In this document: positions 1 through 64,000 of the stretch, piece after piece
Layout: each line of letters begins with the position of its first letter
Numbering within the stretch: position 1 is the first letter of the stretch
Assembly (NCBI GenBank): GCA_009844085.1
Contig: VYCF01000073.1
Location: forward strand, 62,001-126,000
DNA from: Gammaproteobacteria bacterium
Lineage (GTDB): Bacteria > Pseudomonadota > Gammaproteobacteria > Pseudomonadales > Pseudohongiellaceae
Length of the DNA: 64,000 bases
Direction: 5' to 3'
Position numbers and translations under genes: made by a program
Notes under the pieces: model-generated
Told to the model about the DNA's origin: nothing
Databases searched by the model: none
Seen by the model: only the letters and a program-made list of their open reading frames with translations

Positions 1-1
1 C

Positions 2-1906
2 AGGCACATGGAGCGCCAGCAGGTTACCAACGAAAATCGCTGGCGGATCGTCGCGGATTCTGCCGCGGAAGTCGGGCCGGCGCTGTTTTTCAGCTTGCTG
101 ATTATCGCGGTGAGTTTCCTGCCGGTGTTTACCCTGGAGGCCCAGGAAGGACGCCTGTTCTCCCCGCTGGCCTACACCAAAACCTATGCGATGGCGGCTG
201 CAGCGGTGTTGGCGGTGACACTGATACCCGTGCTCATGGGCTATTTCATTCGGGGCAGGATTCGCCCGCAACGGAAAAACCCGGTGAACAATTTGCTGAT
301 TCGAGCTTACGTTCCCGTTCTCAGGACCGTTTTGACCTATCCGAAGATCACCCTGGCCGCGGCGGTGCTGGTTGGCGCAAGTGTCTGGTGGCCATTGCAG
401 AACCTGGGCAGCGAATTTATCCCGCCGCTGGACGAGGGAGATCTGATGTATATGCCGACGACCTATCCGGGCATCTCCATCGGCAAGGCGCGCGAATTGC
501 TGCAACAGACCGACAAGCTGATCCGCACCGTTCCGGAAGTGGAAACGGTCTTCGGAAAGATCGGCCGGGCCGAAACCGCCACCGACCCTGCGCCGCTGAC
601 GATGATCGAAACCTTCGTCCAGTTGAAAGACAGGAATGAGTGGCGCCCGGGCGTAACTCCGGCATCGCTGAGAGCCGAACTCGACGGACTGGTCAATCTT
701 CCTGGCCTCACAAACGCATGGGTAATGCCGATCAGAACCCGCATCGACATGCTGGCGACCGGCATCAAGACACCTGTCGGCATCAAGATCGCCGGGAGCG
801 ACCTCGCGCAAATTCAGGATATCGGTCAGCGACTGGAATCGATTCTGTCCGGCGTGGAGGGCACGGCGTCCGTATATTCCGAGCGCGTGGCGGGAGGGCG
901 TTACATCCAGGTCGATATCGACCGGGAAAAAGCTTCGCGTTTCGGCCTGAACATAGCCGATGTCCAGGAGGTGATCGGCTCGGCCATCGGTGGCGTGAAC
1001 GTCACCCAGACCGTCGAAGGTCTGGAACGCTATCCGGTCAACATCCGCTATCCGCAATCCTATCGCAATTCGCCTGAACAACTGTCTCTGCTGCCGATCG
1101 TGACAGCGTCCGGCGAACGGATAGCCCTGGGCGATGTCGCGAGCGTGTTTATCGAAGACGGCCCGCCCGGCATCAAGAGCGAAAATTCGCGAATCAACGG
1201 CTGGGTTTATATCGATATCGACGGAGTCGATATCGGCGGAGTCGATATCGGCGGATACGTTGAGGAAGCCATGCAGGCAGTAGATGAGCAACTCGACCTG
1301 CCGGCCGGCTATTCGATCAACTGGTCGGGCGAATACGAATACATGCTCCGCGCCAGGGAAAGACTCACCTATGTCGTGCCGCTGACTTTCGCCGCGATTA
1401 TCGTATTGCTGATTATCAATTTCCGGCAAATCGCGCCGGTTCTGATGTTGATGGGCACAATGCCGCTGGCTCTCGCAGGCAGTTTCTGGCTGCTGTACGG
1501 AATGTCGTTCAATTTTTCGATCGCGGTCGGCGTGGGCCTGATTGCATTGGCCGGCGTGGCGGTCGAACTCGGCGTCATCATGCTGGTTTACCTCAACCGT
1601 TGCAGCAAGGGCGTTCTGGACACGAATCCGGCTGCCGATCAGCCGCCGGCCCACGATACGCTTTTCGACGCCGTTCTTCATGGCGCCAGCTTGCGAGTGC
1701 GTCCGGTGTTGATGACGGCCGGCTCCACGATAATCGGATTGTTTCCGATCATGCTCGGCACAGGCACGGGTTCCGAGGTATTGAGCCGTTTGGCGGCTCC
1801 CATGGTGGGGGGAATGGTCAGCGCCGTGTTGATAACGCTGCTTGTGCTCCCTGCGGTATTCTACCTGTGGAACAGAAATACGTACGAAGTTCAGGGGCAA
1901 TCCTGA
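2..1906 (+). CDS. cusA: CusA-type heavy-metal RND efflux permease, 5' end outside window
   Basis: Inner-membrane, proton-driven subunit of a tripartite metal efflux pump. The reading frame is open to the left edge and about 634 residues are visible, while the family is about 1040 aa, so the Met at position 8 is internal. Counting from that Met, GSEFIPPLDEGDL (near 134) and FGKIGRAETATDPAP (near 182) are blocks I associate with the CusA/SilA (Cu/Ag) branch of HME-RND pumps. Clusters of membrane helices lie at both ends, as expected for the C-terminal half. The partner CusB/CusC genes would lie upstream, outside the window. A 15-bp tandem duplication at 1223-1252 lengthens a conserved GVDIG segment in frame. 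The metal specificity is inferred, not shown. Confidence 0.85.
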   Translation, partial: RHMERQQVTNENRWRIVADSAAEVGPALFFSLLIIAVSFLPVFTLEAQEGRLFSPLAYTKTYAMAAAAVLAVTLIPVLMGYFIRGRIRPQRKNPVNNLLIRAYVPVLRTVLTYPKITLAAAVLVGASVWWPLQNLGSEFIPPLDEGDLMYMPTTYPGISIGKARELLQQTDKLIRTVPEVETVFGKIGRAETATDPAPLTMIETFVQLKDRNEWRPGVTPASLRAELDGLVNLPGLTNAWVMPIRTRIDMLATGIKTPVGIKIAGSDLAQIQDIGQRLESILSGVEGTASVYSERVAGGRYIQVDIDREKASRFGLNIADVQEVIGSAIGGVNVTQTVEGLERYPVNIRYPQSYRNSPEQLSLLPIVTASGERIALGDVASVFIEDGPPGIKSENSRINGWVYIDIDGVDIGGVDIGGYVEEAMQAVDEQLDLPAGYSINWSGEYEYMLRARERLTYVVPLTFAAIIVLLIINFRQIAPVLMLMGTMPLALAGSFWLLYGMSFNFSIAVGVGLIALAGVAVELGVIMLVYLNRCSKGVLDTNPAADQPPAHDTLFDAVLHGASLRVRPVLMTAGSTIIGLFPIMLGTGTGSEVLSRLAAPMVGGMVSAVLITLLVLPAVFYLWNRNTYEVQGQS

Positions 1907-1944
1907 ATCTCCGCCTGTGGGACATGGTCGTCGGAAAATTCTAT

Positions 1945-2670
1945 CTATCGACACACTTTCAGGTAGCCGGAAACGTGTCCGAGCAGCGATCCCACAAACC
2001 GTTGAAAACTGATTTCTTCAGACGGTTCACGGTACCAGCCTTCCAGCCCTTGAGATCGATTCGACGTCACGAGACATGCTGAGTTGTACAGGCGCTCTCT
2101 AACCAGCCTTGTACAAAACTCTTCGTATCGTTTCACATACGAGCTTCCGCGGAATTTCTCGTGCACTTTAAAGTGCGGTTCCTTCGCCGTTATTGGGCGC
2201 ATGGATTTAGGGGATTCCTGGAGCATCATCAGGTAACCCAACCAAGGGCTGGCAGAGGGCTTGAAGTACCCTTCCCGATAAGCCGTGTGGAGGTCCAGCG
2301 CGTTTCCGAGGGCCTCCTCGATTCGATTATTGTAATTGTTCCCGAAAGATCCTACTTGCGATTTGAATTCGATCGTAGCAACCAGATTTCCTTCATGTAC
2401 GACGACCAGATCCCACTGCTTGGTTGGCCTGAAGAATCCAGGTAGCGTCGTTTGGCTCTGTTGCGTATGCACATGGGCTTCCGGCATTCCGGATTCAATC
2501 AGAAGGTCTGCGAACAGTTGTACGAATCCGTCCAGTTGCTTACCGCCGGTCGCGGCGCCCCGGTTGCCATGGTCGCGCAAACCGGATTCCGATCCCTGTC
2601 TCTGTTTCTGGTCGGCCCGGGTTTCCCAGAAATGCCTGACAGCACCGCGCAGCCGAGACTCGATTCTCAC
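1945..2670 (-). CDS. Type II restriction endonuclease, PaeR7I/XhoI family
   Basis: Predicted to cut unmethylated CTCGAG in the cytoplasm. At 241 aa it is close to the ~246 aa of XhoI and PaeR7I. A PD-(D/E)xK-type site is visible: the WD pair at 86-87 and EFK at 101-103, followed by the family block around GSFGNNYNNRIEEALGNA (108-125). The gene overlaps the methyltransferase by 4 nt (ATGA), so the two are translationally coupled. It is the last gene of the XRE-methyltransferase-endonuclease operon and converges on the cusA-like gene. CTCGAG sites occur in the window (for example near 19713, 45567 and 48374), so the partner methylase must protect the host if the enzyme is active. Specificity is inferred from the family. 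Confidence 0.88.
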   Translation of the reverse strand: MRIESRLRGAVRHFWETRADQKQRQGSESGLRDHGNRGAATGGKQLDGFVQLFADLLIESGMPEAHVHTQQSQTTLPGFFRPTKQWDLVVVHEGNLVATIEFKSQVGSFGNNYNNRIEEALGNALDLHTAYREGYFKPSASPWLGYLMMLQESPKSMRPITAKEPHFKVHEKFRGSSYVKRYEEFCTRLVRERLYNSACLVTSNRSQGLEGWYREPSEEISFQRFVGSLLGHVSGYLKVCR

Positions 2671-3623
2671 GCAGCTATCACCGAAACATCACTGAACAAT
2701 TCGCTGGTTTCCTTATGGACGCGGTCGACAGCCATCTTGTGGTACTGAGGGTCAACTTCCACTCCGATGCTGTTGCGGCCCCATCTTGCGGCCGCCACGC
2801 TGGTAGTGCCCGTGCCGAGAAACGGATCAAGCACGGTATCGCCCACAAAACTGAACATGCGAATCAGCCGTTCCGCGACCTGCAATGGAAATGGCGCAGG
2901 ATGGTCTCGGGTCGAAGCGCCCGTGACGCCTTGCCAAATTTGCTGAAACCATAGTTTGTGGTTCTGGTGCGAAATGACGCTCAGGACTCGCTTTTCAAAG
3001 CTCGGTTTTCGATAACCGCCGCCCTTGCGCTCCATGAGTATGTACTCGATGTCGTTCTTGATGACCGAGTTCGGCTCGTAGGGCTTTCCAAGGAAAGCCG
3101 AACCGCCTGGAACCTCGTAATTTGCGTTCGCGATCTTGTACCAGATGATCGGGGCCAGGTTCACATAGCCCATCTTGCGGCAACGCTCTTGTATCGAAGC
3201 GTGCAAAGGCATAACCGAGTGTTCGCCATTGTTCTTTCTTCGAGACAGGCATACGTCGCCAACCACGCAGATCAGCCGGCCACCAGGGACAAGAGCCTTG
3301 TAGCAACGCTTCCAGACCTTGTCGAGTTCGTCCAGGAATTGTTCGTAGCCGGCGATGTACCCCATTTGCCCTTCATGCTCGTTGTAGCGTTTGAGCGTCC
3401 AGTACGGCGGCGACGTGACGATCAGATGGACACTCTCCGGGCTTAGCTCAAGCAGCCGCGAATCCTGCAATAACAGATTGTGAGTCGTTGGAATTTGATG
3501 AAGCGAGTGTTCGATGCGCGCGAGTAGTTTCGCGTCCTTCGCGATCCTCGGCAGTTCAGTCTGCGGATTCTCAATCCCGCGCAACTCCTCCGGGATGAAC
3601 TGTTCTAATGATTCCTTGTTCAT
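2667..3623 (-). CDS. Beta-class DNA methyltransferase of the PaeR7I-like R-M system
   Basis: S-adenosylmethionine-dependent DNA amino-methyltransferase of 318 aa. The order of motifs is beta class: catalytic motif IV TSPPYW at 70-75, then the target-recognition region, motif X HPAPFP at 241-246 and SAM-binding motif I DPFLGTGT at 266-273. An SPPY-type catalytic motif is most often found in N4-cytosine methylases, whereas the classic PaeR7I/XhoI partners are reported as N6-adenine enzymes, so the methylated base is open. It lies 40 nt downstream of an XRE regulator and overlaps the endonuclease by 4 nt. Together they form a complete type II system. Confidence 0.88.
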   Translation of the reverse strand: MNKESLEQFIPEELRGIENPQTELPRIAKDAKLLARIEHSLHQIPTTHNLLLQDSRLLELSPESVHLIVTSPPYWTLKRYNEHEGQMGYIAGYEQFLDELDKVWKRCYKALVPGGRLICVVGDVCLSRRKNNGEHSVMPLHASIQERCRKMGYVNLAPIIWYKIANANYEVPGGSAFLGKPYEPNSVIKNDIEYILMERKGGGYRKPSFEKRVLSVISHQNHKLWFQQIWQGVTGASTRDHPAPFPLQVAERLIRMFSFVGDTVLDPFLGTGTTSVAAARWGRNSIGVEVDPQYHKMAVDRVHKETSELFSDVSVIAA

Positions 3624-3663
3624 CTACTCAAATTCTCCTGGCTTCGTGTCCATAACCTACTAG

Positions 3664-3984
3664 CTACTGGCCTTGTGCCAGTTGCAAGGGGCGTTGCGGG
3701 TTTTCAGGCGCATTCACCAGCAACCTCAAAAGCGGCGCCGCCAGACTCGAAATATCTTCATCCGCAATGTCGGTCGGATCGGATGCCAGCAGCGTGATCA
3801 ACGAAATCGGCGCGTCCACCGCCGCGGCAAGGCCGCCTACGACCTTCAAGCTAGGCTGGCGCTTGCCCTTCTCAATAAGCGAGAGCTGACTCGCGCTGAT
3901 GCCGATCTGCAAGGCGAGTTCCGCCTGCTGCATACCGTATGCTGCGCGAATCACCCTGAAAGCCTTGGCAAAATCTGTTTTCAT
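3664..3984 (-). CDS. XRE-family regulator, probable controller protein of the R-M operon
   Basis: Small (106 aa) protein with a Cro/C1-type helix-turn-helix over residues ~8-62; the recognition helix region contains SASQLSLIEKGKRQPS. It is the first gene of the operon XRE, methyltransferase, endonuclease. That position and size fit an R-M controller (C) protein, which delays endonuclease expression, but C proteins are usually 80-100 aa and this one has a ~40-aa C-terminal tail with no recognised domain. An inverted repeat overlapping a TTGACA-like -35 element lies just upstream (4004-4029) and could be its operator. The alternative is a generic XRE repressor acquired with the island. Confidence 0.75.
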   Translation of the reverse strand: MKTDFAKAFRVIRAAYGMQQAELALQIGISASQLSLIEKGKRQPSLKVVGGLAAAVDAPISLITLLASDPTDIADEDISSLAAPLLRLLVNAPENPQRPLQLAQGQ

Positions 3985-4003
3985 ATGATTACCGGAGTGT
4001 CAC

Positions 4004-4029
4004 CCAGTTTAAGCACAAATGTCAACTGG
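4004..4029 (-). promoter_or_regulatory. Putative promoter/operator of the XRE-R-M operon
   Basis: The arms CCAGTT and AACTGG form an inverted repeat 14 nt apart, and a perfect -35 hexamer TTGACA (minus strand, 4025-4020) lies inside it. The matching -10 region is poor. A repressor bound here would cover the -35 element, which fits autoregulation by the XRE gene starting at 3984. Seen by eye only. Confidence 0.35.
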
Positions 4030-4080
4030 ATTTACAAATTGCAGAGAATTTTTACTTCAAGGAATTATTATTTTCACAAT

Positions 4081-4776
4081 TTATACGCCACTGTAGGCAG
4101 AGTTTCTCGACACCACGGGGTAGAAGGGCTGGCCCCAGTCGCCGCCGGGATGGCTCATCATCACATCGACAAACACTGGAATCAGGAAGGCGAGAATTGC
4201 AGCACCATCGCGCACTTGATTGCGGTTGACTTCACTATCCCAAGTCGCACCTCCGTGTACCAATTGGTTTCTCAAGACATATAGCCTGTCAAATACGAGA
4301 GCCAACGCTCTTTTGGTGTTGTCATTAGTTTTTCTCGATACAATCTGTTTGAAAGCTCTCAATTCGCGCTGAAATCGGACTTCCCAATCTTTGTATCCTT
4401 TCATTCCGTTTTGATGTTTCCAGAATGGCTTGAATACAAACTCGTTTTTCATTAACTGATGAATGGGCCCAGAAAAATTACCCCAGATGGCGTTGTAGAT
4501 TCTCTTATCTGCGTCTAGCGTAACTACTTTGCCAAAGTAGGACTTGAATGAGTCCATTGCCAATGGAGGTTCGATCTGAAAGTCTCGTTCATCAGCGTAG
4601 GCTGCATTGAAAGCGATCCAAAGAAAAATAAACTTCCCATCATCGTCACCCGCCTGCTCCGCACGTCCAATCCAACTGATAGCACGTTGCGTGCGAAGGC
4701 GAAGATTTTCAGGGAAGCTATCCCTGATTTCCCTCTGTTTGTCTTTCAAAACGGCATAGGTTAGCAATGGGTTCAT
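4081..4776 (-). CDS. HEPN-domain protein (putative RNase or abortive-infection type)
   Basis: A 231-aa protein without signal peptide or membrane segment. Near the C-terminus RNQLVHG carries the HEPN RX4H signature (R169, H174), the catalytic dyad of many HEPN ribonucleases. An aromatic helix FIFLWIAFNAAYAD (49-62) precedes it, as in ApeA-like HEPN proteins. No nucleotidyltransferase (MNT) partner gene lies beside it. It sits behind the R-M operon on the same strand, so a defence role is plausible by context. I recognise the fold signature, not the exact family, and RNase activity is inferred. Confidence 0.6.
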   Translation of the reverse strand: MNPLLTYAVLKDKQREIRDSFPENLRLRTQRAISWIGRAEQAGDDDGKFIFLWIAFNAAYADERDFQIEPPLAMDSFKSYFGKVVTLDADKRIYNAIWGNFSGPIHQLMKNEFVFKPFWKHQNGMKGYKDWEVRFQRELRAFKQIVSRKTNDNTKRALALVFDRLYVLRNQLVHGGATWDSEVNRNQVRDGAAILAFLIPVFVDVMMSHPGGDWGQPFYPVVSRNSAYSGV

Positions 4777-4967
4777 TGTTGATCCGCCAATGGAGATTGT
4801 ATTGCCCGATTATGGTCGAAACCGTTGAGGGACGCCAAATTTGACCAATTCAGCATACAATTAGCCGCGATGACCCCGCCGTGCGGAGGTATTTGGATTT
4901 GAACAGCGATTCGCGTATGGTTCGTCTCGACCTCAAGGACCGATGTTAACATCTGAAAGAGAGCCCA

Positions 4968-5660
4968 ATGACCAGGTATCAATTGACCAGGAAAGATCCC
5001 CGAGCGCTTCCCGCCTACACCATTACGGAAGTCGCTCACTATCTCACCGTGCCCCCGGCAACAATTCGCTACTGGTCGGTGGGCCGGGACGACTATGCGC
5101 CGCTGATCGAGGTGCCTAGACACTCCCCCACGTTGCTCTCGTTCCTGAACCTTACCGAGCTTCACGTGCTCGCAGCCATTCGGCGCAGGCCCCTGGTGAA
5201 GATGCCGAGCATCAGACGCGCGATCAATTTCCTTGTGAGAAATGCCCGCAGAGCCATGGACAAGAACCATCCGTTAATCAGCCGCGATCTGGAAACGGAT
5301 GGACTGGATCTTTTCATTCAGGAATACGGCCAGTTGATCAATATCAGTAGATCGGGCCAAATAGCCATGCGGGAGATCATCAGCGGGGCGCTAACGCGGA
5401 TTCATCGAGACCCTACCGGAATCCCAATCAAGCTCTTCCCATTCACACGGTCTGCAATTATGGGGACTCCCACGAAGGTCATCATCGACCCGACAATTTC
5501 CGCCGGACGCCCCGTCATAGCCGGCACCGGGCTGACCGCTGAACTCATCGCCGAACGCTACAAGGCCGGCGAATCAATTTCGGCTTTGGCGCAGGACTAT
5601 GAGCGCACGGAAGATGATATCGAAGAAGCAATCCGATGCGAATCCCAGATTGTCGCCTGA
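4968..5660 (+). CDS. DUF433 protein with N-terminal HTH-like segment (antitoxin-like)
   Basis: 230 aa. The first ~45 residues (YTITEVAHYLTVPPATIRYW) look like a MerR-type helix-turn-helix. The last ~65 residues are a DUF433 domain (DPTISAGRPVIAGTGLTAELIAERY is its typical opening). Long DUF433 proteins of this layout are usually antitoxins paired with a PIN-like toxin (VapC45 or DUF5615). No such toxin follows, and the next gene, 93 nt away, is an AT-rich nuclease-like gene. It may be an orphan antitoxin or work with a different partner. A weak GAGAG element precedes the ATG. Confidence 0.7.
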   Translation: MTRYQLTRKDPRALPAYTITEVAHYLTVPPATIRYWSVGRDDYAPLIEVPRHSPTLLSFLNLTELHVLAAIRRRPLVKMPSIRRAINFLVRNARRAMDKNHPLISRDLETDGLDLFIQEYGQLINISRSGQIAMREIISGALTRIHRDPTGIPIKLFPFTRSAIMGTPTKVIIDPTISAGRPVIAGTGLTAELIAERYKAGESISALAQDYERTEDDIEEAIRCESQIVA

Positions 5661-5678
5661 ACTTTCACCACGTACATA

Positions 5679-5705
5679 TTGGAAAAACAACAAGGAGCGT
5701 ATAAT
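5679..5705 (+). promoter_or_regulatory. Sigma-70-like promoter of the nuclease-like gene
   Basis: A consensus -10 TATAAT lies at 5700-5705, with TTGGAA (4 of 6 to consensus) 15 nt upstream. It is ~47 nt ahead of the gene starting at 5753, which suggests that this gene has its own promoter rather than read-through from the DUF433 gene. Confidence 0.45.
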
Positions 5706-5752
5706 TTTAAAATGCCGTCATATCTGTACAGAATCAAAAAGGAAACCACGCA

Positions 5753-6241
5753 ATGAATCACCTTGAACAGTTAGTATCAGAATGGTACGAGTATCGAGGA
5801 TATTTTGTTCGTCGAAATGTCAATGTTGGCGCTCGTGAGAAGGGCGGTTACGAATGTGAGTTAGATATTATTGCTTATCATCCGGGCAATCGTAATCTAG
5901 TTCAAATAGAAGCATCAATGGATGCTCATACCTGGGAGAGACGAGAACAACGTTTCCGAAAAAAATTTGAAGCAGGAAAAAAGTACATTCCGCAACTCTT
6001 TTTTGGAATTGAAATTCCAAATGAAATAGTCCAAATCCCATTGCTAGGATTTGGAAGCAACAAAAATGTCAAGAAATTGGCTGGTCATACAATAGTTACA
6101 GTTTCAGACTTACTAGTCGAGATCACTAGCGAGTTGTCTAACAAAAAAATTTCAAAGGCTGCTGTTCCAGAGCAGTTCCCGCTCCTACGTACAATTCAGT
6201 TTGTTTGCGAGCATAGACACGCAATTGGATGGAGTATTTAG
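5753..6241 (+). CDS. Uncharacterised protein with a PD-(D/E)xK-like nuclease signature
   Basis: 162 aa. ECELDIIAY (34-42) followed by LVQIEAS (49-55) resembles the acidic strand pair of the restriction-endonuclease fold, with E36/D38 and E53. The usual lysine after the second acid is Ala (IEA), and basic residues shortly downstream (WERREQRFRKKFEAGKK) might substitute, so activity is uncertain. The gene is clearly AT-richer than the flanking chromosome, has its own TATAAT promoter, and converges on the TIR-like gene. An AGGA element precedes the ATG. Foreign origin is likely. Function is unknown; a defence nuclease or an inactive DNA-binding relative are both possible. Confidence 0.55.
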   Translation: MNHLEQLVSEWYEYRGYFVRRNVNVGAREKGGYECELDIIAYHPGNRNLVQIEASMDAHTWERREQRFRKKFEAGKKYIPQLFFGIEIPNEIVQIPLLGFGSNKNVKKLAGHTIVTVSDLLVEITSELSNKKISKAAVPEQFPLLRTIQFVCEHRHAIGWSI

Positions 6242-6394
6242 CCTTGGATAGACTCCAATTATTGGATAAGCGCCAAAAATCAACTTAACCACTACATCTG
6301 CAGAGTTCAACGATTCGGTATGTAAGCTAGATGTACTGAAAATGTCAACGATGCTCCGACTTGAACACATACACTTAAATGGCTGAAATTATTC

Positions 6395-7177
6395 TCAAAA
6401 TGGAATATCTTCGTCATTATAAAAATCTGTTAGCATAAGATTTTTTCGATTTGATGGAAAACTAGAGTCATTCTCTTTCACCCAATCCCAACCATTTACT
6501 GTCAATTGAACTCCTCTAAAGTGGTGATCATCTGATTCATCATACGAATCTATCAATTCGATTATCTTTTTTCCAATAAGTTTACGGAATGCTATGCCAA
6601 AATCGAACGAGCCCATCCCTGAGTTTCTAGCTATGTTTTGCAGCGAAAATGGATGCGAAACACTACCTGTAACACCAGTTTCTCCAACTATTATTGATGT
6701 AAGTAATTTTTCCTCTATACTTAAATCATCATACGAGTATTGCTGTTTATCGGCTATTGTCCTTGGTGAAGTTGGATGCTGCATCAACGCTTTTGCTGTA
6801 TTTGTGATTTCATTCTTTAGTTTATTAAAATCACTTGCTGACTCAGAAATGTATTCGATTATCTTTCGATGCTGAATGTCGAACGGAAATCCACTTTCTC
6901 GCTCTTTTGAGCATACTAAAATCACATCCTTTCCGGCTGCAAATGCATATCCCAACTCATACCATACATTTGGATTATTTGTTGTGATGTCCGCGAAACA
7001 TATGTCGCTACATACAATTCCTTCCTCAATAGCGGTTATTGGAATTCTTACCCTTGGATCCTCATCTACTCGATACGGATTCAACCCTGCATCAATAAGT
7101 GCCGGTTTGAATATATCTCTATATCGCTTATCAAATTTACCTGAATCAAATGGTTGTATCACAAAACACTTAAACAT
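6395..7177 (-). CDS. TIR/nucleoside 2-deoxyribosyltransferase-like protein with winged-helix tail
   Basis: 260 aa from the ATG at 7177; a TTG at 7195 would add six residues, but AAAGG is better placed for the ATG. The N-terminal ~110 residues follow the pattern of stress-response deoxyribosyltransferase/TIR-like domains: CFVIQPF opening, CSDICFADITTNNPNVWYELGYAFA with the conserved Glu (E74) expected to be catalytic, then PFDIQHR. The C-terminal ~110 residues, ending in VQLTVNGWDWV, look like a winged helix. Such domains cleave N-glycosidic bonds of nucleotides or NAD, or bind them as sensors in phage defence. It is AT-rich like its convergent neighbour. The fold is a reasonable call; substrate and role are inference. 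Confidence 0.6.
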   Translation of the reverse strand: MFKCFVIQPFDSGKFDKRYRDIFKPALIDAGLNPYRVDEDPRVRIPITAIEEGIVCSDICFADITTNNPNVWYELGYAFAAGKDVILVCSKERESGFPFDIQHRKIIEYISESASDFNKLKNEITNTAKALMQHPTSPRTIADKQQYSYDDLSIEEKLLTSIIVGETGVTGSVSHPFSLQNIARNSGMGSFDFGIAFRKLIGKKIIELIDSYDESDDHHFRGVQLTVNGWDWVKENDSSFPSNRKNLMLTDFYNDEDIPF

Positions 7178-7261
7178 ACTTTTTAACCTTTCCAATATCG
7201 ACCAAGAAGCCTGGGCTTTGTGTTAAGTGATTATTCTGCCATCACAATATAGCTGTTGAAC

Positions 7262-9121
7262 CTACAACAACCCCTCAATCCGATCCATCAAGTCCTCCAT
7301 CCGCCGCAGCACCGGCTCATACGCCTCCGGCTGGGTCATATCCAGCCCGGCCTCGTCTAGCAGGATGTTGTGCGGGTAGTCCGACCCGCCGGCGCTGAGT
7401 ACGCGGATGAATGCGTCCCGCACCGCCTCGTCGCCGGCCAGGAACTGCTCGGCGAACCAGGCGGCGCCGGTGATCGAGGTGGCGTATTGGAAGACGTAGA
7501 AGTCGTAGTAGAAATGCGGGATGAAGGCCCATTCGACGGTGTAGGCGTCGTCGATGGTGAGTACGCCGAGGTCGTGGCCGTGGTAGCGCTTGAGCAGGTC
7601 GCCGTAGATTTCGGTCAGGCGCGGGCCGGTGAGGGGCTCGCCGCGTTCTGCTGCGCGGTGAATCGCGAGTTCGAATTCGGCGAACATCGTCTGGCGGAAC
7701 AGGGTGCCGCGGATCTGTTCGAGGGCGCCGCCGAGGTAGAACAGCCGCTCGGCGTCGGTGCTTGCGTTCGCGATCATGTATTCCTGCAGCAGGATTTCGT
7801 TGATGGTCGAGGCCAGTTCGGCGGTGAAGGTCGAATAGCCCGCGGTTTCAAAGGGGTTGCTGGCGTTGGCGAGCAGGCTGTGGACGGCGTGGCCCCACTC
7901 GTGGGCGAAGGTCGACATCGACTCGTAGTCGTCATTGTGGTTGAGCAGCACGTAGGGGTGCACGTCGTAAACCGAGCCGTTCATGTAGGCGCCAGAGCGC
8001 TTGCCGGGCTGCGGATGGCTGTGCATCCATTGCTGCGACAGGCCGTATTCGAGCAGTTCGAGGTATTGCTCGCCGAAGGGTTCCAGCGCGGCGAAAGTGA
8101 TTTCCGACGAGCGTTCGAGGTCGAAGACGCCGGTTTCCGCCTGCACCAGGGGCGGGTAGATGTCGTAATAGCGCAGGTCCTCGATGCCGAGCAGGCGGCC
8201 GCGCAGTTCGAGATAGCGGTGGAACAGCGGCAGGGCGTCGTTTACCTGGGTGACGAGTTGCGTGTAGATCTCTGGCGGCAGGCCGTCGGCGAACAGGTTG
8301 GCTTCGAGTACGCCGGGGTGATTGCGCACCCGGGCGCTGAAGACATTGGCCTGGGCTTCGGCGGCGAGGGTCGCGCCCATGCCGTCGGCGTACTGGTTCC
8401 AGGCGCCCCAGAAGGTGTCGAAGACGAGCTTGCGGTCGTCGCGGTTTGGCGCGGCGCGCCAGAAGGAATAGCCGGCCTGGCTCAAGGTCGCTTCGGTGCC
8501 GTCGCTCAGGATCACCGTCGGCCAGGGAATGTCGGCGTTGGCGTAGTTCTCGTAGATCTGCTGCGGGGCCGAGAGCACCATGCCGGCCTGGGCGAGGATC
8601 GCCTCGGTGCGCTGGTCGAGGGTGTGCGGTTCCTGCCGCAGGATGTCTTCGAGCATGAAGCCGAACTTCTCAAGTCGCGGTTCCTGTTGGCGAAAGCTGC
8701 GGATGTTGTCCGCACCGAGGTCTAGAATTTCCGGGCGCAGCCAGGAGGTGGCCTGTTCCAGGTTGGTCAGCATCTGCCGGGCGCGGGCGAAGCGCGCCTG
8801 GGCCGCGGGCTCGCGCTGGTCGACGTCGCGCATCAGGCTGGTGTAGACGTAGACGCGATACGCTTCCTTCGTGGTGTCGGACTGGGCTTCGAGGGCGTCC
8901 GCGAGTTCGGCGGCGCCGTTATCGAGCGTGCCGCGGTAGCGCGACAGGGCGTCGAGCCGATTGGTCACGGCACTGATTGCCCCCTCCCACGCCTCCACCG
9001 TCGGATAGATGTCGGTCAGGTCCCATTCGTAGCGCACGGCGTCGGACTGCGCATGGACATTGACGGCAATTCCCGTCAACAGCGTGAAAACAAGTAAGGC
9101 GGAAACCCTTTTCGTTTGCAT
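7262..9121 (-). CDS. pepF: Secreted oligoendopeptidase F family metallopeptidase (M3B)
   Basis: Zinc endopeptidase degrading oligopeptides. 619 aa, within the family's usual ~600. The zinc motif HEWGH is near residue 405, followed by the conserved Glu region in FTAELASTINEILLQEY. An N-terminal signal peptide (about 25 residues, cut after AQS) sends it to the periplasm, which is unusual because classic PepF is cytoplasmic; exported homologues are common in environmental proteobacteria. It starts at the ATG at 9121, diverging from the flavoprotein gene. No operon partner. It fits the nearby secreted peptidases as part of peptide scavenging. Confidence 0.85.
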   Translation of the reverse strand: MQTKRVSALLVFTLLTGIAVNVHAQSDAVRYEWDLTDIYPTVEAWEGAISAVTNRLDALSRYRGTLDNGAAELADALEAQSDTTKEAYRVYVYTSLMRDVDQREPAAQARFARARQMLTNLEQATSWLRPEILDLGADNIRSFRQQEPRLEKFGFMLEDILRQEPHTLDQRTEAILAQAGMVLSAPQQIYENYANADIPWPTVILSDGTEATLSQAGYSFWRAAPNRDDRKLVFDTFWGAWNQYADGMGATLAAEAQANVFSARVRNHPGVLEANLFADGLPPEIYTQLVTQVNDALPLFHRYLELRGRLLGIEDLRYYDIYPPLVQAETGVFDLERSSEITFAALEPFGEQYLELLEYGLSQQWMHSHPQPGKRSGAYMNGSVYDVHPYVLLNHNDDYESMSTFAHEWGHAVHSLLANASNPFETAGYSTFTAELASTINEILLQEYMIANASTDAERLFYLGGALEQIRGTLFRQTMFAEFELAIHRAAERGEPLTGPRLTEIYGDLLKRYHGHDLGVLTIDDAYTVEWAFIPHFYYDFYVFQYATSITGAAWFAEQFLAGDEAVRDAFIRVLSAGGSDYPHNILLDEAGLDMTQPEAYEPVLRRMEDLMDRIEGLL

Positions 9122-9236
9122 GGCGCCTCAATCTCCTTTACATCAACTTCGGGATTCTAGCGGAAACCCGAACCGCGGGCATTAACTCAAGCCCGCTGCT
9201 GCGCTATGCTTGGGCCGATTCGCGAATGGAGGGGGC

Positions 9237-10361
9237 ATGACTTCACGACGACAGCTTTTGCAGGCGCTTGGAGTGCTGCCCCTGCTCGGCGCCTGCGCGG
9301 CCGGCGCGCCGGCATCGCCGGCCAATTTCACGCCGTCCGGCGTGCCATTGCGACGGGTTAATGTATCCGACGAGCGTGTGATTCGCACCATCGCCGGTCT
9401 GCGGCCGTTTCGCCGCAACGGCTTCAACGTCTCAGCAGAGAAGCGGGGCGCCAAAACGCTTATCCACAACTACGGCCATGGCGGAGGCGGTATCTCGCTT
9501 TCCTGGGGCACATCGACTCTTGCGGTGGAACTCGCCGGCGTCGGCAACCAGCGAAGTTGCGCCGTGATCGGTGCGGGAGTTATGGGGCTGACCACCGCTC
9601 GCCTGGCCCAGGACCGGGGATGGAACGTCACGATCTATTCGAAGGACCTGCCGCCGGACACCACTTCCAACGTCGCCGGCGGGCAATGGTCCCCTACTTC
9701 GACTTACGACTCGGAACTCGTTACACCCGCGTTCCGGCGGCAGTTCGACCGCGCCATGGCGATCGCCTATCGCTATTTCCAGAATCTCGTCGGGCCGCGC
9801 TATGGCGTGCGCTGGATCAGCAACTACAACTTCTCGAGCGATTCGCCCGAAGAGGAGAATTTCCAGAGTCGGTACGCGAACTTCTACCCCCAATCGCGCG
9901 ACCTGGGGCCCGGCGACCATCCTTTCCCCGTACCTTTCACGCGCCATTACGACACCATGCTGATCGAACCGGCGGTATTCCTGCCCGCGGTGATGGCCGA
10001 CTTCTTCGGCGCCGGCGGCAGGATCAACATCCGCGAATTCGCCGGCGCCGAGGAAATCCTCGCGCTCGAAGAAGACGTGATCTTCAATTGCACCGGCCTT
10101 GGCTCCCACGCGCTGTTCGGCGACGAGATGCTGATGCCGGTCAAGGGCCAGCTCACTTTCCTGCTGCCCCAGGAAGAAGTCGAGTTCAACATTATCGGCA
10201 ACGGCGGCCTCTACATGTTCCCGCGCAGCGACGGCATCCTGCTCGGCGGCACGTACGAACGCGGCGAGTGGAGCCTGGAACCCGACCCGGAAGCGACCCG
10301 CCGCATCATCGACGGTCACCGGGCATTTTTCGAGGCGATGGACGATCCCTGGTCCGCTTGA
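9237..10361 (+). CDS. FAD-dependent oxidoreductase, D-amino-acid oxidase (DAO) type
   Basis: 374 aa. I chose the ATG at 9237 because GGAGGGGG sits just ahead and the protein then begins with a twin-arginine leader (TSRRQLLQ) ending in a lipobox-like LLGAC. The dinucleotide-binding motif VIGAGVMG is near residue 110, and the C-terminal GILLGGTYERGEW resembles the FAD-contacting end of DAO proteins. It should oxidise an amino acid or amine and be exported folded with its FAD. The ~100-residue segment before the Rossmann motif is longer than usual. The substrate cannot be read from sequence. Confidence 0.75.
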   Translation: MTSRRQLLQALGVLPLLGACAAGAPASPANFTPSGVPLRRVNVSDERVIRTIAGLRPFRRNGFNVSAEKRGAKTLIHNYGHGGGGISLSWGTSTLAVELAGVGNQRSCAVIGAGVMGLTTARLAQDRGWNVTIYSKDLPPDTTSNVAGGQWSPTSTYDSELVTPAFRRQFDRAMAIAYRYFQNLVGPRYGVRWISNYNFSSDSPEEENFQSRYANFYPQSRDLGPGDHPFPVPFTRHYDTMLIEPAVFLPAVMADFFGAGGRINIREFAGAEEILALEEDVIFNCTGLGSHALFGDEMLMPVKGQLTFLLPQEEVEFNIIGNGGLYMFPRSDGILLGGTYERGEWSLEPDPEATRRIIDGHRAFFEAMDDPWSA

Positions 10362-10442
10362 GAGCCGCCTGAAAAAGTTAGACATTTCAGCCGGTTCACA
10401 TTACTCTTTTCCGTTGATCCAGTTAACCCAGCGAGAAACGCC

Positions 10443-11798
10443 ATGACACTCAGGATTGCCAGGTATCTCTCACTCGCCGCCCTGCCCGCATTCGCGTTGA
10501 GCGCGTTGGCCCAGGACGCTCCGACTTTCTATCAGGACGCATTGCCCGTTTTCCAGAAGAACTGCGTAGCATGCCATCAGCCGGACGGTCCCAGCGTCGG
10601 CGGCATCTATGCGCCGATGTCACTGATGGATTACGAGGCGGCCAAACTGTGGGCGCCGCTCATCAGGAACGCGCTGGAAACCGGCTACATGCCGCCCTGG
10701 GGCGCCCACGAGCGCCATCGCGGCGAATTCAAGGGCGAGCGATACATCGACAAGGCCGAGAAGGACCTGCTGATCGCCTGGGTTGACGGCGGCGCGCCGG
10801 AGGGTGATCCCGAAAAGGCCGCCAACGCTGAGGGCCTGGTCGCTTCGAGTGTCGGCACCACCTTGCCCGAGTCGGGCTGGTGGATCGGCGATCCGGATCT
10901 GGTCGTGAAATTCGACGAGCCGGTATATGTGCCCGACGAAGTCGAAGACTGGCAGCCGACAGTGCGGATGAACTACGAAGAAGGCGCGCACCAGGAGCCG
11001 CGCTGGATCTCCATGGCCGAATTGCGGCCCGGCGGACCCTGGGTGCATCACATCGTTTCCAGCCATATGGGCGTCGGCGTTCCCGGCCGGGGGCCCTTCA
11101 CCTATCCGGAAGGCTGGGGCGTACTGCTCGCGGAAGACCCGTTCATCACGGTGAACATGCATTATCACAAGGACCCGGTGCCGGGTTCGGCGGTCCATGA
11201 CGACACCCAGGCGGCGTTCAAGTTCTATGAAGACGGCGCCGTGATCGACCACGTGGTCGAGACCAACCTGCTGCCGCATCGCAACTGGACCATTCCCGCG
11301 GGTGACCCGAACTTCGAAGTGAACAACACCTTCGAAATCGAGGAAGACATCTACCTGCTTTCCATGGGTCCGCACATGCACTATCGCGGCAAGGCCATGC
11401 GCTACGAGCTGGAATATCCCGACGGCGAGATGGAAACCCTGCTCTGGGTGCCGAACTACGACTTCAACTGGCAGTTCCTCTACGAATACGAGGAGCCCAG
11501 GTTTATTCCCGCAGGCTCCACCTTACATATGTCCTGGTGGTTCAACAACTCGGAAAGCAATCGTTACAACCCCGACCCGGCAGCGGACGTGGTGTACGGA
11601 CCGGCAACCACCGATGAGATGGCCAACGCGCGCATCTATTACGCGCCTGTCAAGCAGCGCGGCATCGTGGTCGGCCGCGACCTGCCCCAGGACGTGCTCG
11701 AAACCGCGCGGGCGACCGAACAATTGCGCCGCGAACGGACAGAATTGCTCGACCAGAGCGCGGACGACTTTTCCTGGCTGACTGAGGACAGCCAGTAA
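10443..11798 (+). CDS. Secreted cytochrome c / copper type II monooxygenase-like fusion
   Basis: 451 aa with a Sec signal (cleavage after ALAQ). A single haem site CVACH (41-45) lies in a short cytochrome-like domain with downstream YMPPW. The rest carries paired His and Met motifs (WVHHIVSSHMG, NMHYHKD, GPHMHYRGKAM) resembling the copper-binding halves of ascorbate-dependent type II monooxygenases (PHM/DBH). Such fusions are known from environmental bacteria but, to my knowledge, their substrates are not defined. It follows the DAO gene by 81 nt on the same strand and is followed by another secreted protein. Periplasmic hydroxylation fed by electrons through the haem is inference. Confidence 0.7.
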   Translation: MTLRIARYLSLAALPAFALSALAQDAPTFYQDALPVFQKNCVACHQPDGPSVGGIYAPMSLMDYEAAKLWAPLIRNALETGYMPPWGAHERHRGEFKGERYIDKAEKDLLIAWVDGGAPEGDPEKAANAEGLVASSVGTTLPESGWWIGDPDLVVKFDEPVYVPDEVEDWQPTVRMNYEEGAHQEPRWISMAELRPGGPWVHHIVSSHMGVGVPGRGPFTYPEGWGVLLAEDPFITVNMHYHKDPVPGSAVHDDTQAAFKFYEDGAVIDHVVETNLLPHRNWTIPAGDPNFEVNNTFEIEEDIYLLSMGPHMHYRGKAMRYELEYPDGEMETLLWVPNYDFNWQFLYEYEEPRFIPAGSTLHMSWWFNNSESNRYNPDPAADVVYGPATTDEMANARIYYAPVKQRGIVVGRDLPQDVLETARATEQLRRERTELLDQSADDFSWLTEDSQ

Positions 11799-11873
11799 CA
11801 GGCACCTTGATTTCGCACGATGTGAGTCGCCGTCGGGCGACGGATCGAAGCCAAGTAACTCGGGAGGCAGGAA

Positions 11874-12869
11874 ATGAGAACTGATCTCTGGAAACTGACG
11901 GCGGCGGCCTGCCTTGCGAGCTTCGCCAGCGGCGCGTTATTCGCGCAATCGGACGACGGCTGGGTCAGCGGCCGCACGCCCGACGGGCAGCCCGACCTGC
12001 AAGGTGTCTGGACGAATGACACGATCACGCCGATAGAGCGCCCGGCTTCACTGGCCGACCGCGATTTCCTCACGCCCGAGGAAATCGAGGCCATGGAGAC
12101 CGGCATCGCCCAGCGCAGGACCGAGGCCGACAACAACATCGTCGTCCGTGCCGGCGGCAACGTCGGCGGCTATAACCAGATCTGGCTCGACTCCGGCGAC
12201 ACCGTGCTTTCCACCGGCCAGACCTCGATGATCGTCGACCCACCGAACGGACGCGCTCCGATCATCGAAAGCGCCCTCGCCGAACGCGATTTCTATTTCG
12301 CCAACGTCGAAAACCACTACATCTATCACACCGTCTGGGACCGCTGCATCACTCGCGGCGTACCCGGCTCCATGCTCCCGGCTGGCTACAACAACGCCTA
12401 TCGCATCATCCAGACCCCCGACACGATCACCATCGTCTACGAGATGATTCACGACGTTCGCGTCATCCCGCTGAGCAAGACCGAACATATCGACCCGAAA
12501 GTGCGACTGTGGATGGGCGACTCGGTGGCGCGTTGGGAAGGCGAAACCCTGGTGGTCGAGACGAAGAACTTCAACGACCGCGGCATGATCGCCAACAGCA
12601 GCGCCGGCGGCCGCCTCAAGGGCGTGCCGGCCTCGGATCAGTTGCACGTGATTGAGCGATTCACCCGCGTCAGCGAGGGTACGATCATCTGGGAAGCTAC
12701 GATGACCGACCCGGAGGCCTTTTCCTCGCCGGTGACGATCTCGATGCCGCTGACGCTGGAAAACGACTACCAGATGTACGAATACGCCTGCCACGAAGGC
12801 AATTACGCGATTCCCAACATCCTCAGCGCCGGCCGCGCCCGCGAACGCATGCAGGCCAGCAACGACTGA
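11874..12869 (+). CDS. Uncharacterised secreted protein
   Basis: 331 aa with an N-terminal signal peptide (cleavage near FAQSDD). After it comes a GRTPDGQPDLQGVWTN segment that I have seen at the start of a family of exported proteins common in Acidobacteria and environmental proteobacteria and lacking an assigned function. It has no recognised catalytic motif, and the rest looks beta-rich. A GGGAGG-type ribosome site (around 11860-11868) precedes the ATG. The stop codon lies 1 nt from the convergent stop of the NosR-like gene, leaving no room for a terminator. Confidence 0.6.
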   Translation: MRTDLWKLTAAACLASFASGALFAQSDDGWVSGRTPDGQPDLQGVWTNDTITPIERPASLADRDFLTPEEIEAMETGIAQRRTEADNNIVVRAGGNVGGYNQIWLDSGDTVLSTGQTSMIVDPPNGRAPIIESALAERDFYFANVENHYIYHTVWDRCITRGVPGSMLPAGYNNAYRIIQTPDTITIVYEMIHDVRVIPLSKTEHIDPKVRLWMGDSVARWEGETLVVETKNFNDRGMIANSSAGGRLKGVPASDQLHVIERFTRVSEGTIIWEATMTDPEAFSSPVTISMPLTLENDYQMYEYACHEGNYAIPNILSAGRARERMQASND

Positions 12870-12870
12870 C

Positions 12871-14853
12871 TCACGCCACGGCGATCAGTTCCGGATGCTT
12901 GATTCTTGAGCGGACTTCTTCCACCGGGTGCTTGCACACGCCGGCCTTGTGGATGAGTTTGCTTTCGCAATCGTCGCAGCGCACGCATTCCTTGAAATCG
13001 ATCTTCGGGCCCTCGATGGCGCCGGTGGGGCAGGCATGTTCGCAAACCTTGCAATAGAGGCATTGCCGTACGCGCTTGATGCGGAAAGGCGAGATCAATG
13101 AGACCACCCCGAGGGCGGCGCCCAGCGGACAGGCATAGCGGCAATAGAAGCGGCTGATGAAGACTGAGCCGGCCAGGAAGCCGAGCAGGATCACCCAAAG
13201 CCAGACCGACTGACTGAAATAGAAGATCGTGCCGAATGGCTCGAAATACTGGAACAGGCTCAGGTCGGCCCAGGCCACCGCCATCAGCAGCAGAAAGCCA
13301 AGCACACCGTACTTGATGTAAATCGCAGCGTTGTGGGTGGCGCGCGGTAGTTCCTTCTGAAAATGCCGCGGCAGGAAGCGGCTGATGAAGTCCTGCAAGG
13401 CGCCGAAGGGGCATAGCGATGAGCAGAACACCCTGCCCCAGAACAGCGTCGTCGCCACCGTGAATACGACGATGATCAAGGTCGGCAGGTCGGTCAGGAA
13501 CATCGACGGGCCCTGCTTGACGAAATTGGTGATGTGCGAAACCGAAAGGAAGCCGCCGTCGATCCAGCCGAGCCAGACCAGGGTGAAGACGAGCGTGGTC
13601 CAGCGCAGGGTTGAATTCTTGGTAGCGAAGCTGATGCTCACCAGGGCGAGCAGGAAAAGCAATGCGCCGGTCTGCATCGGCGGTGCGGTCTGTATCAGGT
13701 AGGCGATCCGGCTCGTATCCGTCGTCAGGGCGATGTCGTCCTCGTCGAATACGCTGAATTCCGGCGGCAGTTCCGTGCCCTGGGCCAGCGCCAGCGGCAG
13801 TGAAGGCACCTGGTATTCAAGGCTTGCCACGTAGCCGAACTGCGCCAACTGGTCGCTGAGGTCGTAATGCACCGTGAACGGCTGGGAAATATCGATGCTA
13901 TCGTCGAGCACCATGGCGCCGGCGAAGCGCACTTGATCGGCGATCTTCCCGTTGTCGGCGCTGCCGACGTAAACGAAGCGCCGCCGTTCGAGCCGCATGA
14001 ACTCGCCGTTCTGCTCCACCGCCAGCCGCTCCTGCCTGAACGGCATGCTCGAATTTCCGTCGATACCCACGAGCACGAGATTGCCGTCGCGCACCCGGGC
14101 GCTGGCTTCGCGTTCGGCGCGGGAGTAGTCGTCGGCGCCGACGAGCAATTCGCCGAGTCCGTCGTGAGCCATGAAGGCGACTTCCAGATGCAAAATCGTA
14201 CCGTCGGCCATTTCGACGTCGAGTTCGCGCACGAGGCCGTCGGCCTTGAAGTCGTCCCAATTCTTGCCTTCCAGGAACTGCAGCGCGCGGCCGTCGGCGT
14301 TCGTTGAACGCACGTAATCCGTGTCCGGCAGATGTTCGAGCGCGACCCTGCGCGCGGCGTTGCGGATACCCCTGGCGACCGCCCAGGCGGTAATCGTGGC
14401 GCGGGAGATGCCGTCGACGTCGCGTCCTACGCGGAATCCATCGCTGATTTCCATGCCCGAGAATTGCTGCGGAAAGCCTTCGGTGTTGATGAAATCGCCG
14501 CGAATGCTCTTGTAGGACTCGGTGTAATGGACGATTTCGAGTCCGGTGACCGTGCCTTCGGTATCCATGCCGACGAGCATGTCGATGGGCGCGCTGTAGC
14601 CGATTTCCTCGGGCGGCAGATCCGGCGTGAAAAAAACGTAACCGACCAGTTCGGCCTCGGGCTCGGAGCCCATGTAGCCCGCGTAAATCGGCAGGATACT
14701 TTCCGCCGGTGCGAAATTGCTCGCTCCGGGAAGCACCCGGCGCATCAACTCGGCGTCGATGTCGGCCAGGGTGTTCGGCTGGGCGAACGCGCCCGAAGCA
14801 AGAGCCAGCAGCGCGGCAACGAGCGCAATTTGCCCGCGCCATGCCGCTTTCAT
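12871..14853 (-). CDS. NosR/NirI-type FMN-binding, polyferredoxin membrane protein
   Basis: 660 aa from the ATG at 14853. The open frame extends further upstream but without a signal peptide; this start gives one (AAWRGQIALVAALLALA) and overlaps the upstream gene by ATGA. The order is signal peptide, periplasmic FMN-binding domain (SRATITAWAVA region), several membrane helices, the CSSLCPFGALQ and CRYACPLGAA motifs, then two 4Fe-4S clusters (CLYCKVCEHACP, CVRCDDCESK). NosR-type proteins pass electrons to periplasmic reductases. No nosZ or other denitrification gene is in the window, so a different electron-transfer role is likely. It is coupled to the YbdK-like ligase. Confidence 0.8.
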   Translation of the reverse strand: MKAAWRGQIALVAALLALASGAFAQPNTLADIDAELMRRVLPGASNFAPAESILPIYAGYMGSEPEAELVGYVFFTPDLPPEEIGYSAPIDMLVGMDTEGTVTGLEIVHYTESYKSIRGDFINTEGFPQQFSGMEISDGFRVGRDVDGISRATITAWAVARGIRNAARRVALEHLPDTDYVRSTNADGRALQFLEGKNWDDFKADGLVRELDVEMADGTILHLEVAFMAHDGLGELLVGADDYSRAEREASARVRDGNLVLVGIDGNSSMPFRQERLAVEQNGEFMRLERRRFVYVGSADNGKIADQVRFAGAMVLDDSIDISQPFTVHYDLSDQLAQFGYVASLEYQVPSLPLALAQGTELPPEFSVFDEDDIALTTDTSRIAYLIQTAPPMQTGALLFLLALVSISFATKNSTLRWTTLVFTLVWLGWIDGGFLSVSHITNFVKQGPSMFLTDLPTLIIVVFTVATTLFWGRVFCSSLCPFGALQDFISRFLPRHFQKELPRATHNAAIYIKYGVLGFLLLMAVAWADLSLFQYFEPFGTIFYFSQSVWLWVILLGFLAGSVFISRFYCRYACPLGAALGVVSLISPFRIKRVRQCLYCKVCEHACPTGAIEGPKIDFKECVRCDDCESKLIHKAGVCKHPVEEVRSRIKHPELIAVA

Positions 14854-15983
14854 GCCGCGAGTCCCTCGCAAGTCTCTTCGATGAGTGCGTCTACCACGGC
14901 CGCCAGTGCTTCTTCCTCGCTGTCGCCTTCGAGCCGCCGCAGCCGGTACAGGTCGATTTGCCGATCGGCGCCGGCGCCGTTCCTGATGATTTCGTGGACG
15001 TGGCTCAACTCGGCTTCGCAATCCAGCGCCGCTGCGTCTTCGGCGAGTTCCTCCGTGAGCCAATGAACGATGTCGGCGATATCCTCCCGGTCTTTGCCCA
15101 CCGGGGCGCCGAGTATCGCGAACACGCCGTAACGCTGCGCCAGCCAGCGGTTTTCGGCGATGATTTCGGTCGGCGGCTCGGGCGGTAGCGAGTCCCTGTT
15201 GCGCAGCAGCCAACGCACGAGGCAGGCGTAAAGAGCGACCAGACTCATCGCGTCATCGATGCGCGGGCAAATGTCGCAAATACGCAATTCGACAGTGGGA
15301 TAATGCTGTGATGGTCGGATGTCCCACCACAATTCGCTGCCGTCGCGCACGAAATCCATTTCCCGGTAGTTTTCCAGCAGATTTTCGTAATCGGCCTGGG
15401 AATAAAGTGCTCCCGGCAGGCTCGTGCGCGGCAAGGCGCCGATCAGATTGAGCCGGTAGGACTTGAACCCGGTCATTCGCCCCTCGCTGAAAGGCGAAGA
15501 GGTAGACAGCGCGTGCAACAGCGGCAGATAGCGGCGCAATGCCGTCATCACGCGGATACGATCGTCGGCCTCCCCAAATCCCGCATGGATATGCATGCCC
15601 GCCACGAGGAAACGGCGCACGCTTTCCTGAAAAATCACTTCGAATCGCCGATAGCGGTCTCCTTCCGAAGGCTTTTGTTCGTCCCAGCGCGCGAAAGGGT
15701 GAGTGGACGCGGCCATCAGCTTTGCACTGTGCTGCGCCGCCGCGTGCGCCACAAGCTTGCGCGTTTCAAGCAAGGCCTGACGCACTTCAGCAACCGAGTT
15801 GCATACTCGGGTATTGGCTTCGATCTGCGAACGAAGAAACTCGTGAACCACCTTGTGCGGGCCCGCGTTTTGCTCACAAACCTCGAAGATTTCCGGGGCC
15901 GGATCCGCCAGCAAATCGCGGCTGGCGGCGTCCACCAGAAAAAACTCCTCCTCGACACCGAGGGTAATATCAAGATTGTCCAT
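14850..15983 (-). CDS. ybdK: YbdK-type carboxylate-amine ligase (GCS2 family)
   Basis: ATP-dependent ligase with weak glutamate-cysteine ligase activity in E. coli YbdK; 377 aa against ~372 there. The family opening ITLGVEEEFFLVD and the later MHIHAGF and VELRICD motifs are present. Two in-frame ATGs lie 6 nt apart (15989 and 15983); the second has CGAGG at 7 nt and is preferred. The longer open frame upstream is an overlap with the symporter gene. The gene lies 20 nt behind the symporter and overlaps the NosR-like gene by 4 nt, suggesting one operon. The physiological substrate is unknown. Confidence 0.85.
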   Translation of the reverse strand: MDNLDITLGVEEEFFLVDAASRDLLADPAPEIFEVCEQNAGPHKVVHEFLRSQIEANTRVCNSVAEVRQALLETRKLVAHAAAQHSAKLMAASTHPFARWDEQKPSEGDRYRRFEVIFQESVRRFLVAGMHIHAGFGEADDRIRVMTALRRYLPLLHALSTSSPFSEGRMTGFKSYRLNLIGALPRTSLPGALYSQADYENLLENYREMDFVRDGSELWWDIRPSQHYPTVELRICDICPRIDDAMSLVALYACLVRWLLRNRDSLPPEPPTEIIAENRWLAQRYGVFAILGAPVGKDREDIADIVHWLTEELAEDAAALDCEAELSHVHEIIRNGAGADRQIDLYRLRRLEGDSEEEALAAVVDALIEETCEGLAA

Positions 15984-16003
15984 ATCCATTCCTCGATATC
16001 GAA

Positions 16004-17293
16004 TCAGGTTCGTGCCGGAGCTTGCAGGATGCCGGTTTCGTTCTCGGACTTGCCGATCACGACGGCGCCGCAGGAATCCGAGAATATGTTGATCGAAGTC
16101 CTGAACATGTCGAGTACGCGGTCCGTCACGAGCAGCAGCCCGATCGCTTCGATCGGCAGGCCGATTGCGGTCAGAATCACCGCGATCGCCACCAGGCTCG
16201 CGGCGGGAATGCCGGCAACGCCGATCGACGTCAGCAGCGCGATCAGCACGACGGTGAACTGCGTGCCGAAGGTCATGTCGAGCCCGTAGGCCTGGGCGAT
16301 GAAGATGGCCGCGACGCATTCATAAAGCGCCGTGCCGTCCATGTTGATCGTGGCGCCCAGCGGCAGGCAGAAACTCGTCACGCGGTCCGAAACCCCCGCA
16401 TTTTCCCTGGTGCAGCGTACGGTCAGCGGCAAGGTGCCGGATGACGATGCCGTGGAAAACGCGGTCAAAATCGCCGGCGCCATCGCCTGGAAGTGCAGGA
16501 AGGGGTTGACCTTGGCCAGGTATTTGAGCATCAGCGGCAAGGTCACGAAAACGTGGAAAGACAGTGCAAGCACCACCGTGATGAAGAATCTGAGCAGAGG
16601 CTCGAAGGCGCCGAAACCGGTCGAGGCAACGGTTTCCGCCACCAGGCCGAATACGCCGATGGGCGCGAAGCTCATGATCCACATGGTGATCTTCATCATG
16701 GTTTCGTAAACGCCGGTCCAGAAGCTGAGCATGGTTTCTCTTGGGCCTTCCGGAATGCGCGACATGAAGAAGCCGAATACCAGGCTGAAGAAAATCAGCC
16801 CGAGCATTTCGCCTTGCGCCGCCGCGTTGACGATATTGGTCGGCACCATGCGCAGGAAGATGTTGACGATGTCGCCGCCGCCACGGCCTTCGACGGCTGC
16901 CATGGTCGAGGCGAGTTCACCGCCGTCGACGGTCAGGTTGAGCGCGTCGCCGGCGGGCTGGCCGTTGATTATTCCCGGCGCCATCAGGTTGACGAAGAAA
17001 AGTCCCACGAGGATCGACAATGTGCTCGTGGTGGCGTAGTAGAGAAAGGTCTTTCCGCCGAGCCGGCCAAGGTCCGTACCGCTGCCGAGCTTGGCGATGC
17101 TGACGATGATCGAAGACATGATCAGCGGCACGACAATCATGAGCAGGCCGTTTAGGAACAATGTGCCGAGGAAGTCGTAGATCCCGTAGAAGGTGATCCC
17201 GAGAAAACCCATTTCGGTGCCGGTGATCGATCCCAGGATCACCGCCAGCGCGATCGCGATCAGAATCTGCCAGTGAAGTTTCAACTTGCGCAT
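16004..17293 (-). CDS. Dicarboxylate/amino acid:cation symporter (DAACS family)
   Basis: Na+- or H+-coupled uptake of glutamate, aspartate or C4-dicarboxylates across the inner membrane. 429 aa with the expected hydrophobic helices. Signature motifs are ASSSGTLPLT and, further on, ATINMDGTA, which form the substrate and cation sites in GltPh/GltP. The start at 17293 is set by AAGGAG 7 nt upstream. It is the first gene of a likely operon with the YbdK ligase and the NosR-like protein. The inverted-repeat element lies between its start and the divergent PQQ dehydrogenase. Confidence 0.88.
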   Translation of the reverse strand: MRKLKLHWQILIAIALAVILGSITGTEMGFLGITFYGIYDFLGTLFLNGLLMIVVPLIMSSIIVSIAKLGSGTDLGRLGGKTFLYYATTSTLSILVGLFFVNLMAPGIINGQPAGDALNLTVDGGELASTMAAVEGRGGGDIVNIFLRMVPTNIVNAAAQGEMLGLIFFSLVFGFFMSRIPEGPRETMLSFWTGVYETMMKITMWIMSFAPIGVFGLVAETVASTGFGAFEPLLRFFITVVLALSFHVFVTLPLMLKYLAKVNPFLHFQAMAPAILTAFSTASSSGTLPLTVRCTRENAGVSDRVTSFCLPLGATINMDGTALYECVAAIFIAQAYGLDMTFGTQFTVVLIALLTSIGVAGIPAASLVAIAVILTAIGLPIEAIGLLLVTDRVLDMFRTSINIFSDSCGAVVIGKSENETGILQAPART

Positions 17294-17425
17294 TCTTTTC
17301 TCCTTGAAGTTCGCCGCCGATGAAGCCGGCCACACGCCGCAACTGGATTCGTCCCGGCAGATTCCAGCGATGATACTTGAGACCCGGTGACATGCACACC
17401 CCCGACCTGTTGGTGGCTTCGAACC

Positions 17426-17536
17426 GTCGCCGTCTGGCGGCCTGGGTGCAGCGGACGCCGTAAATACATCCCTGTAGGCTTCGGGCTCGGCGTCCTGCCT
17501 CGCACGCCCGCTGCACCCAGGCCGCCAGACGGCGAC
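17426..17536. repeat. Large inverted-repeat element with nested hairpin
   Basis: Two perfect 29-nt arms (17426-17454 and 17508-17536) are separated by 53 nt. Inside the spacer a second pair, ACGCCG (17455-17460) and CGGCGT (17488-17493), encloses TACATCCCTGTA, itself a small inverted repeat. The whole can fold into a long cruciform or RNA hairpin. It occupies the only gene-free stretch over 300 bp in the window (17294-17626), between two divergent genes, so it is not a simple terminator. The core resembles dispersed intergenic palindromes I recall from gammaproteobacteria; I could not check copy number. Confidence 0.8.
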
Positions 17537-17626
17537 TCACGCAGTGCAAACCCAACATCGCTTAGTCTTTGACTTGATTGGTGGTGGCTGTTTATGCTGC
17601 CGCCAACCTCGATTGAGAAATGCGCC

Positions 17627-19384
17627 ATGCACAGATTGTCCTGCCTGACCCTGGCTCTGCTGGCACCATTGGCGGTGGCCCAGACCGGGCCGCTTGAACC
17701 CGTTACCGACGCCATGCTGGCGGATCCGCCGCCCGGCTCGTGGCTGAACTGGCGCGGAGACCAGGGAAGCTGGGGTTACAGCGAACTCGACCAGATCGAT
17801 ACCGGCAATGTGCATCGCCTGCAGTTGGTCTGGTCCTGGTCCTTCGACGATACCGGCGCGGGGCAAGCTGCGCCGCTCGTACACGACGGCGTCATGTTCG
17901 TGCCGGGCCCGCGAAGCGTAGTTCAGGCGCTCGATGCGGTTTCGGGCGATCTGTTGTGGGAATATCGACCCGGCATCACCCCCGCGCTGGAAGGTTCGGG
18001 CGCGGTGCCGCTCGGTCCCGAGCAACTCGGCGACGCGGTCCTGCCCGCTACCGCCTGGGCCGGCGTGGGCCGCGGCGTACAAAAGAACATCGCCATCTAT
18101 GGAGACAGGATTTTCGCCGCGACCGAGAACGCCAGCGTACTCGCGATAGATGCCCGGACCGGCCTGCTGGCATGGGAATCTCCTGTGGTCGACCCGGCCA
18201 TGGGCTACAACTATGTCGCCGGCCCGATCATCGCCGACGGCGTTGTCGTCACGGGCATGAGCGGTTGCGAGCGCTTCAAGGAAGGCGCCTGTTACATTAC
18301 CGGCCACGATCCCGACACCGGCGAGGAACTCTGGCGCACGAGCACTGTCGCCCTGCCCGGCGAACCGGGAGGCGACTCATGGGGCGATCTGCCACTGGAG
18401 TTCCGCGCCGGCGGCGATAGCTGGATCTCCGGCAGTTACGATCCCGCCACCGGCCTGGTCTATATCGGCACCGCCCAGGCCAAGCCCTGGGCGCGTGTCG
18501 TGCGCGGCACCGACGGCGACGCGCTATACACCAACAGCACCCTGGCGCTCGATCCGCATAGCGGCGAGATCGTCTGGTACTACCAGCATCTGCCGGGCGA
18601 AACCCATGACATGGACGAAGTTTTCGAGGCGGTGCTGATCGATGTGGACGGCCGCCAGTCGCTGTTCAAGATGGGCAAGCTCGGCATTCTCTGGCAGCTC
18701 GACCGGATGACAGGCGAATTCATCGCCGGCACCGACATCGGCTACCAGACCATCGTCGACTTCGATCCGGTTACCGGCAGCGTGCGCTATCGCGATGGCA
18801 TGATCCCGCGCATCGGCCAGGAACTCGACATGTGCCCGAGCACCTCGGGCTTCAAGAGTTGGCGCGCCATGTCCTATTCGCCGCAGACACAGGCGCTGTA
18901 CATCCCCATCACCCTGAACTGCGAACTGGCCACCTTCGGTCCGGTGGAATTCGAAATCGGCGGCGGCGGCACCGGTCCCGTGCGCCGGATCAACTATCCG
19001 CACCCCGATTCCGGGGGCAATCTCGGCGAATTGCTCGTGCTCGGGGTGCCAGACGGCGAAGTCCGCTGGCGCTATCGCTCGCGGGCTCCCGTCAATACCG
19101 CCGCCCTGGCGACCGCGGGCGGTCTGATTTTCGTCGGCGACTACGACCGGCGCATGTTCGCCTTCGATGCCGGGAACGGCGAGATCCTCTGGCAGACCCG
19201 GGTCAATACTTCGGCCCAGGGCTTTCCGATCACTTACATGATCGACGGGCGCCAATACATCGCCTTGCCCGCCGGAGTCGGCGGGGCAAGCTGGTCTAAC
19301 ATGCTGCCACGGGAACTCGCGCCTGAATTGCGCCGCCCGGCGCGCGGCAATGCGATTCACGTTTTCGCCTTGCCGGAGAACTGA
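17627..19384 (+). CDS. Periplasmic PQQ-dependent dehydrogenase
   Basis: Quinoprotein alcohol/sugar dehydrogenase-like beta-propeller, 585 aa. The start at 17627 gives a clean signal peptide (MHRLSCLTLALLAPLAVAQ); the frame extends 11 residues further upstream without one. Propeller-type W motifs recur (GDLLWEY, GLLAWES, GEELWRT, GEIVWYY, GEILWQT). The vicinal Cys-Cys pair seen in many PQQ alcohol dehydrogenases is absent at the expected place. A c-type cytochrome gene begins 4 nt after its stop and is the likely electron acceptor. The substrate is unknown. Confidence 0.82.
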   Translation: MHRLSCLTLALLAPLAVAQTGPLEPVTDAMLADPPPGSWLNWRGDQGSWGYSELDQIDTGNVHRLQLVWSWSFDDTGAGQAAPLVHDGVMFVPGPRSVVQALDAVSGDLLWEYRPGITPALEGSGAVPLGPEQLGDAVLPATAWAGVGRGVQKNIAIYGDRIFAATENASVLAIDARTGLLAWESPVVDPAMGYNYVAGPIIADGVVVTGMSGCERFKEGACYITGHDPDTGEELWRTSTVALPGEPGGDSWGDLPLEFRAGGDSWISGSYDPATGLVYIGTAQAKPWARVVRGTDGDALYTNSTLALDPHSGEIVWYYQHLPGETHDMDEVFEAVLIDVDGRQSLFKMGKLGILWQLDRMTGEFIAGTDIGYQTIVDFDPVTGSVRYRDGMIPRIGQELDMCPSTSGFKSWRAMSYSPQTQALYIPITLNCELATFGPVEFEIGGGGTGPVRRINYPHPDSGGNLGELLVLGVPDGEVRWRYRSRAPVNTAALATAGGLIFVGDYDRRMFAFDAGNGEILWQTRVNTSAQGFPITYMIDGRQYIALPAGVGGASWSNMLPRELAPELRRPARGNAIHVFALPEN

Positions 19385-19388
19385 GCCC

Positions 19389-19796
19389 TTGCGATTCGCC
19401 CTGGCAACGACCTGCTGGGCCGCGCTGGAAGCGGCTTCGGCAGCAGCAGCGGCCGGCCTCGGCGACGGCTTGTACAGTTCCGAACAGGCTGCCCGCGGCG
19501 CGGAAGCCTATCGCGCCACCTGTTCCTCCTGCCACGCGCTCGACCTGCGCGGCAACAGCAATTCTCCCGGCCTGCGCGGAATCGGTTTCCTGTTCGTCTG
19601 GGAGGGCCGCAGCCTGGGCGAGTTTTACACTCAAATGCGCACGACCATGCCGCAGGAAAGTCCCGGCTCGCTGACGGAAGGCCAGTATCTCGACATCCTC
19701 GCGTACATCCTCGAGCAGAATGAATATCCCGCGGGCGACGCCGATCTTGCCAATGCCTCGGGCGAATTGGACACTGTCGTCATCAGCACGCCTTGA
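19389..19796 (+). CDS. Small c-type cytochrome, probable partner of the PQQ dehydrogenase
   Basis: 135 aa from a TTG at 19389, four nt after the preceding stop. The N-terminus reads as an Ala-rich export signal, then one haem site CSSCH (45-49) and a distal Met in TTMPQESPG. An ATG at 19350 in the same frame would overlap the upstream gene by 35 nt and put charged residues before the signal, so I favour TTG with translational coupling. As a periplasmic class I cytochrome it would carry electrons from the PQQ enzyme to the respiratory chain. Confidence 0.72.
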   Translation: MRFALATTCWAALEAASAAAAAGLGDGLYSSEQAARGAEAYRATCSSCHALDLRGNSNSPGLRGIGFLFVWEGRSLGEFYTQMRTTMPQESPGSLTEGQYLDILAYILEQNEYPAGDADLANASGELDTVVISTP

Positions 19797-19819
19797 CGCC
19801 CCTTGAGAGAGGCCCAGCC

Positions 19820-21010
19820 ATGAACTCACTTCGATTCTTTCGACTGCAAATTTCGCGGCTTTTCGCGCTTTTGAGCTGCCTGACGCTGTTCGCGCAAGCG
19901 CCCGTCCAGGCTCAGGACTCGGACGAGCGACCGCGGGCGCGGGAAGCCGGCGTCATCGTCGGCGTTTTCGAACCCGGTCCGCTGAACGCCATCACCGACG
20001 TGGAAGGCGTGCGTGTCGGCCAGAGCACGGTGATCCGCGGCGACGACATCCGCACCGGCGTCACGGCGATCATCCCCGCGCCGGGCAATCTCTACACCCA
20101 CCCGATTCCCGCCTGGATTCACGTCGGCAACGGCTACGGCAAGCTGATCGGCGAAACCCAGGTGCGCGAGTTCGGCGAAATCGAGACCCCCGTGTTGTTA
20201 GTCTGCACCTTGTGCGTCTGGAGCGCCGCCAACGCGCTCAAGGAATGGAACTACGAACAGCCCGGCATGGGCGAACACACCTTGAATCCCATTGTCGGCG
20301 AAACCAACGACAGCCGCGTCAACGACATGTGGGCCGATCCGGTCGGGCGCGACGAAGTTTTCGAGGCGCTCGACAACGCTGCCTCCGGGCCGGTCGCCGA
20401 GGGTTCGGTCGGCGCAGGAACCGGCACCCAGGCCTTTGGCTGGAAAGGCGGCATCGGCACGAGTTCGCGGGTATTGCCCGCCGATCTCGGCGGCTACACC
20501 ATCGGCGTGCTCGTACAGACCAACTATGGCGGCATACTCGAAATCAACGGCGCCCCCGTGGGCCGGAAACTCGGCAACTATTCCTTCCGGACCTCGATCG
20601 AAGGCGAAGACCAGGACCGCGAAGACGGCTCGATCATGATGGTAGTGGCGACCGACGCTCCGCTCGACAGCCGCGGCCTGCAACGGCTTTCAATGCGCGC
20701 CATGATGGGCCTTGCGCGTACCGGCTCGTTCGCAAGCAACGGCTCTGGCGATTACGTAATCGCTTTTTCGGCCAATCCCAGCGTGCGCCGCCCGCGCAGC
20801 AGCAATGCGCCGGTGCCCACCGAAGTGCTGGTGAACGAGGCCATGTCGCCGTTGTTCGCGGCCACCGCCGAAGCGACAGAGGAAGCAATCTACAACGCCA
20901 TCTTCAAGGCCACTACGGTCAGCAGCGCCCGCGGGGAGTTGCGCGCGATTCCCCTCGATGAAGTGCTCGAAATCCTGCGCAAGTACAACGCCATCAACGA
21001 ACCAATGTAG
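19820..21010 (+). CDS. Secreted P1/S58 family peptidase (DmpA-like aminopeptidase)
   Basis: N-terminal-nucleophile hydrolase that self-cleaves into two chains; relatives are D-/L-aminopeptidases or beta-peptidyl aminopeptidases. 396 aa from the ATG at 19820 (GAGAGG upstream), with a signal peptide ending at VQAQD. AITDVEGVRVGQST is the family opening, and GWKGGIGTSSR contains the expected Gly-Thr/Ser cleavage and nucleophile region. An upstream in-frame start at 19793 overlaps the cytochrome gene. It lies between two PQQ dehydrogenase genes on the same strand, within a probable operon from 17627 to 22969. Confidence 0.83.
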   Translation: MNSLRFFRLQISRLFALLSCLTLFAQAPVQAQDSDERPRAREAGVIVGVFEPGPLNAITDVEGVRVGQSTVIRGDDIRTGVTAIIPAPGNLYTHPIPAWIHVGNGYGKLIGETQVREFGEIETPVLLVCTLCVWSAANALKEWNYEQPGMGEHTLNPIVGETNDSRVNDMWADPVGRDEVFEALDNAASGPVAEGSVGAGTGTQAFGWKGGIGTSSRVLPADLGGYTIGVLVQTNYGGILEINGAPVGRKLGNYSFRTSIEGEDQDREDGSIMMVVATDAPLDSRGLQRLSMRAMMGLARTGSFASNGSGDYVIAFSANPSVRRPRSSNAPVPTEVLVNEAMSPLFAATAEATEEAIYNAIFKATTVSSARGELRAIPLDEVLEILRKYNAINEPM

Positions 21011-21019
21011 GGGTGGCAC

Positions 21020-22969
21020 ATGCCCGAATTCAGACTCGTAATCGCCGTTTTCCTGATTTGTTCGCTTGCGGCCTGCCTTCCCGCGCCTGACGACGATGCC
21101 GCGGGCAACTGGCCGCATCACGGAGCCGATCATTCTTCGAGCAAATACGCGCCGCACGCTCAGATCGACCGCAACAATTTCTCCGAGCTTGAAATCGCCT
21201 GGACCTGGGTCTCGGCCGATTCGCGCATAGACGAGGAATTGCGCTATTTCACCGGCGACTATCGCGCCACGCCGATCTTTGTCGACGGCGTACTTTATAC
21301 CGCCACCAATCATTCCCAGGTCGTGGCCCTCGATCCGGCCAGCGGCGAGGAACTATGGCTTTTCGATCCGGAAAGCTATCGCGCCGGGCCGCCCAATTTT
21401 TCCCCGGTGCAGACCCGCGGCATCGAATACTGGACCGACGGTGAAATCGAACGCATTTTCATCGCCACATTAGGAAAGCAATTGGTTTCCATAGATATCG
21501 AAACCGGCCGCCCTGACCCGAATTTCGGCGATGACGGCTTCGTCGACCTGCGCGGCGAACTGGGTCGGCTCGAATTCGAGATGAACAACATCACCCATGG
21601 CGCGCCGCCGATCGCCGTCGGCAGCAGCGTGATCGTCGGCTCGAAAATCTACGACTACATCATGTCCAACCGCAGCCCGCCGGGTCACGTGCGCGCCTAC
21701 GACGCCTACACCGGCGAATTCAAATGGCGATTCAACACGATTCCCCAGCCCGGCGAGCCCTATAACGAAACCTGGGAAAACGGTTCCTGGGCGACCACGG
21801 GCAATACCAATGTCTGGTCCTTCATGTCCGCCGACGATGAGGCGGGGATCGTCTACCTGCCCGTTTCCACGCCGACCAACGACTACTGGGGCGGCATGCG
21901 CCATGGCGAGAATGTCTTCGCCGAAAGCCTGGTCGCGCTAGACGCCGATACCGGCGAGCGAATCTGGCATTTTCAGACGGTGCACCACGGCATCTGGGAC
22001 TACGACATCGCCTCGGCGCCCAACCTGGTCGACATCGTCGTCGACGGCACGCCGATCAAGGCCGTCGCGCAGGTGTCGAAGACAGGCTTTACCTACGTGT
22101 TCGACCGTCTCACGGGAGAACCTGTGTGGCCCATTGAGGAGCGGCCCGTGCCGCCAAGCACGGTCCCCGGCGAGAGACTGCATCCGACCCAGCCGTTCCC
22201 GACCCGGCCCCTGCCCTTCGAGCAGATCGGCATCACCGAAGACGACCTGATCGATTTCACGCCGGAATTGCGCGCCGAAGCCGAACGGATCGCAAGCGAA
22301 TACGTTATCGGCCCGATCTTCACGCCAACCATCGTCGCCGGTCAGGACGGCAAGCGCTCGACGATCGTCGTGCCTGGCGCCGGAGGCGGCGCCAACTTTC
22401 CCGGTGCTTCGCTCGATCCGGAAACAAGCGTGCTCTACATCCCATCGGTAACCCGGCCCACCGGCATGTCCCTGGTCGAGCCTCCACCAGGCGCTTCAGA
22501 CTGGCCCTACGTAATCCGCTACGACCGCACCACCGGACCCCAGGGGCTCCCCTTGCTCAAGCCACCTTACCGGCGCATCACCGCCATCGACCTGAATACC
22601 GGCGAACACGTCTGGCAAATTCCTTTCGGCAAGGGCCCCACGGACCATCCCGCCATCGCCCATCTGAATCTCGGCCCCTTGGGTAGCGTATTCAGCGATG
22701 TCATCGCCGAAGGCGGCGTACTCATCACCGAAACCCTTCTCATCTCCTATCTTGCGCAGAGGGATGAAATCGAACCGGAGGCAACAGGCTCAATCCTCGT
22801 CGCCCACGACAAGCAAACAGGCGAATTGCTCGGCGAGATCATGGTTGACCAGCGCCTCCACGGCGCCCCGATGAGCTACGAACACGAAGGCCGGCAATAC
22901 ATCGCCGCAGCCGCCGGTGGCCGCGACGGAGATTTCGGCGAACTCGTAGTATTTGCCCTGCCGCATTGA
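21020..22969 (+). CDS. PQQ-dependent dehydrogenase lipoprotein
   Basis: 649 aa, beginning with a lipoprotein signal (CSLAAC, lipidated Cys about residue 19), so it is probably anchored to a membrane facing the periplasm. The segment NWPHHGADHSSSKYAP and repeated GEELWLF- and GEHVWQI-type blades are typical of membrane-glucose/quinate-type quinoproteins. GAGGGANFPGAS and HEGRQYIAAAAGG near the end are conserved family blocks. It starts 9 nt after the S58 peptidase gene. The last ~30 codons include a 24-nt stretch repeated at 25075-25098. The substrate is unknown. Confidence 0.82.
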   Translation: MPEFRLVIAVFLICSLAACLPAPDDDAAGNWPHHGADHSSSKYAPHAQIDRNNFSELEIAWTWVSADSRIDEELRYFTGDYRATPIFVDGVLYTATNHSQVVALDPASGEELWLFDPESYRAGPPNFSPVQTRGIEYWTDGEIERIFIATLGKQLVSIDIETGRPDPNFGDDGFVDLRGELGRLEFEMNNITHGAPPIAVGSSVIVGSKIYDYIMSNRSPPGHVRAYDAYTGEFKWRFNTIPQPGEPYNETWENGSWATTGNTNVWSFMSADDEAGIVYLPVSTPTNDYWGGMRHGENVFAESLVALDADTGERIWHFQTVHHGIWDYDIASAPNLVDIVVDGTPIKAVAQVSKTGFTYVFDRLTGEPVWPIEERPVPPSTVPGERLHPTQPFPTRPLPFEQIGITEDDLIDFTPELRAEAERIASEYVIGPIFTPTIVAGQDGKRSTIVVPGAGGGANFPGASLDPETSVLYIPSVTRPTGMSLVEPPPGASDWPYVIRYDRTTGPQGLPLLKPPYRRITAIDLNTGEHVWQIPFGKGPTDHPAIAHLNLGPLGSVFSDVIAEGGVLITETLLISYLAQRDEIEPEATGSILVAHDKQTGELLGEIMVDQRLHGAPMSYEHEGRQYIAAAAGGRDGDFGELVVFALPH

Positions 22970-23085
22970 ATACCGCGGGTCGCCAGCGGCGATTTGTCCG
23001 TCTCGACAAAGCTATCAATCTGTTCCCATCGACGCTTTTAGCTGTTAGTTTCCAAGGTATCGACATCGCAATGGAGAGCAAAATC

Positions 23086-23562
23086 ATGTCCCGTCCAATC
23101 CTGGTTGTGGCCGCCCTGATCGTTTTCCCGTTAGCTGCACTCTCACAGGAATCAGAGGAAACAAGGGACTTCACTTGGTACACAAACTGCAACATTGTCG
23201 GCCTATCAGTCGCTGTCGCAGATTTGGCGGATTCTGGCCTGACACAGGAAATCGTTGAGTCGGTGATTGAGTCAAAAATGTGGCAGGAGAGAGTTCCCTA
23301 CGATCCGACTGGCGCGCCACACCTACGGGCGCTGATCTTGGTCCACCAAGATAGTAGCTACCGCGTCTCCCTTTGGATGGAGAAGGAAATGACCGACTTG
23401 GCAACCGGAATCACTGATTACGCCAAGACGTGGGATGTTCACTACACAGGAGTATCCGAACATAGAGCGCAATACGGCGCTATCCTGGACAAGCTGATAT
23501 ACGGCTTAGAATTGTTTGCAGGACTTTACAAAAGAGAGAACCTAGAGGCTTGCGATCAGTGA
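23086..23562 (+). CDS. Hypothetical exported protein
   Basis: 158 aa from the ATG at 23086, supported by GGAGAG seven nt upstream; an ATG at 23071 is also in frame. It has a signal peptide (SRPILVVAALIVFPLAALS) and a short mature domain with no motif I recognise. The end overlaps the next small gene by GTGA. AT content is a little higher than in the PQQ genes. It lies in the segment between the two copies of a 24-nt PQQ-dehydrogenase fragment, suggesting an insertion. Confidence 0.55.
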   Translation: MSRPILVVAALIVFPLAALSQESEETRDFTWYTNCNIVGLSVAVADLADSGLTQEIVESVIESKMWQERVPYDPTGAPHLRALILVHQDSSYRVSLWMEKEMTDLATGITDYAKTWDVHYTGVSEHRAQYGAILDKLIYGLELFAGLYKRENLEACDQ

Positions 23563-23846
23563 GATTAATCTTACTTCTAGCTTTGATTGCTGTGATTTAC
23601 TTCGTGTTTTTCGACGAACGCGACGCATGGATTGCTTTCGTCTACCCAGATCAGACAAATGACTTGATATATCAAACGATCTTCGACTTGGATTCATATG
23701 AAGATTGTCGAGCAGAAGCCATCGAAATGATGGGAATGATGAACTGGAATGAGGCAGTGTATGAATGCGGGAGGGATTGCGAGTATCAGTCGATACTCGG
23801 AATCTACGTCTGTGAAGAGATGAGGCCAAACTTGACGTTCTTCTGA
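23559..23846 (+). CDS. Small membrane-anchored hypothetical protein
   Basis: 95 aa from the GTG at 23559, which overlaps the preceding stop (GTGA) with AGAGG 10 nt upstream; TTG at 23550 is an alternative. An N-terminal membrane helix (LILLLALIAVIYFVFF) is followed by an acidic tail with four cysteines (C64 to C88 region, for example YECGRDCEYQ) that could form disulfides outside the membrane. No family recognised. Coupling to the preceding exported protein suggests that the two act together. Confidence 0.5.
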   Translation: MRLILLLALIAVIYFVFFDERDAWIAFVYPDQTNDLIYQTIFDLDSYEDCRAEAIEMMGMMNWNEAVYECGRDCEYQSILGIYVCEEMRPNLTFF

Positions 23847-23943
23847 TGATTTCAATTCCGTAGGTTAAGAAATCTACTGGATTGCCCGGCGACTTCAACG
23901 TTCGGATCTTGAGACACCTTGAATTACAACTGCAAGGTATTGA

Positions 23944-24522
23944 CTACAAAAACGACTGATACTCATCCATGAGAGTTGCGACCTGAAGCAATCCCTGCGC
24001 CTCCGCTTTGCGGACTAGTGCTGTGGCATCAAGACCTGGACTTTTGAGGCGTTCTCTCATCCGCTTCAAAGCTTGTATGGCCTCAATCGGGTCAAGCGTG
24101 AATGTGTCCGCGATAAAACTATCTGCGGAAATTGCCTCGATTTCATGTGGAGCCAGTATGTCTGCGGGAAAATCCGAGAGATTGTCGGTGACTATGACGG
24201 AAGCTGAAATGGTAATGGCTGCCGCCAATACATGATTGTCGTTGGGATCGGGCAATTTCAGCGTTTTCTCGATTGCTTCGAAGCCATTAACGACAGCTTC
24301 GGGAAACGCAGCCTCTATTGCTGCCCGCTGATGTGAGCCGTCGGTTTCGCCGTTGGTTATCTCCGAGATGGCCTTCTGCGTTTCATCAAGTATGCGAGCG
24401 CTCCAACGCGGCCGGAATAGGCCCGCTTCAGCTAGGCTGAGCAGCAAATTGCGGCGTAGCGCTCCGCCAAGGACACAAGCATCGATAAGCGCAGTGAACC
24501 GGTCGGTGTACCGGCTCCTCAT
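23944..24522 (-). CDS. PIN-domain ribonuclease toxin
   Basis: 192 aa. The PIN-type acidic residues are visible: ALIDACVLGG (first Asp), an Asp pair in LPDPNDNHVLAAA and the late VTDNLSDFP. PIN toxins of this type cleave RNA with Mg2+. It overlaps the upstream antitoxin gene by 4 nt (24519-24522), the usual order antitoxin then toxin. The ~75-residue C-terminal extension after the PIN core is typical of the longer PIN proteins paired with excisionase-type antitoxins. RNA target unknown. Confidence 0.78.
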   Translation of the reverse strand: MRSRYTDRFTALIDACVLGGALRRNLLLSLAEAGLFRPRWSARILDETQKAISEITNGETDGSHQRAAIEAAFPEAVVNGFEAIEKTLKLPDPNDNHVLAAAITISASVIVTDNLSDFPADILAPHEIEAISADSFIADTFTLDPIEAIQALKRMRERLKSPGLDATALVRKAEAQGLLQVATLMDEYQSFL

Positions 24523-24983
24523 ATGAGCCCCTGTTCCGCATCAGTGCGGGCAAGAGCTTCCAAGGCAGAGGACCGAGTTGCATCGCGCCTGTCCCTGTAG
24601 GAGAACAAATCGTTGGCGCGGATACGACGATGTCTGCCAGTCTTGGTAAACGGGATATCACCACCCTCGATCAGCTTTATGAGATAGGGCCTCGACACAT
24701 TCAGCAGGTCGGCGGCTTGCTGTGTTGTCAGTTCCGCCTCCACGGGAATCATGCGGAAGCCACGACCGCTCGACACGAGCCTCAGCACTTCGAGCAGCGA
24801 CTCCGTCAAGGCCGGCGTCAACGTTATGGTCTCGATCTTGCCATTGTCCTGGGCAAGGGATAGCCTGGCGCCTTCGCCATCACTGGTCTGGGAAGCAACG
24901 ATCATTCTGAGTTGTTCCGCATTCTCGATCTCGACCTCGTCTGGCAATCGATCAAAGAAAGCATCTCTCCTGAGCGCGTTCAT
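24519..24983 (-). CDS. Excisionase/MerR-type HTH antitoxin for the PIN toxin
   Basis: 154 aa. The C-terminal half has an excisionase-family helix-turn-helix (TTQQAADLLNVSRPYLIKLI, then GRHRRIRANDLFSY). The N-terminal ~75 residues are a dimerisation or neutralisation region without a recognised motif. It is coupled to the PIN toxin by a 4-nt overlap. Antitoxins of this kind repress their own promoter, and candidate operator repeats lie just upstream at 25033-25063. Confidence 0.78.
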   Translation of the reverse strand: MNALRRDAFFDRLPDEVEIENAEQLRMIVASQTSDGEGARLSLAQDNGKIETITLTPALTESLLEVLRLVSSGRGFRMIPVEAELTTQQAADLLNVSRPYLIKLIEGGDIPFTKTGRHRRIRANDLFSYRDRRDATRSSALEALARTDAEQGLI

Positions 24984-25032
24984 ATTCTTTCTCTGAAATT
25001 AAGTTCGTAACATGCGAAAGAGTACCCATTAT

Positions 25033-25063
25033 TCGAAATAATCGCAATACTCGAAATATTCGA
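25033..25063. promoter_or_regulatory. Candidate operator of the PIN toxin-antitoxin operon
   Basis: TCGAAATA occurs twice 18 nt apart (25033, 25051), and the second copy is part of the palindrome TCGAAATATTCGA. This AT-rich patch is 50-80 nt upstream of the antitoxin start at 24983, the expected place for an autoregulatory site. Seen by eye; no binding data. Confidence 0.45.
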
Positions 25064-25074
25064 ATACTTCGGGA

Positions 25075-25110
25075 AACACGAAGGCCGGCAATACATCGTC
25101 GTAGCCGGCG
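25075..25110 (+). pseudogene. Relic of a PQQ-dehydrogenase 3' end (24-nt direct repeat)
   Basis: Positions 25075-25098 are identical to 22881-22904 inside the PQQ lipoprotein gene, and weaker similarity continues for about 15 nt. Read in the same frame it encodes KHEGRQYIVVAG, the conserved C-terminal block of these quinoproteins, but no gene surrounds it. The two copies bracket the four-gene segment 22905-25074. It marks either an insertion that split an ancestral gene end or the remains of a deleted paralogue. Confidence 0.55.
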
Positions 25111-25112
25111 CT

Positions 25113-26384
25113 CTACGGTTCCGGAACGTGCATGTTCCGCATCGTCAAGGTGCTTCGATCCAATCCCATCACCTGGACCACGATGTCCTCACCTGCGGGG
25201 AGGTAAAGCGTCGTGCTCTCCGCGTTGGTGACTTCAACCCGATCGAGGGACACTTCGTCGGCGAATCCGGCTCTTCGCGCTTCCACAATGCATGTCCGCG
25301 CCGCGCACTCCGGCGTATCGAAAGCGGTCTCCTGCCTGCGGCCGCCCATGTTCATCCACGTCGGTCTGCCATTGGTATACGTTGTAGAAATGCCGAGCAC
25401 CGCGAGATCGACGGTCGCGGGAGGTGGAATCACTGACTCGCCCTCGGAATCGACAAGTACGATCGCTTCTTCGCCGAGCAAGCCCAGTTCTCTCGCTTTT
25501 CTCCTCAGTGGATGCTCAAGTTCGGGCCTGGAGCGTTCGCTGTACGCCGTTTGGCTTACGGTCAGCGGATCGAGTCCGGTAAATTGACGGAGGAAATGGG
25601 CCATGGGCGCCCAGTTGTCGGTCCTGGATTCGCGAATGTGATCATAACCAGCGTGCACAAGCAGCTTTGCGTCTCTTTCGATGTCAAACACCCTCGTGGC
25701 GATGTTCCTCGCCTGCCACCAATCCCGCCGCTCCTGGGGGTTCATTGCGCTGGTTTCCGCGGATGTTTTCTGCTCGTCCTGTTCCTCGTAGGCAATGATC
25801 CTATAGCCGAGTTTGATCGCAGCCCGGACGAGTTCCGCAAAGACAACGTCGTTCACATAGTAGCCAGTCTGTGGAATCGGATAGCCGCGAGAATTCAGGG
25901 GATCCCCATTCCAGCCGGCTTCGATGGCCAGGTAGCGGAAACCCTGCTCGGCGAGCGGCGCCAGCAATTCCATCGTCAACAGCCTGTCGGACGATGCGTG
26001 ATGACGCTCGTTCACCATGACGATACGGTGGCCCCGCGCTTTCTCGGTTACATATTCGACTGCCGGAACGCTCGTGACCGGAGTAGAGAACTCCCAGGAA
26101 GAATCTGGAGAGGATGCCGGATCATAGAGAGACAGCGCGGTTACATGATTGCCGACGAACGACTCCAACTGCCCTCGGTACGATTGATACGAGTAGGCAT
26201 GCGGCCCGGGCACACAAACATGTTCGAGCGCGCGGAAACGGTCTAGCGAAAACCACACGCTCGTATCGTAATTTTCCGTAGCCAATCTATTTAGCGCGTT
26301 GGGCTCGCATTGGGAATCGGCTTCGGTCTGGGCAAGCGCGTGGGCCGCCATGGCCAGCAAGAATGGAACCACCCAGAGTTTCAT
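25113..26384 (-). CDS. Secreted erythromycin-esterase/ChaN-like protein
   Basis: 423 aa with a signal peptide (ending HALAQ). The core has VMVNERHHASSDR, RYLAIEAGW and IIAYEEQDE, a Glu/His pattern resembling the erythromycin esterase-like and ChaN/TIKI superfamily. The last ~110 residues are an extra beta-rich region with two Cys pairs. It is unlikely to be an antibiotic resistance enzyme merely by similarity; periplasmic homologues are common and of unknown substrate. The gene is the last of a minus-strand series starting at the PQQ dehydrogenase at 29141. Assignment tentative. Confidence 0.5.
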   Translation of the reverse strand: MKLWVVPFLLAMAAHALAQTEADSQCEPNALNRLATENYDTSVWFSLDRFRALEHVCVPGPHAYSYQSYRGQLESFVGNHVTALSLYDPASSPDSSWEFSTPVTSVPAVEYVTEKARGHRIVMVNERHHASSDRLLTMELLAPLAEQGFRYLAIEAGWNGDPLNSRGYPIPQTGYYVNDVVFAELVRAAIKLGYRIIAYEEQDEQKTSAETSAMNPQERRDWWQARNIATRVFDIERDAKLLVHAGYDHIRESRTDNWAPMAHFLRQFTGLDPLTVSQTAYSERSRPELEHPLRRKARELGLLGEEAIVLVDSEGESVIPPPATVDLAVLGISTTYTNGRPTWMNMGGRRQETAFDTPECAARTCIVEARRAGFADEVSLDRVEVTNAESTTLYLPAGEDIVVQVMGLDRSTLTMRNMHVPEP

Positions 26385-26409
26385 CAGCGGTTCTCCGCTG
26401 CGGCGAGGG

Positions 26410-26544
26410 CTAGCTGGCGTTGGTGGAGAGGAAGATCAGCAGGTTCTGTTCGATGGTTTCGGACAGGCCGGGGACGAAAAGGATGGCGCCTGCCACAATC
26501 ACGGTGACGGCGAGGCATACCGCGAGATAGGTTCTGTTGGACAT
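26410..26544 (-). CDS. 44-aa single-pass membrane protein
   Basis: A short gene with a strong ribosome site, AGGAGG 6 nt before the ATG at 26544. The product begins MSNRTYLAVCLAVTVIVAG, continues the hydrophobic stretch to about residue 28, and ends LLIFLSTNAS. It lies 9 nt after the stop of the 176-aa membrane protein and 25 nt before the start of the EreA-like gene, all on the same strand, so it is probably expressed in one operon with the PQQ dehydrogenase. It may be a small accessory or anchoring subunit; no family recognised. Confidence 0.6.
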   Translation of the reverse strand: MSNRTYLAVCLAVTVIVAGAILFVPGLSETIEQNLLIFLSTNAS

Positions 26545-26553
26545 GGCTGCCTC

Positions 26554-27084
26554 CTAGACGTTCATACCGCGCGGGGCGAGTTCGAATACCCAGAGGTTGC
26601 CCGATTCCACGCTTTCGCGGCTGGAATTGCCGCCGTATTTTTCCCGCAGCGCGGCCGTGACCCCATCGAGCGCTTCGCCCTCGCGGATGCGCACGATTTG
26701 TCGCTCGTAGCGAACACCGTCGATTCGCACGACGGCCATGCCATCGCCTTCGTCCGCGTCCACCGCCCAATGTTTCCAGATGCGGCCGAGCGTCGTGCCC
26801 ATGTAGCCGCTGACCACGTACAGCTTGCCTTCACTTTCGAGTATGAAAATCAGGCGCGAGCTCGGTGGGGCCGGATTGGTCAGCTCGAGTTCGACAAGCT
26901 GAATGTCCCGAGTGAAGCTCCAGTCGGGTTCAGGGCCGGTGTAAAGATCGCCGGAGACAAGTTCGCCTCCCGGAAAGACGATGGAAGGGCCGTCCGCGTT
27001 GCGATTCTCCATCCTCAGGGTGACATAGGCCACCACCGGGATCAGCACCGCGATGCCGATCAATTGCAGGATCAGTCGCAACAT
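26554..27084 (-). CDS. Membrane-anchored hypothetical protein, possible split-barrel fold
   Basis: 176 aa, with one N-terminal membrane helix (LILQLIGIAVLIPVVAYVTL) and a soluble domain outside. GKLYVVSGYMG, then WKHWAVDAD and VVRIDGVRYERQIVRI, vaguely recall the split-barrel flavin/deazaflavin-binding nitroreductase families, but the match is weak. It is 29 nt downstream of the PQQ dehydrogenase and 9 nt upstream of the 44-aa membrane protein. Function unknown; a role beside the quinoprotein is suggested only by position. Confidence 0.5.
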   Translation of the reverse strand: MLRLILQLIGIAVLIPVVAYVTLRMENRNADGPSIVFPGGELVSGDLYTGPEPDWSFTRDIQLVELELTNPAPPSSRLIFILESEGKLYVVSGYMGTTLGRIWKHWAVDADEGDGMAVVRIDGVRYERQIVRIREGEALDGVTAALREKYGGNSSRESVESGNLWVFELAPRGMNV

Positions 27085-27113
27085 CGCACGGCCCTCGCTC
27101 TACCCGTCCTGCC

Positions 27114-29141
27114 TCAGTAACCGGAAGACTGCGGCGCCGCGGCGGGCAGGGCCATGGCGGTCAGTTTCGAGCCGGTCTGCAGCATGATGTATTGATGGCC
27201 GTCGTGCACCCAGGAACTCATGCCGTAGTTCGAGCGTGCCGGAACTTCGATCTCGGCCATGATTTCACCGCTGTCCTTGTCGATCGAGTACAGCATCGGC
27301 GTGCCGTCGCTCGCCACATCGGTATAGACGAGCATATTGGGGGTCACCACCATCGGCACGAGATTGCCGGTGCCGGTGTTGCCGATATCGACGCCTTCGA
27401 GCGCCGGGCTGTTGGCGATGCGGGCCGGGGTTTCACCGGTGGGAATCTGCCACAGGTGCTCGCCGGTGTTCATGTCGATGGCGACGATGCGGCTGTACGG
27501 CGGCTTCCAGACCGGAATGCCCGAGCGCAGCCTCGGCGGCCGCGCGGTCGCGCCGCGCACGGCGTTGGCGTATTGCGCCAGGGTCGTGCCGGTGGGGTTC
27601 GGGAACAGCAGGTCAGCTTCCTCGCCCGGAATCAGGCGCAGGGCGAAGCAGGCCTTGTGTGAGGAAATGAACAGCACACCGCTGTTGGGGTCCGCCACTG
27701 GCGGCGAGGTGATGTTCGCGCCGCCCGCCCCGCCGGGGCAATTCATGGCGGCGAACTTGCCTTCCGGGTTGTCGGCGTGGATGGGGGGATTGAACAGGCC
27801 GCCCATTACGTAGTCATCCATGACTTCCATCGCTTCCGCGCGCAGCTCAGGCGTGAAATCAACCATATCGTCTTCGCTGAAGCCCTGCATGTCGAATGGC
27901 TCGGGCCAGGTTACATGGGGCTGGGTCGGCGAGAGCACTTCGCCGGGAACGATGGAAGGCGGCACCGGGCGGTCGACGATGGGCCAGACGGGCTCGCCGG
28001 TGAGGCGGTTGAAGGTGTAAACCCATGCCTGCTTGGTAACCTGGGCGACCGCGGGAATGGCCTGTCCGTCCACATTGATGTCGAGCAGCACCGGCGCGGT
28101 GGGGGTGTCGAAATTCCAGATTTCGTGCTTCACGAACTGGAAATGCCAGGCGCGCTCGCCGGTGCGGGTATCGAGCGCGATGATGCTTGCGCCGTAGAGA
28201 TTGTCGCCGGGACGGAAGCCGCCGTAGTAGTCGATGGTGGCGCTGTTGGTGGGGATATACACCAGGTTGTTGGCCGGGTCGGCTGACAGCGGCGCCCAGG
28301 AGGAAACGTCGCCGGTCCATTGCCAGGCGTCATTTTCCCAAGTCTCGTGGCCGTATTCGCCGGGGCGCGGAATGACGTTGAATTTCCACTTGAAGTCGCC
28401 GGTGTTCTTGTCGTAGGCGAGGATGTCGCCGGGCACGTTTTCGATCCGCGCCTGGAGGTAGCCCTGTTCGGCAGAGTTGCCGATGACGATGGTGTCGTTG
28501 ACCACGATAGGCGGTGAGGAGGAGGTGATGTAACCGGTTTCCAGCGGAATGCCTTCGTAAGGGTCATAGGGATGGCCCAGGTCGGCAAGCAAGTCGACCA
28601 CGCCGGTTTCAGGGAAGCCATCAATGGGCACGGGGTTGCCGAAGCCTTCTAGCGGATGGCCGGTCTTGGCGTCGAGCGCGGTCAGGAAGAACCCAGGTGA
28701 GACGATGTAGATCACGCCGCGGCCGTCAACTTCGGCGTACGCGACGCCCTTGCCGTAGTCTGCGCGCATGGAATACTCGGCGCGTGGGGTGTCGGGCTCG
28801 CGATAGGTCCAGATGGTGTCGCCGGTCTTTGGATCGATGGCGACGACATAGCGCTTGTAGCCCACGACGGTGTAGAGAATGCCGTCGATCAGCGATGGTG
28901 TGGAGCGCCCGCTGACGGCGTTGAAGCTCGCGCCATCCCATTCCCAGGCAGCTTCGAGTTCGGAAAAGTTCTCGGCGGTGATTTCGTCCGCGGGGGTGTA
29001 GCGGGTGTGGGCGAAATCGTTGCCAAGGGTAAACCACTGGCCGGCGTCACTGCTGTACAACTCGCCGTCCGCAGCCTGGGCGGATCCAGCGATGCACAAA
29101 GCGAGCGCGGGCAGGATTTTCTTCAATTCAGGAATTCGCAT
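27114..29141 (-). CDS. Periplasmic PQQ-dependent dehydrogenase
   Basis: 675 aa. The start at 29141 has GGAGGT 7 nt upstream and gives a signal peptide ending GSAQAADG; the frame extends 12 residues further without a site. Propeller blades include TGDTIWTYREP, TGERAWHFQ and TGEHLWQIPTGE, and CPGGAGGANITSPP is the family's late conserved block. It resembles the lipoprotein enzyme at 21020 more than the alcohol dehydrogenase at 30399. It is first in a minus-strand run with the membrane proteins and the EreA-like gene. Electron acceptor and substrate unknown. Confidence 0.83.
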   Translation of the reverse strand: MRIPELKKILPALALCIAGSAQAADGELYSSDAGQWFTLGNDFAHTRYTPADEITAENFSELEAAWEWDGASFNAVSGRSTPSLIDGILYTVVGYKRYVVAIDPKTGDTIWTYREPDTPRAEYSMRADYGKGVAYAEVDGRGVIYIVSPGFFLTALDAKTGHPLEGFGNPVPIDGFPETGVVDLLADLGHPYDPYEGIPLETGYITSSSPPIVVNDTIVIGNSAEQGYLQARIENVPGDILAYDKNTGDFKWKFNVIPRPGEYGHETWENDAWQWTGDVSSWAPLSADPANNLVYIPTNSATIDYYGGFRPGDNLYGASIIALDTRTGERAWHFQFVKHEIWNFDTPTAPVLLDINVDGQAIPAVAQVTKQAWVYTFNRLTGEPVWPIVDRPVPPSIVPGEVLSPTQPHVTWPEPFDMQGFSEDDMVDFTPELRAEAMEVMDDYVMGGLFNPPIHADNPEGKFAAMNCPGGAGGANITSPPVADPNSGVLFISSHKACFALRLIPGEEADLLFPNPTGTTLAQYANAVRGATARPPRLRSGIPVWKPPYSRIVAIDMNTGEHLWQIPTGETPARIANSPALEGVDIGNTGTGNLVPMVVTPNMLVYTDVASDGTPMLYSIDKDSGEIMAEIEVPARSNYGMSSWVHDGHQYIMLQTGSKLTAMALPAAAPQSSGY

Positions 29142-29237
29142 GGAATGACCTCCAAAAAGTCCGCCGGATATTCCCACATTTTCACTGACAATTCATCTGA
29201 TGTGGCTTCAATCCATTTAAAGGATCAAGGGGTTCCC

Positions 29238-30308
29238 TCAGGGTCGCACGCGCACATACTTCCTGAGCGTTCGGGCATTGGCATGAGGGGCGGGGATGGG
29301 CTCTCCACCATAAATGTTGCCATCGAGGTCGACAGTAACGAACTCCGCCCCATTCCCTGGAATGATGTTGGGATTTGCCCAGGGGAAACGAATAAACTCC
29401 TTCACCCATCCTGTCTCGTATTCGCCGATACGGATTCCGATTTCATACCCCGGGTTCTGTACGTTGTCCGACTCTGAGTCGGCGACATAGATTCGCCCCA
29501 TGGTATCGAAGGCAATTCCGCTTGGTCGCCCGAACTGGGTCCAGGTGCCTTCGTGGTTGCCCTCCTGGTCGAAAATCTGAATCCGGCTGTTGCTACGATC
29601 TCCCACGAACACCCGGCCATTCGGGTCGATGGCAATGGCGTGCAGGGCGCGGAACTCTCCCGGTCCGTAGCCGGTCTCTCCCCAGGACGTGAGAAATTGA
29701 CCACGGCTGCTGTACTTTGCCACTCGATTGTTTCCATTCGCACTATGGCCATCAGCAATAAACACATCGCCGTTGGCCGCGACTGCTACATCACTCGGTT
29801 CGGTAAAGTGGTACGGGCCGTCTCCCGATTCTCCAGGCGTGCCGATCGTCAGCAGGACTTCGCCGGTGGGGCTAAACTTGACGACGAGATGGCCGCGATT
29901 GTCGCCAGGCGGAATATTTCTGTCAGCTACGGCGTCAGTCACCCAAACGTTGCCGTCGGAATCCACATCAAGCCCATGGGGCCAGATAAACATACCGCCA
30001 CCGAAGGACTCGACCACGTTGCCATCGGGATCGAATTTCAAGACGGAATCCAGGTCTGAATCAACGCATTCCGCACCAAACTGACTCTGTGGGGCATCGC
30101 AACGGATAATGGCCCAGACATGGCGCCCGTCGATGTCGACTTCTGCCTTGCCGACTGCGCCCATAGTCCGGCCGCCAGGTAGTTTTGCCCACCCTTCGAC
30201 GATTTGATAGTGATTTGTGGAATTCTGCGCGATGGAATGCAGCGGTACGAGCAAAGATGCCAGTCCAAGCAGAGCGGCCACGGATACGATCCGATTGCGA
30301 AAAGACAT
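29238..30308 (-). CDS. Secreted NHL-repeat beta-propeller protein
   Basis: 356 aa with a signal peptide (ending HSIAQ). Repeated blades carry the NHL pattern, for example GLDVDSDGNVWVTDA, DVAVAANGDVFIADG, AIAIDPNGRVFVGD and GIAFDTMGRIYVAD. Six-bladed propellers of this type include peptidyl-alpha-hydroxyglycine lyases and binding proteins, and no decisive catalytic set was recognised. It lies ~100 nt upstream of the PQQ dehydrogenase gene on the same strand, possibly co-transcribed. Role unknown. Confidence 0.75.
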   Translation of the reverse strand: MSFRNRIVSVAALLGLASLLVPLHSIAQNSTNHYQIVEGWAKLPGGRTMGAVGKAEVDIDGRHVWAIIRCDAPQSQFGAECVDSDLDSVLKFDPDGNVVESFGGGMFIWPHGLDVDSDGNVWVTDAVADRNIPPGDNRGHLVVKFSPTGEVLLTIGTPGESGDGPYHFTEPSDVAVAANGDVFIADGHSANGNNRVAKYSSRGQFLTSWGETGYGPGEFRALHAIAIDPNGRVFVGDRSNSRIQIFDQEGNHEGTWTQFGRPSGIAFDTMGRIYVADSESDNVQNPGYEIGIRIGEYETGWVKEFIRFPWANPNIIPGNGAEFVTVDLDGNIYGGEPIPAPHANARTLRKYVRVRP

Positions 30309-30398
30309 GGGGAATCCTTAACGTGTATTGAGTGAACTATCAGAAATGTAGCATGTTGAGATTCAATCTACCATTACGAGGATTGTCAGGTTTCTTTC

Positions 30399-32042
30399 TC
30401 AATCCTCGGGCAGGGCGAATGATGCCAGAACGTGGCCTGAGATGAAGCTCAGGTATTGGATGCCGTCGACCATGTAGGTGATTGGCGCCATGACGATTTG
30501 ACCGCCGAGGTTCTTTTTCCAGAGCAGGTCGCCGCTGGTGGCGTCGAGGGCGTGGATGTAGCCTTCGCGACCGCCGGTGAAAAGGAGGTCGGTGGCGGTT
30601 GTAAGCATGCCGCTGTCGCTGACGTCGAATTGCTCGAATTCCCAGACTTCCTCGCCGGTGCGTGGATCGAGCGCCTTCAACGAGGCGTGGCCCACTTCGT
30701 CGGTCCAGTTGTTGATCGGATTGGTGCGGCCGATGCCGACTCCGGGAGCCCCCGGCGCGGGCGTGAGCACGTCGAAGCCGCCGCCGAGAAAGGCCCGCCC
30801 GGGAACGTATTCCGACTCTTCCGGCTCGTAGATCGTCGCGTAGTCCTCCCAGGCGCTGAAATAGAACAGTTCCGTGCGCGGACTCCAGGACGGCGGATAC
30901 CAGTTGGTGCCGCCCTGGTTGCCGGGCCAGGTGGGCATGCCTTCGGGCTGCGGCGTCGGAATGGGCCGGCCGTTTTCATCGAGTCCGCTCGACCAGTTGA
31001 CGCGCACGAAGGGACTGCCGAGCAGGTATTCGCCGTCGGTGCGGTCGAGCACGTAGAAATAGCCGTTGCGGTTCGCCCAGAACATGAGCTTGCGCTGTTC
31101 GCCCTGCCATTCGATGTCCGCCAGCACCGGCACCTGCACGGCGTCGTAGTCGTAGCCGTCGTTGGGCGTGAACTGGAAATACCAGCGCAATTCACCGGTG
31201 TCGGCGTCCAGCGCGATGACCGAATCCGAATAGAGGTTGTCGCCGGGACGCTGGGCGGCGTTCCAGTCCGGACCGGGGTTGCCCACGCCCCAATAGGTGA
31301 GATTTTCTTCGGGATCGAACGAGCCGGTGATCCAGACCGGTGCGCCGCCGTATTGCCAATCGTCGCCCTCCCAGGTCTCGTGGCCCGGCTCGCCGGGTGC
31401 GGGAATGGTATAGGTTTTCCAGGCGAGTTCGCCGGTTTCGGCGTAATAGGCCGCGACATAGCCGCGGATGCCGAATTCACCGCCGCCGACGCCGACGATG
31501 ATCTTGTCTTTCACCGCCAGCGGCGCCATCGTTATCGAGTACGCCAGGTTCACGTCGCCGACTTCCGCATCCCAGAGCAGTTCGCCGTTGATGCGGTCCA
31601 CCGCCACGAGACGGGCGTCGAGCGTGCCCATGAAGACGCGGTCGCCGAGCACCGCCACGCCGCGGTTGTTGGCGCCGCAGCAGACCAGGGCGTTGTCGGC
31701 GGGGGTGTGGACGTATTTCCAGAACACGCGGCCGGTGACGGGGTCAACCGCCATGATGCTGTTCGGGCGCTCGGTCAGGTACATGACGCCATCGGCAACG
31801 ATGGGGCTCGATTGCCAGGCGCCGAATACCTGGTTCTGCAACAGCCAGCGCAATTCCAGATCGCCGACATTGTCTTGGTCGATCTGGGTCAGCCTGCTGT
31901 AGCGCTGGCTCATGTAACCGCCGTTATAGGTCAGCCAGCTCTCCGGTTCGTTTTCGGCCTGGAGTATCCGTTCGTAGGATATCTGGGCGTAAGCCGGCGC
32001 CGCGAGCAGCGCCAGCAAAATCGTCCATGCGAATCTTTTCAT
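30399..32042 (-). CDS. PQQ-dependent alcohol dehydrogenase (methanol/ethanol type)
   Basis: 547 aa from the ATG at 32042, which overlaps the cytochrome stop (ATGA) and gives a signal peptide ending PAYAQ. The open frame extends far upstream but would overlap the cytochrome gene. VCCGANNRG (C121-C122) is the vicinal disulfide near PQQ characteristic of this branch. Blades include GRVFWKY, GELLWDA, GELAWKT, GELRWYF and GEEVWEF. It should oxidise an alcohol in the periplasm and pass electrons to the diheme cytochrome encoded immediately upstream. Confidence 0.87.
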   Translation of the reverse strand: MKRFAWTILLALLAAPAYAQISYERILQAENEPESWLTYNGGYMSQRYSRLTQIDQDNVGDLELRWLLQNQVFGAWQSSPIVADGVMYLTERPNSIMAVDPVTGRVFWKYVHTPADNALVCCGANNRGVAVLGDRVFMGTLDARLVAVDRINGELLWDAEVGDVNLAYSITMAPLAVKDKIIVGVGGGEFGIRGYVAAYYAETGELAWKTYTIPAPGEPGHETWEGDDWQYGGAPVWITGSFDPEENLTYWGVGNPGPDWNAAQRPGDNLYSDSVIALDADTGELRWYFQFTPNDGYDYDAVQVPVLADIEWQGEQRKLMFWANRNGYFYVLDRTDGEYLLGSPFVRVNWSSGLDENGRPIPTPQPEGMPTWPGNQGGTNWYPPSWSPRTELFYFSAWEDYATIYEPEESEYVPGRAFLGGGFDVLTPAPGAPGVGIGRTNPINNWTDEVGHASLKALDPRTGEEVWEFEQFDVSDSGMLTTATDLLFTGGREGYIHALDATSGDLLWKKNLGGQIVMAPITYMVDGIQYLSFISGHVLASFALPED

Positions 32043-32815
32043 AGCGCACCTCGCAAGGTCAGCAGGAAGGCCACCAGGTCGGCCACTTCCTCTTCGTTCA
32101 TGTCTATGGGCGGCTTGCTCGGTTCGCGGCTGATCTCGAAGCTGCCCAACTCGGCCTTGGCGAAAGAGCGCAGGCGCTCTGCGGAATCGAGCACTTGCAC
32201 GGTATGGGTGTCCTCGTTGAGGCGGCGGCCGCTGACCACTTCCTCGTCGAAGGTAACGAGCCTTACCGCGCGATTGATCGGCATCAGGGCCGCCGCCGGG
32301 TCGAGCAGGTTGAGTTGCAGCACGGCGGGCGTGCGGATGGCGCCGATGTCGCTGAGATCGGGCGCGGTGCGCGGCCCCTCGCCGTTCACCCGATGGCAGT
32401 CCGCACAACCGCCGCGGCCGTAGAAGAGTTCTTCGCCACGCGCCGCATCGCCGATTCTCACGGCGACGCCTTCGGGGTCGAAGCCGGCCCGGATGTAGGC
32501 GATGATGCCCTCCATTTCGTTTTCGCCGAGCGCGGTCGCCGGCATCTGCCCTTCGCCCGAACCTTCGGCAATGACCCGGCGCAGATCCTCGTCCGAGGCC
32601 ACGCCGCGAAAGATTCCCAGCCGCAGGTCTATGCCGTCGACGAGCGCGCCTTGGGGCCCATGGCACAAGGCGCATTGACTGGTGTAGATGCGCGATCCTA
32701 GTTCGATCGCTTCGGAAGTGTATTGGTGATCGCCCACGGCCTGGGGCCGCGCCAGCGGCGGCAAGGCCAGCATCGCAAGCAACATGACACTTGCGCCGAA
32801 TTTGGCTCGATTCAT
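32039..32815 (-). CDS. Diheme c-type cytochrome, partner of the PQQ alcohol dehydrogenase
   Basis: 258 aa from the ATG at 32815, with a signal peptide ending around LARPQA. Two haem sites: CALCH (48-52) and CADCH (137-141). Met ligand candidates lie after each (GQMPATAL, DMNEEE region). It overlaps the PQQ dehydrogenase start by 4 nt, the clearest electron-transfer pair in the window. Upstream in-frame residues to 32881 lack a signal. Confidence 0.85.
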   Translation of the reverse strand: MNRAKFGASVMLLAMLALPPLARPQAVGDHQYTSEAIELGSRIYTSQCALCHGPQGALVDGIDLRLGIFRGVASDEDLRRVIAEGSGEGQMPATALGENEMEGIIAYIRAGFDPEGVAVRIGDAARGEELFYGRGGCADCHRVNGEGPRTAPDLSDIGAIRTPAVLQLNLLDPAAALMPINRAVRLVTFDEEVVSGRRLNEDTHTVQVLDSAERLRSFAKAELGSFEISREPSKPPIDMNEEEVADLVAFLLTLRGAL

Positions 32816-32956
32816 GACTTCGCTTTCCCCGGTCCAGCCTGAAAAACCGCGAGCATAGCGGCTTGTTCGCTTTCGGTCCATTCCCGCATGTCTGGAGATG
32901 CTTTGAAGGATTTTGTTATATTCTGGCGTCGAAGCTTGAGACCGAGGTTAGCGACC

Positions 32957-33877
32957 ATGCACAGCGCGAGAATCAACCGGATCCTTTCCCATGCCCTGCT
33001 CCTGCTGGCGGCGAGTCTGCTGCTGTTACCGGCGGCTTACGCCCAGGACAACAGCCAGGGGCGCTACCGGCCCGAAGGCCGCCAGATCGGCGTCGCCGCC
33101 GGGCGCGAATTCGGCGAGCGAATCTATGAAGTCCGCACTTACGAGACGAATCCCGGCATTGCCGAATTTGCCGACGTCATGGTGTTCTATCCGCTCACCT
33201 TGAGTTTCGACCGGCCCAATGGCGCAATCGCCTTCTCCCCCGGCTTCCGCGCGGCGGCGGACAACTACGAATGGTGGGGCCCGGCGCTGGCTTCACTGGG
33301 CTATAACGTCTTCATCCTCAATACCAACGAGCCGACCGACGACCTTGATGCGCGCGCCGACGCGCTGGCCGCGCTGGTGGATTTCATCAAGGCCGAGAAC
33401 GCCAATCCCGACAGCCCGGTGGCAAACAAGATCGATGAGGAAAAGATCGCGCTGATGGGCCATTCCATGGGTGGCGGAGCCGCGCTGGCGGCCGCTGACC
33501 GGCTCGGCGACGCGGTCGGTGCGGTGATTCCGCTGGCGCTGTATTGCTGCAATCCCGGCGGTTCCTTCGAAGGCGACTATGGTTCCCTGTCCGCAGCCGC
33601 TCTTGTCATCGCGAGCGCCGAAGACACCGTGGCGCCACCGGAAGCCCACGCGCGGCTGCTATACGATTCGCTGGGCAGCGAGAACAAGATCTACATGGAA
33701 TTCGCCGCCGGCGACCACATGTTCCCCGCCAACGGCGGCCCCGAACTCGCCACCATGGGCCGCTTCACCCTGGCCTTCCTGAAAGCCTACCTGGACGGAG
33801 TCGCAGGACTGGAACAGCACGTCACCTCCCCCAGCGACGAATACGCCGAAAGGTTTTCGACTTATCTCGCTCCTTGA
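32957..33877 (+). CDS. Secreted PETase/cutinase-like alpha/beta hydrolase
   Basis: 306 aa with a signal peptide (ending AAYAQ). The catalytic triad is readable: GHSMGGG with S170, D223 in SAEDTVAPP, and H254 in AGDHMF. The framework matches bacterial polyester hydrolases: PGFRAAADNYEWWGPALAS aligns with the PGYxA...WWGP block (oxyanion aromatic Phe97 in place of Tyr), and the residue after Ser is Met. A CC pair at 197-198 near the usual subsite-II Trp position is unusual. I chose the ATG at 32957, with GAGG ~9 nt upstream. Aliphatic polyester or lipid ester hydrolysis is likely; PET activity is speculation. Confidence 0.75.
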   Translation: MHSARINRILSHALLLLAASLLLLPAAYAQDNSQGRYRPEGRQIGVAAGREFGERIYEVRTYETNPGIAEFADVMVFYPLTLSFDRPNGAIAFSPGFRAAADNYEWWGPALASLGYNVFILNTNEPTDDLDARADALAALVDFIKAENANPDSPVANKIDEEKIALMGHSMGGGAALAAADRLGDAVGAVIPLALYCCNPGGSFEGDYGSLSAAALVIASAEDTVAPPEAHARLLYDSLGSENKIYMEFAAGDHMFPANGGPELATMGRFTLAFLKAYLDGVAGLEQHVTSPSDEYAERFSTYLAP

Positions 33878-33886
33878 TCGCTGATT

Positions 33887-33910
33887 CCCGGCCTCCCGCG
33901 GGAGGCCGGG
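33887..33910. terminator. Perfect 24-nt palindrome between convergent genes, probable bidirectional terminator
   Basis: The sequence is its own reverse complement over 24 nt and very GC-rich (arm CCCGGCCTCCC), forming a strong hairpin 9 nt after the hydrolase stop and 14 nt before the serine hydrolase stop. No T-run follows on either strand, so it would act by stalling or with Rho rather than as a textbook intrinsic terminator. Confidence 0.6.
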
Positions 33911-33924
33911 GTCAGCACGAAATA

Positions 33925-35271
33925 TCAATTGACGCCAAGCGGCTCCATGATCGCCTGGTAGGTGAGTTGCCGGGAGAGCGCCCGCACATTCGGCAGCCCC
34001 TGCCCCCATTGCTGGATCATCCCCACCACGATCAGGTCTTCCACCGGATCGATCCAGAACCAGGTGCCGGCCGCACCGCCCCAGTAGTATTCGCCCGCGG
34101 AAAATGACTCGGCTTCGACCGGGTCGGTTACCACCGCGAAATCGAGACCGAAGACCGTGCCCGGCGCGCCGAGAATATTGTCGGGCATGCCGCGCGGCAA
34201 CTGGTTGCGATGCATCAGGTCCACCGTCAGCGGCGACAGGATGCGCACGCCGTTGAGTTCGCCGCCGTTGAGCATCATCTGGGTGAACTTCAGGTAGTCC
34301 ATGGTGCTCGAAACGAGGCCGCCGCCACCGCTCTTGAACACCGGATCGACCATGTAGTCGTTGGCGGCGCCGAACATCTCCGAGGACGCGAGATTGCCTT
34401 CCTCGTCGTAGGTATAAATCTGGGCGAAACGCTCGGCTTTCTCCGCGGGCACGTAGAAATCGGTGTCGTTCATGCCGAGCGGTCCGAACAGGCGCTCATC
34501 GAGGAAATCGTCGAAAGCCTGGCCCGAAAGAACCTCGACCAGGTAGCCCTGCACGTCGACCGCTACGCTGTAATGCCACATCGAACCCGGCTGCTGCCGC
34601 AACGGAATCGCACCCAGTCGGGTCACCATTTCCTTGAGCGTGATGCCGCTGTTGAGCAGGTCGGCTTCGACATACATGCTGTCGACTCCGGAGGCGGAGA
34701 AGATGCCGTAAGTCAGGCCGCCGGTATGGGCCATCAACTCGCGGATGGTCATCGGATGATCCGCGGGTTCGGTGATCAGTTCGCCGTTTTCGTCCGTACC
34801 CGCGGCGACCTGCAGATCGCTCAACTCGGGAATGTACATTTCGACCGGATCGGACAGCCGGAACTTACCTTCGTCGTAAAGCATCATTAGCGCGACGCCG
34901 GTAATCGGCTTGGTCATCGAATAGATGCGGAACAGGGCGTCGTTGGTCATCGGCGCGCCGGCTTCCATGTCGCGATAGCCCGCTGACTCGAAATGCACGA
35001 TCTTGCCGTGCCGCACTACCGCGGTGACGACACCGGCCAGCCGGCCTTCATCTACGAGGCCCTGCATGGCGTCGGTCAGACGCGACAGACGGTCGGAGTC
35101 CATGCCCGCGTCTTCAGGCGCCGCCATGGTCAGGTCGGGAACCTGCTCGACTACCGCTTCGGCAACGGCGGGAGCCGTAGATTCCAGGGCCGGATTACAG
35201 GCCGCCAGCAAGCCGGCCAGGGAAAGGATCAGAACGAGCGGCCAGGCCGCCAAATGCTGCTTCGGATTCAT
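33925..35271 (-). CDS. Beta-lactamase-fold serine hydrolase lipoprotein (class C/esterase type)
   Basis: 448 aa, with a lipoprotein signal (LAGLLAAC). YSMTKPITG holds the SxxK nucleophile and general base, and HYSVAVDVQG the YxV/N tyrosine; the C-terminal WGGAAGTWFWIDP is the expected third box (HxG-like, here GAA). This is the family of EstB-like esterases and DD-peptidase relatives, so hydrolysis of esters or small amides is likelier than beta-lactam resistance. It converges with the PETase-like gene across a palindromic terminator. Confidence 0.82.
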   Translation of the reverse strand: MNPKQHLAAWPLVLILSLAGLLAACNPALESTAPAVAEAVVEQVPDLTMAAPEDAGMDSDRLSRLTDAMQGLVDEGRLAGVVTAVVRHGKIVHFESAGYRDMEAGAPMTNDALFRIYSMTKPITGVALMMLYDEGKFRLSDPVEMYIPELSDLQVAAGTDENGELITEPADHPMTIRELMAHTGGLTYGIFSASGVDSMYVEADLLNSGITLKEMVTRLGAIPLRQQPGSMWHYSVAVDVQGYLVEVLSGQAFDDFLDERLFGPLGMNDTDFYVPAEKAERFAQIYTYDEEGNLASSEMFGAANDYMVDPVFKSGGGGLVSSTMDYLKFTQMMLNGGELNGVRILSPLTVDLMHRNQLPRGMPDNILGAPGTVFGLDFAVVTDPVEAESFSAGEYYWGGAAGTWFWIDPVEDLIVVGMIQQWGQGLPNVRALSRQLTYQAIMEPLGVN

Positions 35272-35344
35272 CGTCTCAGGATTCCTGTGGTGGAAAACTG
35301 CGCCACTCTACCCTATTCGCGGCGATAAAGGCCAGCGGCGGGAC

Positions 35345-36106
35345 TCAACGGCGGCGCTGGCGATGCAATTCCCACAACTTGGCGTATTTCATGAAGGCGT
35401 AGAAGGCGGCATTCATGCTCGTCAGCAGGCCGTCGACACCGTCCAGGATGTGCCCCTTCAGGAAGTAGTGCTGATGGAAGGTCAAGGGAAAGATGAACAG
35501 CAAGGTCCACAGTGACACCGTGTCGCCGGCGTCGAACTTGTCCTCGGCCCGCGCCTCGCTATAGCGATTGGCCTTGGCCACGCGTTCCGTGTAGGTCAGA
35601 TTCTCGTGGTGCAGGATGGTGGCCTCGGTGCGTGCGATCTTGCCCTTGATACTGATGCTTTCGTGTACGCGCCGCTCGGGATAATGCCCGGCGCTTTTGC
35701 GAAACAGCCGGACAAGCCTGTCCGTACCGCCCGGATGCCGCGGCCGCTTGCCCCAGCGGTACAAGGTACGGGTCGACTCCAGCGCGTCCACTTCGTCCGC
35801 CGCGACGGTCTTGCGCACTTCCTCGATGAATGCGTCGGTGAGAATCTCGTCGGCGTCGATATTGAGCACCCATTCGTTGCGGCAAAGCGACATGGCATGA
35901 GCTTTCTGCGCCGCGAATCCTTCCCAGGAATGAAACGACGTGCGCACGTTGGGATAGCCGTCCGCGATTTCCACCGTGCGGTCGCGGGAGCCGCTGTCGA
36001 CGACGATCACCTCGTCGAATTCCGTCATGCGCTCGAGCGCGGCGCCGATGTTCGCTTCCTCGTTCAAGGTGATCATGTAGACGCTGACGGGAATCTTGTC
36101 GGGCAT
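35345..36106 (-). CDS. Family 2 glycosyltransferase, WaaE/KdtX-like
   Basis: 253 aa from the ATG at 36106. It opens with PVSVYMITLNEEANI and the nucleotide-sugar site VVDSGSRDRT; NIDADEILT is the metal-binding DxD-like segment. The arrangement and length match WaaE-type glucosyltransferases that add glucose to LPS inner-core heptose at the cytoplasmic membrane face. It is 13 nt downstream of a heptosyltransferase gene on the same strand, supporting lipopolysaccharide core synthesis. Confidence 0.82.
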   Translation of the reverse strand: MPDKIPVSVYMITLNEEANIGAALERMTEFDEVIVVDSGSRDRTVEIADGYPNVRTSFHSWEGFAAQKAHAMSLCRNEWVLNIDADEILTDAFIEEVRKTVAADEVDALESTRTLYRWGKRPRHPGGTDRLVRLFRKSAGHYPERRVHESISIKGKIARTEATILHHENLTYTERVAKANRYSEARAEDKFDAGDTVSLWTLLFIFPLTFHQHYFLKGHILDGVDGLLTSMNAAFYAFMKYAKLWELHRQRRR

Positions 36107-36119
36107 TCGATCCTTCCGA

Positions 36120-37181
36120 TTAACTGTGAGCCGCACCTGGCTCGCTCAAGGCGGCGATGCGCGCGAGCACCATGTCCGGCGTCAGGGAACGCAGACAATG
36201 GTAATCGTTCCGGCAATGCCACGCATCACAATCCTCCGCGCAGGGCAATTCGCCCCGCAATACCATGCTTTGCTCGCCGAGCGGCGCCCAGATCGCTTCC
36301 CGGCTCGGACCGAACAGCGCAAAGACCGGCAGGCCCGCGGCGGCGGCCAGATGCATGGGGCCGCTGTCGCAGCCGATGAAGAGCCGGCTTTGGCGGAACA
36401 ATGCGACCAGTTCCGGCAGCGGCAGGCGATTGCAGAGATCTATCGCCGGCGATTCCGGAATTGGCCGGATTCCAAGTTCTCGGTCTATGCCGGCGATGAC
36501 ATCGGCGTCGAATTGTCCGGCGCCGATCCACGCCACTTGCAGCCCCGCATCGTGCAGGCCTCGCACCAGCCTGACGAAATGCTCCCTGGGCCACAACTTG
36601 TAGCGCACGCTGGCGCCGGGATGAATGACCGCCAGTGGACGGTTCACGTAATGACCGTCGAGCAAGGCTCGCATCCGGTCGGCCAATTCCGGCGCCACCT
36701 CGAAATCAAGCGCGCTCGGCGGCGATTCGCCGATGCCGTAGCCGCCGATGATCTCACCGAAAGCGTTATATCGATGCGCCTGATAATCCAGGTCGAGCAC
36801 ATCGCTGTAAAACCATCGCGCGCGTTTCGCCAGCGGTCCGATTCGCCGCCGGCAGCCGCTGAGCCTGGCGATGGCGCCCGAAAAGCGCTCGCCTTCCATG
36901 TCGATCAGGCAATGCCCCTTGTACTTGCGCAACTCGCCGAGAAATCCCAGGTAATGTCGCAATCTATGGGTGAAGCCCTTGCCTGCGTCGAGCTCCTTTC
37001 TCGGGTAATACAGCGCCCTCGAATCGGCTTCCGGCAACATCGACAGCAATGGCCGAAAGCTCGCGTCGAAAACGGCCACCGCCTCGTCGTGCCTCTCCAG
37101 CACACGCAGCACCCAGGGCAGCCCGAGCACGAGATTGCCCAGATAATGAGTTGGAAACAGCAACAGGGGCGGTTGAGGCAT
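36120..37181 (-). CDS. Family 9 glycosyltransferase (LPS heptosyltransferase type)
   Basis: 353 aa from the ATG at 37181; another ATG at 37196 is possible and neither has a clear ribosome site. It has the GT9 features: AVIHPGASVRYKLWP, and FIGCDSGPMHLAAAAGLPVFALFGPS, the donor-binding and sugar-recognition blocks. It transfers ADP-heptose to the LPS core. The C-terminus has a Cys cluster (CAEDCDAWHCRNDYHC) often seen in this family. It is divergent from the DUF1801 gene, with starts about 45 nt apart, and upstream of the GT2 gene. Confidence 0.82.
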   Translation of the reverse strand: MPQPPLLLFPTHYLGNLVLGLPWVLRVLERHDEAVAVFDASFRPLLSMLPEADSRALYYPRKELDAGKGFTHRLRHYLGFLGELRKYKGHCLIDMEGERFSGAIARLSGCRRRIGPLAKRARWFYSDVLDLDYQAHRYNAFGEIIGGYGIGESPPSALDFEVAPELADRMRALLDGHYVNRPLAVIHPGASVRYKLWPREHFVRLVRGLHDAGLQVAWIGAGQFDADVIAGIDRELGIRPIPESPAIDLCNRLPLPELVALFRQSRLFIGCDSGPMHLAAAAGLPVFALFGPSREAIWAPLGEQSMVLRGELPCAEDCDAWHCRNDYHCLRSLTPDMVLARIAALSEPGAAHS

Positions 37182-37225
37182 AATGCGTGTTCGCATAACG
37201 GGCGAAAATGGCAAGACTACCACCG

Positions 37226-37663
37226 ATGAGTGAACCCAAGACCGTACAAAACGATGGAAATGTCGACGAGTTTCTCGACGCCGTCGAAAATCCCCGCAGG
37301 CGAGAAGACGCCAGGCGCGTACTCGAACTGATGCGGGAGGTAACCGGCGAGCCGCCGAAAATGTGGGGTTCGAGCATCGTCGGCTTCGGCAGCTACCGTT
37401 ACAAGTACGCAAGCGGCCGCGAAGGCGACTGGATGATCACCGGATTCTCCCCGCGCAAGCAGAACCTGACGGTCTACATCATGCCCGGATTCTCCGAATT
37501 CGCCGACCTGCTCGCCAGACTTGGCAAGCACAAGACGAGCAAGTCCTGCCTGTATCTGAACAAGCTCGACGATGTCGATCTGGACATGCTCGCCGAACTC
37601 GTGCGCGAGTCGGTCGCGGTGATGCGAAAGCGATACGGGCAGGAGCGACCGGAACCGAAGTGA
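37226..37663 (+). CDS. DUF1801 family protein
   Basis: 145 aa from the ATG at 37226; an ATG at 37208 adds six residues. GEPPKMWGSSIVGFGSY and GDWMITGFSPRKQNLTVYI are the characteristic conserved blocks of DUF1801 (YdhG-like fold). Cytoplasmic, with no known biochemical function. It stands alone between the LPS transferase and the tRNA gene. Confidence 0.8.
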   Translation: MSEPKTVQNDGNVDEFLDAVENPRRREDARRVLELMREVTGEPPKMWGSSIVGFGSYRYKYASGREGDWMITGFSPRKQNLTVYIMPGFSEFADLLARLGKHKTSKSCLYLNKLDDVDLDMLAELVRESVAVMRKRYGQERPEPK

Positions 37664-37665
37664 TT

Positions 37666-37742
37666 TGGCGCGCCTGGGAAGACTCGAACTCCCGACCAAC
37701 TGGTTCGAAGCCAGCTACTCTATCCAACTGAGCTACAGGCGC
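37666..37742 (-). tRNA. tRNA-Arg, anticodon TCG
   Basis: 77 nt with CCA encoded. Acceptor stem GCGCCTG/CAGGCGC, D-stem GCTC/GAGT, anticodon stem GCTGG/CCAGT around the loop CTTCGAA (anticodon TCG at 37708-37706), and T-arm GGGAG-TTCGAGT-CTTCC all pair. It reads CGA and probably other CGN arginine codons. It starts 3 nt after the DUF1801 stop on the opposite strand. No integrase or attachment duplicate was seen beside it. Confidence 0.96.
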
Positions 37743-37794
37743 GTGATCCGCGCTAATTTACCGCCTCGCACCGCCGCTGGCAAATTATTGCCGG

Positions 37795-40059
37795 TCAATT
37801 GAAGATGTCGAGGATGCGGCTGTACTTGAGGATGAACTGGCGGGCGTTCTCCCGCTCGTAATGCGGCATGTTCAGGCCGCTGAACTCGTCGACTTCGTTG
37901 TAGACCAGGTAGAGGCCCGCATTGGCCGATTGCAGCCAGGCGAAACGCACGTTTGCCGCCACTACGTCGTCGCGATTGTTGTATTGCACCAGGGTCTGCA
38001 GTGAGATGCGAGGCGTGAACGAATAGGAAACGCGCACCCGCGCCAGGTCCACGGTGAAATCTCCGTTGGGCACCGGCAGCGAGATGTCGCTGCGGTTCCA
38101 GGAAACTTCGGTGCTGAAACGCTCGTCTAGCTGATAGCGCACTGTGGTGTCGGTGGTTACCCGGTCACCGCCGAAAAAGCCGCCGATGTTACTGCGAACG
38201 TTCAGGCTCAATGGCGCCGATTGGTTCGTCCAGAACACCGGCTGTATTTCGCTGTGCTCATAGGTGCCTGCCGGCACCCAGACGCCGTCGACGATCTCGA
38301 AGGGTTCGCGCACGCCTTCGAGCGTGAAATTCATGCCGGTGTGGACTTCGGTTCCGTTCTCGAATTCCCAGTGATTGTCGACGTGCAGGTAGCCGGTTTC
38401 CTGGAAGCCGTCAAAGCCCCAATAGCCGCGATAGTTCATGTGCGGCCGCAATTCGTGCAGATTCCACCAGTCCTGTGGACGATAGCGGTAGCGCCAGCCC
38501 GCGGTCCATTTGCGGAACGCGCGGCGCGCCAGAAAGCCGACTTCGGGATTGAAATTCTCGCGCACTTCGGAATAACCGGCGTCCAGGTTCCAGTCTTCGT
38601 CCTGGTAGGAGGCTTGTATGCCGCCGGCCGCATCCCGGCCCTGCAGATGCGGGCTGTCGGTCTGCGCCGCCCAGCCGCTGATCAGGGTCGTGTCGCCGAT
38701 GCCCCAGCGGCCGTCAACGGACATGGTGCGGTTGTAGTCCTGGCCCGCGTTATTAAAAACTGTTCCGTCGCCTTCGCGTTCGATATACATCATGCCGACG
38801 GTCGAGCGGTTGCCGAGTTCCTGGTTGACGCGAACCACGGAGAAGTCGTTCTGGGAAACGTGGCCGTCGACGCTGTCCGTGCGCATCTGCAGCAGGCCGA
38901 TATTGGTGTTGTCGAAAATCTTGCCCGTCAACCGCGCGCCGCCGTCTATCGGCAACTGGGTTCCGCCCGCGCCGACGCCGATGCGGCGGCTGAAGAACAA
39001 TTCCACCTCACGCGGATTGCCGACCGAAAACTGGCCGGCGTTTTCGAGGAAGAAAGGACGCTTCTCCGGAAAGAACAGGCTGAACCGGTCAAGATTGACC
39101 TGCAACTCGTCGGCTTCGACCTGGGCGAAATCGGTGTTGTACGTGCCGTCGAGCACCAGGCTCGGCGTGATCGTGTACTTGAAATCGAAGCCCAGTTCCT
39201 GCTCGTCCACCGTACCCGACGCGATGCTGCCGCCGCGTTCGGCGGAACCGAGCACATAGGGGGTGAACTGCAAGGCGCGCTGGCTTGGCACGCGGATGCC
39301 TTCGATCAGCCCGGCCTCCGAAACCCGATTCAGGTCGAACTGGCGACCCAGCGGCGCCCAGTACGCGATTTCGTTGTTGTGCCGGATGTTGCGCTGGAAA
39401 TTGATGCCCCAGGTCTGCTCCGAGCCATTGCCGTAGCGCAGGGAAGTGAACGGAATCTCCATTTCCGCGCTCCAGCCGTAATCGTGAATCTGCGCTTCCA
39501 CTTCCCAGGCCGTGTCCCAGTTCAGATTGAAGCCACCACCGCCGCCGCGAAAGCCCCCGCCGCCAAAACCGCCACTCGACCCTTCATTGGTAACTTGGGC
39601 GTCGAACTGCAGGCCGGCGGGATTGGTGCCGAATACGAAACCGTTCTGGCGGTCTAGCATGCCGTCGATGATGACGCGGAAACTGTCTGTATCGTCGAGC
39701 GGGGCATCGCGCCGGCTGTCGGTCACGATGATCCGGGAAGGATCGGATTCATAGGCGATCAGGCCGATATACAGGGCTTCGTCGGTATAGCCCACCCGCA
39801 CTTCGGTGCGCTGGGTCGCCGGCTGGCCTTCATCGGGCCGCACCTGGGAAAAACCGGTGGCCGGCGTCACGCCTTCCCAGGCCACATCTCCGGTGACAAA
39901 GCCGTCCACGACCGGAGCGCGTTCCAGCGCATGGGCGGTGGTCGAAGGCGGCACGGGCGAGGTATTCAGTTCCTGCGCCAGGGAGCCGGGGGCAATCAGG
40001 TTCAAGAGCGGAATCAGCAATGCTGAACCCAGCGTCATTCCGTAACGTGCAATGCTCAT
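37795..40059 (-). CDS. DUF5916/CBM9-like outer-membrane-type protein
   Basis: 754 aa with a signal peptide (ending GSLAQ). The N-terminal third is a carbohydrate-binding family 9-like domain (APVVDGFVTGDVAWEGV, ALYIGLIAYESDP, DTDSFRVIIDG). The remainder is long and aromatic with alternating strands and ends ILKYSRILDIFN, consistent with an outer-membrane beta-barrel. A Gly-rich loop GFGGGGFRGGGGGF interrupts the CBM-like domain around residue 165. Such proteins occur widely in Bacteroidota and environmental proteobacteria without assigned function; surface binding of glycans is plausible. Confidence 0.75.
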   Translation of the reverse strand: MSIARYGMTLGSALLIPLLNLIAPGSLAQELNTSPVPPSTTAHALERAPVVDGFVTGDVAWEGVTPATGFSQVRPDEGQPATQRTEVRVGYTDEALYIGLIAYESDPSRIIVTDSRRDAPLDDTDSFRVIIDGMLDRQNGFVFGTNPAGLQFDAQVTNEGSSGGFGGGGFRGGGGGFNLNWDTAWEVEAQIHDYGWSAEMEIPFTSLRYGNGSEQTWGINFQRNIRHNNEIAYWAPLGRQFDLNRVSEAGLIEGIRVPSQRALQFTPYVLGSAERGGSIASGTVDEQELGFDFKYTITPSLVLDGTYNTDFAQVEADELQVNLDRFSLFFPEKRPFFLENAGQFSVGNPREVELFFSRRIGVGAGGTQLPIDGGARLTGKIFDNTNIGLLQMRTDSVDGHVSQNDFSVVRVNQELGNRSTVGMMYIEREGDGTVFNNAGQDYNRTMSVDGRWGIGDTTLISGWAAQTDSPHLQGRDAAGGIQASYQDEDWNLDAGYSEVRENFNPEVGFLARRAFRKWTAGWRYRYRPQDWWNLHELRPHMNYRGYWGFDGFQETGYLHVDNHWEFENGTEVHTGMNFTLEGVREPFEIVDGVWVPAGTYEHSEIQPVFWTNQSAPLSLNVRSNIGGFFGGDRVTTDTTVRYQLDERFSTEVSWNRSDISLPVPNGDFTVDLARVRVSYSFTPRISLQTLVQYNNRDDVVAANVRFAWLQSANAGLYLVYNEVDEFSGLNMPHYERENARQFILKYSRILDIFN

Positions 40060-40147
40060 TTCTACCTCTGGGCTACTTCGGAAGAGGGCCGCATCAATGC
40101 GGACAACTGATTGATCTTTTGGATAAAAAACAGCGGAGCAGCTTAAT

Positions 40148-40165
40148 TCAGGGGCATTCCCCTGA
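40148..40165. terminator. Hairpin after the FAH-like gene
   Basis: TCAGGGG and CCCCTGA pair over 7 bp with a 4-nt loop CATT, 43 nt after the end of the minus-strand FAH-like gene. A T6 run follows ~20 nt further on that strand, too far for a textbook intrinsic terminator. Weak call. Confidence 0.35.
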
Positions 40166-40207
40166 CAAGCAGGAAAAGGTTACAAATCTTGACCGGGGCG
40201 CGGCGTC

Positions 40208-41047
40208 TTACTTGCCTTGCACGACCTCGTTGCGCAAGGTGCCGATGCCTTCCAGTTCGACTTCGTAGACGTCGCCGGGAACCATGGCGCGAGTGCTGCC
40301 CATGGTGCCGGACCAGATCATGTCGCCGGGCATGAGCGTGAAAAAGCGGGAAATGTAACTGACCATTTCCTCCATGCCGAAGATCAGGTCGGAGGAATTC
40401 TCGCTTTGCACGACTTCGCCGTTGTGGCGGCCGGTAATCTGGATGTTCTTGTAGTCGGCGTCCTTGTAAAGCACCGGTCCGATGGCGTTGAAGCCGCGGG
40501 CGCCTTTGGCGCGCACCCACTGGATGTCGCCTGATTGCCAGGCGCGCTCGCTGACGTCGTTGCCCGCGGTGACGCCGAAGATGTATTCATGGGCATCTTC
40601 CACCGCCACGTTCTCGGCGCGCTTGCCGATCACGACGGCCATCTCGGCTTCGTAATGCAGGTTCTGGGATCCTGCAGGGCGCACGATGGGATCTTCCGGT
40701 CCCACGAGCGAGCTCGCCGGCACGATGAACAGACCCGGCTCCTCGGCCGGATCGCCCGAGATGTGGCTGCGGAAGTTGAAGGCGGTCATGAATATCTGGG
40801 TCGGCTCGGCGGGCGCTTCGAGTTTCACCGTGCTGCGCTCGTGCCAGACGCCGGTATGCTCCATGGTTTCATACGGCGCGCCTTCGAGTTGCCATACCTG
40901 GTCGCCATGCACCATGCCCCAGGAAATCTCTCCCCCATCCTGGGAATAGCGGACGAATATCTCCGGTTCCGCTTCCTCCTGCGCGAAAGCCGGGGCACTG
41001 ACGATGACGGCTGCAATCACGGTCAACAGGGTTTGCAAGCGGTTCAT
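40208..41047 (-). CDS. Fumarylacetoacetate hydrolase-family protein with signal peptide
   Basis: 279 aa. The FAH fold is clear: HYEAEMAVVIGKRA with metal-binding Glu residues, EYIFGVTAGNDVSER, and a C-terminal MPGDMIWSGT. FAH-family enzymes hydrolyse C-C bonds or isomerise/decarboxylate diketo acids using Mg2+ in the cytoplasm. Here a strong Sec signal (LLTVIAAVIVSAPAFAQ) predicts export, which is unusual. GAGGAG precedes the ATG. Catalytic activity is probable, substrate unknown. Confidence 0.82.
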   Translation of the reverse strand: MNRLQTLLTVIAAVIVSAPAFAQEEAEPEIFVRYSQDGGEISWGMVHGDQVWQLEGAPYETMEHTGVWHERSTVKLEAPAEPTQIFMTAFNFRSHISGDPAEEPGLFIVPASSLVGPEDPIVRPAGSQNLHYEAEMAVVIGKRAENVAVEDAHEYIFGVTAGNDVSERAWQSGDIQWVRAKGARGFNAIGPVLYKDADYKNIQITGRHNGEVVQSENSSDLIFGMEEMVSYISRFFTLMPGDMIWSGTMGSTRAMVPGDVYEVELEGIGTLRNEVVQGK

Positions 41048-41145
41048 TGTGGTCTCCTCTCAAGGAACGCCTTTCGGCAATGAAATCAAGCCGATGCTAT
41101 GCGCATACCCAATTGCGGTCAACCGGATAGCGACGGCGCGTTGGC

Positions 41146-42885
41146 CTAACGCCCTGCTACGCGAACGGTGACGATGTCGATGTCGCGATACTGCTGGTGG
41201 TTGACCGACGAAGCCGCGTGCCGCAGCAGCCGCAGCGACACTTCGCGGTCGGCCGCCGGTTCCGAAGGCGTATCCTTGATCACCGTCAGGAGATCCTGGA
41301 TATTCTCGCCGCCCGGCGAAGCGATGAATTCGAGCACGGCGTCGGCGCCGTCGCGGTAGGCCACGATGCGCAAGCTTCGCTCCGGCCGCGGTTCGTCGGT
41401 TTCGTCGCCGAGCAAAGTGTAGAGGGTTTCTTCGCCGGCGAGTTCGAGCCGGCCCTCGATCACGCCGTCCATGTCGTTGTGCGCCGCAAATCGCGCCAGA
41501 AACTTGTGGATCAGTGGCAGCGTCGTGGCCGCCAGCGGCATTTCTATCGTGCGCCGCCGCGGCGCCGCAACCATCAGGAACAGATTCATGAGCATCGCGC
41601 AGAGCCCGCCCGCGGTCATGCCGTTCTGCAACAGGCCGCCGGCGAATTCGGACACGATGCCGGGAAAGATCACCCCGCCCTGGCAGCCGACGCCTATCCA
41701 GAAAGACACGCCGACGACGACGCCGCCCCGATAGTCGATACCATGTTGCACGATGATCTTCATGCCGAGCACGAACAGCATCGAGAGCAGCACCGTGGCG
41801 TAGGCGCCTACAACCGGCCCGGGAATGGCGAGTATCAACGCGAGAAACTTCGGTGAAAACGCCGCGATAATCAGCACCAGGCCCAGGGCAATGCCGACCA
41901 GGCGCGAGGCTACGCCGGTGAGTTCCGTGACGGCTACGCTCGAAGAATAGGTAGTGTTCGGTACCGTGCCCGCCAGCCCGGAGAGCAGGTTCCCCAGTCC
42001 GTCGGCGCCGACCGCGCCTTGCACGGCGCGAAAGTCGATCGCCCGCGGCTTGCGCCAGGATACTCGTTGAATCGCTACCGAATCGCCGATGGTTTCTATC
42101 GCGCCGATCAGGGTCACGAATATGAAACTCGGCAGCAGCGACCAGAACACCGGTCCGAATTCGAAGCTGATCCCGGGCCAGCCTGACACCGGCACCCCGA
42201 TCCAGGCCGCATCGGCCACGCGCTGGACATCGTACAGTCCGAACAGGCTGGAAATCACCGAGCCGACGGCGATGCCGATGACCAGCGCCCAAAGCCGCAG
42301 CACGCCGGTCGCCTTCAGTGCGATCAGCACCACGGCCAGCAAGGTGATGAGAGCGCTGATCGGCGCCCCGGCCGGATTGGCTGCGGCGGGAATGTCTTCG
42401 AGCAGATCCCAGATGATCGGCATGACGGATACCGGAATCAGCATGATCACCGTGCCGGATACGACCGGCGTCAACACGCGCCGCAAGAGGGAGAGCCGCG
42501 CCGACAACGTGAACTGGAACAGGGAGGAAGCGATCACCAGGGCGGCGAGCACCGCCGGACCGCCTTGCACCAGGGCGGTAACGCAGACCGCGATGAAAGC
42601 GCCCGAGGTGCCCATGGCCAGCACATAGCCGGCGCCGAGCCGGCCCACGCGAACGGCCTGTGTAATCGTGCTCAGGCCGCTGACGATCACGGCCGCGAAA
42701 ATAGCCCAGTTGATATAGGTTTCGCTGCCTTCTGCGGCGCGGATGACGATAGCGGGCGTCAGCACGATCCCGGCGACGATGAGCAGCGCGAGTTGTACGC
42801 CGAGGCCCAGGGCCAGCGCTCCGGGCGGTCGTTCATCGGGTTCGTAGCGCACGCCTGCGGTTTGTTCGTTCTTCTCTGTGTCCAT
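41146..42885 (-). CDS. NCS2 xanthine/uracil permease family protein with C-terminal extra domain
   Basis: 579 aa from the ATG at 42885 (AAGG upstream). About 12-14 membrane helices cover residues ~25-455, with NCS2-type half-helix regions (GTSGAFIAVC; the conserved Q/E and GLGNLLSGLAGTVPNTTYSSS region). The proton- or Na+-coupled substrate is likely a nucleobase. After the last helix a soluble domain of ~120 residues (HKFLARFAAHNDMDGVIEG to DIVTVRVAG) resembles an RsbW-type ATP-binding domain by pattern, but the N-box Asn is not obvious. This appended domain is unusual for classic UraA/UapA proteins. Confidence 0.8.
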   Translation of the reverse strand: MDTEKNEQTAGVRYEPDERPPGALALGLGVQLALLIVAGIVLTPAIVIRAAEGSETYINWAIFAAVIVSGLSTITQAVRVGRLGAGYVLAMGTSGAFIAVCVTALVQGGPAVLAALVIASSLFQFTLSARLSLLRRVLTPVVSGTVIMLIPVSVMPIIWDLLEDIPAAANPAGAPISALITLLAVVLIALKATGVLRLWALVIGIAVGSVISSLFGLYDVQRVADAAWIGVPVSGWPGISFEFGPVFWSLLPSFIFVTLIGAIETIGDSVAIQRVSWRKPRAIDFRAVQGAVGADGLGNLLSGLAGTVPNTTYSSSVAVTELTGVASRLVGIALGLVLIIAAFSPKFLALILAIPGPVVGAYATVLLSMLFVLGMKIIVQHGIDYRGGVVVGVSFWIGVGCQGGVIFPGIVSEFAGGLLQNGMTAGGLCAMLMNLFLMVAAPRRRTIEMPLAATTLPLIHKFLARFAAHNDMDGVIEGRLELAGEETLYTLLGDETDEPRPERSLRIVAYRDGADAVLEFIASPGGENIQDLLTVIKDTPSEPAADREVSLRLLRHAASSVNHQQYRDIDIVTVRVAGR

Positions 42886-42962
42886 AATAGTTCCCTTGTT
42901 TTTATCCGATCGCTTTACAACCGCTCTATTCCTGCTTGCTCTTCGATGCCGGTGCGTCCTTG

Positions 42963-44624
42963 CTATATCTCGTTGCGCTGTGCGAACCGATTGATATGGT
43001 CCGCCGCGCGAAAGGCCAACGCCATGATCGTCATGGTCGGCTGGCCGCGGCTTGACGTAACCAGGGAACTGCCGTCGCACAGGAACAGGTTGGGTACGTC
43101 ATGGGAGCGATGGTAGCGGTCGATGACCGAAGTCGAGGGGTCGTCGCCCATGCGGCAGGTGCCGAGCATGTGCGAACTGTTGGTCTGGCCGTCCTCTGGA
43201 TAACTCGCGTGAATTCGCAAGGCGCCTGCGGCTTCCATCATTTCCACCGAACGTTCCATGAAATAGCGCATGGTCGCGATATCGTCCGGATGATCCATGT
43301 ACGTGCAGCGGATCGCCGGACGGCCCCATTTGTCCCGCACTTCCGGATCCAGGGTAATGTTGTTCGAATCGAGCGGCAAGGACGTGGTATGGCCGTCGAA
43401 GGCCGCGGTATGGGTAAATTCCTCTCGAATCCGCGCCTTGTATTCGCTGCCCCAGGTCGGCCCGCCAAGCATGCTGCTCGCGATCGCGGACTCCATCGGA
43501 GTGCCGCTGCGCACCGGGTGGCGTCCGTCGATGCCGCCGCCGCCGTAGAAGCCTTCGGCGGGATCGATTTCGTACCAGTCATGTACGACGCGGGTCGCGG
43601 GTATGCTCTTCCAGGCGTTGACGGGTTCCGGAAACAGTCCGGTAACTTCGCTGTAGCCGTTGAACATGAGATTGCGGCCGACGAAACCGCTGCTGTTGGC
43701 CAGTCCGTCGGGATGCCGGGGCGATTCCGACATCAGCAGCAGCCGCGGCGTTTCCGCGCCATTGGCGCAAAGCACCACGGCCCGGGCGCGCTGGGATTGT
43801 TCCGCGCCGTCCTCTCCGAAATAGACGACCTCGCTGGCGCGCCCGGATTCGTCGGTTTCCACCCGGGAGACCGTGCAATGCGTGCGCAACTCGTAATTGC
43901 CCGAAGCAAGCGCGGCGGGAATCATGGTGATCATCGTGGAGGACTTGGCGTTCACCTCGCAGCCGAATCCGAGGCAGAAACCGCAATGAATGCAGCCCGG
44001 CCTGCCGTTATGGGGCTGGGAAAGAATCGCCACCGGCGCCGGATAGGCGGTATAGCCAAGCGCCCTGGCGCCGCGTTCGAGCAGCACGTCCGAGCCTTTT
44101 ACCGGCATCGGCGGACAGGGATAGTCGCGTGAACGCGGCGGGTCCCAGGGACCTTGCAGGCCGGACACGCCGACCTCCCAGTCGACCCGGGTGTAATAGG
44201 GTTCGAGTTCTTCGTAACGGATCGGCCAATCGGCGAAATTCGTACCGGCGATCGTGCCGCGCACGCTGGCTTCCATGAAATCGATCGGCCGCAGGCGCCA
44301 GTAATTGCCGGAAAAATGCAGGCTGCTGCCGCCGACGTTATGCGCGTAGTTGCATACCCTGTCGCGTACGGTCGCGACTTCGTCCGCGGTTTTGCGGAAA
44401 GTCTGCGGATGACCCTGGCGGTGGCTCCAGGTCAGGTCGTGATTGTTGAATGTGCCCCATTCGTCGTGCCGGAAGTCTGCCGCCTGCAAATGGGGACCCT
44501 GTTCCAGTTGCACGACCGAATGTCCGGCTTCCGCGAGTTCCTTCGCGACGATGCCGCCCGCCGCGCCGGAACCGACGACGACGAAATCGACTTCTTCCCG
44601 GGTCGGGAACGAAGCGCCGGCCAT
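42963..44624 (-). CDS. GMC-family oxidoreductase, gluconate-dehydrogenase-like large subunit
   Basis: 553 aa. It has the FAD-binding VVVGSGAAGGIVAKEL motif near residue 15, a GGSSLHFSGN block, and a C-terminal HMLGTCRMGDDP with the catalytic His region and SRGQPTMTIMALAFRAAD. CIHCGFCLGFGC, a Cys-rich segment around residue 210, is typical of the GMC large subunits paired with subunit 3 proteins. The protein lacks its own signal, so it is probably carried through Tat with the subunit 3 protein encoded 2 nt upstream. It oxidises a polyol or sugar acid. No cytochrome subunit gene is adjacent. Confidence 0.85.
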   Translation of the reverse strand: MAGASFPTREEVDFVVVGSGAAGGIVAKELAEAGHSVVQLEQGPHLQAADFRHDEWGTFNNHDLTWSHRQGHPQTFRKTADEVATVRDRVCNYAHNVGGSSLHFSGNYWRLRPIDFMEASVRGTIAGTNFADWPIRYEELEPYYTRVDWEVGVSGLQGPWDPPRSRDYPCPPMPVKGSDVLLERGARALGYTAYPAPVAILSQPHNGRPGCIHCGFCLGFGCEVNAKSSTMITMIPAALASGNYELRTHCTVSRVETDESGRASEVVYFGEDGAEQSQRARAVVLCANGAETPRLLLMSESPRHPDGLANSSGFVGRNLMFNGYSEVTGLFPEPVNAWKSIPATRVVHDWYEIDPAEGFYGGGGIDGRHPVRSGTPMESAIASSMLGGPTWGSEYKARIREEFTHTAAFDGHTTSLPLDSNNITLDPEVRDKWGRPAIRCTYMDHPDDIATMRYFMERSVEMMEAAGALRIHASYPEDGQTNSSHMLGTCRMGDDPSTSVIDRYHRSHDVPNLFLCDGSSLVTSSRGQPTMTIMALAFRAADHINRFAQRNEI

Positions 44625-44626
44625 GC

Positions 44627-45211
44627 CTATTGCCCTCCCCTGTTCATGTAATCCTCGTCGTAGTAGCCGAAGGGCGGCTGCCAGACGGGGCGTGGATCAT
44701 AGCCGATCAGTTCATAGCCGACCCCGTCGCGGTTGCCACCGTATGCCGGCAAGGCGAACATGCCGGCGACGGTGAGATAGCGAATCGTCGCAAAGAATTC
44801 GGTATTTTCGATCTCGCGCAGCAGTTGGTCCTGTTGCTCGGCGCTCAATATGGAAAAACTCGCGGCCTGGAATTCGGCGTTTGCCCGGTTTTGCAATTCT
44901 CCCAGCCCGTCGCGCAGAATCTGCAATTCCCGTTCGCGCTGATCGCCGAGCACGGTGTCCATGAAATGCACGGCGCCGGCTTCGCGGGCGCCGGGTGTGT
45001 CATCCGGCGGAATGATACGGTCGGCGATGGCGGCGAATTCCTCCGCCTCTTCGCTGCCGAGAAGTTGCAGGCCGATGCCGTCGAGCTGATTCTGCGCGGA
45101 GCGGGAGCACGCGGCGAGTATCGCCGGCATGCTGAGCACGATCGCCGAACGCGGCAATGCTTCCAGAGTCGATTTCAGCAATTCGCGGCGGGAAAGAATG
45201 TGGCGTTGCAT
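44627..45211 (-). CDS. Gluconate 2-dehydrogenase subunit 3 family protein, Tat-exported
   Basis: 194 aa from the ATG at 45211, giving a twin-arginine leader SRRELLKS followed by a hydrophobic stretch and a lipobox-like ILAAC. FAAIADRIIPPDDTPGAREAGAV is the family's hallmark block. It partners the GMC large subunit encoded 2 nt downstream and supplies its export signal. The upstream side faces the divergent DUF2141 gene across a repeat-containing 170-nt region. Confidence 0.85.
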   Translation of the reverse strand: MQRHILSRRELLKSTLEALPRSAIVLSMPAILAACSRSAQNQLDGIGLQLLGSEEAEEFAAIADRIIPPDDTPGAREAGAVHFMDTVLGDQRERELQILRDGLGELQNRANAEFQAASFSILSAEQQDQLLREIENTEFFATIRYLTVAGMFALPAYGGNRDGVGYELIGYDPRPVWQPPFGYYDEDYMNRGGQ

Positions 45212-45270
45212 ATTCCGACCAGGTCGACCCCCCTTGTGACCAGCGGCCAATATAGCACAAGAGCATCCCG

Positions 45271-45304
45271 TATTGCCGTTTCGTTCCCGCTATTGCCGTT
45301 TCGT
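45271..45304. promoter_or_regulatory. 14-bp direct repeats, possible LytTR-type regulator site
   Basis: TATTGCCGTTTCGT occurs at 45271-45284 and 45291-45304, a period of exactly 20 bp (about two helical turns), between the divergent subunit-3 and DUF2141 genes. The core CCGTTTCGT resembles the CCGTTCGTC half-site I recall for AlgR, a LytTR-class regulator, and a LytTR gene lies 3 kb away at 48358. The link is inference. Confidence 0.45.
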
Positions 45305-45340
45305 CGCATGGGCGTTGCCAAGCACGATTCCACGGCGCTA

Positions 45341-45365
45341 GATTTGACCGCAAGTCAGTCAAATC
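45341..45365. promoter_or_regulatory. Inverted repeat upstream of the DUF2141 gene
   Basis: Arms GATTTGAC (45341-45348) and GTCAAATC (45358-45365) are perfect over 8 bp with a 9-nt spacer, 18 nt before the ATG at 45383. It could be an operator for a dimeric regulator or an RNA hairpin in the leader. Confidence 0.4.
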
Positions 45366-45382
45366 CGCATGGGAGCACGATC

Positions 45383-45811
45383 ATGAATACGACCAAACTC
45401 ATCAAGGCCTGCCTGCTCGCCGCAGCGCTCGGAGTCTATACCCAGGTAGCAGCCGACACCTTGACCATCGTCATCGAGGACATCCGTGACGCCAGCGGCA
45501 CGGTGCAGGTCCAGGTGCTTGCCGGGCAGGCGCAATTCGAAGGCGGCGGCGCGGTCGCGCAATTCCTCGAGCCGGCGGTTGAAGGTTCATTGACAGTGGT
45601 AGCCGAAGACCTGCCGCCTGGAGAGTACGCCATCAGGATCATGCACGACGTGAACGGCAATGACGAACTCGACGCAAACTTCTTCGGCGCGCCCACCGAG
45701 CCCTACACCATTTCCAACAACGCCAAGGGCATGTTCGGTCCGGCCTCCTGGGAAGACGCGCGCTTCGTGCTCGAAGGCGAAGTCACCCAGGTAATCAGCC
45801 TGGTTCACTAG
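45383..45811 (+). CDS. DUF2141 domain secreted protein
   Basis: 142 aa from the ATG at 45383 with GGGAG 7 nt upstream; the frame is open much further upstream but overlaps the antisense GMC genes. It has a signal peptide ending TQVAAD, then a small beta-sandwich typical of DUF2141: LPPGEYAIRIMHDVNGNDELD and GAPTEPYTISNNAKG. Periplasmic or surface protein of unknown function. It lies 14 nt upstream of the carotenoid oxygenase gene and probably shares its transcript. Confidence 0.8.
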   Translation: MNTTKLIKACLLAAALGVYTQVAADTLTIVIEDIRDASGTVQVQVLAGQAQFEGGGAVAQFLEPAVEGSLTVVAEDLPPGEYAIRIMHDVNGNDELDANFFGAPTEPYTISNNAKGMFGPASWEDARFVLEGEVTQVISLVH

Positions 45812-45825
45812 CGAGGAACCACAAA

Positions 45826-47355
45826 ATGCAACGACGTGAATTTTCGAAACTTCTCGCGCTGCTGGCCTGCCCATGGCCGGCCGGCGCCCTGGCCCAGGCC
45901 GGCGATTCGGATTGGTCCGGACAGTTCGCGCAAGCGCTGGAAGAATTTCCCTGGCTGGCCGCCTGGGGCAACATCGATCGCGACCACTACAGCAGCGATG
46001 CAATGATCTCGGGCCGCTGGCCCGAGGAGTTGAATGGCACGCTGTACCGCACCGGTCCGGCCGGGCACGAAGCCTACGGTTATCGCAACCACCACTGGTT
46101 CGACGGCGACGGCATGGTGCACGCTTATCGAATCGGCGGCGATGGCGTCCGGCACGAGGCGCGGCTGGTGGAAACCGCCAAGGTCAAGGCGGAGCGAGCC
46201 GCCGGCCGCGCCCTGTATCCGGGCCTGGCGGCAGCGCCCCCCGGCGCCGTCGGATCGACCGGTCCCGACGATCAGAATCCAGCGAACACCAGCATTCTCC
46301 ATCACCATGGCCGCCTGCTGGCGCTCTGGGAAGCCGGCAGCCCTTATGAAATCGATCCGGATGATCTGTCCACCGTGGGCCCGTATTCGTTTGCCGAACC
46401 CGGCGGCGGTTCAAGCATGCGAGGGGTGCCGTTTTCCGCCCACCCCCGGGTCGATGCCGACGGCAGCGTTTGGAATTTCGGCTATGCCTCGGCCGCGGGC
46501 CTGCTGGTGTTCTGGCATATCGGCGCCGACGGTTCCTTGCTGAACGCGGGACGCGTGGCGGTCGACCCGATGACGATGCCCCACGATTTCGTCGTTACCG
46601 AACGGCACCTGGTGCTGTTGCTGCCGCCCTTCCACTACCGGCCGCAGGCGAACGCCGAGGGTTTCCTCAACATGCACGAATGGCGGCCGGAAGATCCTTG
46701 CCGCGTTCTGGTAGTGGACAAGAACGACCTGTCCAGCCATTTCTTCCTGGAACTGCCCGCGCAGTGGGTCTTCCATTTCGGCAACGCCTGGGAAGACAGC
46801 GCCGGTGTCATCCGCTTCGACGCCGCCAGGGCGCCGGACCCCAGCATCATGACCGAGACCTTTACGGAAATCATGCGCGGCAATCCCGATTACGGCAGAG
46901 CCGCGCGTCATTACGGCTACCGGCTCGATACGCGGGCGCGGACGATTTCCGAGGAAGCCATGCTCGAGCCCGGGATATTCACCGAGTTTCCGAGTATTGA
47001 CCCGAGAGTGAGCTGCCGACAGTATCGCAAGATCGTCTTTCTCTCCCAAAACGAGGCCGATCCGGCGGAACACGGAACATTGAACGAGGTCAATCTGTTC
47101 GATATCGAGAGCGGGCGGCGCGACTACTTCCGCTATCCGGACACCCGGATCCCGGAAGAACATCTGTACGTGCCGCGGCCCGGCAGCGAACCCGAGACCG
47201 GCGGCTGGATTCTCGGCTCCGCTTTCGACTGGTCGCAGGGGAAACAGATTCTCAATCTGTTCGATGCCGAACGGGTTGCCGATGGCCCGGTGGCCACGGC
47301 TGAATTACCCTACGCAATTCCACTTGGATTGCATGGCAAGTTTGTAGCGGGGTGA
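45826..47355 (+). CDS. Tat-exported carotenoid cleavage oxygenase-family protein
   Basis: 509 aa, RPE65/CCD seven-bladed fold. The four iron-ligand histidines can be placed at H206 (FSAHPRVD), H253 (TMPHDFVV), H317 (VFHFGNAW) and H503 (GLHGKF). Non-haem Fe(II) enzymes of this family cleave carotenoid or stilbene double bonds with O2. The N-terminus MQRREFSKLLALLACPWPAG is a twin-arginine signal, so the enzyme should act in the periplasm; that fits phenolic or lignin-derived stilbenes as well as carotenoids. Followed after 4 nt by the sensor kinase gene. Confidence 0.83.
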   Translation: MQRREFSKLLALLACPWPAGALAQAGDSDWSGQFAQALEEFPWLAAWGNIDRDHYSSDAMISGRWPEELNGTLYRTGPAGHEAYGYRNHHWFDGDGMVHAYRIGGDGVRHEARLVETAKVKAERAAGRALYPGLAAAPPGAVGSTGPDDQNPANTSILHHHGRLLALWEAGSPYEIDPDDLSTVGPYSFAEPGGGSSMRGVPFSAHPRVDADGSVWNFGYASAAGLLVFWHIGADGSLLNAGRVAVDPMTMPHDFVVTERHLVLLLPPFHYRPQANAEGFLNMHEWRPEDPCRVLVVDKNDLSSHFFLELPAQWVFHFGNAWEDSAGVIRFDAARAPDPSIMTETFTEIMRGNPDYGRAARHYGYRLDTRARTISEEAMLEPGIFTEFPSIDPRVSCRQYRKIVFLSQNEADPAEHGTLNEVNLFDIESGRRDYFRYPDTRIPEEHLYVPRPGSEPETGGWILGSAFDWSQGKQILNLFDAERVADGPVATAELPYAIPLGLHGKFVAG

Positions 47356-47359
47356 TCGC

Positions 47360-48361
47360 TTGCGCCTGATATCGTTCCTGCACGTCGGCCTGTTTTCGCT
47401 TGCGATCGCCGTCCTCGTCTGGTGGCTGATTGAAGCCGGCAGCTTCCTGCAGGTCGTGGTCGTATCGCTGAGCATTGGCTGGTCGGTCAATCTCGCCTTC
47501 GTGCTGGGACATGATCGTCTGATCCAATGGATCGGTCCCTGGCTCGCGCCGGCGCCCGTTGTCGCACTCGGCCTCACGCTTGGCCTGTTGCTCGCAGGCA
47601 CGTTTGTTACAGGCCAGCCATTGATGTTCTTTTCGCAGGATTTCAGCACCCTGGCGCTGGGCCTGTTCTTCGGGATTACGGGATTTCTCATCTTCAGCGC
47701 CCGCGAGCGCCTGCGAAGAACCGGGCAACTCCTCGCCGACGCCGAACTGAAACAATCGCAACAGGAAAAACTGCTCGCCGAAACCGAACTCAAGCTGATG
47801 CAGGCACAGATCGAACCGCATTTCCTGTTCAATACCTTGTCCAACATCACGCAACTGATCCGTTCGAACCCGGATCTGGCGGTGGAGACGCTGGAAAATC
47901 TCACGACCTTGCTGCGGGGTTCGCTTGCGCGCACGCGCTCAAGCGAGAGTACCCTCAGCCAGGAAATTGATTTTGCCGAGGCCTACCTGGCGATCCAGGC
48001 CACCCGCATGCAGGGCCGATTGCGCTACCAACTCGACTTGCCGGAAGAATTGCGCGAAATTCCTGTTCCGCCGCTGCTGATTCAGCCATTGCTCGAGAAC
48101 GCCGTACTCCACGGCATAGCAACTGATCCCGAAGGCGGAGAGGTTTCATTCACCGCCAGGCGAATCGACGATGAACTGATTCTCGGAGTGAGTGACACCG
48201 GCGTCGGCATCGGCGAAACCGGTGCGGCAAACGGCACTGGCTTGCGCAACGTGCGCGACCGCCTGCGCTTGCGTTACGGTCCGGAAGCAGCGCTAGAGTT
48301 GACACCAGCCTCTCCGCGCGGAGTCAATGCCTTGATCAGCATTCCCCTGGCAAAGTCATGA
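47360..48361 (+). CDS. LytS/YehU-type sensor histidine kinase
   Basis: 333 aa from a TTG at 47360 with GGGG upstream. Four N-terminal membrane helices (to about residue 85), a polar coiled linker, then the phosphoacceptor QIEPHFLFN with H154. The ATP-binding domain has PLLIQPLLENAVLHG (N-box) and GVSDTGVGIG. It overlaps the response regulator by ATGA and follows the carotenoid oxygenase gene by 4 nt, so it may sense a signal related to that operon. Confidence 0.86.
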   Translation: MRLISFLHVGLFSLAIAVLVWWLIEAGSFLQVVVVSLSIGWSVNLAFVLGHDRLIQWIGPWLAPAPVVALGLTLGLLLAGTFVTGQPLMFFSQDFSTLALGLFFGITGFLIFSARERLRRTGQLLADAELKQSQQEKLLAETELKLMQAQIEPHFLFNTLSNITQLIRSNPDLAVETLENLTTLLRGSLARTRSSESTLSQEIDFAEAYLAIQATRMQGRLRYQLDLPEELREIPVPPLLIQPLLENAVLHGIATDPEGGEVSFTARRIDDELILGVSDTGVGIGETGAANGTGLRNVRDRLRLRYGPEAALELTPASPRGVNALISIPLAKS

Positions 48362-49092
48362 CCACCGCGCTGATTCTCGAGGACGAACCGCTGCTCGCCG
48401 AGCAGTTGCGCGACAAGCTCGCGTTGCTGTGGCCGGAACTGGATATCGTTGGCATGCCCGCCCAAGGCGGGGAAGCTCTGCGTCTTGCGAGCGAAGCGGA
48501 GCCCGATATCGCCTTCCTTGATATCCGCCTGCCAGGCATGTCCGGGCTCGAAGTGGCCGCCGCGCTGCCCGCCCACACCAGGGTGGTATTCGTCACCGCT
48601 TACGACGAATTCGCCGTCGAAGCCTTTCGCGCCGCAGCGGTGGACTATCTGCTCAAGCCGGTCAGCGACGAGCGCCTAGCGGCCACTATCGAACGGCTGC
48701 GGCGTGAAGGGAATCAGAACCGGGAAGAATTGCTCGCGCTCCTGCAGCAGGTCAGCGCCGCGCCGTCCTGGCTGCAATGGGTCCGCGCCGGGCTTGGGGA
48801 TACCACGGTGCTCGTGCCGGTGGACGAGGTCGTCTATTTTCGCGCTGACGCCAAGTACACCAGCGTCATGACTCGCGAGCGCGAACACCACGTGCGGCGC
48901 GCCATCAGCCAGTTGGAGTCGCAACTCGATCCGGACAAGTTCTGGCGCATCCATCGTGGAATCATCGTGCGCGTCGACCAGATCGCCTCCGCCAGCCGCG
49001 ACTTGCGCGGCCGCTATGTGCTCACCCTCCGGGACCGCCCCGAAAAACTGCGCTCCAGCCAGGCTTACGGCCATCTGTTCAAGCACATGTAG
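48358..49092 (+). CDS. LytTR-family response regulator
   Basis: 244 aa. It has a receiver domain with acidic ILEDEPL, phosphoacceptor D55 in FLDIRLPG, and K in LLKPVSD, then a LytTR DNA-binding domain (VDEVVYFRADAKYTSV to FWRIHRGIIV). Partner of the preceding kinase by a 4-nt overlap. LytTR proteins bind paired direct repeats; a candidate pair lies at 45271-45304 ahead of the DUF2141/oxygenase genes. Confidence 0.88.
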   Translation: MTTALILEDEPLLAEQLRDKLALLWPELDIVGMPAQGGEALRLASEAEPDIAFLDIRLPGMSGLEVAAALPAHTRVVFVTAYDEFAVEAFRAAAVDYLLKPVSDERLAATIERLRREGNQNREELLALLQQVSAAPSWLQWVRAGLGDTTVLVPVDEVVYFRADAKYTSVMTREREHHVRRAISQLESQLDPDKFWRIHRGIIVRVDQIASASRDLRGRYVLTLRDRPEKLRSSQAYGHLFKHM

Positions 49093-49176
49093 ACCTGCTG
49101 GCAAAAAATCCCGCTCCGGGAGACAATCCGCAACTTTGAATCGACCGCCCTTAGGGGTCTGGCGCTGGTGAGGCTT

Positions 49177-51807
49177 ATGAAAAACCTGATTCCCGTTTTA
49201 CTTCTGGCCTGGATGTTATGCCCTGTCGCGGTGGCGCAATCTCCCGCCAGAGCTACGCCGTTTTATCCGCCCGGAATCGACTTCGATCCGGACATCCCGC
49301 GCCCGGAATCGGTCATCGGTCACCCGTTGGGCGAACGCATTGCCCGTAATGACTTGCTGGTGCGGTATCTGCGCATGCTGGCGGAAATGTCTCCGAGAAT
49401 TACGGTGGAGGACATCGCCTATACGCATGAAGGCCGCCCGATTCTCGGATTGACCATCACCAGCCCGGAAAATCACCAGCGTCTGGATGCGATCAAGACG
49501 GCCCATGTCGCTCTCAGCGACCCCGGCAGCACCCAGGAAGTCGACGCGGACATGCCGGTAGTCACCTGGCTGAATTACGGCGTGCATGGGGCAGAAGTAA
49601 GCTCCACCGATTCCTCGATGGCGGTGGCTTACCATCTGGCCGCGGCCCAAGGCGCCGAGATCGAAGCCACACTTGAGCAAAGCGTCATCATTCTCATTGC
49701 CGTGTTCAATCCCGACGGCAACAGCCGCATGTCCGCATGGAATCATATGTACGGCGCCAACGTGCCGGTTACGGACCCGCGACACCAATTGCACAACACC
49801 TTCTGGCCTGGAGGGCGCACCAACCATTACTGGTTCGATCTCAATCGGCAATGGCTGATCCTCCAGCATCCCGAGCCGCGGGGATGGGTGGCGAAATTCC
49901 ACCAATGGCGGCCGAACATTACCGTCGATTACCACGAGATGGGACAGAGCAGCACGTATTACTTTCATCCGGGGGTCCCCGACCGCACCTTTCCCTACAT
50001 ACCGCGGAGATCCATGGAACTGCTCGACGAGGTAGCCGAGCGGCCCCGTACGTGGCTCGACAGCGAGCAGCGGCTCTACTTCAACGAGGAGGGATACGAC
50101 AACTTCTACATCGGCAAGGGTTCGACCTATCCCCACATGCACGCGAGCATGGGCATGCTGTTCGAACAGGCCGGCAGCGAAGGGCTGCTCGATACGCCCC
50201 ACGGCATTCTGTCGTTCCGAGACAATGTCCGCACACAATATCGCACCTCGCTGGAAATGATCCGCGCAGGCGTGGAAATGCGCGGCGAGTTGCTGCAATT
50301 CCAGCGCGATTTCTCCCGTGAAACGCCTGAACTCGCGGCTGACGATGAAGTGAAAGCCTATGTTTTTTCTTCTCACGGCGATCCCGCCAGAGCCTACCAT
50401 GCGATAGATCTGCTGAATCGGCACCAGATCAGCGTGCAGCGGCTCAACCAGGACATTGAAGCGGGCGGGATGAGCTTTTCTTCCGCGGATTCCTACGTCG
50501 TGCAAACCGATCAGGCGCAATACCGCATGGTCAAGGCCCTGTTCGAACTGATCACGGAGTTCGAAGACGAGACTTTCTACGACGTGTCCGCATGGACGCT
50601 GCCCTTGGCTTTCGATTTTGAATACGCGCCTCTCGATGCCGGAGATATTCGCGGGAACGTGATCGGCGACGAAGTTCGCGCCGAGTTCCCGGTTGCTCCA
50701 GAACCCGCCGAGGCCCGCTTCGCCTATCTTTTTTCCTGGTCGAATTACTATGCGCCGCGGGCGCTGTACCGATTGCTAGACGCCGGCGTGCGGCCCAAGG
50801 CGGCAACGAGACCCTTGACAGTCACCGACAGCGGCGGAGAAGCGGTCAGTCTCGACGCGGGCGCGATACTGGTTCCGCTGGGCTGGCAAGGCGGCGATCT
50901 GGAAGACGCGGAGATTCACGAGTTGATGAGCGCGATCGCAATGGAAGACGGCATCGCCGTACACGCGGTGGACAGCGGCCATACGCCGGTCGCAGGAATG
51001 GACCTCGGGAGCAACAGCTTCGCCAACATCCCCTTGCCGAAAGTGCTATTGCTGGTGGGTGAAAGCATCCAGGCCTACGACGCCGGCGAAGTCTGGCATC
51101 AGCTCGATGCGCGCATGAAGATGCCGGTTCACATGGTCGAGAAACGGCATCTTGGCGGTACCGATTTGCGCGATTACAGCCATATCGTGCTCGTCGGCGG
51201 CAGCCATGGCGACTTGTCCCGGCATAGCGACGAAATCGACCGCTGGGTCCGACGGGGAGGTACGCTGGTTGGCATCCGCCAGGGCGCGCGCTGGGCCGTG
51301 GACAATATTCTCCACCCCGACGATTCGGGCACTGAATCCGATTCTGAAATCGAAGTCGAAGTCCGGATTGACGGCGACGGAAACGAAACGGCGACCACTG
51401 CCGAGACCGCGCGATTCGACTACGCCGACAAGGACGACATCGAGGCCCAGGACATAATCGGTGGCGCGATCTTCCAGGGCGACCTCGACAACACTCACCC
51501 CATCGGATTCGGCATCAATGACCGCGCCATCGCAAGTCATCGCAATTCCCTGATTGCCTTCGACCCGCCGGACAATCCGTGGGCGAGCCTGATCCGGATA
51601 CCCGACAACGCCCTGTTGTCCGGGTTTGCCTCGGCCGAAAACCAGGCGGCGTTGGCGGGGAAAGCGATGGCGGTCGCCGAGCGGCACGGCAGCGGCAGCG
51701 TCATCGCGTTTGCCGACAACCCGAATTTCCGCGCCTACTTCTTCGGCACCAACAAGCTGTTCATGAACAGCCTGTTTTTCTCCCTGGCGTTCGATCGGCC
51801 GCGCTGA
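49177..51807 (+). CDS. Secreted M14 zinc carboxypeptidase with C-terminal GATase-like domain
   Basis: 876 aa from the ATG at 49177 (GTGAGG upstream; GTG at 49168 also in frame), with a signal peptide ending AVAQS. The zinc site HGAE lies in LNYGVHGAEVS, with later FNPDGNSRMSAWNH and DYHEMG carrying further ligand/catalytic candidates. Around residues 620-720 VLLLVGESIQAYDAG and HIVLVGGSHGDLSRH resemble a ThuA/class-I amidotransferase-like domain, an arrangement found in large exported M14 proteins. It probably digests peptides in the periplasm. Confidence 0.82.
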   Translation: MKNLIPVLLLAWMLCPVAVAQSPARATPFYPPGIDFDPDIPRPESVIGHPLGERIARNDLLVRYLRMLAEMSPRITVEDIAYTHEGRPILGLTITSPENHQRLDAIKTAHVALSDPGSTQEVDADMPVVTWLNYGVHGAEVSSTDSSMAVAYHLAAAQGAEIEATLEQSVIILIAVFNPDGNSRMSAWNHMYGANVPVTDPRHQLHNTFWPGGRTNHYWFDLNRQWLILQHPEPRGWVAKFHQWRPNITVDYHEMGQSSTYYFHPGVPDRTFPYIPRRSMELLDEVAERPRTWLDSEQRLYFNEEGYDNFYIGKGSTYPHMHASMGMLFEQAGSEGLLDTPHGILSFRDNVRTQYRTSLEMIRAGVEMRGELLQFQRDFSRETPELAADDEVKAYVFSSHGDPARAYHAIDLLNRHQISVQRLNQDIEAGGMSFSSADSYVVQTDQAQYRMVKALFELITEFEDETFYDVSAWTLPLAFDFEYAPLDAGDIRGNVIGDEVRAEFPVAPEPAEARFAYLFSWSNYYAPRALYRLLDAGVRPKAATRPLTVTDSGGEAVSLDAGAILVPLGWQGGDLEDAEIHELMSAIAMEDGIAVHAVDSGHTPVAGMDLGSNSFANIPLPKVLLLVGESIQAYDAGEVWHQLDARMKMPVHMVEKRHLGGTDLRDYSHIVLVGGSHGDLSRHSDEIDRWVRRGGTLVGIRQGARWAVDNILHPDDSGTESDSEIEVEVRIDGDGNETATTAETARFDYADKDDIEAQDIIGGAIFQGDLDNTHPIGFGINDRAIASHRNSLIAFDPPDNPWASLIRIPDNALLSGFASAENQAALAGKAMAVAERHGSGSVIAFADNPNFRAYFFGTNKLFMNSLFFSLAFDRPR

Positions 51808-51846
51808 CAAACCGTTGTGGCCTGCCCCGCCCGAAGTCAAAAGTCT

Positions 51847-54699
<2,853 letters not shown>

Positions 54700-54887
54700 G
54701 TTCCTGCCGGTTGCGGAGCCAAACGGCTAATTATCCGCCAAGCTCTCACGTCGGGCAAATCCGGCTTACTTGATATTGGTTGACGGAAACTACAAAAAGA
54801 CTGGAAGAAATTAAGCGGGTTTTAGATCAATGGTATAGACTTGGAAGAGGACGAATTAACCCGGCAACCGGAATTCAGGAGGCAGAT

Positions 54888-55364
54888 GTGGCAGGTCGCG
54901 GAGTCAACAAGGTAATACTTATCGGCAATCTCGGAAGGGATCCCGAAATTCGCTACACACCGGACGGAGTTGCGATCGCCAATGTGACGATCGCGACCAC
55001 GGATTATTGGAACGATCGCAACACCGGCGAACGGCAGGAGCGCACCGAATGGCATCGCGTCGTGTTCTTCCGCAAGCTGGCGGAAATTGTCGAGCAGTAT
55101 CTGAAGAAGGGCTCCAAGGTGTATGTAGAAGGCAGGCTGCAAACGCGGTCATGGGAGCAGGAAGGCGTCAAGCGCTACACCACCGAGATCATAGCCAACG
55201 AAATGACGATGCTCGACTCGCGGGGTGATGCGGGGAGCGGGGGGGGCTCTTTCGAACAGCGGCAGCCGGCGGCGGCCGGCGGCGGCCAGCAGGAAAAGGC
55301 CGCGGCGGCCCAGTCGGAATCGTCCGGCTTCGACAACTTCGACGACGACGATATCCCGTTCTGA
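54888..55364 (+). CDS. ssb: Single-stranded DNA-binding protein
   Basis: 158 aa from the GTG at 54888, chosen because AGGAGG sits 5 nt ahead and SSBs begin with the [12 protein letters not shown] block; the frame is open to 54780 but those residues are not SSB-like. OB-fold residues 1-110, a Gly/Gln-rich linker, and the acidic tip DDDIPF that recruits replication and repair proteins. Divergent from uvrA. Confidence 0.97.
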
Positions 55365-55407
55365 GCGAAGTTGAACAGACTGTAAACGCATCCGCTTTCG
55401 CCGATCC

Positions 55408-56316
55408 ATGAAGCTGTTTCTCGTTGGCGCCAGAAGTCCTACCGGCAAAGCCCTGACCGAGATCCTGCGCAAGCGCAAGATTTCGTTCCTGGCGCCGGCG
55501 GAAAAGCACTTCACGCCGGGCAATGCTTCGGCGATCGCCGCGATGATCGGGGAGTACGAGCCTACGCAACTGATCAACCTGGCGGATTTCATTTCCGGCA
55601 ATCACAGCGCCTTGAAGCGGGCTCAGCTGATGGAAGATCGCTGTTGCGCGATCAATGCGGAACTGCCCGGAGTGCTTGCGGAGATCTGCGGGCGCCTGGA
55701 GCTTCCCCTCTTTCATCTGTCCAGCAGTTATGTTTTCGCCGGCGACAAGAAACTTGCCTACGGCGAGCACGACGAACCGGACCCCGCCGGAATTTACGGC
55801 CGGTGTTCGCTGGAAGGCGAACGGCGGGTGCGAGAGTTGCCAGAGCATATCCTGCTGCGCCCCGGCTGGCTGTTCGGCCCGCACAAACGGGGGCTGATCA
55901 AGTCCTGGATACGTTCGATCAAGCGTCACGATGGTGAAATCGATGTCTGGCGCAGGCGGCTGAATCCCACGAGCACCGAAGATCTGGCCACGGCGATACT
56001 TGCGATCTGTCATCAGGTGGATTGTGACGCCAATGTATGGGGCACTTATCACTATTGCAGCCTGACGCCGACCTGGGAGAAGGAGGTGGCGACGCTTACG
56101 CTCGAATTCGCGGCCGCCCGCGACGCGGACATCTACGCTCTGCTGGATCGCGTGAATCTGATCGAAAAGCCGGTGCGGGCGCCGGAAGTATTCAATTCGA
56201 CGCTGTCCGGCAAGAAACTGTTCGATACGTTCGGCATCAAGGCGAAAGACTGGCAGGAACAATTGAAGAAAACCGTGCAGTCCCTGTACGATCCGGCGAA
56301 AAAGGCTGCGGCCTGA
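55408..56316 (+). CDS. RmlD-like short-chain reductase lacking the catalytic lysine
   Basis: 302 aa, similar to dTDP-4-dehydrorhamnose reductases: HLSSSYVFAGDKK and EHDEPDPAGIYGR are conserved. The active YxxxK motif reads YGRCS (Y130, S134), so the lysine that positions NADPH and activates Tyr is replaced, and the N-terminal glycine motif is loose (GARSPTGKAL). It may be non-catalytic or have changed chemistry. No other rhamnose gene is nearby. It follows ssb by 43 nt and precedes moeA by 12 nt. Confidence 0.72.
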   Translation: MKLFLVGARSPTGKALTEILRKRKISFLAPAEKHFTPGNASAIAAMIGEYEPTQLINLADFISGNHSALKRAQLMEDRCCAINAELPGVLAEICGRLELPLFHLSSSYVFAGDKKLAYGEHDEPDPAGIYGRCSLEGERRVRELPEHILLRPGWLFGPHKRGLIKSWIRSIKRHDGEIDVWRRRLNPTSTEDLATAILAICHQVDCDANVWGTYHYCSLTPTWEKEVATLTLEFAAARDADIYALLDRVNLIEKPVRAPEVFNSTLSGKKLFDTFGIKAKDWQEQLKKTVQSLYDPAKKAAA

Positions 56317-56328
56317 AGCGGCCCGGGC

Positions 56329-57567
56329 ATGCAACCCATGACAGAAGTTTCCGGCAGCGCATTGACTCCGGTGGATTCCGCCTGCCGGCTGATCCGGGAA
56401 ACCGTCCCGCAAATCAGCGGTGTGGAATCCGTCGACCTGCTTGCCGCCCGGGGCAGGATTCTTGAGCAGGAAATCCGCGCCGGCATCGATGTGCCGCTTT
56501 TCGCCAATAGCGCCATGGACGGTTACGCCCTGCGCGCCGCCGATGCATGCACGGCTCCGGTAAGATTGCCGGTCAATCGCCGCATCGCCGCGGGCCAGGC
56601 CGGCGGCGCGTTGCCGGCAGGCGAAGCGGCGCGAATCTTCACCGGCGCCGCATTGCCGGAAGGCGCCGACGCCGTCGTAATCCAGGAAAACTGCCGGGCC
56701 GGCGACGGCGACGTTACCGTGCTCACGCAGGTAACGCCGGGAGATCATGTGCGCGCTGCGGGAGACGCCGTGCGCGCCGGTGACGTGCTGTTCCGCGGCG
56801 GTCATCGCCTGCAGCCGCAGGACATCGGCGTCCTCGCTTCGATCGGCTGCGCCGATGTGCTGGTGCGGCGGAAACTGCGCGTCGGGCTGCTCGTGACGGG
56901 CAACGAGTTGGCGGCGCCCGGAACTCCCCTGCTGCCCGGACAGATATACAACGGCAATTTCTACACCTTGGCGAGCATGTTGCAGCACATGCCGGTGGAA
57001 CTCGCCGACCTGGGCATCGCCGCCGACGATCTGGAACATACGCGGCAGGCCCTGATCGAAGCCTCCGCCAGGGTGGATTGCATCATAACCACCGGGGGCG
57101 TCTCGGTCGGCGACGAGGATCATGTCCGCGCGGCGGTTGAAAGCGAGGGCGAGTTGCAACTCTGGAAACTTGCCATCAAGCCCGGCAAGCCCCTCGCTTA
57201 CGGCAAGGTTCGGCAGGCTGTTTTCTTCGGCCTGCCTGGCAATCCGGTTTCCGCATTCGTCACCTTTTGCCTGATCGTGCGGCCGGCCTTGTTCCGCATG
57301 ATGGGCGCCGACGGGACCGCTCCCGCCGGATACCGGCTGCCCGCGGGATTTTCCAGTCCACCGAGCGGAAACCGGCAGGAGTATTTGCGCGTGACGGTAG
57401 AGGTCGATACCGATGGCAGGGAACAGGCGCTTCCCTTCGATAACCAGAGTTCAGGCGCCGGCTCTTCGCTGAGCCGTTCGAGCGGATTATTGGTGGTGCC
57501 TCCCCGTACCGCAGTCGAGCCGGGAGACCGCCTGATTTTCATACCCTATTCGGAGTTGCTGGCGTAA
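56329..57567 (+). CDS. moeA: Molybdopterin molybdenumtransferase
   Basis: Inserts molybdenum into adenylylated molybdopterin. 412 aa (family ~410). Conserved blocks: ANSAMDGYAL, RIFTGAALPEGADAVV, TGNELAAPG, ITTGGVSVGDEDHV, and KPGKPLAYG followed by GLPGNPVSAF. Start at 56329; an ATG at 56338 is equally possible. Its partner mog/moaB and other cofactor genes are not in the window, and no molybdoenzyme was recognised here. Confidence 0.95.
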   Translation: MQPMTEVSGSALTPVDSACRLIRETVPQISGVESVDLLAARGRILEQEIRAGIDVPLFANSAMDGYALRAADACTAPVRLPVNRRIAAGQAGGALPAGEAARIFTGAALPEGADAVVIQENCRAGDGDVTVLTQVTPGDHVRAAGDAVRAGDVLFRGGHRLQPQDIGVLASIGCADVLVRRKLRVGLLVTGNELAAPGTPLLPGQIYNGNFYTLASMLQHMPVELADLGIAADDLEHTRQALIEASARVDCIITTGGVSVGDEDHVRAAVESEGELQLWKLAIKPGKPLAYGKVRQAVFFGLPGNPVSAFVTFCLIVRPALFRMMGADGTAPAGYRLPAGFSSPPSGNRQEYLRVTVEVDTDGREQALPFDNQSSGAGSSLSRSSGLLVVPPRTAVEPGDRLIFIPYSELLA

Positions 57568-57576
57568 GATATCGGC

Positions 57577-58296
57577 ATGCGCGATTTACGACTTTCCTGC
57601 CTCCTGCTCGTTGTTCTGCTCCAGGCCTGTCAGTTGCAAACCCCTCTGCCGGAGCGGCCGGCTGAGGCTTCCGCGGCGCTTCCGGAAATGCGCACGATTC
57701 CCGTGGAAGAACCCGCAGTCGAGCAAATTCCGTCGAATCTGCAAAGGCTGATTGCCGACTTGCTTTTCTCGGGTCTGCAGGCTCTCGACGACGACCGCCT
57801 GCTCACGCCGCGATTCGACAACGCTTACGACTATTTTCGCGAAGTCCTGCAATTGCAGCCGGAAAACGAGATTGCCCTTGAGGGCATGCAAAGCATCGTA
57901 GAGCGTTATCTCGACTTGGCTTTGGAAGCGGCCAATCGCGGCAATTTCTCCAATGCCGACCGCTTGCTCGGCCGGGCGGAAATCATCGACGGCGCCCATC
58001 CCGGCATCGGCCCCGCCCGCGAGGCGCTCGAAGCCGAACGAAATTCGGGGGATCTGTTTTTTCCGCTTGAGGAAAGGATGTTGCGCCGCCAGGACGATGC
58101 GATACGCGCAACACTGGCTGATATCGCCACGCAGGCCAGGGAACACGATGCCTTCGTGCTCATTACCGCGCCCGACGACGAACTCGCGCGCTGGATGTAT
58201 TCGACCATGCGTGAATCGGTTGCGGGCTACCGGCTGCGCGGCAATATCGAGATTTCCGGCGTTACCTTGATCCGCCTCAGGATGCCCGAATCCTGA
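57577..58296 (+). CDS. Uncharacterised lipoprotein with helical repeats
   Basis: 239 aa. Lipobox LLQAC (Cys near 18) after a short signal. The middle (DNAYDYFREVLQLQPENEIALEGM, then ANRGNFSNADRLLGRAEIID) looks like two or more TPR-type helix pairs, followed by a ~75-residue globular end. Similar short lipoproteins occur beside DUF2333 genes; the next gene here, 49 nt on, is DUF2333. Probable periplasmic scaffold, function unknown. Confidence 0.65.
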   Translation: MRDLRLSCLLLVVLLQACQLQTPLPERPAEASAALPEMRTIPVEEPAVEQIPSNLQRLIADLLFSGLQALDDDRLLTPRFDNAYDYFREVLQLQPENEIALEGMQSIVERYLDLALEAANRGNFSNADRLLGRAEIIDGAHPGIGPAREALEAERNSGDLFFPLEERMLRRQDDAIRATLADIATQAREHDAFVLITAPDDELARWMYSTMRESVAGYRLRGNIEISGVTLIRLRMPES

Positions 58297-58345
58297 ACAC
58301 CGGCGGGAACGGCTGAGACAAGCTATTTAAGGTAAACTGCGAGCC

Positions 58346-59404
58346 ATGGTTGGCTGGATCAAACAGAAATGGGGCAATCTTCGCGCCCGCATCAGATGGC
58401 CCGGTTGGGGTGGAGGCGGCGGAATCGCGCGCAGGATCTTACTCTGGGGAGTCGGCGCGCTGGCCGTTTTCGTAGTAGCGCTCGGAATCTACTGGAGCTG
58501 GGAGCCGGACCCCTTCTCCGTGCGCCTGAACACCGCCGAGAAACTTGCCGTAACCGGCAACGACTATGTGATCGGCGCAGCCACTACGTCCGCCATGATC
58601 CGCGTCGCAGAGTCATTGCTCGACAAGCCGGGCGGCTATCTGACCAACGACATCACGCCGCCGGGAATTTACCTCGACAACATTCCGAACTGGGAATTCG
58701 GCGCGCTGGTCCAGGTCCGCGACCTTTCCCGGGCGATGCGCGAGAGTTTCAGCCGCTCCCAGTCCCAGTCGACCGAAGATCCCGACCTCATCGTCGCCGA
58801 GCCCAATTTTCACTTCGACAACGATAGCTGGATCTTTCCGGCCACCGAGAACGTCTACGGCGAAGCGGTCGAAAGCCTGCAATCCTACCTGGCCAGGATT
58901 TCCGATCCGAACAACGCCGACGCCCAGTTCTTCGCCCGCGCCGACAACCTCGCGACCTGGCTGGAAGACGTGGAAACCCGGCTCGGCAGTCTTTCCCAGC
59001 GCCTGAGCGCCAGCGTGCGGCAGAATCGGGTCAATACCGACACCGCGGGGGAGCCCGCCGCGGCCCAGTCGACCCCGGTCGATTCCGAAATCCAGGTACA
59101 GACCCCATGGCTTCAAATCGACGATATCTTCTACGAAGCCCGCGGCGCCACCTGGGCGCTGATGCATTTCCTGCAAGCTGTGGAAGTCGACTTCGAAGCG
59201 GTGGTCGAAGACAAGAACGCCGGCGCCAGCCTGCGCCAGATCATTCGCGAACTCGAAGCGAGCCAGGGCACGGTGTATTTTCCGGTGATTCTCAACGGTT
59301 CGGGCTTCGGCACGTTCGCCAACCACTCGCTGACCATGGCCAACTACATCTCTCGCGCCAACGCGGCAATCATCGACCTGCGAAACTTATTGGAACAGGG
59401 ATAG
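58346..59404 (+). CDS. DUF2333 family membrane protein
   Basis: 352 aa with one N-terminal membrane helix (ILLWGVGALAVFVVALGIYW) and a large periplasmic domain. VTGNDYVIGAATTSAMIRVAESLLDKPGGYL is the family block (split here: VTGNDYVIGAATTSAM, then LLDKPGGYLTNDITPPG). DUF2333 is conserved in gammaproteobacteria and has no assigned function. It lies between the lipoprotein and the SulP transporter genes on one strand. Confidence 0.82.
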   Translation: MVGWIKQKWGNLRARIRWPGWGGGGGIARRILLWGVGALAVFVVALGIYWSWEPDPFSVRLNTAEKLAVTGNDYVIGAATTSAMIRVAESLLDKPGGYLTNDITPPGIYLDNIPNWEFGALVQVRDLSRAMRESFSRSQSQSTEDPDLIVAEPNFHFDNDSWIFPATENVYGEAVESLQSYLARISDPNNADAQFFARADNLATWLEDVETRLGSLSQRLSASVRQNRVNTDTAGEPAAAQSTPVDSEIQVQTPWLQIDDIFYEARGATWALMHFLQAVEVDFEAVVEDKNAGASLRQIIRELEASQGTVYFPVILNGSGFGTFANHSLTMANYISRANAAIIDLRNLLEQG

Positions 59405-59411
59405 CGGCCCC

Positions 59412-61130
59412 GTGGCATCGAGACCGGCGATAGACTGGCTTCCAGCCCTGGTCTGGGCACGGCACTATCGACTCAAGGACCTGCGCAATGACGCTATCGC
59501 GGCGATAGTGGTCGCGGTCATGCTGATTCCCCAGGCGCTCGGCCTGGCCCTGGTGGCCGGAGTACCGGCCCAGGCCGGCCTCTATGCCGCCATGTCCGGA
59601 CTTACGATCTACGCGTTGTTCGGCAGCAGCCGCTGTCTTTCCGTCGGCCCGGTAGCGGTTCTGTCGCTGATGACCGCCGCCGCGCTCTCCCGCCTGCCGC
59701 TGGGAACTTCCGCCGAGTACGCCGCGGCGGCGCTTACATTGTCTTTCATTACCGGCGCCATATTGCTGCTGGCGGGATTTTTCCGGCTCGGCTTCGTAGC
59801 CAACTTCATCCCGCGGCCGGTACTCGTCGCATTCGTGACCGCCTCGGCCATCCTGATCGCCTTGAGCCAGATGGATTTGCTGTTCAATGTTCCGGTGTCG
59901 GGAAGCAACGCGCTGGCGATGTTCGCCTCGCTCATCGCAAACCTGACCGGCGCGCACTTGCCGACCCTGGCCCTCGGACTGACGGCAATCGCCTTCCTGG
60001 TGATCTGTAAACTCAGGCTGGCGCGGCTCTTCCTCCGGATGGGATTCCGCCGCGGAGCAGCCCGGTCGCTTTCGCGCGCCGGTCCCATCGCGCTGGCGGC
60101 GCTTGCGATCTTGCTGAGCTGGCAATTCAATCTCGAGGAAGTCGGAGTTGAAGTTCTCGGCGAGATTCCTTCCGGCCTGCCCGCGTTCACCTTGCCGGAT
60201 TTCTCGCCTGCACTGCTTGGCAGCCTTTTTCTCTCGGCCCTGCCACTGGCAGTCGTCTGTTACGTGGAATCGATCTCGGTCGCCCAGGCGCTGGCCGTGC
60301 GCCGCCGGCAGACCATCTCGCCGAACCAGGAACTGACCGGTCTCGGCGCCGCGAATCTCGTTACGTCCTTCAGCGGCGGCATGCCCGTCGCCGGCGGCTT
60401 CTCCCGTTCCCTGGTCAATTTCGAAGCCGGCGCCGCGACTCCCGCGGCGGGCTTCTACGCCGCGGTGATCATCGCGCTCGTGGTCCTGTTCCTGACCCCC
60501 GTGCTTTACTGGTTGCCGAGGGTCTGCCTCGCCGCGGTAATCCTCGTGGCCGTATACGCCCTGCTCGATTTCTCGATCTTCGCCAAGTCCTGGCGCCACT
60601 CGCGCAGCGATTTCTTCGCGGTCGCCATTACCTTGATCGTGACATTGACCGTAGGCGCCGAAGCCGGCATCGGCGCCGGCGTACTGACCGCCGTGCTGAT
60701 GCACCTCTACAAGACATCACGACCCCATGTAGCCATCGTCGGCCGGGTGCCCGGCACCGAGCATTTTCGCAACGTCAGGCACTACCAGGTGGAAACGAGC
60801 GACAAGATCCTCTCGGTGCGAATCGACGAGGCGCTGTACTTTCCGAATACCCGCTACCTGGAAAGCTTGCTGTTCCGCCTGGTCGCCGAACGACCGGGCC
60901 TGAAACACGTCGTGCTGATGTGCCCGGCCGTAAACGACATTGACCTCAGCGCGCTGGAAACCCTCGAAAACATCAACGACGTCCTCGCCGATTCCGGCAT
61001 CTCCCTGCACCTGTCCGAAGTCAAGGTGCCGATCATGAACATCCTCAAAGGCACCCGCTTCTTCACCCGCCTCAGCGGCCGCACCTACCTCTCCCAAAAC
61101 CAGGCCTTCGAGGACCTGCGGGGGGATTAA
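59412..61130 (+). CDS. SulP-family anion transporter with STAS domain
   Basis: 572 aa from the GTG at 59412, 7 nt after the DUF2333 stop. It has the SulP signature around MLIPQALGLALVAGVPAQAGLY and about 12-14 helices to residue ~430, then a cytoplasmic STAS domain (DKILSVRIDEALYFPNTRYLE; VVLMCPAVNDIDLSALETL). Transports sulfate, bicarbonate or a dicarboxylate; the substrate cannot be told from sequence. Confidence 0.9.
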   Translation: MASRPAIDWLPALVWARHYRLKDLRNDAIAAIVVAVMLIPQALGLALVAGVPAQAGLYAAMSGLTIYALFGSSRCLSVGPVAVLSLMTAAALSRLPLGTSAEYAAAALTLSFITGAILLLAGFFRLGFVANFIPRPVLVAFVTASAILIALSQMDLLFNVPVSGSNALAMFASLIANLTGAHLPTLALGLTAIAFLVICKLRLARLFLRMGFRRGAARSLSRAGPIALAALAILLSWQFNLEEVGVEVLGEIPSGLPAFTLPDFSPALLGSLFLSALPLAVVCYVESISVAQALAVRRRQTISPNQELTGLGAANLVTSFSGGMPVAGGFSRSLVNFEAGAATPAAGFYAAVIIALVVLFLTPVLYWLPRVCLAAVILVAVYALLDFSIFAKSWRHSRSDFFAVAITLIVTLTVGAEAGIGAGVLTAVLMHLYKTSRPHVAIVGRVPGTEHFRNVRHYQVETSDKILSVRIDEALYFPNTRYLESLLFRLVAERPGLKHVVLMCPAVNDIDLSALETLENINDVLADSGISLHLSEVKVPIMNILKGTRFFTRLSGRTYLSQNQAFEDLRGD

Positions 61131-61183
61131 GAAGGAAGTGATCAATCTACTGAGATCAACGTCAAAATATTTCCAGGATGGAG

Positions 61184-61221
61184 TTGACAGGATGGGGTTC
61201 ACTGAACTAAGGTATGGTTCA
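61184..61221 (+). promoter_or_regulatory. Promoter/operator of the RelE-NadS toxin-antitoxin operon
   Basis: A consensus -35 TTGACA (61184-61189) is followed after 18 nt by TAAGGT as -10. The palindrome GTTCACTGAAC (61197-61207) fills the spacer, and GGTTCA recurs 20 bp further on (61196 and 61216). This layout fits repression by the antitoxin. No other promoter candidate is as good in the 105-nt gap after the SulP gene. Confidence 0.5.
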
Positions 61222-61235
61222 TTGGGTCATAGCTG

Positions 61236-61565
61236 ATGCAGGCACTGGTTCCGATTGGCACATTCGAGGCTAAGGCCCGCAAATTACTGGGTGCCGACGG
61301 TTTTGACAACATGCTCGATCATCTGGCCAGAGCACCGAAGTCCGGCCGGATTATCAAGGGCACCGGTGGACTTCGAAAAGTGCGCATCGCGCGTCCAGGC
61401 CAGGGCAAGAGCGGTGGAACCAGAGTGATCTATTACTATCACAATGAAGACAAGCCGATTTTGCTGTTGCTGATCTATGCGAAGGCCGACCGGGAAAACC
61501 TGACGGACGCACAGAGGGCGCAACTGAAGAAACACGTAGATGCAATTATCGACGAGTTCGGATAG
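61236..61565 (+). CDS. RelE/HigB-family mRNA interferase toxin
   Basis: 109 aa. The core LRKVRIARPGQGKSGGTRVIYYY and LLLLIYAKADRENLT is typical of HigB2/RelE toxins that cleave mRNA on the ribosome; basic residues Lys/Arg of this core usually make the active site. It is first in the operon, with the antitoxin starting 10 nt after its stop (toxin-first order, as in higBA). Confidence 0.82.
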   Translation: MQALVPIGTFEAKARKLLGADGFDNMLDHLARAPKSGRIIKGTGGLRKVRIARPGQGKSGGTRVIYYYHNEDKPILLLLIYAKADRENLTDAQRAQLKKHVDAIIDEFG

Positions 61566-61575
61566 GAGACATGTG

Positions 61576-61869
61576 ATGGATGAGAAATTGTTCAAGGAAT
61601 TGGAAGCCAATCTGAAAGAAGCGGTGAAGGTGGCGAAGGGCGCCTCGAAGCCGAAATCCATTTACGTAGTGCTCACGCCAGCGCAAATCAAAGCGATTCG
61701 AGCCAGCGTAAACATGTCACAAGCCTCGTTTGCCCGTGCATTTCAGCTCAGCACCGACACGATCAAGGGGTGGGAACAGGGCAAACGCAAACCGGACGCC
61801 GCGGCAACCAATTATCTGCGACTTATTCGGGCGAATCCGGAACTTGTGCTGAAAACGCTCGCGGCCTAG
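61576..61869 (+). CDS. NadS/HigA-type XRE antitoxin
   Basis: 97 aa from the ATG at 61576 with AGGAG 7 nt upstream. An XRE helix-turn-helix covers LTPAQIKAIRASVNMSQASF to STDTIKGWEQGKRKPDA, and the tail ANPELVLKTLAA is characteristic of NadS antitoxins. It neutralises the RelE/HigB toxin and represses the promoter upstream. Its last ~100 nt are nearly duplicated at 63609-63709. Confidence 0.83.
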   Translation: MDEKLFKELEANLKEAVKVAKGASKPKSIYVVLTPAQIKAIRASVNMSQASFARAFQLSTDTIKGWEQGKRKPDAAATNYLRLIRANPELVLKTLAA

Positions 61870-61907
61870 TTTCTAAATCGCCGCACAAGCGTTGAATCGT
61901 CTTTTAT

Positions 61908-62315
61908 TTATTCTTCGGAGAAGAAGTCTTCGTCAATCCGTTTGATTTTGATCGTATCTCTTGTTCTTACACCGATGTCATGAGCCACCATAAGGCGCGC
62001 GAGATCTTCGCCGTCGATCAATACGATACTCTTCGGGCTTCGAGCAACGTAGTCTCTCGCGGCTTTCGTAAAGGAAGCCGTAGTTACAAACTCACCTTTA
62101 TTCGTTGCCGCCGCATCTATCGCGCCGGCGAAATCGCGCAGGGCCGGCTCTCCAACCGTCTGATCTTCAGAATATTTTTTCGCTTGAACATATACTTCAT
62201 CTAGCCCCAAGGCGTCTTCCCGGATGGTGCCGTCAATTCCGCCGTCTCCTGATTTCCCAACAACTGTTCCGCGATCCGGCATTCCTCTGAGGGTTTGGAA
62301 ATCTGGTACAGACAT
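61908..62315 (-). CDS. Mrr-type restriction endonuclease, catalytic domain only
   Basis: 135 aa against ~300 for full Mrr proteins. The Mrr_cat core is intact: GKSGDGGIDG with D28 and VYVQAKKY with Q44/K46, then KGEFVTTASFTKAARDY and LIDGEDLARLM. The N-terminal DNA-binding winged helix and the start of the catalytic domain (the FE-LV helix) are missing. A good AGGAG site precedes the ATG, overlapping the Fic stop, so it is translated as it stands. It is either a 5'-truncated remnant or a minimal nuclease that acts with the Fic gene 9 nt upstream. Confidence 0.72.
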   Translation of the reverse strand: MSVPDFQTLRGMPDRGTVVGKSGDGGIDGTIREDALGLDEVYVQAKKYSEDQTVGEPALRDFAGAIDAAATNKGEFVTTASFTKAARDYVARSPKSIVLIDGEDLARLMVAHDIGVRTRDTIKIKRIDEDFFSEE

Positions 62316-62324
62316 TTTGTCTCC

Positions 62325-63443
62325 TTACTCTGAAATCTCGTCCGGCAAGCGGTAGCTCGTACTTCTTCCGCCACCGGGGTTCTGTATGAATACTTCCCTA
62401 GCTTTAAGGTTTTGAATATCCCTGAGAGCGGTATCCGCCGAGCATTTTGCCAGACTGGCGTATTTCGATGTATTCATGAAGCCGACGAAATCGTCCTCCA
62501 GCATTCGGTTGATGACGCAACGCTGGCGTTCGTTTACTGGATCCTCATTTACTTGTTCCCATAGTCGCGCCTTATAGAGCACTCGGGACAGGGACTGTGC
62601 CGCGCTGGCGATGGCGCGGCCGAGACAATCCACAAACCACTGCAGCCAGTCTGTGATGTCTGGAGTGCCGCGCTGTTGCTTCTCAAGTTGATCGTAATAG
62701 TCCTTGCGCTCGGACTCGATCTGTGTGGAAAGACTGTAATAGCGGTCGGCCATGCCGTCCGCTCGCGCCAGGGCCATATCTGCAATCGCCCTGCCAATAC
62801 GGCCGTTGCCATCCTCGAACGGGTGTATGGTGAGAAACCAAAGGTGGGCAATGCCCGCTTTCAACACGGGATCTATCTCGTCTGCGTTTTCGAACCAGGC
62901 AAGAAACCCGGTCATTTCCGTTTCGAGTCTTTCCGCCCCAGGCGCTTCAAAATGAACTGTCTCGCGTCCCACGGGTCCGGACACTATTTGCATTGGACCG
63001 CTTTCGGTATTGCGCCAGGCGCCAACCGTAATCCTGCGTATTCCGCTGCGGCCTGCGGGAAACATCGCGGCATGCCAGTCGCACAAACGATCTTTGGTGA
63101 GCGGTTCGGAAAACCTGCGTGTGGCGTCAAGCATCATTTCGACAATGCCTTCCACGTCACGGCTGACCGGAACCATGCCGGCGGTCTGGATTCCGAGCCG
63201 GCGGGCGATGGATGAGCGGACCTCATCGACGTCGAGCCTTTCTCCTTCTATCGCCGACGATTTCACGACCTCGCTGGTCAAGCTGCGCAAGTTTGCCTCA
63301 TGCCTGAGAGAGAATCCCAATCCTTCCATCCTGCCTTGCAGGCGCCCTTGCCGATGCCTGACGTCCGCCAGTCTCGAAGTCAATCTGTCGGCATCACAGA
63401 CGAAATTCGGCCAGTCCCGATGTTGGTGGATCCACATATTCAC
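62325..63443 (-). CDS. Fic-family AMP-transferase, class II with inhibitory motif
   Basis: 372 aa from the GTG at 63443, or 370 from the ATG at 63437. The catalytic motif HPFEDGNGRIGRA starts at H207, and the autoinhibitory SSAIEGE (S62 to G67) precedes the Fic core, so the enzyme should be held inactive until released. The C-terminal ~70 residues look like a winged helix (TSKYASLAKCSADTALRDIQ). Fic proteins of this layout AMPylate proteins such as gyrase or act on unknown targets. Five copies of a 10-bp repeat lie at and before its start, and the Mrr fragment follows on the same transcript. Confidence 0.88.
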   Translation of the reverse strand: MNMWIHQHRDWPNFVCDADRLTSRLADVRHRQGRLQGRMEGLGFSLRHEANLRSLTSEVVKSSAIEGERLDVDEVRSSIARRLGIQTAGMVPVSRDVEGIVEMMLDATRRFSEPLTKDRLCDWHAAMFPAGRSGIRRITVGAWRNTESGPMQIVSGPVGRETVHFEAPGAERLETEMTGFLAWFENADEIDPVLKAGIAHLWFLTIHPFEDGNGRIGRAIADMALARADGMADRYYSLSTQIESERKDYYDQLEKQQRGTPDITDWLQWFVDCLGRAIASAAQSLSRVLYKARLWEQVNEDPVNERQRCVINRMLEDDFVGFMNTSKYASLAKCSADTALRDIQNLKAREVFIQNPGGGRSTSYRLPDEISE

Positions 63444-63536
63444 CGCACCTTTTGCGGCGTTTATAGCTGTTATTCACCGCAAAGGCAAGCATATTCTCCG
63501 CAAATCATGCGGTGAATCTGGGTGCTATTCACCGCA
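63438..63536. repeat. Array of five 10-bp repeats upstream of fic (candidate operator)
   Basis: ATTCACCGCA occurs at 63438, 63472 and 63527, ATTCTCCGCA at 63493, and the reverse complement TGCGGTGAAT at 63508-63517. They fall within 100 nt and cover the fic promoter and start. The C-terminal winged helix of Fic itself is a natural candidate for the binding protein. No gene lies in 63444-63608. Confidence 0.75.
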
Positions 63537-63608
63537 AACCCGAAAGCCAAATCAATAGAAGGGCAGATCAGAGTTGGGACAACATGTGATTTTTCCGAAC
63601 AACTCGTT

Positions 63609-63722
63609 AAGGGGTGGGAACAGGGCAAACGCAAACCGGACGCCGCGGCAACCAATTATTTGCGTCTGATTCGGGCGAATCCGGAACTCGTGCGAAAAAC
63701 GCTCGCAACGACGAACTGCTGA
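63609..63722 (+). pseudogene. Broken second copy of a NadS/HigA antitoxin 3' end
   Basis: 63609-63659 is identical to 61765-61815 in the antitoxin gene, and similarity with mainly synonymous changes continues to about 63709. It encodes VKGWEQGKRKPDAAATNYLR and then ANPELVRKTLA, but the first two-thirds of the gene are absent; upstream residues (from 63522) are unrelated. The drift shows this is an older or paralogous copy. Together the two copies bracket the mrr'-fic module. Confidence 0.75.
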
Positions 63723-63893
63723 ACCTGCCGCCCAAGGGCGTCATCGCCTTCCCCGGCAACGGCATCACCGGCAACTTCGTCGACAAGTCGAAGTCGATGG
63801 GCGTTCCCGCCATGGCCGTGCGCACCGCATGAGCCGCGGCGCGGATGCTGGCCCTCGCTCTGGACGGTCGCCAGCGGGTTCCCGTGGACTATC

Positions 63894-64000
63894 TCACCAG
63901 CGACCGCGGATCTCGATGCCGATGCGGTGATCGGCCGGCATCAGAAGGCCTTCGCGCCGGGTCGCCTGGATCGCCAGGCTGACGTCGGGCGCGCCGATAT
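63894..64000 (-). CDS. C-terminal fragment of an unidentified protein
   Basis: A minus-strand frame enters from the right edge and stops at TGA (63896-63894), giving a tail that reads LAIQATRREGLLMPADHR and ends GIEIRGRW. Codon use is like the host. The 35 visible residues are too few to name a family. Between it and the antitoxin relic (63723-63893) I see only short frames, one of which ends SKSMGVPAMAVRTA at 63832 and may be another gene fragment. Confidence 0.3.
   Translation of the reverse strand, partial: IGAPDVSLAIQATRREGLLMPADHRIGIEIRGRW

Follow-up and report, generated by a model that had tools for sequence, protein, structure and literature searches.

Sensing of phage by stand-alone TIR-type effectors is unsettled for most of these proteins. 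The closest described case is Swarozyc (KpSwz), a one-protein anti-phage system with a TIR-like DUF4062 NADase domain and an HTH/winged auxiliary domain; the auxiliary domain senses the phage portal, and the protein acts by NAD+ depletion and abortive infection (PMC13174449). Retron-Eco1-type effectors combine a nucleoside deoxyribosyltransferase (NDT)-like domain with a DNA-binding-type domain (PMC12548924).

We analyzed a 64,000-nt stretch of a Pseudohongiellaceae contig (the window), which carries the adjacent genes A and B (Table 1). Like Swarozyc, B is one protein with an N-terminal TIR-like domain, in B a predicted one and in Swarozyc one distantly similar to NDT; where Swarozyc has a C-terminal HTH/winged domain, the C-terminal region of B is winged-helix-like by profile (E = 0.0008). 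B differs in that Pfam searches of nine B family members (E up to 1) gave no match to DUF4062, and in that it is known here from its sequence, whereas Swarozyc is known as a portal-sensing NADase. By profile, and down to the Glu motif, B belongs to the same domain class as DNPH1/Rcl and the nucleoside 2-deoxyribosyltransferases (PF05014), but it scores under the Pfam cut-off and has an additional winged helix and an SSB-like tip. With the TIR proteins of CBASS, Pycsar and Thoeris it shares weak matches (a PADLOC TIR effector for B, CAP12/Pycsar TIR for the family). A CD-NTase, ThsA or similar partner was found among none of the seven window proteins scanned at 1948-7177. The predicted domain combination of B is that of the retron-Eco1-type effectors; a role as retron effector was rejected, as a search of the genome for a reverse transcriptase (RVT_1) gave no match.

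We propose, at even odds (a probability of roughly 0.5), that B is a stand-alone TIR/NDT-like glycosidase effector that does not work with A and that its tip couples it to replication.

Genes A and B occupy a variable, AT-rich spot

The open reading frames of A and B are real, convergent and AT-rich relative to the chromosome, as first annotated, with GC contents of 0.395 (A) and 0.363 (B), compared with 0.599 in the window as a whole. The lowest GC content among 560 segments of 780 bp taken from positions 7300 to 64000 is 0.459, so none reaches the AT-richness of B. B starts with ATG at 7177, and a TTG lies in frame at 7195. The TATAAT hexamer assigned to a promoter of A is present at 5700-5705; the TTGGAA upstream of it lies at 15 nt, and since our promoter scan accepts 16-18 nt, the site went unlisted. 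Seven promoter-like sites were listed in 5600-7400, compared to 5.5 (SD 2.3) in shuffled sequences, i.e., no excess.

The neighborhood of restriction-modification, HEPN and DUF433 genes is likewise borne out by Pfam matches. To the left of A and B lie genes for an XhoI-type endonuclease, a methyltransferase, an HTH protein, a HEPN-like protein (weak match, E = 0.011) and a DUF433 protein (clear DUF433 match and a weak MerR-type HTH match). The last two may form a toxin-antitoxin-like module.

Table 1. Features of the window discussed in the text (positions counted from its first nucleotide)
Feature	Position	Strand	Remarks
HEPN-like and DUF433 genes	4081-4776 and 4968-5660	- and +	Pfam matches
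Gene A	5753-6241	+	162 aa; orphan protein; E36, D38 and E53 invariant
Gene B	6395-7177	-	260 aa; predicted NDT/TIR-like domain, winged helix and SSB-like tip
B residues 254-260, NDEDIPF, SSB-like C-terminal tip	6398-6418	-	conserved in nine family members
B residues about 150-245, winged helix, MarR/PadR-like	6443-6730	-	TcaR profile match at residues 171-242, E = 0.0008
B residues 1-130, NDT/TIR-like domain	6788-7177	-	PF05014 in 9/9 members
B Glu74, catalytic-type	6956-6958	-	invariant in 9/9
Right-hand neighbor, 619 aa	7262-9121	-	presumably a peptidase
Host SSB, ending FDDDDIPF	54780-55364	+	PF00436, E = 9e-41

What lies downstream of the peptidase-like gene varies between near relatives. 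In G033, whose copy of the 619-aa gene is 93% identical over 430 bp, homologs of the HEPN and DUF433 genes follow directly, and A and B are absent. In G021 (94% over 4177 bp), a 184-aa gene with a GC content of 0.36 occupies the spot. This gene (L071, 158-712) has no Pfam match. The HEPN-like and DUF433 homologs also stand together in G033 (L078, 439-1143 and 1223-1915), in a relative order that differs from that in the window. A search for island ends gave just an 18-bp direct repeat (94%) lying within two genes, plus short matches, which we rejected as ends.

B is predicted to join an NDT/TIR-like domain to a winged helix

Profile searches bear out the annotated architecture of B, in which a winged helix follows an NDT/TIR-like domain, and the motif NPNVWYELG is present in the protein. 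Our family alignment (A7) comprises nine full-length sequences, 30-44% identical to B, among them the near-identical members L220/L221 and L223/L225; a further copy, L224, was excluded. Pfam identified Nuc_deoxyrib_tr (PF05014) throughout the family with a best E of 1e-5, while B itself scored 21.8 bits, under the gathering cut-off of 28.8. The same nine members gave CAP12/Pycsar TIR matches in four cases, TIR_2 in three and PadR in one, and a PADLOC TIR effector matched B (E = 1e-6). Against the PDB, B as a single sequence had no match; the A7 profile matched DNPH1/Rcl N-glycosidases over residues 17-87 (best E = 0.003), and over residues of about 170-248 it matched winged helices of the TcaR/PadR type, where TcaR reached E = 0.0008 and the others 0.036-0.36. 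Judging from these profile scores, B consists of an NDT/TIR-like domain with an invariant Glu and a MarR/PadR-like winged helix.

The domain fits nucleotide hydrolases such as DNPH1 as well as NADases. B could be a DNPH1-like hydrolase, placed at the fork by its SSB-like tip, that destroys unusual deoxynucleotides, e.g., modified ones of phages, with no cell suicide. Such tethering would suit a nucleotide enzyme, and DNPH1/Rcl, a 5-hydroxymethyl-dUMP hydrolase, is the only solved structure matched by the N-terminal domain besides one Blasticidin M chain. The TIR_2, CAP12/Pycsar TIR and PADLOC TIR effector matches speak against this explanation, and the small DNPH1/Rcl enzymes are not known to have a winged helix or a large C-terminal region; we consider it unlikely. 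The substrate cannot be read from the sequence, because the active sites of NDTs and DNPH1 resemble that of a Thoeris ThsB (PMC11204291).

A two-sequence B profile matched 30 of 369 genomes of the class. Outside B it matched 33 places, and only the one in G390 extends into the C-terminal half, the rest ending by position 147. B was absent from the 36 same-genus genomes searched besides its own. Seven of the nine family members come from viral contigs: in L220, L221, L223 and L225 the B homolog has one shared position, flanked by genes that look phage-late-like by eye, and other open reading frames of L008 resemble capsid and protease genes, also by eye. In G390, the surroundings of the copy include genes that look excisionase-like and transposase-like by eye. 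The family is likely carried as phage cargo, perhaps directed against competing phages. A correspondence between the C-terminal region of B and a winged-helix-like neighbor of the G390 homolog was rejected (0.7%, no similarity).

B ends in a conserved SSB-like tip

B carries one feature that was absent from the initial annotation, an SSB-like tip at its extreme C-terminus. SSB uses its C-terminal tip to bind proteins of DNA replication. This tip has the form DDDIPF (PMC5872125). As in SSB, acidic residues followed by Ile/Leu/Val-Pro-Phe end the protein after a variable linker; unlike SSB, B has no SSB domain, and its tip sits on an enzyme-like protein. The SSB encoded in the window ends in the same way; its SSB domain begins at residue 42 of the open reading frame, so the true start may be later.

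All nine aligned family members retain a close variant of the tip after a variable linker. Positions -5 and -6 are acidic in all nine, the penultimate residue is Pro in eight, and the last residue is Phe in eight and Tyr in one. Entropy is 0-0.5 bits at these positions and at least 1.84 bits at the variable positions -8 to -30. The linker between the winged helix and the tip is variable, and proline-rich in some members.

In 2029 distinct open reading frames from the window and a first set of loci, D[ILV]P[FYW] ends occurred five times: in B, its G390 relative, the NDT protein L034 and two SSBs. One of six plasmid NDT proteins (L133) ends in DFDEIPF; the other five have no such end. Two scans of viral contigs with NDT-domain alignments (best 80 of 186 and best 80 of 251 loci) enlarged the set to 3619 open reading frames. 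The strict tip, [DE][ILVM]P[FYWL] at the C-terminus, was found in 17 of 146 NDT/TIR-like proteins versus 3 of 3473 other open reading frames (Fisher P = 8e-22, uncorrected for relatedness). Those three are all SSBs: the host SSB, the annotated SSB of phage SAP-26 and a frame resembling the host SSB (30%, E = 1e-18). Behind the NDT domain the same four letters occurred at 4 of 16,521 nonterminal positions.

The 18 strict or one-residue-looser tips all fall among 102 proteins in which a long extension follows an N-terminal NDT domain, and none among the other 44. The tip-bearing proteins form three C-terminal clusters, with such tips in 9 of 43, 4 of 9 (the B family) and 5 of 9 members; the five further B family members end in close variants, and all nine proteins of the third cluster end in PF. 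Counted by identity cluster, the strict tip was present in 13 of 125 clusters at 70%, 6 of 79 at 50% and 4 of 30 at 40%. It is lacking in 129 of the 146 proteins. PDB profile searches with the C-terminal regions of the two other tip clusters returned the NDT part and two unconvincing matches for one and nothing for the other.

Instead of docking on another protein, the tip of B might bind in cis, e.g., to its own winged helix, as an autoinhibitory latch that SSB or a phage protein opens. Some SSB-interacting proteins bind the SSB tip through a winged-helix domain, and the tip of B is kept while linker lengths vary, both of which fit a latch. The two other tip-bearing NDT clusters have no recognized winged helix, which argues against it, and we regard the latch as rather improbable.

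The ending could also be an effect of chance or composition, or serve another role such as stability, with no binding to SSB-interacting proteins. Under a broader definition of the tip (27 of 146 NDT/TIR-like proteins versus 6 of 3473 others), three of the six are neither SSBs nor NDT proteins, and the seeds of our scans included tip-bearing proteins, so that relatives of these are over-represented. Against this, nine relatives keep the tip as their last residues after a linker that varies, and the strict definition applied to none of 3470 open reading frames outside the NDT class and the SSBs. We therefore give this explanation little credence.

A scan for viral open reading frames ending in FDDDIPF listed at least 120 stretches; among the matches listed, 97 of 114 distinct frames were SSBs, 17 were others and none was an NDT protein. 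The non-SSB frames include L301, L323, L340, L343 and L372, L340 being helicase-like by eye. An SSB-like tip may also serve other phage proteins. A separate NDT/TIR-like gene (L134, 2971-3846) lies between CI repressor and integrase genes on a phage-like plasmid of Pantoea dispersa; its product has no SSB-like tip. Among the papers listed on SSB or SSB-Ct combined with phage mimicry, defense or NADase, in a library with few subscription journals, we found none on an SSB-like tip of TIR/NDT proteins; such a tip may already be published.

Proposed coupling of B to replication

From its domains and ending, B would be an NAD+- or nucleotide-cleaving effector, probably anti-phage, that is coupled to SSB-interacting replication proteins. 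The tip of B would occupy the pocket that receives the SSB tip on at least one replication or repair protein that interacts with SSB, whether encoded by host or phage, and thereby couple the enzyme to the state of the replication fork. Phage replication would then alter the occupancy of the pocket, e.g., by adding large numbers of SSB tails or by hijacking an SSB-interacting protein. Plain competition would need a discriminating factor, because cells already hold many SSB tails. On release or clustering, the TIR/NDT domains could become active as a glycohydrolase, and cleavage of NAD+ or a related nucleotide would stop the infected cell.

If so, the tip suggests a testable route to the sensing of phage replication. 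A copied SSB tip narrows the candidate partners to a short list, the SSB-interacting proteins, and supplies a sequence rule by which further effectors that may monitor replication can be found. More tentatively, and with less than even confidence, we suggest that TIR/NDT-like effectors carrying a mimic of the SSB tip form a broad set, bacterial as well as phage-borne, with three or more kinds of C-terminal region. They would plug into the SSB-interaction hub and watch forks, and takeover of SSB-interacting proteins by a phage or a flood of phage SSB would trigger the destruction of NAD+ or nucleotides.

Gene A does not co-occur with gene B in the genomes searched

The initial annotation took A and B for one sensor-plus-nuclease system and named absence of co-occurrence as what would speak against it. 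We ran this check, and homologs of the two genes co-occur neither locally nor genome-wide in the data searched. The B profile matched 4 of 19 A-bearing genomes or records, namely the full-length gene of the home genome and three domain-only matches; full-length B was thus found in none of the 18 others. Conversely, A was sought in 33 genomes or records (its own, 30 others that carry B or just its N-terminal domain, plus G033 and G021 as relatives) and was present only in its own, i.e., in none of the 30. The flanks of the 18 other A loci, some of them short, contained no B homolog beside A, with a remote TPR-TIR protein in L011 as the sole exception. Adjacent, convergent and both AT-rich as the two genes are, a single two-gene defense system is very improbable given these counts and the three A homologs that sit between oxidase-type genes, and as a conserved pair A and B are already refuted. 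Dropping this reading keeps them from being pursued as one system. We see A as a gene of its own, seldom found, that would have come to this AT-rich site independently of B.

One scan of a genome collection yielded 14 loci with A homologs, 46-69% identical, from several bacterial phyla and one archaeon; three plasmid records and G182 hold further ones. None was found in the phage collection or, with six peptide patterns, in viral contigs. Of 61 genomes of the genus, only its own carries A; the samples drawn gave two carriers among 274 genomes at class level and one among 398 at phylum level (own genome counted in each). Values of dN/dS were 0.026-0.053 in three pairs, a fourth being saturated. 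A is thus an orphan of rare and widely scattered occurrence that purifying selection maintains.

The description of A as a degenerate PD-(D/E)xK protein is weakly supported. Our alignment contains 14 sequences (L009-L012 and L026 were excluded, L009 and L026 being interrupted), and the three acidic residues were correctly named and are invariant in it. At the Lys position, two residues past E53, each of 17 sequences (L010-L012 included) has Ser or Thr, and similarity to Mrr is weak (hhalign 17%, score 25.8 versus 21.3 for the best of 50 shuffles; control YraN against Mrr, 81%). Pfam matches of the 14 members span seven weak families, with UPF0102 (E = 0.02) and Mrr_cat (E = 0.025) in one member each and lower E-values for two non-nuclease families. 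PADLOC gave one weak match (PDC-M07B, E = 0.012, 1 of 14 members), and a PDB profile search none at E up to 10. The acidic pattern makes a nuclease fold plausible. A YraN-like identity was rejected, as the hhalign match (6%) aligns the wrong parts of the two families.

Neighbors of A are shared only between two Azospirillum plasmids and among L021, L022 and L024. In these three betaproteobacterial contigs (around position 8000), the A homolog is kept beside metabolic genes, since it is flanked by two oxidase-type genes, which we take to be glcE and glcF. PADLOC matched 9 of 20 proteins neighboring A homologs, and 11 had no match; the 20 were partly picked for a defense-like look, so that no rate can be derived. 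Matches were Pbe-like (L020), type I restriction (L015), a methyltransferase (L016), TIR-type (L025), helicase-type (L017), ThsB-like plus TIR-type (L011) and a candidate (L018). In the Methanocellaceae archaeon (L020, 2302-7909), the A homolog follows shortly after PbeA- and PbeC-like genes. L012 and L013 resemble arrays of small genes; A as an integron cassette was rejected, as a home-made attC search found a single site across 19 loci (in L022, at a distance of 5 kb from A), with 0 or 1 per locus in shuffles.

Elsewhere in the window, a short Mrr_cat protein (61908-62315, minus strand, 135 aa, matching from profile position 26) adjoins a Fic/DUF4172 protein (62325-63443, minus strand), both in an AT-richer stretch. 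A PIN_3 protein and an HTH_17 protein overlap at 23944-24522 and 24519-24983 (both minus strand), perhaps as a toxin-antitoxin pair.
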